In this document: positions 1-64,000 of the stretch, piece by piece
How positions within the stretch are numbered: the first letter of the stretch is position 1
How the letters are laid out: every line of letters begins with the position of its first letter
Origin: Pezizomycotina sp. ARF18
Taxonomy: Eukaryota > Ascomycota
Length of the DNA: 64,000 bases
Direction of reading: 5' to 3'
NCBI GenBank assembly: GCA_002224055.1
Contig: AZLU01000057.1
Location: 62,001 to 126,000, forward strand
Program-made: the position numbers and the translations under genes
Notes under the pieces: generated by a model
Told to the model about the DNA's origin: nothing
The model's database searches: none
What the model saw: only the letters and a program-made list of their open reading frames with translations

Positions 1-869
1 CTGCAAAAGCCTAGCAGTACATCAGGTACCGTCGTAAATTCCACTATCTTATCAATGTAAGTATTATAATTAAAAAGCAAGCAATTACAGCGTTATTAGC
101 CTATGCGAAAAGGGGAACTGGTACCTGAATTTTGATTAAGAGTAATCGATAGGGATTGGGCTGAGGAAAGGTACCACGCACGGTTAATCTTACTGGCACG
201 GGATCTAATACTTTACTGCGACTTTTATATGGACTTAGGGGGCAAGAACCAGGTACCTCTCCATCTCTCCCTCTCTCTCTCTCTTAATCTAAGTTACAAG
301 TCCTTTTAATTACTTACTTGTGTCTAAAACGGACAACGCACCAGTCCCCGAACACTTACTTTGCTTTCTTACATATTATTAGCAAAAAGGTAAAAAGGTA
401 ACTGGAAATTAAATATTCATTTTAAAATGTTTGATGCTCATTTGGCGATAACTCGAAACCTTCCCCCTAGAAAATACTTACAGAACCTCCAGTTACAGGA
501 GCAATTTAGCAAATTTCTGCTCCCTTAAAGACCCCACGATATCCCCCTTTTCGCCTTGCTCCCTTTTCTCTACTCTATCTCTTTCTGTAGATTTTTATTC
601 TTTTTCTTCATAGTGTATAGCATGTCCATGATATAAGTATTTCACGGCGCTTTTCTTTCGAATGCTCACGACAGCAATACGAGAACACGGTTTCCATTAT
701 TGATACCCCGCAATATCCTATTCCATACACAATACAATGCCTTTCTTCCGAGGACGACGAAACCCCAGCGACGGGAACCAACGCACGAACAAACACCGAC
801 TCAATCGTATGTAACCATACTCCGGATATTTATAAGAGTTCATAGGCGCTGACTTATTCGTAGGAACAA
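1..869. other. Intergenic, no gene seen
   Basis: AT-moderate sequence with only short unsupported open frames on both strands. A pyrimidine-rich CT repeat lies around 263-285. It probably includes the promoter and 5' untranslated region of the gene that starts at 870, but I see no clear TATA element. Confidence 0.5.
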
Positions 870-2269
870 ATGCAAACGATACTACCCTCCCTCCCGAGTA
901 TAAACCAAGACCCCTTAACGCAGCAATCGGCGCTGTCGCCCGTAGACAGGCCGTCAGAGCCGGAAGGCGTAACCGTGCTTCGAGCGGCTCAATTTTATTG
1001 TTCCGACAGGCCGGATTCGTCGTCAGCCTCAGTGGCCACAACCGACGACATGGCGATCGATACAGACACGACGCATGACTCTAACGTGGATATGGCGACG
1101 ACGCCGCCGCGGACTAAAAACGGACCGCAACGGTCGCGATCCGTCAGCGGCTCGCGGGAGCGCACGCACGTGATCTACCGCATCGGCTCCCGCAAGCGCC
1201 TTAAAGTCCACCTCTGGCTCCGAGGACGAAGGCGACGACAGCTACTCTACACCCAACCCATCCCAACAGCGCTCGTCTTCTGGTACCCGCATCGGCGGCA
1301 GCCACAACCGGACGACCTCCCACCCCGTCTTTTCGAATTTCTCAGGGCGTTCAGCACGCCGAACATGGCGACGAATACCTCGTTCTTCGGTAACAGTAAT
1401 AACAGTAGTTCCGCGATGTCGATTCAAATTTATTGGCGTCGACGCCGCAGCGGCCCGGTCCGAGCTCGCGCTCGTCGGACGAGTCGGATGATGACTCCAT
1501 GGACCAGGAATTAGAAGATAAGTTGCTGAAGTTTTATAAGACGGAGATCCACGATGCCGTCACGCACGACCGGTACGCCGACGCGGAGAAGTATATCATC
1601 GCGTACCTCAAGCGGACGAACTTTTTTCCTTTACCGGGATCTTCGTCGCCGACGACGTCTACTCGTCTACGGGTTCGCCGTCGCACGCGTCACACATGAG
1701 TGGCGTCACGTCGCCGACTACTTCATCCCCGCCTGGATCCTCGCAGAGGTCGATAAAGGGGAGGAAAGGAGACGACGAGAAGACGCTAACGATGATGCTG
1801 TATAACTCTCTTACGCCAGTCCGCGCAGCAAAGTGGGCGGAATCGCTATCGACGTTAAAACTCCTCTCGCAGCAGCCGAAGCACAACGTCGATCTCGAGC
1901 ATTTTATTTTGGATCTTACGGCAGTAACCCTCCTAAATCTGAACAGGCTCGAAGAGGCGAAATCGGCGTGCAGCAAGGCGCTCAAGAAGCGGAGAAGAGC
2001 ACGGATCCGAAGGTCAACGCGCTCTGCGAACGATTCCTGCTTCTGATGAGCAGGATACTGGATAAAATGGCCGGAGACGCCGAGGTTGAAGCACGGTTTT
2101 ACAGAAGCCTGCTTCCGGGCGATTATAACCCGCCGAACAGCGCTAGGGGCGGGATGTTCGTGCGGCGGAGGATATCCGGGGAAACGCTGAAGAGCAACGG
2201 GATCGCGATGGGCGAGAAGGTGCTCGTGCGGAAGAGCTCACGGCAGCGCTGCAGGCGGACGGCGTATAA
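870..2269 (+). CDS. Hypothetical protein, disordered N-terminus, helical C-terminus
   Basis: I do not recognise the family. The first half is low-complexity and Ser/Thr/Pro/acidic rich (a stretch reading SGSEDEGDDSYS near 1215, then DESDDDSMDQELEDKLLKFY near 1475). The second half is helical and resembles a tetratricopeptide-type helix pair (around 1790-1985, with LLSQQPKHNVDLEHFILDL and LNRLEEAKSACSKALK). The C-terminal part contains FYRSLLPGDYNPPNS near 2100 and ends with AEELTAALQADGV at the TAA at 2267-2269. The reading frame changes several times, as in most genes of this window; each side still looks like real protein (charged, helical, GC-rich third positions). A start at ATG 870 is the first in-frame choice. 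Function unknown; the composition would suit a regulatory or scaffold protein, which is only a guess. Confidence 0.55.
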
Positions 2270-4151
2270 TGCGGCCGGTCAAGGAGGAACCCGTCGAGGA
2301 GAGCGGCGTTAGGTTACCTAGCAATTAGAACAAAGGTGTGATTTGTCCTGGTGACAACTGGTGATGATTGTATGAGGAGTTTTTTTTTTCTTTCTATTTT
2401 TTCTTTTCTTTTCTTTTTTTTTTTTTGTATATATACATATATAAGGTGTTCATCAAGCTTCTCTTGAGTCTTGTTTCATTATTTAGTTTTCAAATACCAC
2501 TGTGATTTATCCGTCTGCTTCCAGTATGCGTTAGAGCCTATGCCGGTATAAGTTCTACGTCCATACGGTATTATCTTAGATACTAGACGATATATAACAG
2601 AATGATTCACTGTTTATCTATATAGCTGGATCTGGTTCTATGTAGTTGGAGTAGATACTTTCTATAAAGAAAAGAATTACTCGTGGCACATCAGATACTA
2701 AACATCCTATAGATATGCCATATCATCCGTATAGTATTGAGTTTGCGATTACTGCGATCATGCAGACGCAGCGGTAAGCATTCATACAGGCTCATCACTA
2801 AAGCATAAGAGAAATGCGTATTTGTGTTTGCTACATTCATGGTTCCGTGTCCACTTTGCCTAGAGTTGCTAGGAACTGTTACCCTAAGGTTTTGTGATAG
2901 TAGTGTCCTTGTGGTTCCTATCTACAATGGAGGACCTAGCTACTTGTGTATTTATGTGCGTGTGCGTAGATAGGTTGAGTCCGTACCGATCCGCATATCC
3001 GTAATGCTGGATTTGCTGCTCGTTTGGAGATGTTGTGGTTTCGAGGCCCATGTAAACAGTTTGGTGATTGATTTGATTTGGTTGAATCCTCTAGCCAAAG
3101 TGGCGCAACATCACCTCATAAGTGATACCGTTTAGGTCCTTCGTGTCCGGCCAGGTGATACTGTAACTTCGGCTGGAATTCGTCAAACCGCAGATCTGCA
3201 AACCTTGAAAATCTAAAAAAAAAAAAAAATAACGATAGGAGCTTGATGCCTCCAATTCGATTTTAGATGCGCAGCACTTCTTGATGGCGTAGTTTCGTAC
3301 TTTTAGTTATCTGAATACCTTAAATTGCTGAGCACTATTGAGCGATGGGACACGCAGCTGCACAGCGCCCTGGGAAAATGAAAGCACGAATTTTTGCGAG
3401 ACGGCAAGACTAGCGCAACACTGTGCATTGAGACTCTCTACGTTCCGGAATCTCCTCTCGTGAGCTTGTTAGTCATTATACAGTGTATCGTCATTAAAAG
3501 CTTGTTTCATATCTCATGCCTCATTCCATATATTCTGTTAGGAATAGGCTGCGATTCCTCGATAGTAGCCACCTCCATCTTAGTTTCTTACTTGGTTTTT
3601 CTACTGAGTTCCTGATAGATCACGCTTAACTTTCCAGAACATTTCGAGAATGCTGCCCTTGCTTAGGTATTGGACTGGGCCGGTTTCGTGAAGCATTTTT
3701 TGTTCCGCATTCCATTCCATCCTAAAGCGACGACTAATTCATTCATCCTGGTTATACGTTTCCGCGCGCATGCCATCATAGCTTCACGCAGAGTCAGTGT
3801 TTTGGAAGTTCATCCGAATTCATGAATATGAGACTATAAATATATCCGACGACAAGAAATCGGGTTACTGGGATTTCACTTTTCTTGTCGTTCCCTTCGC
3901 CTCTTGATTTTTGTCGCATTGTCGAGTGGTTTCGACGTCGTCGCTCCTTTAAACTCACCACAGTCAATTCTTTTATCCTCTTCGTTCTCAGTCTTTGCTT
4001 TTAGTCGCTTTGTTTTTTTCGATTTGGTTTCTTCTCCATATTTTTTTCTTCGAATAGCCGGTCGAGCATGAAGACCGTCGTTTGTAAACATTTTACTCGC
4101 GTTAGGCTTCGTTGGCGTTGCCAGTGCGAGCATTCTGTCACACGGAATTAC
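2270..4151. other. Intergenic, T-rich tract after gene
   Basis: Starts with a T/CT-rich run (about 2378-2426) followed by TATATATACATATATAAG, a plausible 3' untranslated region and polyadenylation area of the upstream gene. An A13 run lies near 3216-3228. Apart from that I see only short frames without family resemblance on either strand. Confidence 0.4.
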
Positions 4152-5959
4152 GATGACGATTGCGTCGCCCCGGTCCGCTGGCGGTGATAACGCCTTGCCG
4201 ACTTGCGAACTATGCACGGTTACTAGGCAGAACCAACCGTAAGCACCTGCATCCCACAGTACGCTGTGAAGCAAGCCAATGGCGAGTACAATACGATCTA
4301 CAGCACCCACCATTACAACTGGATCTCTACTGTCGTCCCTGCGCTGTCGCTCCCTACTACGCCACCGTTACCGATTCTAGTCAGTATGTTACGGTCGCGA
4401 GTCAGCCTCAGTACGCTATCCATACACTCGAGTGTCCGACTCCTGGTGAGTACGAGATCAATGGCACGCCTACCTACGTAGCGCAACCCACTATTATTCA
4501 CTACCAATCTGCGCCGTCAAGCTACTACGAGTGTTTACGTTCAACAGCATGCTGAATTCTACCATCTAATTGGTAAGGGCGTTCCGTCTTCGTACTCGCA
4601 GCCTATCCGGGTTGCCATTGCCCGAAGATTACAGCAGCGATGACAACTGCGACTGCAACGAGTTCACTCGCCATATTCCACGCAAGAAGAGGAAACCCGT
4701 ACGTCGTTCCGGGATATCCTGTTGTAATCGACCACCAGTTCGTCACAATGGGGATCAAGAATTCGACGTCGGTGGTGTTTATATCACCATCAACATCAAC
4801 AACGCGCCGACGCACTATCACCACACTACTCATGTCCGCCCCATACTGGAACGACAACCAAGACCGTTACTAGCACTAGACCGTCACTGGCAGCAGCGGT
4901 TCAACCCTACCGACTGACACCGGTTTAAGCGCTCCGTTCGTCCTCGGTGTTAACACTGCCGGCGGGTGGTATACTCTCAGGCAACTCTGGTCGCCTTCGC
5001 CATAGCATCGCCGGGGTTCAATAAGCGCTCTGTCACTGGTTATATCAGCATTTTGGTCCTAATTTCGTTTATACCACCGACTCTTCCCAGGCCGCGTTTT
5101 CAGGATCAACACGGCCACGGTCAACTAATTACCGACCATGATTCTTTTATCGCTGCAGCTCGCGTGACGTCAACTCTGGTTTCGGAAAGCTGACTGAGGG
5201 CCTCCTCCCCGGTGAGAATACCTTCGACACCGAATTCTCCGTCGGCGGCGACGGGTTCCTGATTGGACCAACGCGGCCTTCAAGACGGTTCGCGGATTTC
5301 TGCCTCTCTCCCTTAGATAACGCCATTTACGAGCTCTTCGGCGGTATCCAGACTGATGCTCTCACCTGCAACATCGTCCAGCTCGTCAGCCAGCCTGTTG
5401 GGTCGTCTATTTCTAGCACCACCTCCGCCGCAACTTCCTCTCCAACCTCCAGCGGAACCGTCGGCAACCCCACGACCGGCAACCCGTCTACTGTTATCCC
5501 CGGCTCTACTATTTCTCCCACCTCTAGCCCGACCGCCCAAGCCGGTCTCGCCGCCGACGTCCTCGCCAGCACAACGCCCTCCGCGCGCTCCACTCTGCCC
5601 TCCCGTGACCTACGACGATACGCCGCCGCCTTCGCGCGGACCATCGCTGACAAGTGCGTTTTCGCCCATTCCGGCGGCCAGTACGGTGAAAATCTCGCGG
5701 AAGGCTACGCCACTTTCGACCAGGCGATTGATGCGTGGTACGCGAAGGCGCTCAGTACAACTACAACAGCCCGGGATTCAGTTCGGCTACCGGACACTTC
5801 ACGCAGGTTGTCTGGGTTGGCAGTACCGGCCTAGGATGTGCGGTCAAGAACTGCCCTGGTATGGGTAACCTGTACGTCTGCGAGTACAACCCTGCAGGTA
5901 ACATCGAAGGCGGTAATTACTTCCAGACCAACGTCCTCCCGCCAGTCGCTGCGGCATAA
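4152..5959 (+). CDS. Secreted Ser/Thr-rich protein with C-terminal CAP (SCP/PR-1-like) domain
   Basis: The last 130 residues are a CAP domain: QHNALRALHSALP (near 5555) begins it, followed by CVFAHSGGQYGENLAEGYA, then GHFTQVVWVGSTGLGC and LYVCEYNPAGNIEGGNYF, ending in VLPPVAAA at the TAA 5957-5959. These match the CAP signatures H-x-x-x-R, G-x-N-x-x, GHFTQVVW and Y-x-C-x-Y-x-P-x-G-N. CAP proteins are normally secreted and bind sterols or lipids. Upstream (about 5390-5545) lies a Ser/Thr/Pro-rich stalk typical of O-glycosylated wall proteins, and before it segments of extracellular character such as TLECPTPGEYEINGTPTYVA (near 4430). The N-terminus and signal peptide are not located with confidence; 4152 is a guess. 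Within the CAP domain the frame changes four times, each explained by one base missing from a short run. Confidence 0.7.
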
Positions 5960-7130
5960 GTAAATATGCTATGAGAACGTCTTGTCCCATGCTGATATGC
6001 TTTAATTTGTACAACAAACTACTGGTACACACTATAGAATTTTCTTTGTTTTTCTCTATCTTTTTATGTGAAAACTGACACCAGCTCTCGAAGGCTGGCC
6101 AGAACGTCGGATAGTTACCCATGTAAACTAGTTAAAAATTCTTGATCAAATACCTAGCACGCATGTAAATTTAATTGATATATAGTTTCAAACATTCCCT
6201 ATGAGGTTACTGGAACCCTTGTTTATATTGCGGATCTCAGATTGCCTTCCTGGGAGTTAGGCATCCAACCCTCACTTATAAGAGCCCAGTTCATCGAAAG
6301 GATTGAACGGTGAAGCGGTTTTGAATTCTAACCACGACAGAAATTTTTGGCGGCTTGAGTATTAATAGGATATTACTATAGCAGTAGTGAGGAAGATGCT
6401 GCGGACCGAACCCCTGCCAAGACCGGTTAATCTCACGAGTCACAAGTCAATTTTGTTCCTGTATAGCGCCAGAGCGCCCACGCTATGTATAGTTTCAGAA
6501 GTCTCAGAGTGATTTATAGAAATAATACAACAGGGCCTGTCTTGACAAAGCGTTTGACAAACCTGTCGCGATTGATAATGAACTCGATATACTATTTTCG
6601 GCGTTGATAACGCGCAGTATGTACATACTTAGACTTGGCTTGCTTAATTTTAAGGCTCGCGAATATGCGGGGCTGAAACATCGCGGCCGTGAGGAGGCTC
6701 GTTTTACTGCAGTTTGCTCAGCCTATAAAAAAAAAATGTCAACGCGTCTCCACTTCTCGTTGAAACTTAAGACATATATAATCATCGCGATCTTAAATTC
6801 CGCGTAATACCCTCCTGTTCGGAGGCACTCATACCCGACGAATGCTCTCGCTCTAGCGCATTCGCGAGGATACTCTTACATATATACGGAAAGCGGCATC
6901 CAGTAGCGCAAGATGGCTTCATCGTCCCGTTCGAGATACATTCAATCAATTATGAAAACATCACGGCCGACACGCTGGCCTATAATTCTACTATCGTCAC
7001 GCCGAAAATCAAAGTCTCATAGGCATACTATGCCTCATCGTCGAGGATATACTATCGCACAGGCATCTGCATGACTGGGACGACGACTCGTCCTCGATCC
7101 GGTCAAAGCCATCGCTAGCTTCGCGCACTC
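5960..7130. other. Intergenic, nothing recognised
   Basis: Contains the 3' flank of the CAP gene and short unsupported frames. An A9 run sits at 6727-6735. No family resemblance seen on either strand. Confidence 0.4.
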
Positions 7131-7285
7131 GGTGCTAGAGAGCTGCGGGCTCGGCGACGCGGGGTTTCTAGTTAACTTCAGCGTCGCGGGGAGATCCGTA
7201 CGGTCGGAGGCATCACTCAGAGGCTGGCGGTCCTTCGGGACCGTCAGGGGCGGGAAGACAGCTTTTTCCGGCTCTGGATCGCGAG

Positions 7286-7356
7286 GTAAGTCCAACACAA
7301 TAAAACACAGAGAGTTCATGATACTCAACAAAATTACGTTACGCTAAAAACTCTAG
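7286..7356 (+). other. Probable intron upstream of the first CorA-like gene
   Basis: GTAAGT donor at 7286 and CTCTAG acceptor ending at 7356, with a CGCTAAA branch-like site shortly before the acceptor. The 71-base length is normal for this genome. It implies that coding sequence extends to either side and that the CorA-like gene below starts well upstream of 7855, perhaps near 7.1 kb; the flanking frames are too broken to place the start. Confidence 0.4.
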
Positions 7357-7854
7357 GCGAGAGTCCCTCAAAGATTCTTACGGAAAATCTGGCAGCGATA
7401 AAGGCGGAGGGTCCAAATCTTTCATTTGGCCGTATTACGTACGTCGAAAATAGAAAGAGGCAAAATGTGAATATAGCTGTATGATGACTGACGATCTGAT
7501 ACAAAAACAATAGAGAGATTAGGGAACACGGCGAAGCTTTTCACGTCGGCAATGCTACTTCTGCATACATTTTCCTTGTTACTAGAGGAGAAGACCCTTC
7601 GTTCGTGTGGAGCTTCGTTCGGAGACATCTACTTATGAATCTTTATATCACGAGCCGCACCAGTTTCAAGATATTGAACCATCCGATAGAACAAGCGTAT
7701 GTTGTCCCGCAAGGAAATCTGTGAGCCGTCGAACTACCTTCGCGATTGTCTAATATTATTTCAATTGGTAACAGAGGTATTATAAACGAGTCACTCTTCC
7801 TTTCACTTACCGCACTTTCTACTGGAGATCATCGGAAGCATCGAAGCGCCCGGC

Positions 7855-9408
7855 GTGGTCGACCGTGAAATTGTCGGATCATTCGGGCGCGCTGGACGCG
7901 AGGGTACTCTCCCTACCCTATGCAAGGCCGCATCTTCAGTTCTCCTAACGATCGTTCTGCCTCACGATCAACCTTCACGAGAAGAGGAGCTCTCGCTTCT
8001 ATCGAACCCCGAAGCCTTCTGGGGTATCGTTATAGTCAATGGCTCCTGGGCGACCGCGATGGGTGCTAGTCGTGAACCTGTCGAATACCTGACACCACTC
8101 GCTCAGTTCGTCCGCGGTATCTCCAGCGCAGCCGCCTCCCAGAGAATCAACATCACGGCCATAGTGCGAGAGTTGAAAGAGCGTCTGCTAGCTACGGAAA
8201 ACAACAGCCTTTTCGACGACAAATTGTTCACTAAGTCACGGACGTACCATTGGATTATAAGCGCGTGCCACGATTTGAGTTCGTCTCTACAAGCGAGCGT
8301 GAAATTTTTGCGCGAAGTCGAAGCGGAGAGAATTACCGATGCTACGGGCTAAGGCGCATGCTTATGAGCAATTGGGAATAGATTACTGGCGCTCACAATT
8401 AAGGGAAGAGTGCAGCGAACTAGACAAGAGCCAGTTGAGATTAGTGTGTTCAGGGAGCAAGTACGGGAAATGGTATATTCACTAAATTCATCCAGTATTC
8501 CACTATACCTCAATATGGACTTTCAAAGCTAACGCAAATGCGGGATTAGAGAGATGCTGTAGGTTTCCTCTGCTTCTTACAAACAAAGCCTCTACTGATT
8601 AATAAACCAACAGCTACATGGTGCCACTTCGCTGCTTGAGAGTAGGATAGCGGTGATGCAGGGAGATCGAATCAAAACCCTGACTTATCTTAGCATAGCC
8701 TATCTACCTTTAGCACGGTCTCGGTATAGCAACCTCTTTTCATTCAGCTACCGTTAAGGATCGCGACTGACTAATCGTTGCTCGTATTATGCGCAGGGCT
8801 TTTACAGCATGACGGTCCTTCCTCAGAGTGCCAATTTCACATCGTACTTCATAGTTTTGGCGGTATTCCTGATTGCGACCATGGCATTGGCGTCGTACCT
8901 CCAGACGGCGTCTTCATACCGCGAAGAAATTTCGTTCAGCGAGAAACCAAGAACGGATTATCAGCGGCAGCCATAAAAACGCATACAAAAGACGCCGTAA
9001 AGTCCGTGGGAGAATCTACGAAAACTGGATCACGGCTTTAACGTCGGCTTTAACGTCATTTTTCACATCGACTGTGAAAGCTTCCCGGAGGTGTTCTGGT
9101 GGGAGTGGCTTATGCCTTTATACCTCCCGTTTCTTTTGCTGCTAAAGGCTATAGGTTCTGTCTTGCTTTTTATGGGGAAGATGGCGTATTTACTGGTCTG
9201 GGACGACTTCTCCATCGAGCAGCTTATATACTGCCTGAAACTTCTCCAGCGGCCCCAGACGTCCGTTATACATCAACCGAGGTTCAGCTTTGCCAAATTC
9301 TGCACGGATGTCATTAGGTTCTTCGCGTTCCCGATATGGTTATGCCTCTTGTGTCTTAAGCTCATTGCTAAGACTGTGGCAGAGTGCGGGTATTGCCTCT
9401 GCTGCTAG
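7855..9408 (+). CDS. CorA-like Mg2+ transporter-type membrane protein
   Basis: The body (7855-8352) reads as a helical cytoplasmic region (INITAIVRELKERLL, HDLSSSLQASVKFLREVEAE). It continues in another frame with EQLGIDYWRSQLREECSELD and REQVREMVYSLNSS, then an intron (8559-8613), then LLESRIAVMQGDRIKTLTYL. A second intron ends at 8796 with a CTGACTAAT branch site. The next exon carries FYSMTVLPQSANFTSYF and a hydrophobic span IVLAVFLIATMALASYL, the place where CorA proteins have the G-M-N-like loop and transmembrane helix. TAA at 8974-8976 closes this frame, but a further membrane-rich stretch (9091-9408, starting WWEWLMPLYLPFLLLLKAIG) probably belongs to the same protein. CorA-like fungal proteins are plasma or vacuolar membrane proteins of mostly unknown substrate. 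The start is not fixed and probably lies upstream. Confidence 0.7.
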
Positions 9409-9782
9409 AATCTTCCGACTCGGAGATTGCGTTGACCGCCAAGAATTTTCCAGCCAGCTTACTATTATCAATTTATCTATCCACACAAACAAAAAATACA
9501 AATTATTTTTTTTAATGTAAATAGCGGATAATACTTAAATAGAACATTTACGAGCTCGTTTTCTCATCCCCCCTAAAAAAATAACATGCAGATAGTATCG
9601 AACAACCATGATGTATACGCTGGGTCAATTTACTGCTATGGAAAGGCTTAGGGTCGTCAAAATAATGAGGGTCGAAAATTTCAAAACCGCTATTGCACAT
9701 CAAGGGCGTCAAATCACCCGCGAAGACCAGTATTGATAGTGGTGTCGCCTCGCGCTCCACATGCCCGATTTCAAAGGTAAAG

Positions 9783-9925
9783 CCAGTGCTCGCGACATAA
9801 CTGCTGCTGCTGCTCTATATTACCCAAGGCCCCAGCCCTTCCCTCCCCTTAGAACCCCCCGGGGGGCGCCCGTAGGCGGTAGGTTAGTCAAAGGGGTAGT
9901 TACTAGTACTTATGCTGGATATAAT

Positions 9926-9957
<32 letters not shown>

Positions 9958-9962
9958 TTGCT
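9783..9962. repeat. C6G6 palindrome and (TTTA)n microsatellite
   Basis: A perfect 12-base palindrome of six C then six G at 9855-9866 is followed, 60 bases on, by about eight TTTA units near 9926-9960. The order (structured GC-rich head, simple-repeat tail) resembles a short retroposed element, but I see no RNA polymerase III boxes or target duplication, so it is listed only as a repeat. Confidence 0.5.
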
Positions 9963-11126
9963 ACCATACTAATACTATACTATTACAATACTATTATACT
10001 TTCGAATTTTTGCGGGGCAAGATGCCCGGGGAGCTGTGATAAGAAATTTTGGGATATACTCAGATATTTGATGAGAAAAGTGAGCAAAGTATAGGGACGA
10101 GACAATTAAATACTGGAATGGGGAAAAGAGCCTTGCACAAACAAGATCAGGATTAAGGAGCATCCAAAAAACTCTCAGGGAGCAGAGTCACCATGCATGG
10201 TATGCGTGTCATTGCAACTACAATACCGCAGCATGAGGAAAGAACTGGACGGTCGACGTCCGACGCTTCTATCTCCTTCAAATTACGCCTGAAGTTAGTT
10301 TGTAACCTATATAGCGTAATAATGATCTAATCCAGCTAAACACGTCCGTACCGAGTGGGATACTAGGGTGTCTCAACATATAGACCGATAAGTGTTTGGA
10401 TCCGCCAGAACTCTTTTAAAACAAAAAATCGATAATATCGGAGAGAAGGAAAGTCATAAGGAGATATGGGTTTTATGCTATTTCGTCCAGCTCACAATGG
10501 CTCGCAGGATCTTGTATTCTCGAGGCGTCCGGGAATCTAGTTACGTACACTATATTCGATATGGGACTTAATAAATTAAATTGCACATGAACAAACGTCT
10601 TGTGTCTGATGAACACTAGTTATCTATAGGGGATCAACTAAGCTGTCCAACGGCGCAAAAGAAAAGTGTGATACTTTTTTCTTCCATCGGCGTATACGTC
10701 TTCGTCGAAAACCAGAATACCGGGAAGGATTATCCAGGTTACTGGGAGTACCAATATCAGCCGATAACCCTTACGGAGATACCGCTCGTCTCGTCATATC
10801 TACAACATAGTGGTTAACTTTTAACGAACGCAACTCGGAAGCGCTTCACAATTGACGAAGTTTATGTTTCCCGACTTTTGAGAGAGGGTGCGTACTAATA
10901 TTTAGACAGTATGGGAATCGATTCCTCTCTTTTACCACCATGTATTTGACTGCCGCTCTCTAACCCAGGCGTTTCCATGTGCGATGTCGCTTCAGTTAAC
11001 TAGGCGAAATTTCCGAACTGTATATTTTGTGTTTGCTGCGGAAGCAATTGATTCTAAAGATGGGAGACAGGCTTTAAATTCTCAATGCATTTTGGGGATG
11101 CGACTTTCCAAGAACTCAGTCGGCGA
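9963..11126. other. Intergenic, no gene seen
   Basis: Short frames on both strands without protein character; no recognisable family. Confidence 0.4.
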
Positions 11127-11234
11127 CGGTGTTTGGCCGTACTCGGAATTCTTAGACTCCACGTCGACCCCTTCGATGGCAAGGAAGAGCTTGAACACGG
11201 CCTCGTGCCCGTTCTCGGCTGCCAGGACGACGGT
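11127..11234 (-). pseudogene. Lone ankyrin repeat (remnant or part of a broken gene)
   Basis: The minus strand encodes one clear ankyrin repeat of about 36 residues: TVVLAAENGHEAVFKLFLAI followed by EGVDVESKNSEYGQTP. It has the A-x-x-x-G-H-x-x-V-x-x-L-L core and the closing G-x-T-P. In the adjacent 300 bases on each side I could not follow a second convincing repeat in any frame. It may be the relic of an ankyrin gene or a segment of one whose neighbours are hidden by frame errors. Confidence 0.55.
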
Positions 11235-12922
11235 GTTTGTTTGCATGATCATTCGAGTCCTCTTCCACCTTGCCGTTAGCTGCGCGAACTAGATCACCAC
11301 ATCCCTTAGCTAGAAACACCCTTGCAGTCGACTTGTTCGGAGGATTCAGGTCCGATTCGAAATACAGCGGTGCGTATTACAATGGCCACCTGTCGATAGT
11401 CGTATAGCCGGCTGACCATCGTTGATTAAATTTTCGAGGCCACCACCGCGAGGGGCTGACGAAACCGTTCAAATCATCGTATTTCCGCATCCGCGGGGTC
11501 CAATCGAACCGGCATTTCAATCTTTCCGGAGTATGATTCGACTGCTGCGCGGAGGGGACCGAAAGCAAAATGTGGTATCGCTGGGGTGGCCATTTAAAGA
11601 CCCGATTCAGTTTGCTGCAACGCAGCTCAGCCTGAGCAGGCTTTTATTCACCAAATCGCCAACCATTCTGAAGAGTTTCTGGCATAGCCCTGAGTCTCCG
11701 TATCCACTAACAGCGGAATATGTCCTTGCGTCTAGGAAGCTTCCCTTCGGGAACGCGTCACATGAGGTTAGCGTGTGGTCGCCATCTTCGAGGCGACGTC
11801 GTGTCTCATTGGTTTCGCTGCCCCAGACTGACGTCTCGAGTCAGGGCAAGCCTTGCATCGTAAAAAAAATTGGCGGAACTTTTTTTTTTTTAAAGATATT
11901 TCGGGCCGATTTCTATGTTTTGGAATTCTCGGGATAATTGCGCGATAGGTATGATAATATTGTATACTCTCGCGGGTCTTTGATGATATATTCTCGTTAG
12001 GATTACTCGTGCGACGATGGTGAGTGCCAAGGACCAAGGGAAAATCTCCAAGAATCTTCTACGCGTCGTGCAGACGCCGTCATCGGTATCTTCGCGCCTG
12101 GCATGATCCGTCACTCGATATAGTGCCCAAAGGTGGCTAAACCCCCCCCCCCAAAAAAAAAAAAAAAAAAAAAAAAAAAAACAGCAAAGCAGCAAAGCAG
12201 CGAAGGCGACTCATGTTATTTACTTGGTTGCTCTGTTACTCGCTTTATAAGCTATTATACCTCTTTAAAAGCCCTTCTTTAAATACCACTCTTAGGTGAT
12301 TTAAGCCACCAGCGAGAACAAGTCGTTCCACCCAAGAAAAATTTTAAAAAATATTAACGATATATATTTTAAACTGTAATGATGACACCCTTTTATATCA
12401 TTCTACCTGGTCTAGTCATTAATGTCGCGAGCCTGTATATATTTTGCTGTGGTTTGTTGAGATGCGTTAGTCCAGACGTATAATATCGTTAGGGAATTTT
12501 ATATCTGCCACTGTTTTTTTTGCAAACCGGACCCCTTGGTACCAATGAGCCTCAGACCACACTCCTCAAGTCGAACGATCTTTACAAGGCCAAACTTTTG
12601 TAATGTTCCCATGTACTTCCTCAATCTGGGCCGGCAATGGTAAACTAACCCTCCTCCCGTCTGTTTCTCTTCCTCTCCGTGCAATGGTTGTAATAATTGT
12701 TATTGCGTTTGTTCGGCATATAAGCGCCTCGCACCCCGCTCCCAGATCAACTAGTTCAGCGTCCAATAACAGTAATTTTGGATTCAGCTTTCACGCATTA
12801 ACAACATACCTCTCCCGATATTGCTAATTTTTATATTTCAAAATTTGTTACAACTCCAGTCTCAAGGTCTTTCAAGCCGAAAACGATCCAAGCAACCTAC
12901 TCCCTTCTTATATCATCATACA
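11235..12922. other. Intergenic with C11/A29 homopolymer block
   Basis: Apart from the homopolymer block at 12142-12181 this stretch holds no recognisable gene. The long plus-strand frame at 11422-11937 lacks protein character and runs into a poly-T segment. Confidence 0.4.
12142..12181. repeat. Homopolymer block C11 then A29
   Basis: Eleven C followed by 29 A, then three copies of AGCAAAGC-like units. It could be the poly-A tail of a retroposed sequence or simple-sequence slippage; no element body is recognisable upstream. Confidence 0.6.
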
Positions 12923-14267
12923 ATGGCCGGGCCTGGCGGATGGACACTCTCTGGTATCGCATTCCTAGATGCGGAGCTAAGTCACCATAGTCTTCAGGGC
13001 TTTCGCTACAGTCTTGATGACCACCAAATCGAAGCAATACACTTGGACAGTTTTTCAGGCGGCGCTGACTTCTATGACTCCCCTGACTACAAACCCCGAA
13101 GTATATTCGTGTTGGAATCAAGAGGTGGGAAATCGGTCGGTATTAAAGCCACAAAAGAGTTTGTTATGACAATTTGTAACAAGTGGCGAATTTCTAGATC
13201 GTTCTTTGAAGAATGATTGGTCCCGGATCGCTGCCTCGTTTTGAATACTTACTCGAGCGATCGAAACCGCCATCAACGACTAAACTGGGCTGGTCGCCAT
13301 TAACCTTGGATTTCGATGGGGCACCGGCAATGCCAATTTTATCGTTGCGTTCGGTCGATACGACATTGCTGACTCGACTTTAATGATATTCCTATCGTCA
13401 AAGGACGTTTGGATTACAACCCATCGGATGAAATGATGCGGGGTTTTCAATTCTCTTCCGTTTCAGATCTGATGAAACGATTTACGAATGAACTTTCAGA
13501 GCATCCCTTGATCCTTATGGGGCTGCTACTTGAATGCTGCGAGCGCTTCGTTGATATTAGATCCCAAAGTGACGACCTCAAAGTATTACAGATAGCGCGT
13601 TCACTAAATTCGCTTCTCTCAGAGGAGCTGGTCGAATGGTGTGAAAGCTGGAGGATAACAGCAAATCGGTCGTCCGAAAGGAAGATTGATTTACTGTTCG
13701 AGATTTATAACGACGTGGCTTGGGGCGTAAAGAATTGTCAGGAGCTTCTCAGTCTTTACAAACAGTATTTGAAACTTAAGAAGGATGTCGAGCGTTTTAC
13801 ACAATGTAACATTCCGGAAAAGCTGGTCGAAGATGCACTTCACCGTACGGAACTGCACTCGCAGCTTCTTTATACTTGGAAAAGGTCATTACAATACAGT
13901 TCACGCATCAATATAACGAGTTTATCCAAATGGATACAGAGGCGACAATAAAAATTTCAAAAGCTTCACAAAGAGTCGCGATAGCCAGTCAAAGAGACAG
14001 TGAGTCAATGAAAACCGTCTCTTACCTCACTCTGTTCTTCCTGCCGTCGACTCTTGTGTGCGCGGTATTCTCAACAACTTTCTTCAACTTTCAAAACTGG
14101 CAGGAAGAAACGGAAGATAGTCGAATTGTTTCTAAGGCTGGTGGATATTTGCACTGAGCTGTGCTATGGCAACGACTGCGACTATTGGATCATGGCTCCT
14201 CTGGACGAAAACACAACGTCGCCTATTAAAGGAGGGCCGGCGAGATAACGAAAACGATGCTGTTTGA
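12923..14267 (+). CDS. CorA-like membrane protein (fungal Mg2+ transporter-like family)
   Basis: ATG at 12923 gives MAGPGGWTLSGIAFLDAELS, followed by a region near 13080-13216 (SIFVLESRGGKSVGIKATKE, CNKWRISRSFFEE) and a helical section from 13400 (GLLLECCERFVDIRSQSDDL, LLSLYKQYLKLKKDVERF). The C-terminal part carries RVAIASQRDSESMKTVSYL then TLFFLPSTLVCAVFSTTFFN, the hallmark of fungal CorA-like proteins (S-x-x-M-K-T followed by the first transmembrane helix). A second hydrophobic span WWIFALSCAMATTATIGSWL follows, and a basic tail ends in DNENDAV at TGA 14265-14267. About 440 residues, normal for the family. It is a different subfamily from the gene at 7.9-9.4 kb. At least three single-base frame changes are visible; the last, before WWIF, fits a G lost from a GGG run. 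Confidence 0.75.
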
Positions 14268-17200
14268 TAGGCAGTGGCCGGCTATTGATTAAAAGCGTCT
14301 ACATCGTAAAATCCGGAACCATTTAACTTTGTCAATGGCTCAAACCTGTTCGTTCCTTACCACTAAGCAAATTATAAAATTTTGCTATTTTAAACATATA
14401 GTTAGCTTCCGTATTTATGTCAAGGTCTTGACTCTCTATCCGTATTAGTGACAAGCCTTAGCTGGTAGGAGGCGTAGTCAGGATTTCCTCTCCGTGAAGC
14501 TGCACATAAGAATAGAAAATTACGCCGCCGGCCCACATCCCTGACCCGGCCACCCGCCGGAACGTCTACTGTAGCTGCCTCGGCACCAGCAGCGTAAACT
14601 TGGACTTTATTTCCCCGCAACCAGCGACCCGTTCGTCGCACCCCTGGGGATCGCCGCCTACACAGCTGCAGACCGGCTACAGAAAGTGCGCGGTGCAGTG
14701 GGGTGGACGGACGAAGACAACAGCTACAACGCGCAGCACACCGTGACCGTTAATGCCCATTGTCATCCTCCTGAATTGCGTTGCTCATCGTTTTCTCGCC
14801 AGTAGCCGCGTTGCCGGGTCTTCCTTTTTTTTTTAAAAAGAAAAAGAAAAAAAAAAAGAAAGGGGGCCGCATCGTCGTACCCGATACCATGAACGAACCG
14901 GCCGGATCGATATCGATCAGGTTTGGGTAGCGGCGCCGTAATTGACGAAAAAAAATTTTTTACTTCGAGGAACTTGCCCGCAGCAGACGGAACGAAGGAA
15001 CAAAACACGATGTGAGGAAATATATGATCCAATAAACAGCTGGAGAAAACTGGGAAAGAAACAAGAGATTGCCTGTTTGAACTTTAGGTAGTTGGTATGA
15101 GTTATCTGAGAAAAGAAAAAAAAAATACTTACTCTGGGTGGGATAACTGGAGGTCAACTTGAAGTGCGACCTGCTACAGCGCAAAAACGGATCTGTCCAG
15201 GAGAAGCCTTGTCAGCCCGAGTAGCTTCGGGTCCGCTGGGAGAATGCGTCGTCGCCCGAATGTCACTGAGTGCACGTTGACCTTGGCTGTTAGGGAAGCT
15301 GGGCCCATGAAAACATTGTGTACGCTGAATAGGAGGCCGTAACGGTCTGTAACCTTGTGCAAGCGATACCGGAGAAAACGCAGAGGCCCAGTGGCGCCGG
15401 GACGAGTATATTACGAGCCTTTGTGCCTGGAAAGGAGACTACAGAGTTCAGGTTAAAAATCGAAAAAAATATCAGAAAATTTCACATTCCCTATGATGCC
15501 ATCTAGATCCTAGGCACGTGATTTAGCGTCAATCTCATTAAAACTCAAGTTCAATTTCACGCCGAAGGAAACTCTGCTACCATCTGCTTTAAGCATTCAA
15601 GTGTAGAAACCTCCAACAGAAATTCTTCGGATCGGTTGTCGGATTCTTCGAGCAGGGCTTTGGGATGTTGCGGTTCCCCATGTGGCCAAATGTTCGATCA
15701 TATCGGCGAAACAGTCGGTGAATCTTTCCAGTTGTTTGTCCGGGATATCGGAAGGTGTCTTGTCGATGTTGGCCTAAGTGGGGATTATGCAAGCCCGTGC
15801 AGCCCGAAGGAGGAGGGGCTCATAGGTGGTAAGCAGCTGCTTGGCTTCGGCCTTTGCCGTCTCCTTCTTACCGGAGAACCGCCCAGCGTAGAAGTTCCTA
15901 AAGTGAGTCTTACTGGCGTGCGTGACAAACGCTCTAGTATTCGTTTCACCAGTTTGATGACTATTAACTCTTTCATTATGGTGCGCATCGGATGATATCA
16001 CTGAAATGCCGCCCAGTTGTTGCCTGCGCTGTGGCCTCATATATGCATCTAATCTCTTGGTGCGATGATGGGCTGATCTCCTTTCCCATTAGCGACCACT
16101 GCTTGGCGCGCATTCTTATCCTCCAATCGCTTGCCCTTGTTCTTTCCCTATCATCACACGGTATCCAGCTACCCCGCATGTACCGATTAAACCCAGACAC
16201 GGTGACAGCGGTGCATCGGAGAAATGACGCCGATCGCAACGCGGTTGCGGTTTTGAATGTTGTGGAGGCTGTGAGTTCGATGGCGATGACCACAGCTCCC
16301 GGGAAACGTTGGGAGTAACTTGGAGTAACTCTAAGAACAGGTATAGAAGTGATCCGTTGTGCTCGAGTTCTGCTGATCTGGATGCCCACGGGTAAAGCTC
16401 ATCACGGTATAAGATAAGGGTATCTTTTATGTTTTATTTATTGTTATCTTTTTATTTTTTTTATTTTTTTTCCTTGGCCTAAGAGTCTCTCTGCCACCAA
16501 GCTAGGTGAATATCTCAGCAAATATGGGACACCAAGTCGCGCATTAGGCGATATACAACGCCGGAGGACTATCATTAAGAATATATAGAAATGATCCTTC
16601 CGCAGATAAGGTAAAATGGTATAGTGGCGACGACTCCCCGCTGCGTCTAGCAAACTTGCAGGTAACCCTGCTATACGATACCGACCTGCTATGCGAGACA
16701 GAAGTCATACGACTTGAAATCACCAACACCGGTCGTGAGACTTTTCGTAAATAAAGTAAGATTTAATAAGAATGTATACAATTGATTTATATGTTAAGGT
16801 CAACTACAATCTCAAATGAGATTTTTTTTTTTTAAAAAAAAAAAAAAAAAGAATTTGCTTATTTTAATAATGCTGTGAAGATAAAAATAATAATGATAAT
16901 AATAATAAAATATTTTATAACCGGGAAACGTGGATTTGTCAACATGGGCATGGATCCTTGACGATCTAATAATTCAACGAGATTTAGCAAATCAGACCCG
17001 CATTGCCCTCGTGGAAATCATGCTATATCATCGTCTTAAGCCGGATTACTCAACGGGTAGCGGCCCGTGCGCCAGGTGGTTGGTTAGACATCGTTTCCGC
17101 GAGAGGGGTTATTGGTCAGAAATCACCGAAATATTTCTGTGTAGCTTGCACTTAAGGTTGGATTTAAATGACCCGCTCCAGGATTTGCAATAAGAAAATT

Positions 17201-18065
17201 GAGCTTTTTCCTCCCCGGTTTCTGCATTTAATTCGTGTTCCGAATATTAATCAACGCGTACTCAATACCTGCCATCATGGGCCTCAGCCGTGTTGGAGTT
17301 ATAACTTTCATGCTTTCTGGCATCCCTGTCGCCTCCAATCCTTTCGAAAGGTCATGTATTCGACAGTGAAGTTAAGAACTTTCCTCAGTCGTCATCATGA
17401 GATCCTTCTGTCTTGACAATCTTCATTTATAATAAAGCTCTTGCCGTGCGGAGCGTTCTCTACGATGTTAAAGGGGAAAGGTTACATCGTCTATTTCACA
17501 TCCTTGTTCTACGTAGGATACAGTCCGCACCGTCAAAAATGATTTTTTCCACACAGTCCCCAGGCGTGACTTCACAAGATCACACACGATATATATATCT
17601 TGGGCATAGGCAGAAACGGGCCTAACATCCGTGACTGGCCTGGGAATGAAAATAAGCCAACATAAAAATTGAAACGAAGAATATATACATATATACTTGT
17701 GACGTACGATATTTTATATATTATTCTATGCCGCAGCAAGTGATTACAGGTAGCTTACACCACGGTGTTAATTTAAACGATTAATGATGTTTAATAACAC
17801 AAAGTATGTAAGATAGACGAACGTGAGGGAAAACCTGCAATGGCCAAGTAGTATGATATTGATCAAACTATCAGCCACACTATCATTATATAGATGGTAT
17901 GACAAGATTTAATGTCGCCTTGTATTAATCTGTGAATTGTGTAAATCCATTGTCCCCAGCTTATCTGAAAACCATAAGTCCGTTGCGGGAGTTGGTGGAG
18001 AAAATGGGACATAAAAGCTGCCACAATCTCCCGTTCTCTCGTCTCTTATCAAGACATGATCGAAT
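14268..18065. other. Intergenic with weak unassigned frames
   Basis: No recognised family. Weak candidates are a minus-strand patch at about 15589-16389, where helical pieces such as KKETAKAEAKQLLTTYEPLL and ERFTDCFADMIEHLATWGTA occur in changing frames, and a plus-strand frame at 16930-17193. A T10/A18 block lies near 16819-16850. Evidence is too thin to call genes. Confidence 0.35.
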
Positions 18066-18171
18066 AATTATAACAAACCTCACATCCGTACTCACACTTC
18101 GCACTTTGTTCATTATATAATTATAACAAACCTCACATCCATACTCACACTTCGTACTTTGTTCACTATAA
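18066..18171 (+). promoter_or_regulatory. Duplicated 53-base promoter unit ending in a TATA box
   Basis: Two adjacent 53-base copies (18066-18118 and 18119-18171) share AACAAACCTCACATCC and CACTTTGTTCA-type sequence with only a few transitions between them. The second copy ends in TATAAAA at 18167-18173, about 25-30 bases before the ATG at 18198. The duplicated block is therefore the core promoter of the secreted-protein gene. Confidence 0.7.
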
Positions 18172-18197
18172 AAGTATCCAACAAGTACTCCATCACG

Positions 18198-18759
18198 ATG
18201 CTTTATACCGCCTTCACTTCCGCTGCTCTCCTCGTCCTTCAGATGGTCTGCATGGCCTCATCCGCGGCGGTGATCTCGCTCGCCAATATCATCCCGCGAG
18301 ACGAGCCGACCGCTAACCCACTGGGCTCCCGACTAAAGAGATCTCCTTCAAAATTGGGAACAGCGATGCCGCAGTACTCCGGTGGGTCTTCGGCGCCATC
18401 GAGCAGATCCCGAGCAGCGTGCTCGAGTCTGGCGACGCCGCGACGAACGAGTGGCTGGCCGTTCACGGCTATAAGCGCAAGCCCGCGGGTGGCACCAGGG
18501 TGGCCGCCGTCCAAGGGTGGTGGGAAGTCGCCGAGTGCGCCGGCGCTATCGCCGCTTTTATCGGCGGCAACCTTATCTCGCCTCGAAGCTTCTCAAGATC
18601 AAGAAGTACCTTGAGGCGCTGGGGGGCTTAAGGAAGTCGGCTGAGTTGCTGCTCGTGGCTTCGACCTGGGAGGAGCGGCTTAGGGTCGGTGGTAGTGCGC
18701 TAGTCGGCCTTGTTGAGGAAATTATGGGGGTTGCGGGTATCCAGAAATACTGTACCTAG
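18198..18759 (+). CDS. Small secreted protein, family not recognised
   Basis: ATG 18198 opens a signal peptide (MLYTAFTSAALLVLQMVCMA) followed by SSAAVISLANIIPRDEPTAN with a possible dibasic processing site. The mature part, followed over two frame changes, contains FKIGNSDAAVLRWVFGAIEQ, then DAATNEWLAVHGYKRKPAGG, VAAVQGWWEVAECAGAIAAF and KLLKIKKYLEALGGLRKSAE, ending AGIQKYCT at the TAG 18757-18759. It is helical, Trp-rich and nearly cysteine-free (two Cys), so not a typical disulfide-rich effector. Each frame change is one base missing from a short run (for example AAAA read as AAA before GAGATC). Length about 185 residues. Its TATA box and duplicated promoter are just upstream. Function unknown. 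Confidence 0.65.
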
Positions 18760-18939
18760 ACGGGGAAACGGCGCATGGCTCGGTAGGCTGGAGCTAATCG
18801 ACCTAGGAGAGACAAACTATCATTGATGCGTATGAAGCCAAATCCATGAATATACCTCTTGATTCGAAAAAGTATCGGGTATCAGCTACAAAAGAAGATG
18901 TTACTTAAGTATTTACAAAAGGAAAAAGGAAAGAAAGGC

Positions 18940-19200
18940 TTTCAAAAATTTTTATTTTTATTTTTTATTGATCTTTACTTGGTTATAGCGCAAAAACTTT
19001 TTTATTTTTAAAATTAAGTTATGTTTTATATTATTATTAATAAAATTAAAAAAAGAGTTTTTTAATAATATATACTAATTATTAATTTATAAAAGATTAA
19101 TCTTTATTTATTAAAATTTTTTATAAATTTTTTTATTAATTTTAAAACTATAAATATTGATAAGAGTTTTTTTATATAACTTTAGTTTAATATTATATGT
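18940..19200. repeat. Strongly AT-rich island, likely RIP-mutated repeat relic
   Basis: Almost entirely A and T, mostly TTTTTTATTAATTATA-like words, ending abruptly at about 19200 where normal composition returns. This is the signature of a repeat mutated by RIP beyond recognition. No element family can be assigned. Confidence 0.5.
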
Positions 19201-20123
19201 AGTGTTCGAGGTCAGGTCAGAGGTACATGCACGGTTAAAAACCGAGTCGTTTTTTAGTAAGGTTTATCAAGCGAAAATTAGTATTCCGTTATTATAAATA
19301 TATCTTTACCCCTAAGGCTTATATATATACTTTGAAATGATTTCGCTGGTCTAGTAAAATATATACGTATAAGCAAGCGGTTTATTATAAGCATGAATAT
19401 CCAGTACTCATTAGTATATCTCGGCAAATGTCTGTGGTACTTTACCTGTTTCTGCTGCGGAAAGAGATCCATAAACTACTAACGATCCATGTTCAAATTC
19501 GAAAAGTCTACGCCCAGCTATCAGTTTTAGCTTAAAGAACGTCGCTAGATCCATGTGTAAGGATTATCTAAGGTCTGCCTTGTGGAAAAGAATGAAACCC
19601 AATATTACCGTACGTGCTTCAAATATCAAGCTCTTTTGTTTAGAAATTTGTAATTTATATTGAACACTTATAATTATATTACTTGATCCAAGCTCTATTA
19701 TATTCCTCGCTAGCGAAGCATCTTTGAAAACTTCAAGTGACGTTGCGGAAACCCCCCTTCCTCGGTATAGTGTGACTTTCAAAGACTTCGAGTTAGATAG
19801 CACATCTTATAAAAATAAAAGTCCACTAGTGCTATTTATACCAGCAGTATCTTACTTTATTATACCTAGTAAACCCGGTTATTCATATCAACCAGCCCTG
19901 AGTATATGGTTACATAACATCCTTCAGGCACCCAATTGCCTGCACTATTTACGGCCAATTGATGAGCGAATGAAGCTTAAATACTAGTATGTTTCGTAGG
20001 CAGCTATAAGTTCCTTTCCTTTTTTTTTTCTCGGGAATAGATTTGTATTTTCTACTAGAGCCGTGGAAACCTGGTAATTGCTATCTGAAAAAAAAATGAA
20101 AAAAAGAAAAGAATAAAAGAGAA
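19201..20123. other. Intergenic, nothing recognised
   Basis: Two short frames overlap on opposite strands near 19564-19987 without family resemblance. No gene supported. Confidence 0.35.
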
Positions 20124-20516
20124 TTAAAAGATTCCCGAGCGGTAAAGAAAGTACACGCAATCGATATAAAAAGTGCCCTGATGTGCGAGATTGTCGTTAA
20201 GGGCTTTCAAACAGTTGCTGAGCCTTGCAAATGTAGATGGGCCTTTTTTACGGGTCTGACGATTATCCATAAGGGACATCACATTTCCATAAGCCATTAT
20301 TTTTTGGGGAACGTATGAGGTATTGGGTTCCCCAGGAGCATCTTCACTATTTTTCTCCGCGCATTTAGGGCACCCCCCTTGTGTTGAAGACAAAATCGAG
20401 TTGTCTGCGGTTATCTCGCACCAAGTCCGCCTCTTCCCACCGTTGAAGCACTGAATGCTGTGAGCGCGTTTCTTGTGTCCGCATTCTGCGAATTTGGTGT
20501 AGTAATAGTCGCACAT
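20124..20516 (-). CDS. Small Cys/His-rich protein of a common fungal type
   Basis: A single uninterrupted frame of 130 residues starting MCDYYYTKFAECGHKKRAHS and including QCFNGGKRRTWCEI and GGCPKCAEK. The order C-x7-C-G-H, C, C, C-x-x-C occurs in many small fungal proteins of unknown role that start with M-C-x-Y, and would suit zinc binding. There is no signal peptide. The tail (FARLSNCLKALNDNLAHQGT) is helical. The frame is intact, unlike most neighbours. Confidence 0.65.
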   Translation of the reverse strand: MCDYYYTKFAECGHKKRAHSIQCFNGGKRRTWCEITADNSILSSTQGGCPKCAEKNSEDAPGEPNTSYVPQKIMAYGNVMSLMDNRQTRKKGPSTFARLSNCLKALNDNLAHQGTFYIDCVYFLYRSGIF

Positions 20517-21846
20517 TTTGCCTGGTCGAGTGTTTGTGCTAGTCTAAGTAGATATGGAAAAGTGATTTTGACTTGAGAGTTGAGTTCTTTGGGCGTTTTG
20601 GAAGAGTTTGGGGGGGGGGGGGGTAGTTGAGTGCGTGGTGTGTGTTATGGATAGAATAGACCAAGGCAGAGTGGTTCACTGGGGTTGCTTATATACCTGA
20701 GAGAAAGTGTCTATAGACAACCAGCCAGGCGCGACCTCATAGATAAAATCCGTCTATCTCAGTCGTTGTGGCTCCTTCGAGCTTAAGGTCCCGTTGCATG
20801 AGATGATCTTGTTCGTCTGAACTCACTCGATTAAACTCCGGTTTATGAATGTAACACGAAGAACTTGAAAATGGAAATGTACTTGAAGCAGTTGCTAGTT
20901 GTAAGAATATAAAAAATGCCCTCTTTCGTACCGCATATTCACAAGAATATTTTTGATCCCATATTGGCACTGTGACCTGCACAGCTTCATGCTCAGCTAT
21001 ACTGTGAGCTCCGAGTCGTAAGAAAAAATACCAATAAATATAAGTAAATTTGTTTCAAATTCATCATCTCTTGCTCCGAGAATTGCATTCAGTAGAAAAA
21101 AGGTTGAGTTATATCAATTTATTCATCCATATAGCTTGAAGCATCTAAGAAAGCAGCATGTCTGGTGCGAAACCTTTGTTCTTTCATAAAGACTCCAAAA
21201 ATTCCGGCCTACCGTACAAATTATGAAAAGAGAGATTATTTTTCAGTACGCGTTATTACAAGGCAGATGGGTGGTGAAAGTATGTACTGAATTTCGCCGA
21301 CATTTGTTCTCGTGCAATTCGCGTACTGCGAGTAACTTTGGTGTATCAATTGCATATTAACTACTCAAAAACAGGGCCATGAATGGGCTTGCTGTAGTCC
21401 AGGCTCAAGTTTAATGCGGATTCCAGTTTGTCTAATCATTCGACGTTCCAAAGGCCTGGCACGGACTTCGAGAGTCGCCACAGAGCATTTGCCGCTTAAG
21501 ACTCACTCTGGCACCTTGACGATTTCATGAAGCGCATCGATCAGAACCATTACCTCTCCAGAAATAGTATCAGACTATATTCCTTTAATAGCTCATAATT
21601 GCAAGCCATTGAAATTTGATTAATCTTGCTATATTATAATTTTCAAAGAAAATTGGTAACTGGAAATCTATTAAACATTATCCTCGCAATACTCCGTTAT
21701 TTTGAATAATGAAGAGATCTATCTTAGACTTAAACATAACAATGCATGAAACTAGATGACATTAGTTGAACATTACATTTTTTATAATAGTGAATAATCT
21801 TCGAATAACCCTTTTTCTCGAGAATGAATATCTCGAACTAGATACC
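20517..21846. other. Intergenic, includes a G14 run
   Basis: Upstream region of the small Cys/His protein, with fourteen consecutive G at 20610-20623. The minus-strand frame at 20737-20982 is short and without support. Nothing else recognised. Confidence 0.4.
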
Positions 21847-23762
21847 TTATGCGACAGCGAACTTAGACCTGGCCCTCAGCTGCTTGCCGAAGAAGTAGAG
21901 CACATACATGCCTGTAACACCGATAGCAATACTACAGCCAGCCAACAAGCTGATGCCCGGCCCGACGCCCAAGTTCAAGTACAGCGGCCTGGCGAAGATG
22001 ACGGCTCCGCTCGCCAACGCGCTCCTGAAGAAGTCATTGCCCGCGAAAAGGCTGGCGGCGTACATCGGATAACTGAGCGGGAGATAGACGAAGATACACT
22101 GGAAGATGACGAAGCCCGAGGCACCATAGATGACAATACCAATGGTGGGACGATCCAGTGTATAGAGTGCCTAGCAGTCCACCCGAAGAGGAAAAGTCCG
22201 GCCGGAGGTCCAAAGACGGCAAAGAGAGCCGGGACGAGGCGGGACTCTTGCTCTCGGAGGCCGTTCTTGACGATGTCGCGCTCGAGGTAGAAGTAGTAGT
22301 ACGAGACGTAGATTGCGATACCGATGAGACAAGAGACGAGGATACACAGGAAGATAACGCCGATGGCACCGATGGAGAAGCCGTAGAAGCCGTTGTAGAC
22401 GATCGGGAAGGCTTCAAAGAAGGAATAGTAGATACCGTAGGTGAGGGCGGCATAGAGATTTGTGAACAAAACGGCGGGATCTTTGATCGTGATCTCGAGT
22501 GGCTTGATGATCGCGTCGGACATTACCTTTCCGATCTTCAGGTTGCCCTGGTCGATTTCAGATTGCGACCTGTACATCGGGTTTCCGGTCCTGGCACGCA
22601 GACGCTTAGCGCGGCGGAGAAGGATGTTGGCGGCGGAAGTCTCGGGGAGAAGGATGAACATGAGGATGAACGTAGGGCCGGCCATCCAAAGCATTTCCCA
22701 GAGCGACCAGCGCCAACCCTTTTCCATCACTGCGTAGCCCGAGAGAAGAGGACCGAGGCAGGGCCACAGTAGGCTGCGGAGACCCAAAGGGACAAGAGGT
22801 ATGGTAGCTTAAGTAGCGAGTACATATCTTGCATCGAAGCACCGCCGTCTACAGAAGAAATTTATTAGTAAGCTGAGATTTAGAAAAGGAGGAAGCATCG
22901 TCTATGAGCGGGAGGGACTTACTGGCTAAACAGGTAGATCCCCAGAATCCTTGGAGGAAACGAAGTACGAGTAACCGGCGAGGTTATCAACCAATGCAGT
23001 TGGCACACAGAGTATCGTGAAGATAGCGAACGTCGGTACGTAGGTGCGTTGCGCCCGATAACCGGAACTTCGCTAAGCGGGGCAAAGAAGAGCGGGCCGA
23101 TACCATCTGTATTCAATGCATTAGCGCCAACTTATCATCAAGGCAACGGTGCGAAGGAGATACTTACAAGCTAGAACGTAAAGCGACAAGCCCAAGGCAG
23201 CCTTAGGCGCCTTGACGTGGAATATCTCCATGACTTCTCCCTCGCTAGGCGTGTAAATTGCCGAACCGCAGTAGAATACAAATGTGAGTATTGATATAAT
23301 GATTGCGATCAGGAGCTTCTTGCCGCTGCTCCAGTTTTGTGGGTTTCGGGATCATCCGTGCTGTACCAGTCGACCAGGACAATACCATCTTTCGTCCTCT
23401 CGGGGGCTATGGGGCGGGATTTTGTCCTCTGGATTTCAAGTTGCTGTTCTTCTTCCAATCGCGCCTGGGAATATGGTGTGGTGTGCGTTCTTGTCAGGGT
23501 AATCGGCGGTGGCTCGATGCTTTCCGAGTGTCTGCGGGATGCCGCCGCTGATGCTTCAGGGTCTGTCTCTCTCTCCTTTTCGCCCGGGCCCGGGGAAGCG
23601 GCCCGTGGAGTTGCTGACTGAGAGAAGTGGATTGATTGCTAGCCTCTAAATACGCCGGCGGGCACTGCCAGTCGTCTCTTTCTTCAGGGTATTTGAGGTA
23701 CCGCTTGTTCGTTACAAGTCGATGATCTGGCCGAGCGTCGAGTCTCGGATTATATCGTGCAT
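21847..23762 (-). CDS. MFS drug/polyamine efflux transporter, DHA1 family
   Basis: A 12-helix proton antiporter of the FLR1/TPO1-like branch, expected in the plasma membrane exporting drugs or polyamines. ATG at 23762 opens a hydrophilic N-tail (MHDIIRDSTLGQIIDL); then VLVDWYSTDDPE and the first helix LLIAIIISILTFVFYCGSAI. The signature LSLYVLAYGIGPLFFAPLSE followed by VPVIGRN spans the 23107-23167 intron. A second intron is 22849-22922, before GGASMQDMYSLLKLPYL. GYAVMEKGWRWSLWEMLWMA and ETSAANILLRRAKRLRARTG are family hallmarks. The last helices end in KQLRARSKFAVA at TAA 21847-21849. About 580 residues, full length. Six frame changes occur, each one base lost from a short run (for example GAAAACCC read as GAAACCC). 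Substrate unknown. Confidence 0.85.
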
Positions 23763-26362
23763 GGTGGTTCGATAAGCCTAATCTGACACGTCGTTACACA
23801 GATGTTGTAAAAGTTATAAGCGATGAAACTTTATGGCCGAAAGGTTATGATTTCTGAGTATTTTGAAGGTTTGAAAGTGCTTGTGTTTGTTGCTATGAGG
23901 AAACTAAAAAGTCTCAGGATGGACAAACTCGGAGCGTTATATAGAGACCTTGTACTGTAGTCTCTGGTTTTCTGAGCACGCAATTGACCGACATTTTTGA
24001 TTGTAATAGTGAACAAATCGCCTCGGACTAAACGATGGAGATATCGTTCGATGACAGGCTCAGTGGTGAAAGAGTCATGATGGTGTTGTGGATGAATATC
24101 GACAGCCAAGACATAATACTACTGCTGGCTTACAAACATGCGCCGACAGATGAATAAAGTAATCATTCGGGCGACATTGCATCTCTGGTAGCGACAAGCT
24201 GCATTCATTTGATTTGTTGACTGAGGGTCCACTATTGAGGATAGGGCTTGGTTATGGTTCTCGGATTTTCCAGCTGCTCCACCGAAGATCACTAACCGTT
24301 CAGATCCGGAGGTAGTGCTTCGGTGTTTCACGGAAGGGAAGGGGTTTTTTTTTTCTCTCGGATTCAGACTCGCGTAAACTCCTAACCGCATTGTCAATAC
24401 TCTGAGCTCAGTGCGGGATGATATCATTCCTACTGGCAATATTGCAATGGGAGAAAGTTAGACCACGTCGGGCAGATAGCTACAGCTCCGCATGGGACTG
24501 CCGAAGAGGGCTGGGCGTGAGAGGGTCAAGGAGCGTTAGCTTTATCGCAGCAGATTTAGGCTTCGCAACAAATGGTCTTTATCGACGCACTTTCTAATCT
24601 AGTCGGTCTGATATATCGCTGTCTAGGCGAGGATCTCCGTAAATCACAATATTGCTCTCAAATTTAAAGTATAGAAGGATTACTGAACCTTTCTATCCTT
24701 TTTGGGGCACAATTCCCTCGCTAACGATGTGAAAACCATTGCTGATTGGGCGTATAGCCTTATTATACTCGGACTCCGAGGTCCAGACGATAAAAGTCGA
24801 GCGCCTGCTTATAAAGATCCATACCTTATATATCCTGCATAAAGGTTAGGCGAATAGCAACAGGGAAAAGAAAGAACCTTCGAGCTCTTGAAGTCCCCTT
24901 GTTTTTTTGCAGATAGCAAATCCCAATAGATGGAAAAAGCCGCATGTGAATCATCAAGTCGTTATTCGAAAATTCGCTTAGGAAGAGATTGACACTTTGG
25001 AGGCGCTTTGCCTTTTCTTTTATCTTTTTCCTTTCACAGAACGCGTTTCGATAAACTGAAATCGCGTATTAAACTCCGATAATCTCCGTAGAAGCTTATC
25101 ACCATTAAGTTTTGTCAACCATCTAGTAGTGGTATCGAAAAACGTTACAATGGCAGCGTCGCATTGCGTTTCTTATACTGGATCAATGTCCTCGGAGGCA
25201 TGGCTTTGATCGGTTCTTAACTAATACCGAGGAAAATCTTATATCGCTATATTCTGGCGTTTGTTTCCCAAGCCCGGGAAAGAATTGCGGAGCCTGAAAC
25301 AAACTATCTAGTCAGTTTGAGAATCTAGTCTCTCTGATAGGTTATTACAGTATTGTAAGCTATATATATTCATTCCTCCACCCTATATTGCATATCGCGA
25401 GTGGGTTCCGGATTTCTCACACTAAACTAACGATTCTCTCCATCTAACTTTAAGGGTTATCATTATAAGCTATATTACACGTTTTACTGAGATATACCTT
25501 AAACCAGAGCGAAATCATAGTATAGATATCACACATATAGTTCATTCGGGCGGGAAGTCTAGCTTGGCATCCGGAATTCAGTGCGGGAGGGGTTTTCCGA
25601 TATCATGATACTCTAGCATTCGGATTCAGTTATCGCTATCCTCAGCAAGTTTCTTCTCCTTAAATAATAACAATAGTATGAGGTAGGAATCATTGGAGCT
25701 CGTTTAGAGTATCTCTTGCGAGCTTGGCAACACCGCTCTTTGGAGCTGGCTTTCTAGTTTTGCGAAGACATGCTATTATAAATATTCTAGCGATATTTAT
25801 TTGGAAATGTTCTTAAGTTCACGGCTTTTGGAAGACGTTGAATACTAGGAAACGACCCGGAACGACATAGTATTATCAACGTTGGCCTACGGAGCAAAAT
25901 TTTATCAAATCTAGCCTTCAGCTCGCTTGCAGAAACGGCCCAAAAACGGCGGACAATTCCATATTTATACGCGAAGCAACAGGTATCGCTTCAGCCTTAC
26001 AGGTTCATTCGAACAGTTGCGATGCAGGGCGACGCTCCTAAATCCACAAGGGAAACAATCTTTTAATTGAGGCTATGATTATTGTTTAGCGGCGTGCGCA
26101 TCCGGGCCTAGAATCCCCAACTCGTAAAGTACGGAACGAGATTAAATGTTTGTTAGCGATTCTCTGGATTGCGTAGGATTCACGATATAGTTATAAATTC
26201 ACGGGAGCATCTTCAGATCCAGAACAAAATGGTGAATCCCATCCATTACGTTCTTAGCAAATTTATTCATCATCCTATTAGTAGTTTTACTCGAACTTCA
26301 CATTCCTTGCGTAATTCACTTACTAATTTAACAATAATAAACCTTGAAGCACTAAGCAAAGT
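23763..26362. other. Intergenic, no gene seen
   Basis: Promoter region of the transporter and about 2 kb of AT-moderate sequence. Minus-strand frames at 23831-24109 and 24119-24439 have no recognisable character. Nothing else supported. Confidence 0.4.
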
Positions 26363-27157
26363 ATGGCTACTCCTGCGCATGGTGGTCCTGTTCCCTACCG
26401 GCTCCTGCACCAGCTCAGGCATCCGTCGGCAACAGTCCATCGCCGCCCTACCATAGTCACTCAATATAATGAGGGGCTGCCAGACTTCCCCGGTCGCCCC
26501 GCAAATAAGAACCCCTTGAAAGGCCTCCCGAATCCTCCCTCAGGAATCGATCGGTCGGTACGAAATACCCCCCGACGGCCGCGACTTCAGCAGATGGTCA
26601 GTGACTGGATGCGCTCCGTCTTCATCGTCACAGGCAGGAATCGCTCGGTGCTCATGGACTGGACTTGCCATTCGACCACGGGTCGATTTTCATCCCCGAC
26701 AGAACACGGAGGTCGTCGATACCCAAACCACTGGCATAACTTGGACGTGCACCGCGACGGTGGGAGCAATGACGTCATGGTTCGCGAGAACGAACACATC
26801 TAAACTTCGTATCCCCTCAAAGATAGCAAGAGTCCGGCAGTCCTTGGTAGCCAAAGGGTTGCGAGTATGAGTACGTTGGTCAGACGTCGTTTGTCTCATG
26901 GTATATTGGCCGCGTGTCGGTAAGTTATTCTGTACCCTGTCAAGCTATCACAGATAGGCTTTGATGCTAATTACTACTTTTGTGTCATGTAAAGCCCGGG
27001 ACAAATCAACCAGTATAATGCCGACGGAGGATACAACATTTTCTGGAAGAACTGCGCTAAGTTCGCAAAAGCAGTGCCCAAACTGATTGTAACCGATACA
27101 AGGCTGGCGTTGCGGATTGGAGGTCCGGTACCAGCTGCTGCCAGTGGCGATGCCTAA
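26363..27157 (+). CDS. Hypothetical protein, possible permuted papain-like (LRAT/PPPDE-type) fold
   Basis: Two exons with an intron at 26920-26994 (GTAAGT donor, GCTAAT branch, AAAG acceptor). ATG 26363 gives MATPAHGGPVPYRLLHQLRH, then FPGRPANKNPLKGLPNPP. In a shifted frame near 26665 the sequence reads LPFDHGSIFIPD, and in exon 2 YNIFWKNCAKFAKAVPKLI, ending AAASGDA at TAA 27155-27157. An early D-H-x-S/G-I strand followed much later by N-C-x-x-F-A on a helix is the order of catalytic His and Cys in circularly permuted papain-like proteins (LRAT, PPPDE). The assignment rests on these two motifs only and on accepting a frame change; the family is otherwise unrecognised. No signal peptide. Confidence 0.45.
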
Positions 27158-28153
27158 AGCAGTAATCCTTCAATTCTCCTGCGTTTTGTCTTTGCGCTCG
27201 CTGTATGCTTTGTCTGTTTTGTTTTATACTAGAAGGATTTCAAATTTGGTTCATTATCTAGACTCAATGTCAAATAGGCGTGTTTATAGGCGGTTGGACT
27301 TAAAAATATACGTAAGATATTTCTTAACCGTAGATATTAATGACCTTTCGGAGAATCTAGTCCCCTACTTGGCTCTCACTAGGAACCATTCTTCGCGGAA
27401 ACTTTCAAGCCAAACAAAGCTAGTATTCTAGAACATCCTCATCCAGTTTCACCCCACGGTGCAAATTTCGGACACAAAGCCCTTCGAGGACCGGGTTTTA
27501 TCGACGTTTCTGTAAATACTGCTTATCGATAGCTTCATCCTTATGCGTATATCGGCGATCAAATGTAGCTGCTATATTCGTATCTGTCGGATGTATCCCT
27601 CCCATAGGGAGAAACACATTTATAGAGGAAAACCATCCGTACTCAAATGGATAGAGAGCAGCAGGCTTACAGAGAATAGAAATTGCATTTCTAGGCACAT
27701 AGTGTTACGACCCAAAGTGGCTAAAATTTACTACTGATTGCCACCTTTTACTGATTCAATGGTGCTTAATTGGGCTCCTCGCTAAGTCTCGACAGAAGAC
27801 TCTCAATATGATGTTTAATGCAGTGCATCCGAATTTTGATAAGATATGAAGTGATCCTGACAAGATAGCGAGTGTTTATTTGGAATACTGCCCTTGGTTA
27901 CAGGACGAAACATATTATTCCTCCAGATAGATCGCCTAGGATCAGTAGCATTGTGCAAAACTTATTATAAATTATACCATAAGATTTTGTCGTATGAAAT
28001 GACTAAACACACCACTATACGCTAAATACAAGAAAAAAGATATTTGAAACCTGCATATTACTTGGCGGGAGCTTTTCGTCCCTATTTCATTGCCTAAGCG
28101 CAAGAAAATCAGTTCAATCCAATGCCCGCGGTATCAATTGGATAACAGGATGC
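27158..28153. other. Intergenic, nothing recognised
   Basis: Space between the 3' ends of two convergent genes. Short frames only. Confidence 0.4.
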
Positions 28154-29443
28154 TTACGGCAATTGTGTTCTTGAGACCGTGATGTTTGTGGTCTTCGTGA
28201 TGATACCGTCCTCTTTAACCATAGCTTCGATGCTCTCACTCGGGTTCCACACGTCCCGGCCCATGACGTTCGCCTCATATCCCTTACTACTTGTCGCTTG
28301 CATCTGCCATTCCTCCGTAGTCTTTTCTCCAGCAGCACTATGGTAGGCGCTTTCGAGCTCGTTGTACGTCGACAAGTCGTTTGCATCAACTTCCTCCTCT
28401 GACCGCTGCTGTTGCCGAACGAGCGTTCGCCACCAGAGTTTGCGGGAGATCGACCCGAAGAGCCTGCGTTGGACCTGATGGTTTCACCGAGGAGGTTGGA
28501 GAAGAGGGTTTCAGCGCGGGAAGCGAGGCACATAGGATTGCGACGGTATATTCGACGATGGACCAGAGACCGCAAGGAACTATGGGTTGACTATTAGATA
28601 TGTCCTTTAAAGGAAAAAAAGAGTTCGGAGACTTACCATTATCCCACGTGGGATCCTGGCTCTTGCCGGGAGCCTTGAGCGTCGTAAGGCGGAAGACTTC
28701 CGTGAGCACGACGAACAAACCCATAGCGAAGATCACCACGAGACCGAGTCTTTGCCTCTTGGGAATCTGGACGTTCCAGAGACTCCTGATAGGCAGGAAT
28801 AAATAACCAAATCGGAGAAAATGTTAAGCCCGGCGATGGATTCCCAAAAGGCGGACCTATTCATGCAATAACCACCCGGGATTGTCGAATCCCAAGCGAA
28901 CGTGACGGGTGTGCACTGGAAGATAGTTCCGAAATCCGTTGCAATCGTCATCGCGATGACAAATGCCAGCATTCCGTAGACCCACCACTTGAGGTTGCGA
29001 TCGATCTTAAGGATGAAGAGGAGGATGGAGACCTTGATGAGGCCGATGGAAGTGAAGTAGCCGAACTGTGCGACAATCAGCCAGCGTAGAGATACCATAG
29101 CGTCGTGAGCGGATTGAGGAGTCTGGGGAGGTCGTAGACGTGGGAACCGAAGCCAAGCGGGACCTCTGATAGATAGTGAGAGTTAGTAACAAGACGTGAA
29201 ATGAATACAAGATAAATCTTAACTTGGGCAAGTACATACGGAAGAGCAGAACAACGGAACAGATGCCGCCAGAGAACAGTGAAGCTAAGATAAACCAGTC
29301 GTCCCACCATATCTTGTTTATCCTATAACGCGCGTAAAACCGAAGGGCGACGACGATAGCCGCAACGAACGTGAAGATAGTGCACACCGAGATGATCACT
29401 GGATTCTCGTCTCCTTGTGGCTCATCACTTCTGACCAGGTCAT
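28154..29443 (-). CDS. Rhodopsin-like fungal integral membrane protein (seven-helix)
   Basis: Member of the large fungal family annotated as rhodopsin-domain or PTH11-related integral membrane proteins; these sit in the plasma membrane and ligands are mostly unknown. From ATG 29443: NPVIISVCTIFTFVAAIVVA, LRFYARYRINKIWWDDWFIL (the R-x-Y-x-R...W-D-D hallmark), an intron (29166-29239), VPLGFGSHVYDLP, GYFTSIGLIKVSILLFIL, QCTPVTFAWDSTIPGGYC, ESIAGLNIFSDLVIY, LGLVVIFAMGLFVVLTEVFR, a second intron (28580-28636), then VPCGLWSIVEYTVAILCASL with P-A-L-K-P. The C-tail is polar and Ser/Glu rich, ending TVSRTQLP. About 400 residues, normal. At least four single-base frame changes are visible, for example TTT read as TT before CCTGCCTATC. 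Confidence 0.82.
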
Positions 29444-32400
29444 GGTGGCTGGACTGTCGGACGAAGCTGCTAAAGCTTTTGTTGTTTGCTCTGGAAAGAG
29501 ATAAATGTTTACCAATAGCGAGATAGTGAGCTACAGCTGCGAAGCCAGTCGATCTCTAAAACAGAATAGCTTAGTGGGAGGAGCTTCATGTACAAGATCT
29601 GTATCTCGAGGGGCGGGTGGTTCGTAGTCTTATGTATGATTATTTGAATACGATGCGGATCCAGGAGCACAGACTGAAGCATAGCGGTAGTCCCAGAGGC
29701 TAGAGTTGACCGAGAGATATTTAGGAGATTTGCAGGGTTCCTAGACCTTTTTTTTATTTATCTTTTCTGCAAGCAGGCTAGAGATATGGGTGACCTCATC
29801 TTCCCGGGACCTTCCCAGTGTGAATACGTAAATAAATCAAGTAGAAACATTTATGTGATGTATCGTAACAAGAGCGATTCATGGGCTTGCAGGAAAAAGA
29901 AAAGATTACCCTGTAGAAAAACGTGGGTACGGAGCTAAGCAGGATGAAAAGATCCCTAAGTTGCAATGAAGAATAAAGCCCTGTCGGTGGAGCGGATACT
30001 TAGCAAGACTTCTCCGCCGCTCCAAGGATAATGTCCTTTGATATTGCTCTCCATCGTGCTTGGGATCATGAAACAACAACCGCCACTGATCCCAAACGGG
30101 GCAGAAAATGGAGACTGCCTAGAGCGAGACCAAGGATCGTCAAAGTCGTCCGCTCACTCTTGCATACTTAAGTACGCAAGAAACCTCCCACCAATCTGCT
30201 TTTTAATAGTCCTGAATTTGCAGTTTTCTCCATTACGAAATTTCCCTGCTGCATTAGCGTTGGGAGAAAACCGATGTACTTTCGTTGCTTTCACGATCTA
30301 ACTTGATATGCTCCACAATTGTAAATATAATCTGGATAACGAATGACCTTCTGCATCACAGGCGAGAAAAAAAAAAAGAAAAGAAAAGAAAAAAAAAAAA
30401 TCAGTGGTGGTTTGGGATCATGAAACTATTTGGATATTTCACTTCTCTGGACTCCACGTTGTTCCTTCTCGTGTTTTTCTTTGATTATCTCGTAGAATCC
30501 CCTGAATCTGGATTGCCGCTTCGATTTACATAATGAGACAAACAAATTACGAGTGAAAATCCTCCTATCGTATACACTCATCATCCTTTCGAGACTGTTT
30601 AATCCGATGGCCTTCCGCTTAGTGGGTATCTACAGATTATTGATGTCCTTCTATGTTAGCTATCGTGTTTACGAGTATTCCGCACGTTTACGAAGAATTC
30701 TGTCGAAGATGGTTGCGGAGGGTCTCAATGCACATAAACGTGTCAATCGCGACCCGATTCCTATCTGCGAAATTAAATCCCTCTTAGTATTACGCTTTAT
30801 GTTTCCCAGGAACACAAGAGCTTGAATTGTTCCTATTGCCGAGGTTGCTGATTTAAAAGATCGTTACTGTTGTGCCTAAGCGTGGAGTAACGTGCGTCGG
30901 GCAGTTATAACAAAATCCATTACATTTCGTTTTACATGCATGAATCTATTATCTCCACCAACCGTTTGGACAATTTACCCCGTTTATCATGGGCTATCAA
31001 AGCTGCCTCGATAATATCTCTTATTGTTAACAGATGAAGACTTCCTATTGAATGCGTTAACCTAATGAACAAGGATTCATATGGATATCGCGACGACACA
31101 TTTGAGCTCTGATACCTAATCGAATTATAATGCCGTATTATTTAATCCGAAGGTTCAAGAGAATTTGGCCGCTGGGAATGATCAGCCTTTTCGGCGAGTA
31201 AACAAACCTACGGCACGGCAGCTACGTGGTATTATAACCAGAAGTTCGTGTTCCCCCAGACCAAACGCTTAGATGAAACCTTCGACGAAAACATAAATTT
31301 TCAATGTCAAGGGGAAAGGTTTATGGATACGTACTAGACTATGGAATATACAGTGATGAGGTGCTTATGATTTTCAGTTTGGTAAAGCATCCATTTCCAT
31401 TGTACCGCTCTTTAGCGGACGAGTGGTGAATCATAACAAGAGGTGTGTGTTTAATATCCCAAGTGAAACTAAAACTCGCCGATTTCGGTTTTGACCGTCC
31501 AGATGAGAGGGCATTAACTGAGTATGACGGCTTACATTATGAGCTCAAGACACGTAACTATAGTTTTATCAATCCTTGAAAATTTTTACTATTGAAGAGC
31601 AAGTCTCTCTTAACTCTGTCATCTTGTTTATAATTCTACGAAACGCTTCTGGACTCTCCTACAAGCCCCAGCAAGCCTCAGTAGGCCCATGGCGTTGAAA
31701 ATGGCGTAAGAATGCCCCTCAGAGCGATCTTTCGACGACGGTATTGCCGAAGGAACCACCACTGCATGACACCTTATTATAAGTGTACCGTGCAATAGAA
31801 AAAAGCTTGAAGGATCCCGCAGAGGGGGAGGTGCATGTATCTTATTCTAGGCGAAGGAATGAGAAATAAGATCCAGAACAAAGATCCGTGCTAGGGTACT
31901 TGCTCTACTTAATTCTTGCTAAATCGCGGCGTGTGAAACATGTAAGCCATGAAACCTTAGTTAAATTTATAACGACGCGTGCCGAAATATTAGCCGGGGC
32001 CTCGCCCCGGCCAGGAATTTTTTTTTCTTTTTCGCAAGTTCCAAATGGCCTACTGCTTGGTTCTGGTTTCTCTCAAGTGAAGATGGACTACTATTTAGCC
32101 TATTCATTATCGATTATATATTGTTAGAGTATAATTGACATCGATATCCATTATATTACGTATTAATTACAATAATAATGAGATTTCGACTGGGATGTTT
32201 GAAAACCCTCCCCCTTACATGGAGGAGGATGTGAGCTCCGAAGACTGTATCTCGAGATACAAGAGACTATCCTGGCGAGGTTTAATGACTTTCAGTATGG
32301 TACAATCACTTTCGAGGGACTAATAAATATTAAATATACGACGGCTTCCAAAAGTTTTCTCAGTATCTAGATGATTATCCTGATTGCCTAACTGATTTTT

Positions 32401-34479
32401 TTTTTATAAAAGTCCCGGCCTGGTGTCATGGACTAATCGCTGTTGAATATCAAGAAATATCCCACGTTTTTTTTTTTTGAATCCGTGATTCCAAATGACA
32501 AACCATAGGTGGCTCAGGGAGGAATCTCCGCCGCAAGCCCCCGACTATAATTATAGCAAACAAGATTTTCTCCTATTATCGCGAATACGTGGCTTGAGCA
32601 CTTAGCGCTGTGAACACCGTAGGATTGAGCAGTAAATAGGCGCAGGATTCGGAAGTAGAAGATTGATTACGTATTATTTTACTGTCGTTACCGAAGCAAT
32701 AGCGGAGTCAGTTAGTATCGGAATGAATTGCGTCTTTTCATTCTTTGTAAGAATCAAAGACCAACTGCTCGTGAGTGCTTGAGACGCACTGTCTTTGTTA
32801 AGCACCAAAGCTTATACTTCAAAGGTGACAACTAAACTTGTGCGGTTCTACACAACAAAGGGCTGTATAATAAAAACAATACCTCACTACACTGTGATCT
32901 GGGCATTAAAGAGGCGAAGAAGAATGGACTCCATTCGTAGATACAAGTCCTAAGCTTAAGGTGTTACTTATTTGACATTTTTTCAGGTTTGAGATCCAAT
33001 GGATATACTCGATTAAGCCTTTCTAGGCCTCTTTTACAGCGGGCTATATTGGATAACGGACCAGAGCCACATGAAAGATCCGTATAACCAAAACAGCACT
33101 GTTATCTGAACCCGAACTGATTTTACCACCGGCTTAATGCTTCTTGTAGTTCTTTATAAGTTGGTTTCGAAGTCGAATAGTTTTGCCACGTTTTTCAGAT
33201 GAAAGATATGGGAATAGTCCCTTTATTCTTAAAATAGATCATCTAAGGCTAGCTAGAGCGCGACGGCATGCACACTATGATGATTGCCGCGACAAAGAAT
33301 GGCTGATCTTCGCTTGTTCCTTGCATAGGTTTGCTGCACCGAAGTGAAAATCTTTACATTGTTTCACAAGGACCATGTCAGTAATTCGTTGACATTATAC
33401 GGAATTGTCCGATACAACTTCAGAATCCAGCGCATGTTACACATGATGAACTACGGGAAAGAATTAGCTTTCATAGATTGTGAGACCAAAAGAGATGTTG
33501 GAGTCTTTTGATGTTGATTTCGTCTCTTGACCACATTGGGTTGCTCTAAAACGAGATAACTACTTGTTAGAGCATCTTCGAGCACGAAAGAGCGGAGAAG
33601 AAACGTTCCTGGACCAGTCTAGGGTGCTACAAGGGTCCATTAATATCATGCTCACTGGACCGTGTTCGCAATATTCCTGATTACCCAAAAAGAAGGAAGT
33701 TCGTTCACTGACAAAGCGTAGTCTTCTTTGAGGTGTTTCTCATCCGAAGCCTCTCCTTTGTTTCTGACTAAAGCGTTTAACGTCTTCTGGACGGCTCCTC
33801 GGCTTGAAGCTCGATAGTTCTGTAGGCATGAGCAACCTCGCATTGCATCTAGAATCGAGGAACTCCGTGAAAAATCACAATACGCTTGCCGTTATAGCAG
33901 TTACGAATGCCTCTTTAACAACGTCCGGGACGGATGAGACGATTATCAGTTTAAGTGCTAGTTTTTAACAATATCTGTGAACTATAATGAATTGTCACCC
34001 GTTGTATCGAACGCGTTAGTGATTCAAATACCGTCTGACGTATATTTGGAACTTGAGACTGAAGTGTCCGATTACTACCATTACTCAAGCGTGAAAGGTT
34101 GAAGTCTCACCATATTCAGACCATCCGAGTCCCCACGAACTCACGATCCATTCGTAATCATATCCAAGACATGCGATATATAAGCCCTCGAAATCCCGTC
34201 TGCTTTATGATTTTACAGATTTCAAGCGCGCAATTTCCTTTTTATTTGACCGATTGATAGACTGTCTTGACTTGACTTTATCTAGAGGGCTGATACTATC
34301 TAGGCCACTTGCAAACGCCGATCGTTACAATCCATCAAAGCCATTGTGCAATTTTTTAATATTAACATTCGCAGTTTCCTCCATCTTTTTGTTAGCGTAT
34401 ATCCGTTGCGTATAGGTATTAACTTAAAAAAAAAAAAACATTTGAGCTGAGGAAGGAAAGTAAGACAGAAGATCTGAGA
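29444..34479. other. Gene-poor intergenic stretch of 5 kb
   Basis: No recognisable protein family on either strand across five kilobases, only short frames. Small features: mixed A/G-rich runs near 30366-30400, a perfect GC hairpin at 31993-32011, and T runs near 32400 and 32470. Composition is moderately AT-rich but not RIP-extreme. Confidence 0.45.
31993..32011. other. Perfect 8-bp GC hairpin followed by T-rich run
   Basis: GCCGGGGC, loop CTC, GCCCCGGC, then a T-rich stretch about ten bases later. It stands out in AT-rich surroundings. No gene is close enough to make a terminator role likely. Confidence 0.5.
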
Positions 34480-37400
34480 ATGAGTTCGTCTGGGAGCACT
34501 TTTCCTGGTCGGGTAGGTGTCTCTCGGGATAAGGCATCTAATGATACCTCTGGATTATTAAGGAGCGACCCGGTCGAACCGCAGGTCCTATTACCCACGG
34601 TGTCGGAACATGATAGCGATTCTTCGGACGACGAAGACGCCACGAAAGGTGAACCGCCTTTTGGTTTGAATGGACCGGCGGACTTCACCGATAGCGATAG
34701 GGAGTCCGATTCGGATTCGACGGTCTCAGACAACGACAAGGCTGCGGCCTTCCACAGTGATGATTGTCCCGTTTTAATACCTCCTTATCTGAAGGCCTCT
34801 CTTGACGGCGCAGACGATGAACCCAGTTTGCCCCATAAGCCGACTGCCAAGGAACCTCCGAGGCCTAGCGCTAGTACAAAGGGTGCCCATATCAAACAGA
34901 TCGAGGCCGTTATCTCGTTTATTTTGCGTAAGTCTATACGAAAAGCGTTCCATGTTATGCCCTCCGATTAGAGATTCCATTTAGCTGACATGCTCGATAC
35001 TGTATTATAGGCACCGAGCAAGATATAGACATTGATTTTTCTGAGATACGCTTCCGAGGAGTTAAAAATCGCCTTCCTAAGCACAGGATCGTATATACTC
35101 TTGTCATCCCCATGAGCTTGTCGCACCCCGCACCCATCAGAGACAAGGATGCGACTCAATGGCCAACGTGCTACCTCACTATGCTACCTGGCTGGCTCAT
35201 CCAGCGAAGGGTTCGGGTTGCAGTGGAGCAGATAACAGGCAAAACACCGCCTCGTACGATTCGCTCACCCTCTCCCGAGGTCGTGAAAGATTCGATGAGG
35301 ATCTGGCCAGGGAAAAACGGGTCAATCGTATAGAGAAAGCCGTCTGGGAGATCCTTAGTAAGCTATATCATCTATCCGTCGATAGGCCTCCGTTTTGTAC
35401 ATTGTCTTCTTTTATTTCGTTGAGCTAACGTTGGAAATTTTGATGTATACAGGAAGGGAACACAGCATCCGTATCAGGGAGAGGGACGTCGAGGGCTCCT
35501 TTGGCGGATATAGTAATACAGTCAAACTGCCTGATGGCACCGCCATAGTCTACTCCTTCGACTTTTCCAAAGAGCGCAGACTGGCGCTTAGGGAGGAGCT
35601 GCGGCTCCTTCCGGCGAGTCAGTGGCCACCAAGTATTCTGACCCTGCTGCCGGCGCTGCTTGCGAGGGGAACCGTGGTGCTTGTCGTCGACACAGACGAC
35701 CTGATCAGCGACTCTGGAAACTCGGACTGGACGTAGACTCTGATGAATCAGATGAGGACGATTATGAAGGCTATCAGGAGTCAGAGGACGACTTTGACAC
35801 CTCAGATGCTGATTATTCTGAATCTGGCTCTAGCGCCAATGAGAACAGTAATGTCAGCACGAGCCGCAGGAAGAGAGTCATTAGCGGCACTGACTTCGGC
35901 ATCCTGCGCAACTTGTCGAAACTGATGGGAGAAGGAGTCATCAAGTTCATTTCGCCGGACACGCCGGCGAAGCTCGGACCCAGGCCATCAGCGTTGCCCA
36001 CAAAGAAGAGCCTTTATGGCTACGATGGTGCGAACGATACCGATGACGATACTATTGATGACAGAAGGGTTAAGGATCGTCGTAAGAAGAAAAGGCAACT
36101 GCGGTCTCCAATCCCTATGACTAAACCGGCGCCTGGGATGAATGGCGAATATGTTTGGATTGTATATACGGCGTGATCCTCCTATACCCATCTACAGGTT
36201 TGTTCAACCGACGGGGGCAATGACACACCGCCTAGCCGACATACTCGCGGCTCCAAGAAGGAGGAGTTCGGCTTGTTGCACGCACGCAATGAGAGCCGCG
36301 GTGGGACCCCAACGCCACACCACGCAGAAAGCCCAGGCCGCATCGTTATCCGCTCTCCTGATGGCAAAATTTCCGTTCTACCAACGGAGATAGATGACCA
36401 AGGGCGCTGCGTGCTGCAGCTCGGCGAAGGGCTTACTGTCCGAGGCCGAGGTCCCAACGTGAGAATACAGCGGGATCCTACTAGCAGGGGCTCGAGCAGC
36501 AGGGGCTCGAATAGCAGGGGCTCGAATAGCAGGGAAGTGTATTCAGTAACCCAGCCGATCGACCGAAACATGCGTAATCACCGCCGTCCTCACAAAGCCC
36601 AACTATCCCTTACCCGGGACCGCCTCGCGCCCTTCAGCAGGTCCAGGCTGCGGCTAGCAGGGCAATCAACGAAGCGAGTGCCACCGCCAACAGGATCATC
36701 AACCGAGCGATAGCTACTACTGAAAAGTTCACCGTCATGGCTACTATCGACGAAACGATCGCCGATATCGTGAAGACGAAGCACAAGCAATATACGATTA
36801 CTCCGAAGGATATCAGATTCCACGGTTGTCCTTCCATCCTGGTCCCTCGCTTGCGCATCGCCGTCAATCTTGACCTCCAAGGAATGGGTCCGGCCTTTAC
36901 TCACACAGCCCTTCCCCAGCACGCCATAGATTGGCCCCTCGATACCCTCAAGACACTTTCGAGGAAGCTGAAGGATGGCGCCGTCCGGGTTTCGGTGCAG
37001 CAGGAGCAAAAGGTGGTCGGCCCCAACGGCAACTCCATCGACCCGTCTCTCCTACGTTTCCAAACCGACGGCGCGGGCGATGGCTCCAGCGGTGATAAAC
37101 CTAAGGGCAAAGGAAAAGTAGCGTGGGGCGTCCAACTTGAGGTCTTTCCCGATAATAACGGCTCCACATCTTCTTCGTCGGGGGGATCACACCGCAGAAG
37201 TGGTAACGGTGCTGGCTCATCGCGACGCCACGGACATCCGCCCCCGTCGGCGCCGCAACCTCCCCCACTGACACCCGGCGACTCTGCTGGCATCCGGCAC
37301 GGAACTATCGGGCCGAACCTTCCCGTGCCGAGCCATTCGAAGAACCCCATTAGCGGTCTCGGTAGCAGCGGCAGCGGGAGCAAAAACACGATCAGTACTA

Positions 37401-40400
37401 TAGCACCGTCGGATTCAGTCAGCCAGATCGGCAGCTCGGCGCGCGGCAGCCACCTTGGCACCGGGACACGACCAGGCACTGGTAGCGGGGGCCAGATCCC
37501 TCGGCCCGGTACTGCCGGAGTCGGATCTATCCCAAGGCCTGGAACCGGCAGCCACCGCAGAAGTGGTCTTAGCGGAGCGGTCTCCCCGGCAGTGGTAGTG
37601 GCGGACAACAGAAACCGAGACCGCCTTACGTATCGTCCGGAAGTTCTATATCGAGCGGCAGTAGCGGCGGTATCGGCGGCAGCCGCCGTCCAGGTTCAGG
37701 CCGAGATACACTTCGTCCCGGCACAAGTCACGGTACTGGTAGTGGACACAGGAAGGGAACAGGCGATAGTTCGGGACGGCCACCTCTAGTTTTGAGGCCT
37801 GCTGGTGAGGACGGTACCAGAACCAGCGGGCGACCGAATTCCGGCCCCGGAGGATCCAGCGGCTCAACTGATTACGGCAGCAAAGGACACGGCTCTCACA
37901 GAGTGGGCATCCCTGCCTTGAACCCCGCGGCAGCGGTTCTAAGAAACCAACGGTTCCCGGCCTTTACCCCAGCGGCAGCGGCGCGCGCCCTAGTTTTTCC
38001 GGCCGCGCCGGCACCGGTGGCAGTTATAAGAGCCCCGGAGGTCGTTCTGACGGTCTGGGTTCAGTAAGAGCCGGAGCGGAAGTTCGCCTGCGGTTGCCGA
38101 CCACGATCCCAACGACCCCTGGCGCTCGCGCTACGGTACCCCGAGCACAAAGCCGCCCTTAACGCCCTCGAGTGGAAATCGCAAAAGTCCTCGGCAAGAA
38201 GCTCAACACGACCTTCGACCATACCAAGGTTATCTTCGCCGGGCCGAAGAAGATCCTCGTCTGGGGCAGCGGTATCCGCGCTCGCCTCAACTTAGGAAAA
38301 GAGGTCAATCTCACCCGTGAGTCGAGGTACTGGACCATTGAGGAGATCGACAACCTGCGGAAGCAACTCGAGAAAGGGCAGGCGGATATTCACGTTGAGA
38401 AAGATAGGAAGTACAGGACCCTGGACTCAAACACGTCGAGTAGGAAGTCCGGCTTGCCGACGAGTTCTTACCCGCTGTTTGACAAGGATCATGGATGGAG
38501 CTATCCAGGGCATGGTAACCCACTAGGACAGGGCTCGAGCGGGAGAAGAGGCTCGAGCGCGCAGAAAGGGCGGAGTGGAGGCTTAGGAGGCGGACCTTTC
38601 GGAAGTAGGTCTTTAAAGAGCCCGGGTGCGCCCGGAAGCTCTGGGGGATCATCGGGAACCGGCTCTTCAATACGGACGCCCAACCTAATGACCCCTATGA
38701 ACGTACCAGGTGGCTCTAGGAACTCCAGAGGAACTGGTGGAGTAGGAGGCGGTGGATCAGGTGGAACGGGACGTAGTGGAGGGACAGGAGGAGGAAGCAG
38801 TGGTGGCGGCGGTGGCGGTGGTGGAAGGTCTGGTGGAACGGGACGATCCGGAGGAAGTAGTGGACGCGATGGAAAGAGTAGCTCTAGCGCCCACCGAAGT
38901 ACCTGGGGTCAAACGATCAGCAAGTCTGACACCAGGTACCGGGACGATAAAGCAGAACGCAAGGCGCTTTCCGACAAGATTGACGAAGCGGTCGCGAAGA
39001 TTCTTGCCCGACGCGGCATCACGCCGAATTACAACCCGTGGGCGTGACGTGGTTCGGAGGCCCCGGCGTTATGGTCACGGGCCCGACTATGATGTATTTC
39101 CCTCTCGGGATCGTCGCCGGGTCCAACATGGGCGCCTGGAACTGGCAAGGGAGGGAGTTACCGAGCGATTGGTCGTGCTGGAACTGCCAGATGTTGCGGG
39201 AACTGCAGAGGGCATTCATGGATGGGAGAGCAGGCGTGAAGGCGCCGGATGGCAGGTGGCTCACCATGCCTCCTACAGATCCGAGAGGAGGCAACGACGG
39301 GGCATTAGTCCCACATAGGGGAGCCGGTTTGGGTGGCTTTGGTTTCGACGGCGCAGACGACCGCGACGACGTTCAGGAGACGGCGACCGTCCGGGACGAA
39401 GCCAATTCCGACTCCGCCATCGATATCCCCAGCCCAGACGGTTCACCTGACTGCAAAAATGAATCAACCCGTAAGTTCTCTCATGTATCTCATCGATTGT
39501 AGTCTAGAAATATTTTTAAAATAGAAATATAAATTGATAATTATTATCGTTCAAATATAATGCCCTTCCATCACTAACATGTACGTTATAACCGGTTTAG
39601 TACCCAGGTGGATGGTCCTGGTGATACTGGAAGTAGTTCTGGCCGCGGCGGGCGCGAGTGGCAGCGCAGGTGGCTCCCTGCGCACAAAGACTCCATCGAG
39701 AAAGCCCTCACGGAATCCGAATCTCTAATCACGACGATCCTCTTCAGGAAGCACGGGATACAAGCCGGAGCCGAGGATATCCGTCTGCGCGGCATACAAA
39801 CCCACGAGTCCCGATTAGGCTTTAGCTACGAGCTGGTGTTCGAGAAGTCAAAGTTCGAGAGGATGCTGGACGAATGCGAGTGCAGCGAAGATTTCCTGTG
39901 GAGAACGGATGTTACCGCCTGGCCGATTGGCATCATTCAGGAACTACCCAAGCTGCTTAAGGACGGCCGTGTAACGTTGAAAGTCAGCCTGGACCGGAAT
40001 TATGCCCCTCGCGATAAGGACGTGGACTGGCCACCAGCGAGGTTCGACGGCGCCGACGAGGAAGACGGTCTCACTCCGCAGCAGCGCGAAAAGGAAGGCA
40101 AAGCGAAGTATATCGAAGAGTGCAAGTCCATAATCACTTCCATCCTCCTGTGGAAACACGGCTACTGGTTTGAAGCGAGCGAAGTTCCCTTCGACGGAAT
40201 GGTCACGATACTGGCGCATGTTGGCATCAAATACCACCTGGAGTTCGGAACCTACGCGCAGCTTTACGCGAACGACTATGGCTGCGACAACGATTTCATG
40301 GAGAGCAACCAGGTCACCGCTTGGCCGCTATGGGTAGTGAAAGAACTACCGGGGTGGCTGCTGCGGGAGTACGTCGCAATCAGGGTGGAAGAGGATCCAA

Positions 40401-41400
40401 ATTGGGAGCCCAGCGATGCGCTTCCTTTCATGGCAGGGACGATAGCCCAGACAGTCAAGGCAGCAAGCACATGAAAGAGCTCTTGTTCCTTGAAGCCCAG
40501 ATGTCCGCTGACGACCCGATCGTCACGTCTACACCCGAACTCGACACCGGTATCGCCAGATGATACGACATTCTACACTACGATCCACTCGTGGACCCTT
40601 CTGGCAATGTCACCGACGAACGCTGGATATCCGCGAAGAGCCACTTCGATTCTGACTCAAACCTCGAAGACGTGCTTCCGGAGGAGACCTTGCTTCCAAT
40701 TGGCAAGAGCAACAGTGAAACCAAAGCCCGCAGCGAAGCTGTCCTGAAGCTACAAGATAAGGTCTCTCAGCTGGAGATTGAACTGGAACACATCCAAAAG
40801 GAGTTACACGCATCGACCCTAACGATCGCCGAAAGCGAGCGCGTCATCCGGGGACTCCGCGTACAACTCAAAGAGGCTTCAGCCGAGAATGGAAACCAAA
40901 GCAATGCTACTACGGGCAGTCGCGGGACATATAATTGGCCCCACGACGTGAATAACCCTGAGCCCAGCGCCGACGACGACAGCTCATATCCGCCAGACCT
41001 ATCGGGCATCGACCTCTCGATGATCGAGCAGTTCACGGCCGCGTTCCACATTCAAGAAACGGAAATTGCATCTCTTAAGGAAAAGCTGGCCGATCAGGAC
41101 GGGGAACTCTCCTACCTCCTCTCCAAGATTGTCGAACAGGACGTGCAGATTTCCGCCAAGGACGAGAGCATACGCAGCCTCAGAACCAAGTGGCAGAGTT
41201 TGGTCAATGCTCACACCGTTCAAAAAAAGGAGATAGCGACGTTGAAGGCGAAACTGGCGCAGAGTCACAAGGGTAGAGAGATGGACCGTGATACCATTCA
41301 CGAGCAGCTTATGGACCTGGTCAAGGATATCCACGGAATTGACGAGGGCTTGGACGGATACTACACATTGGCAAGCAGGGTAGAGGATGATTCAGATTGA
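34480..41400 (+). CDS. Giant multi-repeat protein with seven or more copies of an unrecognised 95-residue domain and a C-terminal coiled coil
   Basis: I do not recognise the family. From ATG 34480 the order is: an acidic Ser/Asp-rich N-tail (DSDSSDDEDATKGEPP); repeats 1 and 2; an acidic linker (about 35724-35850); a basic, Arg/Ser-rich segment; repeat 4; a long Gly/Ser/Pro linker (37080-38100); repeat 5; a Gly-rich linker (38520-38890); repeats 6, 7 and 8; and a coiled coil (40720-41330, with LQDKVSQLEIELEHIQKEL) ending SRVEDDSD at TGA 41398-41400. Three introns are clear: 34928-35010, 35358-35452 and 39471-39600. There is no signal peptide or membrane span, so an intracellular structural or scaffold role is likely but inferred. 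Several frame changes occur, and one in-frame TGA at 40561-40563 could instead mark the end of one gene and start of another. Total about 2,200 residues if single. Confidence 0.65.
34890..35240 (+). repeat. W-P domain copy 1
   Basis: Interrupted by the intron 34928-35010. Reads KQIEAVISFIL, then DIDIDFSEIRFRGVKNRLP, HRIVYTLVIPM, and the core QWPTCYLTMLPGWLIQRRVR followed by VAVEQ. Confidence 0.7.
35321..35703 (+). repeat. W-P domain copy 2
   Basis: Interrupted by the intron 35358-35452. Reads RIEKAVWEIL, IRIRERDVEGSFGGYS, AIVYSFDFSKERR, and the core QWPPSILTLLPALLARGTVV followed by LVVDTDDL. Confidence 0.72.
35880..35985 (+). repeat. Possible partial W-P domain (copy 3, C-terminal half only)
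   Basis: After the acidic linker, GTDFGILRNLSKLMGEGVIK then FISPDTPAK has the spacing of the L-x-x-L-x-x-L-x-x-G-x-V-x-F end of the domain, but lacks the Trp and the N-terminal half. Confidence 0.35.
36483..36537 (+). repeat. 15-base tandem repeat, about 3.5 copies
   Basis: Unit AGCAGGGGCTCGAAT repeated in frame, encoding Ser-Arg-Gly-Ser-Asn/Ser units in a disordered linker of the giant protein. Confidence 0.85.
36743..37020 (+). repeat. W-P domain copy 4
   Basis: Reads TIDETIADIVKTKHKQYTIT, PKDIRFHGCPSIL, RLRIAVNLDLQG, and the core DWPLDTLKTLSRKLKDGAVR followed by VSVQQEQKV. Confidence 0.72.
38168..38413 (+). repeat. W-P domain copy 5 (Trp-Thr variant)
   Basis: Reads VEIAKVLGKKLNTTFDHTKV, IFAGPKKILVWGSGIRARLN, and the core YWTIEEIDNLRKQLEKGQAD followed by IHVEKDRKY. 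The Pro of the W-P motif is Thr here. Confidence 0.65.
38976..39262 (+). repeat. W-P domain copy 6 (Trp-Ser variant)
   Basis: Reads KIDEAVAKILARRGITPNYN, then in a shifted frame VTGPTMMYFPLGIVAG and the core DWSCWNCQMLRELQRAFMDG followed by RAGVKAPDGRWL. Most diverged full copy. Confidence 0.55.
39697..40004 (+). repeat. W-P domain copy 7
   Basis: Reads SESLITTILFRKHGIQAGAE, DIRLRGIQTHESRLGFSYEL, and the core AWPIGIIQELPKLLKDGRVT followed by LKVSLDRNY. Closest to copy 8. Confidence 0.75.
40107..40407 (+). repeat. W-P domain copy 8
   Basis: Reads ECKSIITSILLWKHGYWFEA, EVPFDGMVTILAHVGIKYHL, and the core AWPLWVVKELPGWLLREYVA followed by IRVEEDPNW. With copy 7 it forms the best-matched pair, suggesting the most recent duplication. 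Confidence 0.75.
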
Positions 41401-41752
41401 TCCGGTCTTTTGGCCGATAAGGAGATGAAGTATAGCGCGCAATGCTGGTCATGTAATTTTATACACGAGATTGGAACTGGTTTGCATCCGACATGCCTGG
41501 TTGGTGTCCGTTTACTCGCGTTTTTGTTTTGTTTTTCTATTTCTGCGGATATTCTGTAAGGGGCCAGAACGGCGGCTTGATCCATGACATCACAACTTGT
41601 TCTTGGTCAAAACCTTCAACATGTTAGTTAGTTTTAATAAATCTTGACTCAGGTAGTTAGATAGTTAATTCAAAGCAATCTCGGTCAAAGACAATCCATT
41701 AGTACAAAGCTTCCATGGGAAGAAATTCATAGGTTACATCCGAGTCTTCAGG

Positions 41753-42335
41753 ATGCCTCGACGGTCTGCTCGGCTCGGAGGATCAACATCCTCCGCGTTC
41801 ACTCTGAGTCCATTGCGCTCAAAATCCTCCCAGGCAAATCTCCACCGCCGCGGTCTAAGACCGAAGCGAACCCCGATCCCTCTACTAGATTCCCTCCCCT
41901 TCCATCGATTACAAGCTAAATCCACAACTCTACGAGTATCCCGCGGCGAAACCTGCGTCCTGACATGCGAACCCTATAAATCACATCCTCCCGCACTGGC
42001 GGTTCCGCACGCCGTCCGTAGCGCGAACGAGCGCTGAAAAGCTACAAAGAGATCTACGAAGACTACAAGAAGGACGGGGATTTCGTTGGTATGGACATGA
42101 CGAGGAAGTTCATACAGATGGGATACACGCGCGCGATGCGATACACGAACCATAAAGGAGGGGGAAATACGACGAGAAGCGTCATGTTAAACCTAGGGAA
42201 CATGTTGATAAGGGCATGTTGGAGAAGAAGGAAGCCGCGGAGATATTTAAAAAGACACGGAGGGCCGTTATTGACGGAGATGAGGTGTATAAGAAGATGA
42301 AGAGGAATAGCAGGAGAATTACAAGTAGACTATAA
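41753..42335 (+). CDS. DUF4385 family protein
   Basis: ATG 41753 gives MPRRSARLGGSTSSAFTLSP, a basic nuclear-looking N-tail. The conserved domain follows: LRVSRGETCVLTCEPYKSH, then HWRFRTPSVARTSAE, YKEIYEDYKKDG, DFVGMDMTRKFIQMGYTRAM and RYTNHKGGGKYDE-like sequence. The C-end is EAAEIFKKTRRAVIDGDEVY with KKMKRN, closing RITSRL at TAA 42333-42335. This is the conserved domain known as DUF4385, found in bacteria and fungi; no biochemical role is established as far as I know. About 190 residues, normal for the family. At least three frame changes, each one missing base. Confidence 0.72.
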
Positions 42336-42695
42336 CTAGATCTTTGGTTTGATCATGGGCCATTATTTGGTTACACATCCATGAATTAGTGAAGTCTTCG
42401 CCCCCAAGTTTCCAGATCCAGATCGCAATACATTTCAGTACATATGTACCTATGCTATTGTGTATTATTAGACATCACAGACATGGGGTGTGCATAACTG
42501 GTACAGCTAGTGAATGGCAGCTATTGGATATAATAAGTTCATTCATGGCTTTTCTTGAACCTGTAATTTGAACCAAACCAGACAACAAACCATACTCGAG
42601 CGATGGCCTCGAGGTTGACGCTGCTCTTGATGATATATTGCTGCTGCCGTAGTTTGCGTTTGTGACGCTGGTGGTGGTGTCGGTCTTCTGCTCTT

Positions 42696-42741
42696 GGTGA
42701 CAGTGACAGTGATGGTGATGGTGATGGTGATGGTAATGCTG
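42696..42741. repeat. (GGTGAT)n microsatellite
   Basis: About seven GTGATG units, slightly imperfect, preceded by GTGACA units. The minus-strand frame across it (42539-42811) is a product of the repeat and is not called as a gene. Confidence 0.8.
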
Positions 42742-42820
42742 GCGTTGGAGTTGATGTCGTTATCGTTAAGTGTAGCAATAGCTCCCGGTTTCCCTGGAAG
42801 CTGGCTAGCACTGTAATTAA

Positions 42821-42821
42821 A

Positions 42822-42861
<40 letters not shown>
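42821..42861. repeat. (ATT)n microsatellite
   Basis: About 13 uninterrupted ATT units. Confidence 0.9.
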
Positions 42862-42862
<1 letters not shown>

Positions 42863-42910
42863 CTTCTTATATTTCATTTTAGGTAGTCGACGGCGTAAAC
42901 TGTCGTCGCC

Positions 42911-43141
42911 TTTTTTTTTTTTTTTTTTTTTATTTGCATTTTATTTTTTTTATTTTTTTATTTTTTTATTTTTTTATTTTTTTTATTTTTTTATTTTTTT
43001 TTTTTTTTTTTTTTATTTTTTTTTTTTATTTTTTTTATTTTTTTATTTAATTTTTTATTTTTTTTATTTTTTTATTTTTTATTTTTTATTTAATTTTTAT
43101 TTTTATTTAATTTTTATTTAATTTTTATTTAATTTTTATTT
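42911..43141. repeat. 230-base T-rich tract with TTTTTTA units
   Basis: Opens with T21, then dozens of T5-T8 runs separated by single A, later TTTAATTTTTATTTAA units. The plus strand carries almost only T and A over 230 bases, which is too long for an ordinary pyrimidine tract. It separates the DUF4385 gene from the helical hypothetical gene. Confidence 0.9.
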
Positions 43142-43235
43142 TGGGAAGGAGGGTGCCCAAAAAAAAAGAGAATTCCCATACAATTCGAATTTATTTTATT
43201 TTATTCTGTTTTTCTAGTATAAAATATATCTCACG

Positions 43236-43824
43236 ATGTTTCTTCTTCGTCCATTGCCTTGGCTCTGCAGCTGGACGCTGAAGACATGTGCGCCGAAGCT
43301 GAGGAGGCGGGAAGTTCAGAGGCGGAGAACCTCGGGCCCGGGGTGGAGGACCTTACTCTGTGGGAACGACGTGCACTCGACGTTGGTCGTTTGCCATTCG
43401 GCGCATACGGGAGAAGTCTCGCGAGGGACTGTATCTACGCTATGTACTGCGAAATGGACCCGGTGAAGGCGCGGGAGTTCGCCGGGCGCCTACTCAAGAA
43501 ATGGCCATCCAATAAATACGTCGTCGACGTCGCCGAAGTCGCTGCTCTTGAGAAGGAGATCAAAGCGGCCAAGGCGGGGGAGAAAGCGCGGGTACTAGGT
43601 GCTTTAAGGGAAAGGTATTCTCAGAGAAAGCACTTTCTATCATCCGGGAGATGGAATGCGAGGAGTTTGTCGACCTCTTACTGGCTCGCTCAATTACCCC
43701 AAGAGATGCCTCTGCAGGAGCGCTATCTTGCCGAGTGTATTGCCATCGAGGTGATGCAGACGGACACGAGCCAAGGAGGAAGCAAACGCCGCGCAAGGTG
43801 GTGTCTCTGAAACCTTCCGTTTGA
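43236..43824 (+). CDS. Hypothetical helical protein
   Basis: Family not recognised. ATG 43236 gives MFLLRP, then after a frame change ALQLDAEDMCAEAEEAGSSE, LTLWERRALDVGRLPFGAYG, RDCIYAMYCEMDPVKAREFA and LLKKWPSNKYVVDVAEVAAL. After a further frame change it reads KALSIIREMECEEFVDLLLA and ends KVVSLKPSV at TGA 43822-43824. The protein is helical, soluble and charged. Whether MFLLRP is a cleaved signal is unclear. It runs convergent with the cysteine-rich gene that ends at 44062. Confidence 0.5.
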
Positions 43825-44061
43825 GGTTTTTCGTGCAGTACCCGTAAGTATTCCAGAAAATAATGTTTTCTCCGAAAGCTATCGCTAACCCGAATATAGA
43901 CTCAGCAACCAAGCCGGGTCGGTAGACAGCGTCGTAAACGACGAGAACCTCCCCCAATCGTTTCGCACCTTCGTGGAGTCCAAAGCAAAGGTGTTCAAAT
44001 TTCAGGACATGTTTCCGCTTGTCCGCACAATCTCCTGGAAGGAACAATGGCGTCGAGAATC

Positions 44062-44944
44062 TTAATTTACCGTATTGACGTAGCACGGTTTCCGAGTGTT
44101 GGCCGCGTCGATGCAGGTGAACTTCTGGCTGGCGGCATCGCATACTCCTGAATAGCACGTCGCTGAAACGCCAAAGCAGTCAACTCCAGCCGTCATGCAC
44201 CGGTGGCATACAGACATTTGGTAGTACGCGCCGGCCTCGCAACAGTCCTAGAGTAAAGGGGTTAGTATAGCTCGGAGACCAATGACAGGTGATCATGATA
44301 TATCCACTCATCGCGGTTTCCTTACCGCAGAAGCTCCACATCCTGCTCCTTGAGCGCCACACCCGCAAAGCGACGAAGCCGTGCAGTTTCCCGTACAGCA
44401 GTTACTATTCGTCTTGCATAGGGTGTCCGATCCCGGACCCGAAGACGGTAAGCACAAAGCGCAATAACCGCCCGAACAAAGACCAATAAACACTCTCTGG
44501 TGTTACTACCCGGAGTACAGGTGGCAGGGAAACGCCTCTACAGGCTTGACAAGTCTTGGAACCTATGGTACCACCGCAGTATTGCGCCAAGAGCAGCAGT
44601 TTGAATCCGCGGTGCACGAACTGCCGGAGTCGGCGCAACAATGTCCGTTAAGGCAACTTCTTGAGCAACAGTCCGGCGTTTGATAGCAAGGGTATCCAAG
44701 TTGGGAGCAAGCGCAGAAAGGTGGGGCCCGCGCCCCGGTATGCAGTCTTGGAGCCACACCCAGTACCCGCTCCAAAACACACGGGTTCCCTGTCGAAAAA
44801 CTGGTCTCCGCGGTGGTCGTAAATGGATGGTAAAGCGGTGACAGTTGACGATAAAAAGAGGGCGAGGATTAGGGCCATAGCTAACGGACACAGCATAAAG
44901 GCGCACTGTTCTGACGGCCGCCGAAGCGTTGTCATGTTTTGCAT
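44062..44944 (-). CDS. Secreted cysteine-rich multi-module protein A
   Basis: Minus-strand gene with start around 44944 or 44896. A signal peptide (MLCPLAMALILALFLSSTVT) precedes a string of cysteine modules of the type C-x(4-6)-D/N-C-C-x(2-4)-C-x(3-5)-C, such as PDCCSRSCLNGHCC and SNCCTGNCTASSLCGC. The intron 44248-44325 (TACTAAC branch) precedes a last exon with DCCEAGAYYQMSVCHRC, ending PCYVNTVN at TAA 44062-44064. The C-C doublet spacing is like that of disulfide-knotted (knottin-type) domains; the protein would act outside the cell, role unknown. The coding sequence is split over several frames, as in other genes here. Paralogue of the genes at 45.9 and 55.9 kb. Confidence 0.62.
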
Positions 44945-45922
44945 TTCCCTAACAAGCTGTTGACTGTTCTCTTGAAATTTGAAAGACTGCAAACTACCGA
45001 CTACCTTAGTACCTTCCTGATAACTTCCATACGGCAGTAAATCGCCCCCGTTTATATGTTTATATGGGAAGAAGCTACTCGACAGACAAGGTATAAACGT
45101 CTTTTTGCACATATTAAGCTTAGGCTTCCGCGCATGTGCCCTCTCGAAGCCATCCGAACTGCGATCATTAGAGTTTTCTTTCAGTTTCGTTAAAAGGACT
45201 GGCCAACGCAGAAGCGGGTCTCTATGAAGTCTATCCCCCACATTTTACTACCTTGCAGTGGCGACCTTCGTAGCGGCAACCAACGAGCGTCCCAATCTCA
45301 CTGCCTTTTTATATCGAGTCAATACGTCCCAAAAAAGAAATGGGGGGGGGGGGGGCACCACGCTGTGAAATAGCTAGTAGACTGCGCGCAATGTCCTTTT
45401 TAAGTGTAATACACTGACAGTGCTTTAAATCCGCGAGCTTATCCAGTATAGAATAGATCAAGCCGAAGTGCTTCATCCTGTTCACCGTTCATCAGTTTTA
45501 ATGAGATCTATCAGAACTTTTTGGCTCAAATGTGCGGAGCTAAGGGAGACATTTCGAATAAATGGATAAAGTCCATCGTTAAATATGACAGCCATGACAC
45601 CTTCCCACGTTTTTGGTCATTTGAACTCTAACACACTACGTGCTTCCCGTACCGCCGATTCTCGGCTCCTTTCCCACGTTGTGCTCCGAGCATCCAAAGG
45701 GTATATATAATACGCATTTTCATTTATAAACTTACAAACGTCAGCCGGGTTAGATTCTATTTATTCAACTAATATCAATATACTCATTACCCAGCTAGGA
45801 TATACTATACATATTTGATAAACGTTCGGCGACAAATCTCCTAAGATCGTAATCAGCCAGTTCAACCTAGGTCCGGTCCTCCGACAAGACTACATCAAAA
45901 CAAACCGTAGCAAGTCGTCACC
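44945..45922. promoter_or_regulatory. Divergent intergenic region between cysteine-rich genes A and B
   Basis: About 980 bases separate the starts of two paralogous genes on opposite strands, so it should hold both promoters. It contains fourteen consecutive G at 45342-45355 and TATATATAA-like sequence near 45702-45710. No other gene seen. Confidence 0.4.
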
Positions 45923-47303
45923 ATGACTCGGCTCATTCTTCTAGCTTTGCTCCTACAACTCTTGGCATCGCTTCCGACCACCTCGGGGTTCCCTCCCGAC
46001 TCGGGGATTGGCTTGTTTGAGAGACTCGAATGCAAAAGCTGGGGGTATTTTGCTCTGGAACCAAGAGTGCTGCTCTACGATCTGCGCTGGATCTTCGTGT
46101 ACGTGCATCGCGACGGGTGATACGAACGTGGCGTGTACCCAGAACTCAGACTGCTGCAGCGGCAACTGTAACGGAGGAAGCAGATGTGTCTGCTCAAACG
46201 TAGGGTCCGGAATCTGCGGTAGCGATGGCGACTGTTGCGGAGGTACCGCTTTCTGCGAGTCTGGGTCGTGCTCCAACTGCTATAACATTGATGAACAGTG
46301 CTATCAAGACCGCGTTATGCTGCTCGAAACACTGTCTAATGAACAGCACCGACACTGGGGATTGGCACTGCTGCATAGGGGATGGAGACACGGCTGTTCA
46401 AAGAGTGAAGACTGCTGCTGGGCAGGTTCTTTCTGCGACGCTGGTAAATGCGTCGGATGCCTTCCGCTTCTTTCGGGGACGCCGTGTGTCAACCAGGGAG
46501 ATTGCTGCTCAGGCGGCTGTTTTCGATTCGGTTTGTAAACTGATAGGTAAGCCTGTTTAATAATTATTATATTCTTTACGTCTTACTTTTTCTAATATTA
46601 AACTTATTTATTAATTAGGTAACGATTCCCCGATCGCCTGCCACTACAACTCCGACTGTTTGTCCAACAACTGCGGTGGGAGGCCCCGTCTCGGGAACGT
46701 GTAAGGCCACCTGCCACGACATCGGAGGAAACTGCACGGTTACAGCCGACTGTTGCACAGATGTCACCACAACGACGTGCTCCTCGGGTAAGTGCTACGT
46801 TGCGAACACTTACTCGTGTAATGGAGACGGCGACTGCGCCCCACCCGGCCATTGCGACAACCAGAAAAATGCGCTGCCTGCATCGGGAATGGTAACTCGA
46901 CGGGGTGCAAAGACAACAGTTGGTGCTGTGCCGGAAACTGGTGCAACGGAGGTCCCTCGGGGCTATGTCAAACATGTATAGTAAGGATTAGAGACGCCCT
47001 TCCCTGCCATTTGATTCTTTGTGGGCTCGAACTAACATAACATATAACGTGACGTAGCCCAACGGACAAGCCTGTTTTACAAGCTCCATGTGCTGCTCGT
47101 TAACCTGCGGCGGGAATCTGCCAGGGTCACCAAATGAGAACTGTTGCCTACCTGTAGGGCAAACCTGTGGAAGCAACGCCGACTGCTGCTCGTTCAATTG
47201 CGAAGCGAGTCAGTGTGCGGCGCCTCTCTCCACGACGGCTGGCTCGGATGCTCCTTCGGGAACTTCGTCAGCTCCGCGTGTTGGCGGTACGCACCCTTGT
47301 TAA
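45923..47303 (+). CDS. Secreted cysteine-rich multi-module protein B
   Basis: ATG 45923 gives a clean signal peptide (MTRLILLALLLQLLASLPTT). At least ten cysteine modules follow, for example SDCCSGNCNGGSRCVC, GDCCGGTAFCESGSCSNC, EDCCWAGSFCDAGKCVGC, ADCCTDVTTTTCSSGKC, SMCCSLTC and ADCCSFNCEASQC. Two introns are clear: 46547-46618 and 46981-47057 (ACTAAC branch). The C-terminus is Ser/Thr-rich and ends VGGTHPC at TAA 47301-47303. About 420 residues. The modules share a six-cysteine plan with a C-C doublet, compatible with a knotted disulfide fold. Likely extracellular; whether wall-bound or released is unknown. Several frame changes lie in the locus. Transcribed away from gene A. Confidence 0.65.
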
Positions 47304-48000
47304 CGGGTTATCTTCGGGGCTCCGCTTTCGACTCTTTCCGGTTCCTGTAATTTGGAGCGGAAACCCCTGCTTCGATATGGAAATGTATCTGCGACATTTT
47401 CGTATAATTACATAAGGGGATGTAACTGCTTACCGATCACGATTAACTAACCTCTATTATCTACTACTAGAGGGTATTCGGGCATTGTAAAAAGAGCTCA
47501 AGGTCTGCTGTGATAGATAGTCCCGTTATATCCTTTTCCTTATGTAATCGTAATGGAACAATGTATGCGTATAGCCAAAAGAGCTATCCTATTAGTAACG
47601 CACGGCGTTACAAGGTCAATAAAAACAATAATGCTCGATTTTATGTACGTACAAGTGGCGGAAAACGTAAAACACTAATATATATATATATATATAACGA
47701 CGGTAATAAAAAATAAAAATAACGTAGAAATAATACTACAACATAGCGACAATAGACCGATTCATAGCTATACGATATCTACGGCGAAATCGTAAAGTTA
47801 AAGGTAAAATTACAGTTCATTTATACGTATATTAGCGTATAAGTGCGTATGATATTTACCGGCTAAATAGCCGCGCGTTTATTATCTTTACGTACTATAA
47901 TAGTAGGGCTTCAGCTGCTATTATTATACGCTTCTATAACGTTTAATTATTATTACGTAGTCTTTCATACTATAATAAGTTAAGTTCTATTATATCATGC
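47304..48000. repeat. AT-rich, probably RIP-affected repeat relic
   Basis: After the gene B 3' flank the sequence becomes TA-rich from about 47560 with words such as TATATATATATATATA and TTATTATTATACG, poor in CA and TG. This pattern fits RIP-mutated repeat DNA. No family can be assigned. Confidence 0.45.
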
Positions 48001-48579
48001 ATCGTCGGGGCGGACGCGTACGGTGGCTCGTTCGTTCGCACCAGGGCTTTGGGATTTCTGTGTGCCTGGCCGGCCAGGCGTACCACTTTTACAGTCCCTT
48101 CGACGATGAACGTGATCTCGCTGCTCACGAGGACATCAAGCAACCGACCCGCTTTCAGCTCCCCAGCCCGTTGGCATAGATAAACTTAACAGTGAGAGGT
48201 AGCAGGCGATGGACGTGTCGTGACGGCGCCTGAATCACCACCCCGCATACGCCAGAGCGGCACATTGAGCTTAATTAACACGCCAGCCTTGTCCCCACGT
48301 ACTCGTCATAATATGTGTTGTTGCATCAGGATCCAGAGCAGCACTATTTACTCAGGCACACTGTCTTTGAGCTTCTCGGGACGCACGGCGGATATTTACT
48401 ATCTACGCATATTCTGAAGCGGCACATCACTTTCCCCAAGGCAAATATATATATGATCATACTGTTATCCGCAATATATGAAGCGTGAATTTCAACATGG
48501 CGCTGTCGCAACAATAGTCGTAATCTAATACATAGTCGATCTCTTCTCGGAATCCGAAGAAGATAAAAGTAGATGGGCT
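48001..48579. other. GC-normal island between RIP-affected flanks
   Basis: Composition returns to normal for about 450 bases (GGGGCGGACGCGTACGG at the left edge) between two AT-rich tracts. The plus strand carries a 60-codon frame at 47997-48179, and the minus strand reads LLDVLVSSEITFIVEGTVKV across part of the same DNA. Neither is recognised. It could be a single-copy gene fragment spared by RIP. Confidence 0.35.
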
Positions 48580-49426
48580 CCGTAGGTTTTAAAAAAAAAA
48601 CACGCGTAAAAAGTGCGGCAGCCTTTTATATCCTACTACTTTACAAAGAAGTCGTTATAGCTTGTGCAGCCGTTTATTTTATACTAGGTATTGCTGCAGC
48701 AGTTTGAGAGTGGAAGCAGGTCGTTGAAAGTCACTAAGGTCGTAGAATCTCGTTGCAGGGCGTATTACTCGCGCAGATCTAGACTTGATATAGCTAGCAC
48801 TCTCGTTAGGTAGATACGCGAACTGTCACGCGATGCCCTCGAGCAATTACTTTTCATGAGCTTCTCGTTCGATAAGAGCTAAGCTCCGTTAGCAACTTGG
48901 CATTGAGCTCTCCGGAAGGGCGATTTTGTAGGCTAAACTATCGATCTCTTAAACTTGATCTTTAAACCGCTCTTATAACAGTGTTATCCTGAAATCCCGC
49001 CCGAGGTAACGTACCTTGCACCGGCGCTGGGCGGAAAGATCGTGGTATGAAAGCGAGAACAGCACAATAGACTAGTTGGTCTGGAGTTCAGCTCATGGCC
49101 GCTGTGAGGGTAAAGGTCACGGTTGATTGTTACAGGGCGTTCTTTCTATTCGTAGAGGTATTCGTTAGTATATTCCTTTATTTTATTTTATAGGTGACGG
49201 ATCTCTATAAGGGACAATATTCATATTAAAAATATAATAAAAATAAATAACGTTTATATATATAAATTCAAGTATATAATACGTCTATCTTTAATTACAC
49301 AAATAGCTTATATTCTTAATGTATTTTTACAAGTTTAGCGTTATTATTATAGATAACAAAATTTTATTATATAGCTTGATATCTATGCGATTTATGTCTC
49401 GCTTAAAATTTGTCGTCGTTCGCTAG
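48580..49426. repeat. AT-rich, probably RIP-affected relic
   Basis: TA-rich again, most strongly at 49180-49400. Lies directly downstream of the 3' part of cysteine-rich gene C. No recognisable coding remnant. Confidence 0.4.
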
Positions 49427-49621
49427 CTATCGTAATTCGCGTCTAACACGGGATAGAAGAGGCGCACTTTCCGCCAACGCACTCGTGATTTCCCGCAACA
49501 ATCTCCAGATGTGATGCATGCCGTCGGGTCGCCGGCCGGGATACAAGTCACGCACAGCCCCTCCACGCAAACGTCGGTAGATGCACAACATTGCTCCCGC
49601 GAGTCGCACGTCTGACCCCGG
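49427..49621 (-). pseudogene. 3' part of cysteine-rich multi-module gene C, cut off by a Copia insertion
   Basis: Minus-strand sequence with the same cysteine plan as genes A and B (EQCCASTDVCVEGLCVTC, then a further GDCCG module) lies exactly at the left border of the Copia element. The rest of the gene continues beyond the right border at 54548. The two parts sit on the same strand in the right order, so the element landed inside the gene. Confidence 0.65.
49617..49621. repeat. Left target-site duplication of the Copia element
   Basis: CCCGG immediately before the LTR start; the same five bases follow the right LTR at 54548-54552. Five bases is the usual size for Ty1/Copia insertions. Confidence 0.85.
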
Positions 49622-49932
49622 TGCTAGCTATTGGGCATGCCAAAGAGGCATGACAAATCTATAGGCATCGAGGTGATGCTTATATAGCTGAGGAACAAGG
49701 AACTTCAGCTAGAGATATCAAGATCTCAGCTGTAGATATCAAGGAGATTACGACGATAAGGCTCTGCGAGCCGTCGAGGCAGATTATATATATTATATTA
49801 AGATTATAGTATTATTAGTTTATTATATATATCGTATATTCCCTTAGTTAGTCTAGTTAGTTCTATAGTTAAATCTACACGTTCGATCCTATCCTATATT
49901 ATTAGATATTATACTATATATCTACGCTAGTA
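49622..49932 (+). repeat. Left (5') LTR of the Copia element
   Basis: 311 bases, starting TGCTAGCTATTGGG and matching the right LTR over its full length. Its outer part keeps normal C and G content, while its inner end is AT-shifted. The word GGCTCTGCGAGCCGTCGAGG is identical in both LTRs. Confidence 0.88.
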
Positions 49933-52900
49933 GTTATAAGCCCGGTTAGTAATATATCTTAATAAACGTATAGACTTACTTCTTAATCTCTCTAAACGAT
50001 ATATCTTACGATATCTCTCTTACTAAAGTTTAACGAGGTAAAGCTAAAGGCTAATCTTATAAACTACCTCGATTAGAGTACCTATATAATTACGTTCCTT
50101 AAGTATAATAAAGTCTAGGATATTACTAATAAACCGCTTAAGGCTACGATAGCCGATATAGAGCTAAGTACTAATAATTAAGATAACGACTTAAAGGCGT
50201 ATACCATTATTAAAGCTTACTATAAGATAAAGACTCGACAGGCTTATTTATAATTTACTAATAGTAGCGCGAATAAGGTATAGAATACCTTAAGTTCGGT
50301 ATATATCGCTATTACCGCTATTAGTAAACCTTATATTAAAAAGTAGCTAATATAATTTAACTTAAGAATAAAGTTAATATTTAAGGATTTATATAGAAGT
50401 ATCGAGATCTTATTAAACGTATAATAAGATATTAGGCTCGATCTTAACGGAAAATACCGAGGCGGAGAAGGCGGAGAAGACAGAGCTAGGTATAGGCTTA
50501 AAGGATAATATAGCTATAGTAAAGGCTATTAATCTCGTCTATAGTAACCTTAGTAGCGACTAGGAGACATTTATTATAAACTTTTAATAAATAATAGATT
50601 TAATAGTAAAGAACCGACCCTTAATATACTCGAGAAGACGCTACTCGTTAAAAGGTAAAGCGTAGAATACGATATACCGGAGACGTTAGCTCTAAAGATA
50701 ATAAGGCGCTATTTAAAGGAATAGCTAAAGTAAAACCTAAAGGAACGATAAGAAGGTTTATAAGTTTAAGGGTAAATACTACTACTACGATAAGGTCGGA
50801 TATAAGAGGGCCGACTATAAGAAGCGTATAAAGGATAAAAAGGATAGCGGTAATAACGGGTATTAGGCCTAATAATATAACCTTAGTACGAGATACCGGC
50901 TCTTAGAGAATAATCTAGTAGTTCCTTAACTTAGGCGTATTTCTTATATAACGATAGTAAGAGAAGTATTCTCTACTTATAAACCCTCTTAAAGCTAAAG
51001 AATATTATAATTAATAATAAAAAAATATTATAGGCTATTAATACTTAGCTTAATATTTATAAGGCTTAGTAAGAAGTACGGTAGTAGTCTTATTAAACTT
51101 AAGAATACGCTATATACTCTAAAGATAAAGTATAGCCTATTTTCGATCTCTCGCGTAGATAAGATAGGATATATAATAACGATCTAATAAGGTAGATATA
51201 TAATAACTAGATCGGGGCTAAGAATTAAAGCTACTATAAAATTAGAACTATAGAAGATCTTAGGTAAGATCGTAATATCTATAAAAAAGAGTTTAGCTCT
51301 TACTACTATATAAAAATATATAAACGGCTTAAATATATCGGTAAGAATTATATTAAGCGAATAATTAAGTATAAAAACGTTATTAGTATTACTAAAGACG
51401 GTAAAAATCTTTAGAGCTATATTAACTACGAAGCCTACGGACTTACTAAATTAAAATAACTCTAAACTATAAAAAACCCCGTTTAGATAAGTATAAGCTA
51501 ATAGAGATAATCTTTTTAGATTTTTATAATAAGCGTATATAAAGAGCCTTAGAGATTATATAGGTTTATTACCTTCCTTAAAGGGAATAGTTAGAAGTCC
51601 TAGATCTACTTTATAAAAGATAAAAAAGTAGAGACGATACTCTTATATTTTAATAGTACTTTTAAGATAGCTAAACGTTAGTTAAACCTTAAGCTTATTA
51701 AGCTATAATACGATAAAGATAAAGAATATACCTTAATCGATAGACTTATAACGAAGTAGGGATTATAGTCTATATTTTAGCTATATACATATCTTAATAG
51801 AATAGCGTACCTAAGAAGCTTAATTAATTTTTATTAATAGATTAAAGGTAATATTAGCCGCGTTAGAATTACTACTATAGCTATAGGTAGAGGCGGTAAA
51901 TTATTATAATTTAATCTATAACTATACGCTATTAAGGCTATTTAAGGTATTAAAGAATAGTAAATAGACGATATCGTAAGGAAGATAAGAAGATAGAACT
52001 CCTAATATCTTAAACTTTAGAATATTTAGTAAACTATATTACGTATATATCGATAGTAAACTTTAGAAGAAGCTAGATAATACTACTAAGAAGATATATT
52101 TTATAGGCCTAGAGGCTTATAATATCTACCGAGTCTAGGATTCTATTATCCATAAAGTATTAATCCGTAGAGATATTAGATTCCTAATTAAATCGACCTT
52201 TAAAGTACGTAACTTTATAGAGGATAATAAAGATCTTTTCGAGTATATTAAAATACCTTAGAATAGGTTTAGTCTAAGGATAAAATAGCAACGGCGCTAG
52301 ATTACGATTAAAACTTAATTTCTAATCGTTAATTAAATATCTACGAGACGATTACGCTAGAGTAGCCTAATTAGCTAGATTATAAAGATAAGAGTAAAGA
52401 TCTCGATAACACTAGCCTATAACTAAGATCTAAGAATACTCGCTCTCGTAGAGGAAGTTACATAGATACTATAAGATAGATTTATAATAATTAACTAAAG
52501 GTATTAGGCGTATTCCTAGAATCGCTAAAGATAAGATCTAGTAGTCAAACTACGAAGATACCCTATAGGCTAGGATACGTTAATAAAGATCTAATAGCTA
52601 TACGCCTTAAAGAGAAGGCCTATAAAAGATTAATAATATATATCGATAAACTAGAGCTACTTACCTATAAAGAGGCTATAAGCTCTATAAACTATAAAGG
52701 ATAGTATATATCGATAGATTAAGAACTATCTTTAATTAAAGAATAAGACGTATAAAAACTTATAGATTCTCGAGATCTTCTTCCGGAAGATAATATCGTT
52801 AATAGTAAATAGGTATTTAAGTATAAGCGCAATACTATTAGTTAGATTATAATACTTAAGTTAAGACTAGTTACTTAAGGTTTTATATAAAAGTAAGGGA

Positions 52901-54235
52901 TCGATTACGACGAGATATATATACTAATAGCTAAGATATTAATAGTAAAACTATTTTTTATATTAGTAGCCTAGCTTAATCTCGAATATAAGTAGATAGA
53001 TATAATAACGGCCTTCCTCATATCTAAACTAAAGTAAAGAATTATCGTTAAGCCTCTAAAAGGGAGTAGAATTAATAGATTAGTTTAGTTAATAAAGACT
53101 CTATATAGCCTTAAATAGTTACCTCGAAAATAGTACGGAGAACTTACCTTAATTTTTAAATTACTAAATTTAAAGTTTATCGGCTCGATAATAGCTTATT
53201 TATTAGTAAAGATCGTCGGCTAATAATAATTATCTACGTTAATAATCTATTAATAGCTAGATCTAATAAATATAAAGTCGAGATACTTAAGCGAGATCTT
53301 AGTTTATACTTTAAGATAAAGGATATAGGGCCGGTAGCCTATTTCTTAGTATATAGGTAGAATAGACTAGGTCTAGAGATTAACGTTACCTAGTATTATA
53401 TTAGTCTATATATATATGATCGCTTCTTAAGAGATTTAGGCTTAAGGATACTCCGAGATTAGTACTCCTATAAAAAGGAGAGGTATCCTTAAACGGAGGA
53501 TTAGGATACTATACCGGTAGTATAGTATCGATAAATAGTAGGAAGTTTAATCTATACTCTATTTATTAGGCTAACTAATACCTTCGCTATCTCGACGCTA
53601 GGATAATACGTTAGCGAAGTAAACCGAACTTACGAAAGGTAGTAAGAAGAGTACTACGATATTAAAAATCTCTTGATCGTGCGCTTACGTACTATGCCCG
53701 TAAGATAGAGGATAAGATACTAAATCTACGTATCTACGTAGACGCTAATTAGGCCGGATATAAGCTTATTTATAGATCTACTACCGGCTACGTAATAACG
53801 TTTAACGGAATAGCTATCTTATACTATTTAAAGAAATAACGTATTATAGCTACTAGTAGTACTAAGGTAGAATATATAGCTATAGAGAAGGCTTTACGGG
53901 AAGCTCTCTAGGTACTTTAAATATTAAAGGATATATAGCGAGCCTTTAAGTTTAAGGCTCCTAATAGTATCGAGATATATATAGATAATTAAAGTACTAT
54001 TAGTATTATGAAGAATCCTAAATACTATAGTAGAACTAAGTATATTAATATATAATATTATTTTATAAGGGAATTAGTTTAAGAAGGAACTATCGAGCCT
54101 TAATATATAAGATTAGAGGATAATATCGCGGATATGCTTACTAAACCGCTTATAAAGATATCTTATAATAGCGCTATAAAGGCTATAGGTATGAGAAATA
54201 GAATAAAGATTACTAGTATTATCGATAAGGGGAGA

Positions 54236-54547
54236 TACTAGCTATTAGGTATACTAAAGAGGTATAATAATCTATAGGTATCGAGTAATGCTTATATAGC
54301 TGAGGAATAAGGAACTTTAGCTAGAGATATTAAGATCTTAGCTGTAGATGTTAAGGAGATTACGACGATAAGGCTCTGCGAGCCGTCGAGGCAGATTATA
54401 TATATTATATTAAGATTATAGTATTATTAGTTTATTATATATAGTATCGTGTATTCCCTTAGTTAGTCTAGTTAGTTCTGTAGTCAAATCTACACGTTCG
54501 ATCCCATCCTACATTATTAGATATCATACCATACATCTGCGCCAGCA
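54236..54547 (+). repeat. Right (3') LTR of the Copia element
   Basis: 312 bases, preceded by the polypurine tract AAGGGGAGA and ending in CA just before the CCCGG duplication. Here the inner start is AT-shifted while the outer end keeps normal composition, the mirror image of the left LTR. Confidence 0.88.
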
Positions 54548-55887
54548 CCCGGTCCCCGCAGCAGACGGAGCCTCTGCATTTCCCGGAAGAGCAGTAAGTC
54601 GGATTGGTACATGTGCTGCCGGGCGCTTGGAGGTTCATACATTTACTCCCAAGCACAACGAAGTATCGCAGCAGTCCCATTAGCAGCACATGGTTTTGAT
54701 GACCCGGGGTGTATGCACCTCGAACAGGTCCTCGTCACAAAGAAATCCACAACAGTCGTTATTTACGGTGCAGTTTGTCGTGAGCGTACGGCAAGCAGTC
54801 GCATTTTCCGTCGACACTGGTGTGATAGTGTTAAAACCCGTTTTGAAAATAAAATAAAATAAACTTCTTATATTACTTTAATTTTGAAGCCATTCAAAAT
54901 TAATTGGGAAGAAAAAAGTTTTAAAGGTCGGCTGGGGTAAGTTACCAATCTCCGTTGCAGCACTGCGTCCGACTCGAACATTCACTCCCTTCGCTCAGGC
55001 AGTTACACAAAGTCCTGTGTCGCAGATCTGGCTGCAGCAATCTGAGTTTTGCTCACAGCTGGTAGACGAAAAGGTTTCGATACACTGGCAAAGGTTCGAG
55101 ATGCAGTTGAAGTTGCAACAATCTACTGTCTTCGAGCATGGGATGTCGAGTTGGTGGCTATGCAGCACGTTTCGTGGGAGCAAAGGTTCCCCGAGCAGCA
55201 TTCCGACGTATGCTGACATGGGTCTCCTGGGGCCTGACAAGGAATTGCGCATTTTGTCGATTCGCACACTAAATCTCCGCAGCAGTGGTCGGCCGTCGAG
55301 CATTGAGATCCGACGGAGTTGCATGTACAGAGATTATCTGTACAGTTTAGATTACAGCAGTCGGTTCCTATCGAACAGAATAACGTCTGGGATCCGGTAG
55401 CTATGCAGGCGCACGTGCCGTTGGCGCCGCAGCTTTTGCTGCAGCAATGGTTACTCTGGCTACTCTGGCAGCTATCCCCGCCGACGAACACTTTTGGCAG
55501 CGATTCGCGCCGTCGCACCAACCTCCAAAGCAGCAACTAGAATCTTTGCCCCCGCACCCGTAATTCGAGGCGCCCAGGCAGCACAGCGACCCTTGGCAAT
55601 AACCGAGCAGCACTGATCGACATTTGTGCAGGGTGTAACCCATCGACAGGGACAGAGCACATGCAAAATTTGGGGCCCCGCTCTATACCGTCCCGCTTAG
55701 AGTTATCAACGCAGCTTTTGGAGCAGCAATCCTGGGCGATATTGCAAGGCTGCCCATTTGAGTAGCATGTGGATCGAGAGTCGAGAAGGTGCCGGTTGAA
55801 GCCAGGATCGTATCTGGCAAATGCCAACGAGACCCACAGGGTTACAATGGCTATTTCTAGCCATCTTGTCGTGCGTGGTTGTTCCAT
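54548..55887 (-). pseudogene. 5' part of secreted cysteine-rich multi-module gene C
   Basis: ATG 55887 gives a signal peptide (MEQPRTTRWLEIAIVTLWVS) ending near LAFARY. At least ten cysteine modules follow on the minus strand, such as QDCCSKSC, SSCCFGGWCDGANRCQKC, NHCCSKSCGANGTCAC, TDCCNLNCTDNLCTC, SECCSGNLCSHETCC and VDCCNFNCISNLCQC. One or two introns are likely near 54.85-54.95 kb. The locus is interrupted at 54547 by the Copia element and resumes at 49621. Several frame changes occur. It is the longest of the three paralogues. I call it disrupted because of the insertion. Confidence 0.65.
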
Positions 55888-57030
55888 CTTCACACGAGTT
55901 GTAGCCGAAAATATGGAGCGATATATGGACAAAATGTAGAGAGTACCGTTTTGCCAGAGTAAATATTCGCCCTTTTGTCATAGCTGAAAACCTTTATATG
56001 TCAGCGATATACTAATATGTGGCTTCCTATAGAGCTGCATTGACCCTTAATCCATAGCTCTAAGGTTTGTTTGAATTGAGCTTCACACTGGAATAACCTT
56101 ATAGTCCATCCTCGTGCGAATTCTATTCTGGGTTTAATTCCCCTTCGAACCCGGAGTAATTAACGGGAGGAAGTTTCGCTAGATACAAGATCATCATGAT
56201 ATTTATATTCGAACATAGTTACAATTGTTTATAGAGCCTCCCGGGCTGTAACAGCAATGGCCGACTATTTAACGGATTAAGTACCCAAGTTAGAAGTATT
56301 TGTGTTCACTGCGTTTCCTTTATACATCTCTCATGAGAAAAATGATTTGATGAGAAAATTGGCCAGTCACATAGGTTAAGTTATGGGATGTGCTAAAGTA
56401 CTCTTGTTACATTCAAGTTCGTATTACTCTCTTCTCGAGCTATTCTAATAGTTCGGGCTCGTCGCCTTCACTGTCATCCTGTAGATAGCGATTGCTCCTT
56501 TCCTCTTCAAAACGGTATAGCCCTGCAGTGTAACGTCGGGTGCATTACGCATCGTTGCGATTTGGCCCACCCTGATATCGTCGTTTGCCCGAGCAGAACC
56601 AATGCCTCCAATGCCCCACTATCATGTAGTAAACCAGTACCGGGTCCGTGAACCGCGGTATTGTAGTCATGAAGCTGCCCAACTGTCCCTCAATTTCTTT
56701 CTTGTCTCCACATCGAAGCCTTCTGCACGATCAAGTCCTTGTCAATTCCCAACCGTTTTCGATCTAATGCCCTTTGAAGCGAGTCGCTGATGCCGTGTTT
56801 CCTGTCTTCCATCGATGACCTTTTTTATCTTCTCCAGCGCTTGCTGCCCGCCTGGATCTCCCCATTCTCGGTTTATCGGAGGCGGCGGAGGCGGCGGAGG
56901 CGCCGTGAGCCTAGCCCAAATCTACGAGCTAGTTCGTACGGCGAGCCCAGCCCCTCCATAGCTCACTCTAGAAACCTTCGTTATATTGCTAAAGCGACCG
57001 AATATTGGACACATCCCTCGTCGCTGGCTC
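55888..57030. other. Intergenic with a weak minus-strand candidate
   Basis: Between about 56440 and 56830 the minus strand carries protein-like pieces in changing frames (ALDRKRLGIDKDLIVQKASM, and a C-end such as NRYLQDDSEGDEPELLE at a stop at 56440). They may be a small gene but no family is recognised and I could not fix a start. A (GGC)n-like GGCGGAGGCGGCGGAGGCG run lies near 56880. Confidence 0.3.
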
Positions 57031-58405
57031 TTATGAGTGCTCCTTCTGCCCACTAGCCGCTGCCAGCATGGGGCTTTGGAGTCTCATCCGATCTAACTTC
57101 GTCACCAGAACAGTCTCGCTAAGCGCCGCCGCAAATTCCAGCCACCACGCGTTGTATCGTCTCTTCTTCACGACACCTTCGACGTATTTGTCTACGTTGA
57201 TAGGAAGCGCATCGTAAGTATCGCCTGCGTCTCCCTCCGGGAACCAACCTAGAAGCGTCGGTATTATATCTTGGACGCGTTCGCATGTTCTGCGCAGCGA
57301 CTCGGCAGTCTCCTCGCGGGAATTAAGCTCCGTACATGTTAATTCCGCGTACCCAGCCCACGTTTCGTCTATATTTCTCATCTTTTGGTGCAACAACTCT
57401 GCTTCTTCTTCCGTCGCTCGAAATATTCTGCCGTTCGGTCCCTCCGCCTCGAAGATTTCTCGGTGTTGAAACAGATCTCTCCACTTGATCAGAGCTTTTA
57501 CGGATTTCTTTGATTTTCCCTGCCCGCTTAGTCAGCCCGCGGCGCGAGGTAGGCAAGGAAATGCATATCCGGACGAAACGGCTTTTTGTCCCGGCTTGCG
57601 TAACATCGTAGATTCTTAGTATATCGCTTTCGAGATCCCGTTGCTGCTAGGGGGAATTGCTATACTTGAAGAGCAGTCGAGCCCGCTTAGCAAGCTTCCT
57701 ATCGCCGTAATGAATCCTTTTGACGGTTTCGAAATCGATGATATCCTGTTGTCCGTTAGTCCAGTCTTCAGAGACCTCTTGAAGCTGCCTGCGGAAATCT
57801 TGCTCGTATGGAGTCTGCTGGCTTTGTGACACGCCTGAAAGGAGGAAAGTGAAAATGACAGGAGAACAACACTGAAAACCATCATGCAGGTTAGAACATT
57901 AAGAAAAGTAATTTTCTCCTCGGCTGCTCAAGGTTCGCGAGCTTATCTTTCCACTCCGAGAGCATAGTAATAGAGTTCTTGACTTTGGTGGCGACCTCTG
58001 CAGCTAACTTCGCGTGCAAAGCGAGAATGTACGATATCGTCGACAATTTCGTCACGCTCGATGGGCTCGATAATGTTGTGCTCGATAATGTTGTGCTCGG
58101 TGATCTTGGAGACCGGGTGGTACTTGCCTAACACCCTGGCGCGCTTCATGAAATTTAATGGGCTGTCAGTGAGGATTATGGAGACCCGCTCGGAGGGTAA
58201 GATTTTTCCGCACCGCTTGACACCTGCCCACTGGAATAGAATTTCTTCCAGCTCCCTGTTCGCTGGCACGGGTCCGCCCACCTGGTTCAGCCGGCATAGA
58301 GAGTTTCCCGGTAGGCAAAATGGCTGAACCGGTCAGCAGAGCAATGAGGGAAGCAGGAAAATCGAGTACAAAAATGATGTACTTTAGAAGGATGGCCCAC
58401 AGCAT
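57031..58405 (-). CDS. Hypothetical membrane-anchored or secreted protein
   Basis: Family not recognised. ATG 58405 gives MLWAILLKYIIFVLDFPASL followed by IALLTGSAI, an N-terminal signal or anchor. Next come ELEEILFQWAGVKRCGKILP, FMKRARVLGKYHPVSKI and the internal repeat TEHNIIEHNIIEP, encoded by a 15-base tandem duplication at 58066-58095. Then IIDFETVKRIHYGDRKLAKR and, after frame changes, KALIKWRDLFQHREIFEAEG and HQKMRNIDETWAGYAELTCT. The C-terminal section is intact for 121 residues (57031-57396), with ALPINVDKYVEGVVKKRRYN, ending SGQKEHS. An intron is likely near 57.84-57.95 kb. About 430 residues. Confidence 0.5.
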
Positions 58406-59552
58406 GATGAAAATGAACCCAGATAACTCGTGAGATTGGCTCCTTGCGGTTAAGTTATCTTCGGACTGAAGCTACAACTAGTTTCATGGGCGTTGAGAAA
58501 AGATCAGGGAATACACAGTAAGAGAACTAGCTCTTTTATATTGAGATGAATACTGTTAGATCAGGATATGTTGTTTCCATAGCTCCAGAGCAGAAAAACA
58601 CTCGTTTAGGTTGCTTGAGGAAAAGGCAGAGTCACTTTTTCACTATACTTCTCTAAAGCTTAGGTTTTTTGCCCTTAGGAAATTTCATGTTGATCAAATA
58701 CCCTCGACCGTGACTACCAAGCACTACTGTATAACTACGAGATCATTGTGCCTAGCATAGGTAGTAGACCTGCAAAAACTGTATAGACACCGAGCACTGT
58801 GTTGTCTCATAAAGCGGACGACGGCAAAATCAACACCAAGAGTCTTTTGTCTCACTCCGGCTATCTACCGCGGTCTGGTCTCCAACTCTTAGAGAATGTC
58901 AATGTATCCTTAAGGTTACCCGGGTTAGCAAATTTTTTAGTAATGTTCCTCTAAGTATCTGCTCATAAAGCTGACGGAATTTCAAACTTTCATCTAAAAG
59001 CTAAAGCATGTTACCGTTGGTGAGGATGACGAGCAACGCAAGTCTCCCCTAGTCTAAGACACCTTTCTCCATCATTAAACGGAAAAAACTTGTCACTTCT
59101 ATTTATTTATTTATTTATTTATTTCAAAGTATCTAATGATCCGGCACAGACCGTGCCTCGGCTTTTTGTACGGAAGGCTTTTGGCTGAATATTTCGCGAT
59201 AAATTCTATAGGTTTATACTCGAAGAATATTTGGTCTCTTTGTGATAGATTAGGATAGATGTTTCTCGAGTAAAGCAGAGGTCTCCTATGAATTTCGAAA
59301 GGACAGGCAGTTTCCATACCTTGTGAAGCGCATCAATACAATAACCATGGTAATGGAGAACATCGGAGCTATGAACGTTGAGTTCGTCTACAAGCGGAGC
59401 AACATCGACTCTGCCAAATATCACGAACCTGCTACTTATTCATACATGTGATCCCACAACTCGCCATATCCCGATCACTTCACCTAAAAAGCCTTTCTGT
59501 CCACCGTAGCAACAGATACAGGTTCTTGCCAAACACGAAACTGTTCGCCGCC
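58406..59552. other. Intergenic with an (ATTT)n microsatellite
   Basis: Promoter region shared with the divergent BTB gene; about six ATTT units at 59101-59124. No gene seen. Confidence 0.45.
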
Positions 59553-60402
59553 ATGGAGGCGCTTTGGGAATATCGCCTTGTCATCTATAAACTTTTGAGC
59601 GTCATGGATAAATTATATACTAGTTGGGTACTACTAGGTATACTAGCTACTATCAGTCCGAACGCTATACGGACCTTACCATCACGTGCCAAGGCGAGAC
59701 TTTCAACGTTCACCGCGTCTTGGTATGCTCACGGTCCAAGGTCTTTGCCGCTATGTTTGATGGGGGTTTAAAGGTACGAAGAAGTCCACTAGCCGCGATC
59801 AGCCCAGGCTACATACATCAGATGACGCTGACTATATTCAGGAAGCTAGGACTTCACACATAGAACTCCCGACGACGAACCCCTCATTTTCCGCGAGTTC
59901 ATCAAGTACATGTACGAACAAGAGTTCCACGACATCAACATATCTCGAATAAGGCATCGCGGAGTCCTGAAATCCACGGCGCAGATCTACGCAATGGCAC
60001 ACAAGTACGATGTCGGGGCCTTCGAGGAAAAGGTGCAGGTGAAATTTACCCCATCGGCGACCGCCACGGCCGGCAGCTTTTTTGAAGTCCCAGATCCTGA
60101 TGGGGGCCGAGTTTCAACGCATGTCTTAAGCACATCTGGGAGGAGTTCTTCCACTCCATCCCTTTCATTTACGAGGGAACGCCGGACTCGAATCATGGCC
60201 TCCGTGACCCGGCGTCGGGGCTGTTGCGCAAGATTGGAAATAAGATCACGAAGAGCAATTTGAGCCTTTGAAAGCTGCCGCGGATCGAAGCTTAAGGGAA
60301 AATCCGGAGTTTGCTTTGGATGTTTTGAAACTTTACATGGAAGACGAAGACGGGCTAAGGCTGCCTTTTGCACTTCCGCCCGTAGTCATATTGAAATTCT
60401 AG
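59553..60402 (+). CDS. BTB/POZ domain protein, copy 1
   Basis: BTB/POZ proteins dimerise and often act as adaptors for Cul3 ubiquitin ligases; fungal genomes carry many short ones of unknown role. The start is ATG 59553 or 59604. The domain begins YQSERYTDLTITCQGETFNV with HRVLVCSRSKVFAAMFDGGL. The intron 59774-59841 follows, then the second half in shifted frame: DDEPLIFREFIKYMYEQEF and AQIYAMAHKYDVGAFEEKV. The C-terminal family region reads HSIPFIYEGTPDSNHGLRD, LRKIGNKITKSNL and ENPEFALDVLKLYMEDEDGL, ending PPVVILKF at TAG 60400-60402. About 260 residues, normal for the family. Three or more frame changes, each one missing base. Confidence 0.75.
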
Positions 60403-60937
60403 TGATGGACATCGCCGGCCAATGCCTACCTGAAGGATTGAGGGACGCTTGTCGGCTTTTGAGCTAGATTCCTTTTTGTTAGCTCGACCCGTCACCCGAA
60501 ACTCTAGAAATACCGAGTCATGTGAAACCCAGGTTGTGGGCTCAATGGATGAATGAGATATATATTTACCATAGTGATACCTACAGGAGACTTTATCTAT
60601 ATTTATCTACAGTTGACCCTTTTAACAAAAATCGATCGCGATACAGGCTTTTAGCAGGCAGCACACCTGGAACGAACACTGCAGCTTCGCTACAGAATTT
60701 ACCATCTTTCAATATGCAACAACCCCACCCGATAACGGCCCAAATCGTCGCTCCAGCACCTATAACAGCACCTTTCCCCTTGCCTCTATGTCTCCAGACA
60801 CTCACGCGTCCGCGACGCACAAGCACAGTCCCGAAATCGTTAATATCCCATCGCCTTCGGCAGGTTCTTCTGGTCGAGCGCTACAAGCGCGATTCCGATG
60901 CTTACATCCCTCGCGCCGATCAGGGGTAGTGCGTGCT
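60403..60937 (+). other. Weak plus-strand Ser/Pro-rich candidate
   Basis: Around 60712-60929 the plus strand reads MQQPHPITAQIVAPAPITAP then, in shifted frame, HASATHKHSPEIVNIPSPSA and VERYKRDSDAYIPRADQG, ending at TAG 60927-60929. Composition is protein-like, but the family is unknown and the antisense strand has a competing Gly-rich frame. I cannot decide between them. Confidence 0.3.
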
Positions 60938-61427
60938 TTAACGTTGAGTCGGCTTTTTGCACGCGGCGTCGGGAACGTCTACGACTTTCGTGGGGGGAAC
61001 GGACGGGGGGAAGGCCGAGGAGGTCTGCGGCGGTTTTACGGGGCCAGCGAGGATTGCAAGGCCGAGGGTTACATAGCCGGCGGCGACGGAGAGGCCAAGG
61101 ATACGCCAGGTCGAGGGGCGAGGTTGAACGGTAAAGTTGACATCTGGCTTTTTATCGTGACTCGGGGAAGCGGGTGATGGAGGCAATTGAGGTTTCTGGT
61201 GAGTGGGACTTAGACGAGCGCTTTGCTGAGTTAAGTAAATAGCGGTTTATAAAATCGTAGAGATAATAAGTAACAGCACTCCAGCTTAGAGAAGCGTATG
61301 GCAGGATTGACAGCGCTGGGTAATTATAATCCACGGAGGTTTCGCCCCGCAGTTGATTTTTTGAGCCCGCTTGCAGCGAGACAATTGACGTAAAAATAGC
61401 TAATCCTGTCACGTACCGGAATTGCAA
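60938..61427 (-). CDS. Possible small single-span membrane protein
   Basis: The minus strand encodes PDVNFTVQPRPSTWRILGLS followed by the hydrophobic span VAAGYVTLGLAILAGPVK and a Pro-rich tail. An upstream frame (61152-61427) supplies SKSHSPETSIASITRFP. The arrangement (polar N-part, Pro/Ser linker, one helix) fits a small organelle or membrane protein, but no family is recognised and the start is uncertain. Confidence 0.35.
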
Positions 61428-61576
61428 TGCCGGCGGGGCAGCTTATCCAATCAGGATTAAAGGCAGACGTAGACCAATCTAGGAGTTTGGGGCTCGATTG
61501 AATAGGCTGTAGTTTCTTTTCTTAGAGAATGGATCGTTCGATCCTAGCTATTCATAATATGTAGGACGATATATTA

Positions 61577-63040
61577 TTAATAGTTATCTAAGGCAAGAGG
61601 CAGATTGAAAATAAGATACGATAAGAAGCAGATACAAGTCCCGACACACCACGATGGGTGGATTAGGCGGAGATGTCTGTCAAATTGTCCCCAATTTCCG
61701 TCTGCTTCCGGAGATATAGCAAGCACCCTGTCAGTGTCACAGCATTTACACCTCACTTTCGAGACCACAGATTCGTCCGAGGAACCTTCTTCTCCGCATT
61801 TGTCACAAATTATCCTACCCCTATTAAGGAATGCCTCAACAACCGCCATAGCGAATCCGGACACGCGCTCATCGCTTGAAGCCTCGCCGGCTTCAAGTCC
61901 CCGTATTGCATTTTCTAAGAGGCGATAAGAAAAGATATCTGCCATCGCGCGGATAGTCAATTCTCGCAGTCTGGTGTCATCTGGAAAAATAAACGAGCCC
62001 ATTTTTTGCCATTGTATGCCCCAAAATGGCAAAATTACTAAAACGCTATCGTGCTATATCTAGGTATAAATAGATATATTTGTTTAGAATATAAACCCGT
62101 TTAGAATATAAAATTTGTTAAAATATAAAATTTAACTAATAATAATAATAATATATAATAGTATAACTTTAATATATAGTTTATTTTAATTTTTTAATAT
62201 ATTTTAGCGTTACAAAGTCTTATTTTATATCATTCATATTATTTTTAAGGTATAGTGTTTTAATTTTCTTAATTTTAATAAATATAAATATATTTATTAA
62301 TATTTTTATTAATTTTTAATAGCTAATAATATAAAACGATATAATATAATTTAAAATAAGTTTAAATAATAAAATAAGGTTTGGTCTATTTTAAAATTAA
62401 ACACATGCACGAATGTATTTGGAGCTTTTCCTGATGGTCGGACGTGAGGGTGTAGATAGCGGGAATAGACTTGAACAAGAGGATGTAGTTTTTCGAGGAG
62501 AAATGCCGGTGTGTAGTAGGTGTAGTAGTCCCTGAAGTCGTTTTGAGCTCCTGAATCTCGTACTTATCCGCCACAGCGTAGACTTCAGCTTGAAATTTCA
62601 TAGGACAGTGTCCAACATCGTTCACCCCATAGCCATACGTGTACAGGGATTGGATCATAGCGTAGGATCATAGCGTAGAGCACACACGGGCTCCCTCGGG
62701 CAGGTTGACATGACAACTCTCCCCTACCTAAGATACGATATCAGCTAAAGACCCTCTGCGCTGTTCGGCTGAGGATAGATTTCCCCTAAGCTTACCTTGA
62801 ACTTCCCGTTCATCATGGTGCTAAATACCTAGACTGTGCGCAGACTATAACGCGGTGGACGTTGAAGGTCCTGTCCTGGCAGGTGATCGTCATTTCTGTG
62901 TACTTCCGGACAAGTATACGCTAGGTATGGTTTAGTAGGTAAGCATCGTATCGAGATCGAGATATCTTGACGGACTTCAAACCCGGGCTGAGGTCAGCCA
63001 CTTGCTTCCATACTCCCTCGGGGAGATAGTATGGATTCAT
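61577..63040 (-). CDS. BTB/POZ domain protein, copy 2, with an AT-rich island inside
   Basis: ATG 63040 gives MNPYYLPEGVWKQVADLSPG. The BTB domain follows in shifted frame (YTEMTITCQDRTFNVHRVIV), ending NGKFK at the intron 62728-62795. Exon 2 continues LYTYGYGVNDVG and FQAEVYAVADKYEIQELK, then LLFKSIPAIYTLTSDHQEK. About 350 bases of nearly pure AT (62040-62385) come next. Beyond them an intact frame (61577-62032) supplies what looks like the family C-terminus: LRELTIRAMADIFSYRLLEN, VSGFAMAVVEAFLNRGRIIC, with a zinc-ribbon-like C-x-x-C...C-x-C-C. The exons match BTB copy 1 in layout, including intron position and length. I infer one gene interrupted by an insertion or an AT-rich intron. Confidence 0.55.
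62040..62385. repeat. AT-rich island inside BTB copy 2
   Basis: About 350 bases of TA-rich words (TAGAATATAAACCCGTTTAG, then TTAATATATTTT) with almost no CA or TG. The composition is that of a RIP-mutated repeat. No element ends or target duplication were found. Confidence 0.55.
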
Positions 63041-63386
63041 CTCAGGCTGGGGCCTGCCTCCGGGACTTCAGATGGAGACTGGTTTCAAGCTGTATGAATA
63101 ATATTCTTCAGTGTATCGTGATATGGTAATGATAGTTAAAGGCGATTAGCGTTCGTTAGTTGTTAGTATACGATCTACGTATTTTTTTTTTTTCTGGAAA
63201 ATTGATATTGCGGTCCCCTACATATTAACAAGGCAAAGCAAGACCAAAATAAAAGAAAGAAGAAAGAAAGAAAACTGCTGCTCATGCTGCTACTGCTGCT
63301 CATACTGCTACTTTTACTACTACAGCGATGTCGCGATACTGTAGCGCCGTCGTTATTAACGCTGCAGCGCCGTCGTTGACTTCAAG
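63041..63386. other. Intergenic, ends in a CTG/CTA-rich repeat
   Basis: Promoter region of BTB copy 2, then GAAAGAAAGAA runs and CTGCTGCTCATGCTGCTACTG-type triplets from about 63273 to 63330, up to the donor site of BTB copy 3. No first exon of a BTB domain is visible here. Confidence 0.5.
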
Positions 63387-63949
63387 GTACACTTGGTCGG
63401 GATACGGATCTGTGGCCTAAGGTAGGCATTAATATCTCTGGTCATCATTCCAGAGGGACAGTCAAACCACATCGGGCTCCCGGACGATAATCCTCACGCG
63501 TTCCAGTACTTTCTTGAATACCTCTATCGCTGCAAGTATACGGCCCCCAAAAAATACGCCGTCGACACCGAAGCTCCACGCGCAGATCTACGCTCTGCAG
63601 ATAAACACGATGTTCCGCGGCTCGCAGACAAGGCAAGACAAATCATCCCAGGTCGCTAAAGCTTGTAGTGGACGCCGATTTCTTGGAGTCCGTCGAGAAT
63701 ATATATACGTCCACGCCGGAATCAAACCGCGGTCACCGAGGTATAGCGTGAATCGCTTTCAGCTGTAGAAAAGTCGGGTACCCTACTGATTATCTCCGGA
63801 AGGTCGTTGAGCAAGCGGAAGGGTGGAAAAAGCTCAGACGAGCGTTTTTTAAACGGTTCCTTGACTTCGCTATTGACGTGTTGGAGGGTCTCTTGGAGGA
63901 ACCTATGGCAGCCTGCTACGATTGCGCGAAAGCTCATCAAAGAGGGTGA
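63387..63949 (+). pseudogene. BTB/POZ protein, copy 3, lacking the N-terminal half of the domain
   Basis: A 67-base intron (63387-63453) sits after TTCAAG, exactly where copies 1 and 2 have theirs. The second half of the BTB domain follows: IGLPDDNPHAFQYFLEYLYR, then HAQIYALADKHDVPRLADK-like sequence in alternating frames. The C-terminal family region FLESVENIYTSTPESNRG and LRKVVEQAEGWKKLRRAFFK ends at TGA 63947-63949. The first exon (the T-D-L-x-I-x-C...V-H-R part) is missing; a CTG-rich repeat occupies its place. This is either a truncated copy or one whose first exon was replaced. Confidence 0.6.
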
Positions 63950-64000
63950 GCAACCTAGGATGGCGAAGCGCTTTGGGTGCTGTTAGGGAGACGTTCAAAT

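Follow-up and report, generated by a model that had tools for sequence, protein, structure and literature searches.

Does the forward-strand locus at 34480..41400 encode a single giant protein built from a repeated domain, and does that domain belong to a known family? The locus lies in a stretch of 64,000 nucleotides, which we call the window. The limits originally predicted for the gene hold, with an ATG at 34480 and a TGA stop codon at 41398-41400. The reading that we prefer, with a probability of about 0.5, is that the locus codes for a single intracellular protein, roughly 2100-2200 residues long and recovered in pieces from ATG to stop, that this protein is a multivalent scaffold or tether with a C-terminal coiled coil, and that the frame changes interrupting it are assembly errors.

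Fifteen matches to the HET domain were found, and an AT-rich tract at 50000-54000 (GC 0.29-0.30) has RIP-type indices of 1.61 for TA/AT and 0.05 for (CA+TG)/(AC+GT). HET domains together with RIP mark filamentous ascomycetes (Pezizomycotina), and the DNA fits an origin in this group. The RIP-type signature is absent from the repeat locus (TA/AT 0.77, (CA+TG)/(AC+GT) 1.04). The downstream neighbour at 41669-42297 (+) is a DUF4385 protein in two frames, of which the piece at 42022-42297 matches with an E-value of 3.8e-19 and the preceding piece weakly, with 0.014. At 21978-22808 (-) there is a partial major facilitator superfamily transporter (MFS_1, E 8.4e-10). A weak match to a fungal rhodopsin domain at 29010-29555 (-) is below the cut-off (E 0.0022). 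Another weak match, of 15 residues, to a spider peptide family at 45945-46535 (+) reaches 18.3 bits against a cut-off of 21 (E 0.0022) and is probably due to chance.

Repeat copies, shared introns and linkers

Seven copies of about 95 residues and a possible further half-copy had been proposed. Six of the copies are well supported, the seventh is degenerate, and the half-copy is not established. Each of the six was searched for with a hidden Markov model built from the other five, against 1599 ORFs of the window, taken from stop to stop and no shorter than 25 residues. All copies are on the forward strand. Copy 1 at 34894..35240 (34894-34927 and 35011-35240) was recovered with an E-value of 2.2e-10, copy 2 at 35327..35703 (35327-35357 and 35453-35703) with 7.6e-5, copy 4 at 36728..37030 with 2e-9, and copy 5 at 38169..38432 with 4.8e-4 (1.9e-3 when only the domain is scored). 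Over the six runs, the best-scoring ORF from elsewhere in the window had an E-value of 0.25. Because copy 7 (39689..40021) and copy 8 (40100..40420) share one ORF, this test cannot separate them, and they were compared directly instead; they are 34% identical (E 1.8e-12). Among the other five aligned copies, identity to copy 7 ranges from 18 to 32%. When 104 codons of copy 7 are set against those of copy 8, the identity is 0.51 at first, 0.63 at second and 0.36 at third positions, a pattern that fits selection on the protein residues.

The degenerate copy 6 lies at 38964..39259 with a frame change near 39040, and its two parts, which were chosen by eye, were equalled by 12 of 2000 and 1 of 2000 shuffles. 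The possible half-copy at 35829..36002 (+) consists of the core only; 78 of 2000 shuffles did equally well, and in the leave-one-out search of the window ORFs it is missing from the matches listed up to an E-value of 10. The W-P/T cores, the helix before the core and the strands of the original prediction were all confirmed in the copies. The mean hydrophobic moments of the six copies suggest a helix at alignment columns 0-9, strands at 12-24 and 30-45, a second helix at 63-71, where the W-P...L-P core lies, and a final strand at 75-82. The repeat unit is thus probably arranged as helix-strand-strand-helix-strand, as a rough estimate from these moments.

Copies 1 and 2 are each interrupted by a phase 1 intron, at 34928..35010 and 35358..35452 (+), respectively. 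Both donors lie within the Arg codon that follows the Ile-Leu of the first helix. Since a second in-frame acceptor is possible for copy 1 at 35028, the donor position is the firmly common feature. The common donor position and phase point to duplication of one exon-intron unit, and this evidence is independent of the profiles. Judged by these sequence comparisons, the locus carries a genuine, diverged, intragenic domain repeat.

Acidic and Gly/Ser-rich linkers had been described between the copies, and the composition bears this out. Copies 4 and 5 are separated by a Gly/Ser/Pro-rich linker at 37067..38168 (+), recognised from its frames and composition, in which four frame changes occur, and copies 5 and 6 by a linker at 38433..38963 (+), whose sequence is Gly/Ser-rich. 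The motif D-G-A-[D/N/G] recurs in the linkers, as DGAD at 34804..34815, DGAN at 36024..36035, DGAG at 37067..37078, and DGAD again at 39347..39358 and 40046..40057 (all +). These five occurrences compare with 0.24 expected in the translated pieces, which total 2125 residues with the copy 2 exon left out, and none of 3000 shuffles reached five, a statistic that overstates the strength because the motif was picked after looking. Between the half-copy and copy 4, a short stretch at 36330-36480 (+) has alternating hydrophobic residues and looks folded. The only match of its ORF is to DUF3203 (E 0.0062 for 36177-36713), which is among the strongest Pfam matches below the cut-off at the locus.

Relation of the repeat to known families

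The claim that the unit is unrecognised by Pfam was upheld. Nothing exceeded the curated cut-off in ten pieces of the locus, in two further pieces or in the six copies. Among PDB sequences there was no convincing match, the best having an E-value of 0.88 for the stretch of copies 7-8 and 0.91 for the profile. No match was obtained in NCBIfam, and the single match in PHROGs had an E-value of 0.14. The wider claim that the pattern belongs to no described family is supported only within the reach of these searches. With respect to these four libraries, the locus as read from its letters is a domain repeat without a registered family, in a frame-broken assembly.

No relative of the repeat was found in the bacterial, archaeal and viral collections, which says little because these collections are not fungal. 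When the same genome was queried with copies 1, 2, 4, 5 and 8, with the stretch of copies 7-8 and with the coiled-coil part, nothing was found outside the locus; this is weak evidence because the query with copy 4 missed even its sister copies. Genome-wide, a search with a DNA pattern of the core yielded 150 hits and one with its reversed control 160, so the pattern is not enriched; copies 1, 2, 7 and 8 are among the hits listed. A profile scan of 30 of these 150 pattern loci, all outside this locus, gave a best E-value of 0.47, and the 10 kb flanks on both sides of the window gave a best profile E-value of 7.1.

It is about equally plausible that the unit is, or is not, a strongly diverged version of some known small alpha/beta fold, too distant for sequence profiles to detect. 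If it is, both the repeat and the putative scaffold role may still hold. A profile made from six sequences reaches little, and helix-strand-strand-helix-strand orders exist in known folds. On the other hand, the best Pfam match among the six copies had an E-value of 0.06 and came from one copy only, and the best PDB match of the profile was no better than the 0.91 given above. It is unlikely that the unit represents a domain family with a fold of its own that arose within a fungal lineage and multiplied inside a single gene, giving a scaffold of seven domains that ends in a coiled coil and has an acidic motif recurring in its linkers. The locus is not yet evidence for a new fold or mechanism. 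If the domain is truly outside known families, it would be a lineage-specific module whose internal duplication can be traced through the common intron.

Reading frame and gene extent

After splicing, the locus does not give a single open frame. Piece-by-piece reading and an intron scan left about nine changes of frame that no plausible intron explains (all but one of the nine go in the same direction) and two in-frame stop codons, near 36174 and 40561. An intron at 39471..39600 (+), with a GTAAGT donor, a branch-like site and an acceptor at 39600 or 39607, joins the exon of copy 6 to that of copies 7-8; the frame is lost with both acceptors listed. Long open stretches of 298, 294 and 403 residues are present; when the bases of the 298-residue one were shuffled, the frame stayed open in 0 of 5000 trials. 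Because of the missing single frame, the frame changes and the two stops, it is only likely, and not certain, that the locus encodes one giant protein, presumably from a single transcript.

The stops near 36174 and 40561 are possible split points between two or three adjoining genes, each with some of the copies, and over 36174 the intron scan listed no intron with a branch-like site. We consider such a division doubtful. The stretches between the copies are open and linker-like in composition, the intron from 39471 connects copies 6 and 7, and past 40561 the same frame runs on without a near start codon. One giant protein is thus preferred to separate genes.

The cause of the frame changes was judged from control genes of the same genome, which were picked by Pfam match: the gene for RNA polymerase subunit 2, which we take to be RPB2, and two CCT chaperonin genes, presumably CCT2 and CCT7. 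In the RNA polymerase gene a count by eye gives at least six frame changes over roughly 1 kb, and in both chaperonin genes the frame is broken inside contiguous coding sequence. The frame-broken sites of essential genes in the assembly are L025 1411-2500, L010 about 1750 and L008 about 1900-2000. A chaperonin junction on C20, which was ambiguous, and the RNA polymerase gene on C15, which looks frame-broken though the stretch inspected is not decisive, were left out of this count. Because a living fungus needs these genes and yet they too are broken, the assembly must contain many small errors, and therefore broken frames cannot prove gene decay anywhere in the window. Assembly errors are most likely the cause of the frame changes at the repeat locus and explain them better than gene decay does. 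That the locus is a decaying pseudogene, a formerly functional repeat protein in which frameshifts and stops have accumulated, is suggested by the nine or so frame changes and two stops in the sequence as given, and is unlikely, since the RNA polymerase and chaperonin genes are broken alike and the three long stretches have stayed open. The repeated domain is recognisable across this frame-broken assembly, in which automatic gene prediction would probably yield a set of fragments with no apparent relation to each other.

Putative scaffold role and comparison with known systems

The C-terminal part at 40564..41397 (+) had been predicted to form a coiled coil, and two tests of this prediction disagree. 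The best heptad stretch of 28 residues, at about 40723-40806, was reached by 2 of 300 shuffles, whereas a Fourier test was equalled by 57 of 1000 and 355 of 1000 shuffles. The weak Pfam matches of this part are to many coiled-coil families. A C-terminal coiled coil is probable. In hydropathy windows of 19 residues, no membrane-like stretch was found in the termini and linkers. The only window above 2 is in copy 2, where a value of 2.05 spans the core helix and strand; the region of copy 6 has a window of 1.25, and the last 278 residues do not exceed 0.65.

A multivalent scaffold or tether usually consists of diverged domains on flexible linkers, with an end that oligomerises. The locus reads as several related domains which, given the frame changes, are probably rather than certainly in one chain, as such an anatomy implies. 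The scaffold role fits because the linkers are of low complexity, the termini and linkers have no membrane-like stretch and the coiled coil is probable; we put the odds for the role itself at about even. This may imply the following scheme: Repeated internal duplication would have produced the six well-supported copies and the degenerate one, with copies 1 and 2 keeping their common intron. Given how far the copies have diverged, each may present its own version of one binding surface. The flexible acidic and Gly/Ser-rich linkers with their DGA[D/N/G] motifs would hold the domains apart, and the coiled coil would probably make the protein an oligomer. The product would be a multivalent scaffold or tether that collects several partners.

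The C-terminal part finds its best Pfam match in the ATG16-type coiled coil (PF08614). With an E-value of 3.2e-4 this is the strongest Pfam match below the cut-off, but its score of 21.4 bits falls short of the cut-off (33.7), and many other coiled-coil families match weakly too. Multidomain scaffold proteins in general resemble the putative protein in having several related domains on flexible linkers, and differ from it in that the repeated domain here matches no library searched. Leashins (Lah) of filamentous ascomycetes are very large proteins that are regarded as tethers (PMC5345055). Lah is about 500 kDa in size and has a membrane-spanning region within its C-terminal 288 residues (PMC5345055). 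Membership among the leashins fails on this feature, since the C-terminal 278 residues encoded here peak at a hydropathy of 0.65. As a very large fungal protein and putative tether, Lah is the nearest fungal comparison in function for the protein that this locus probably encodes.
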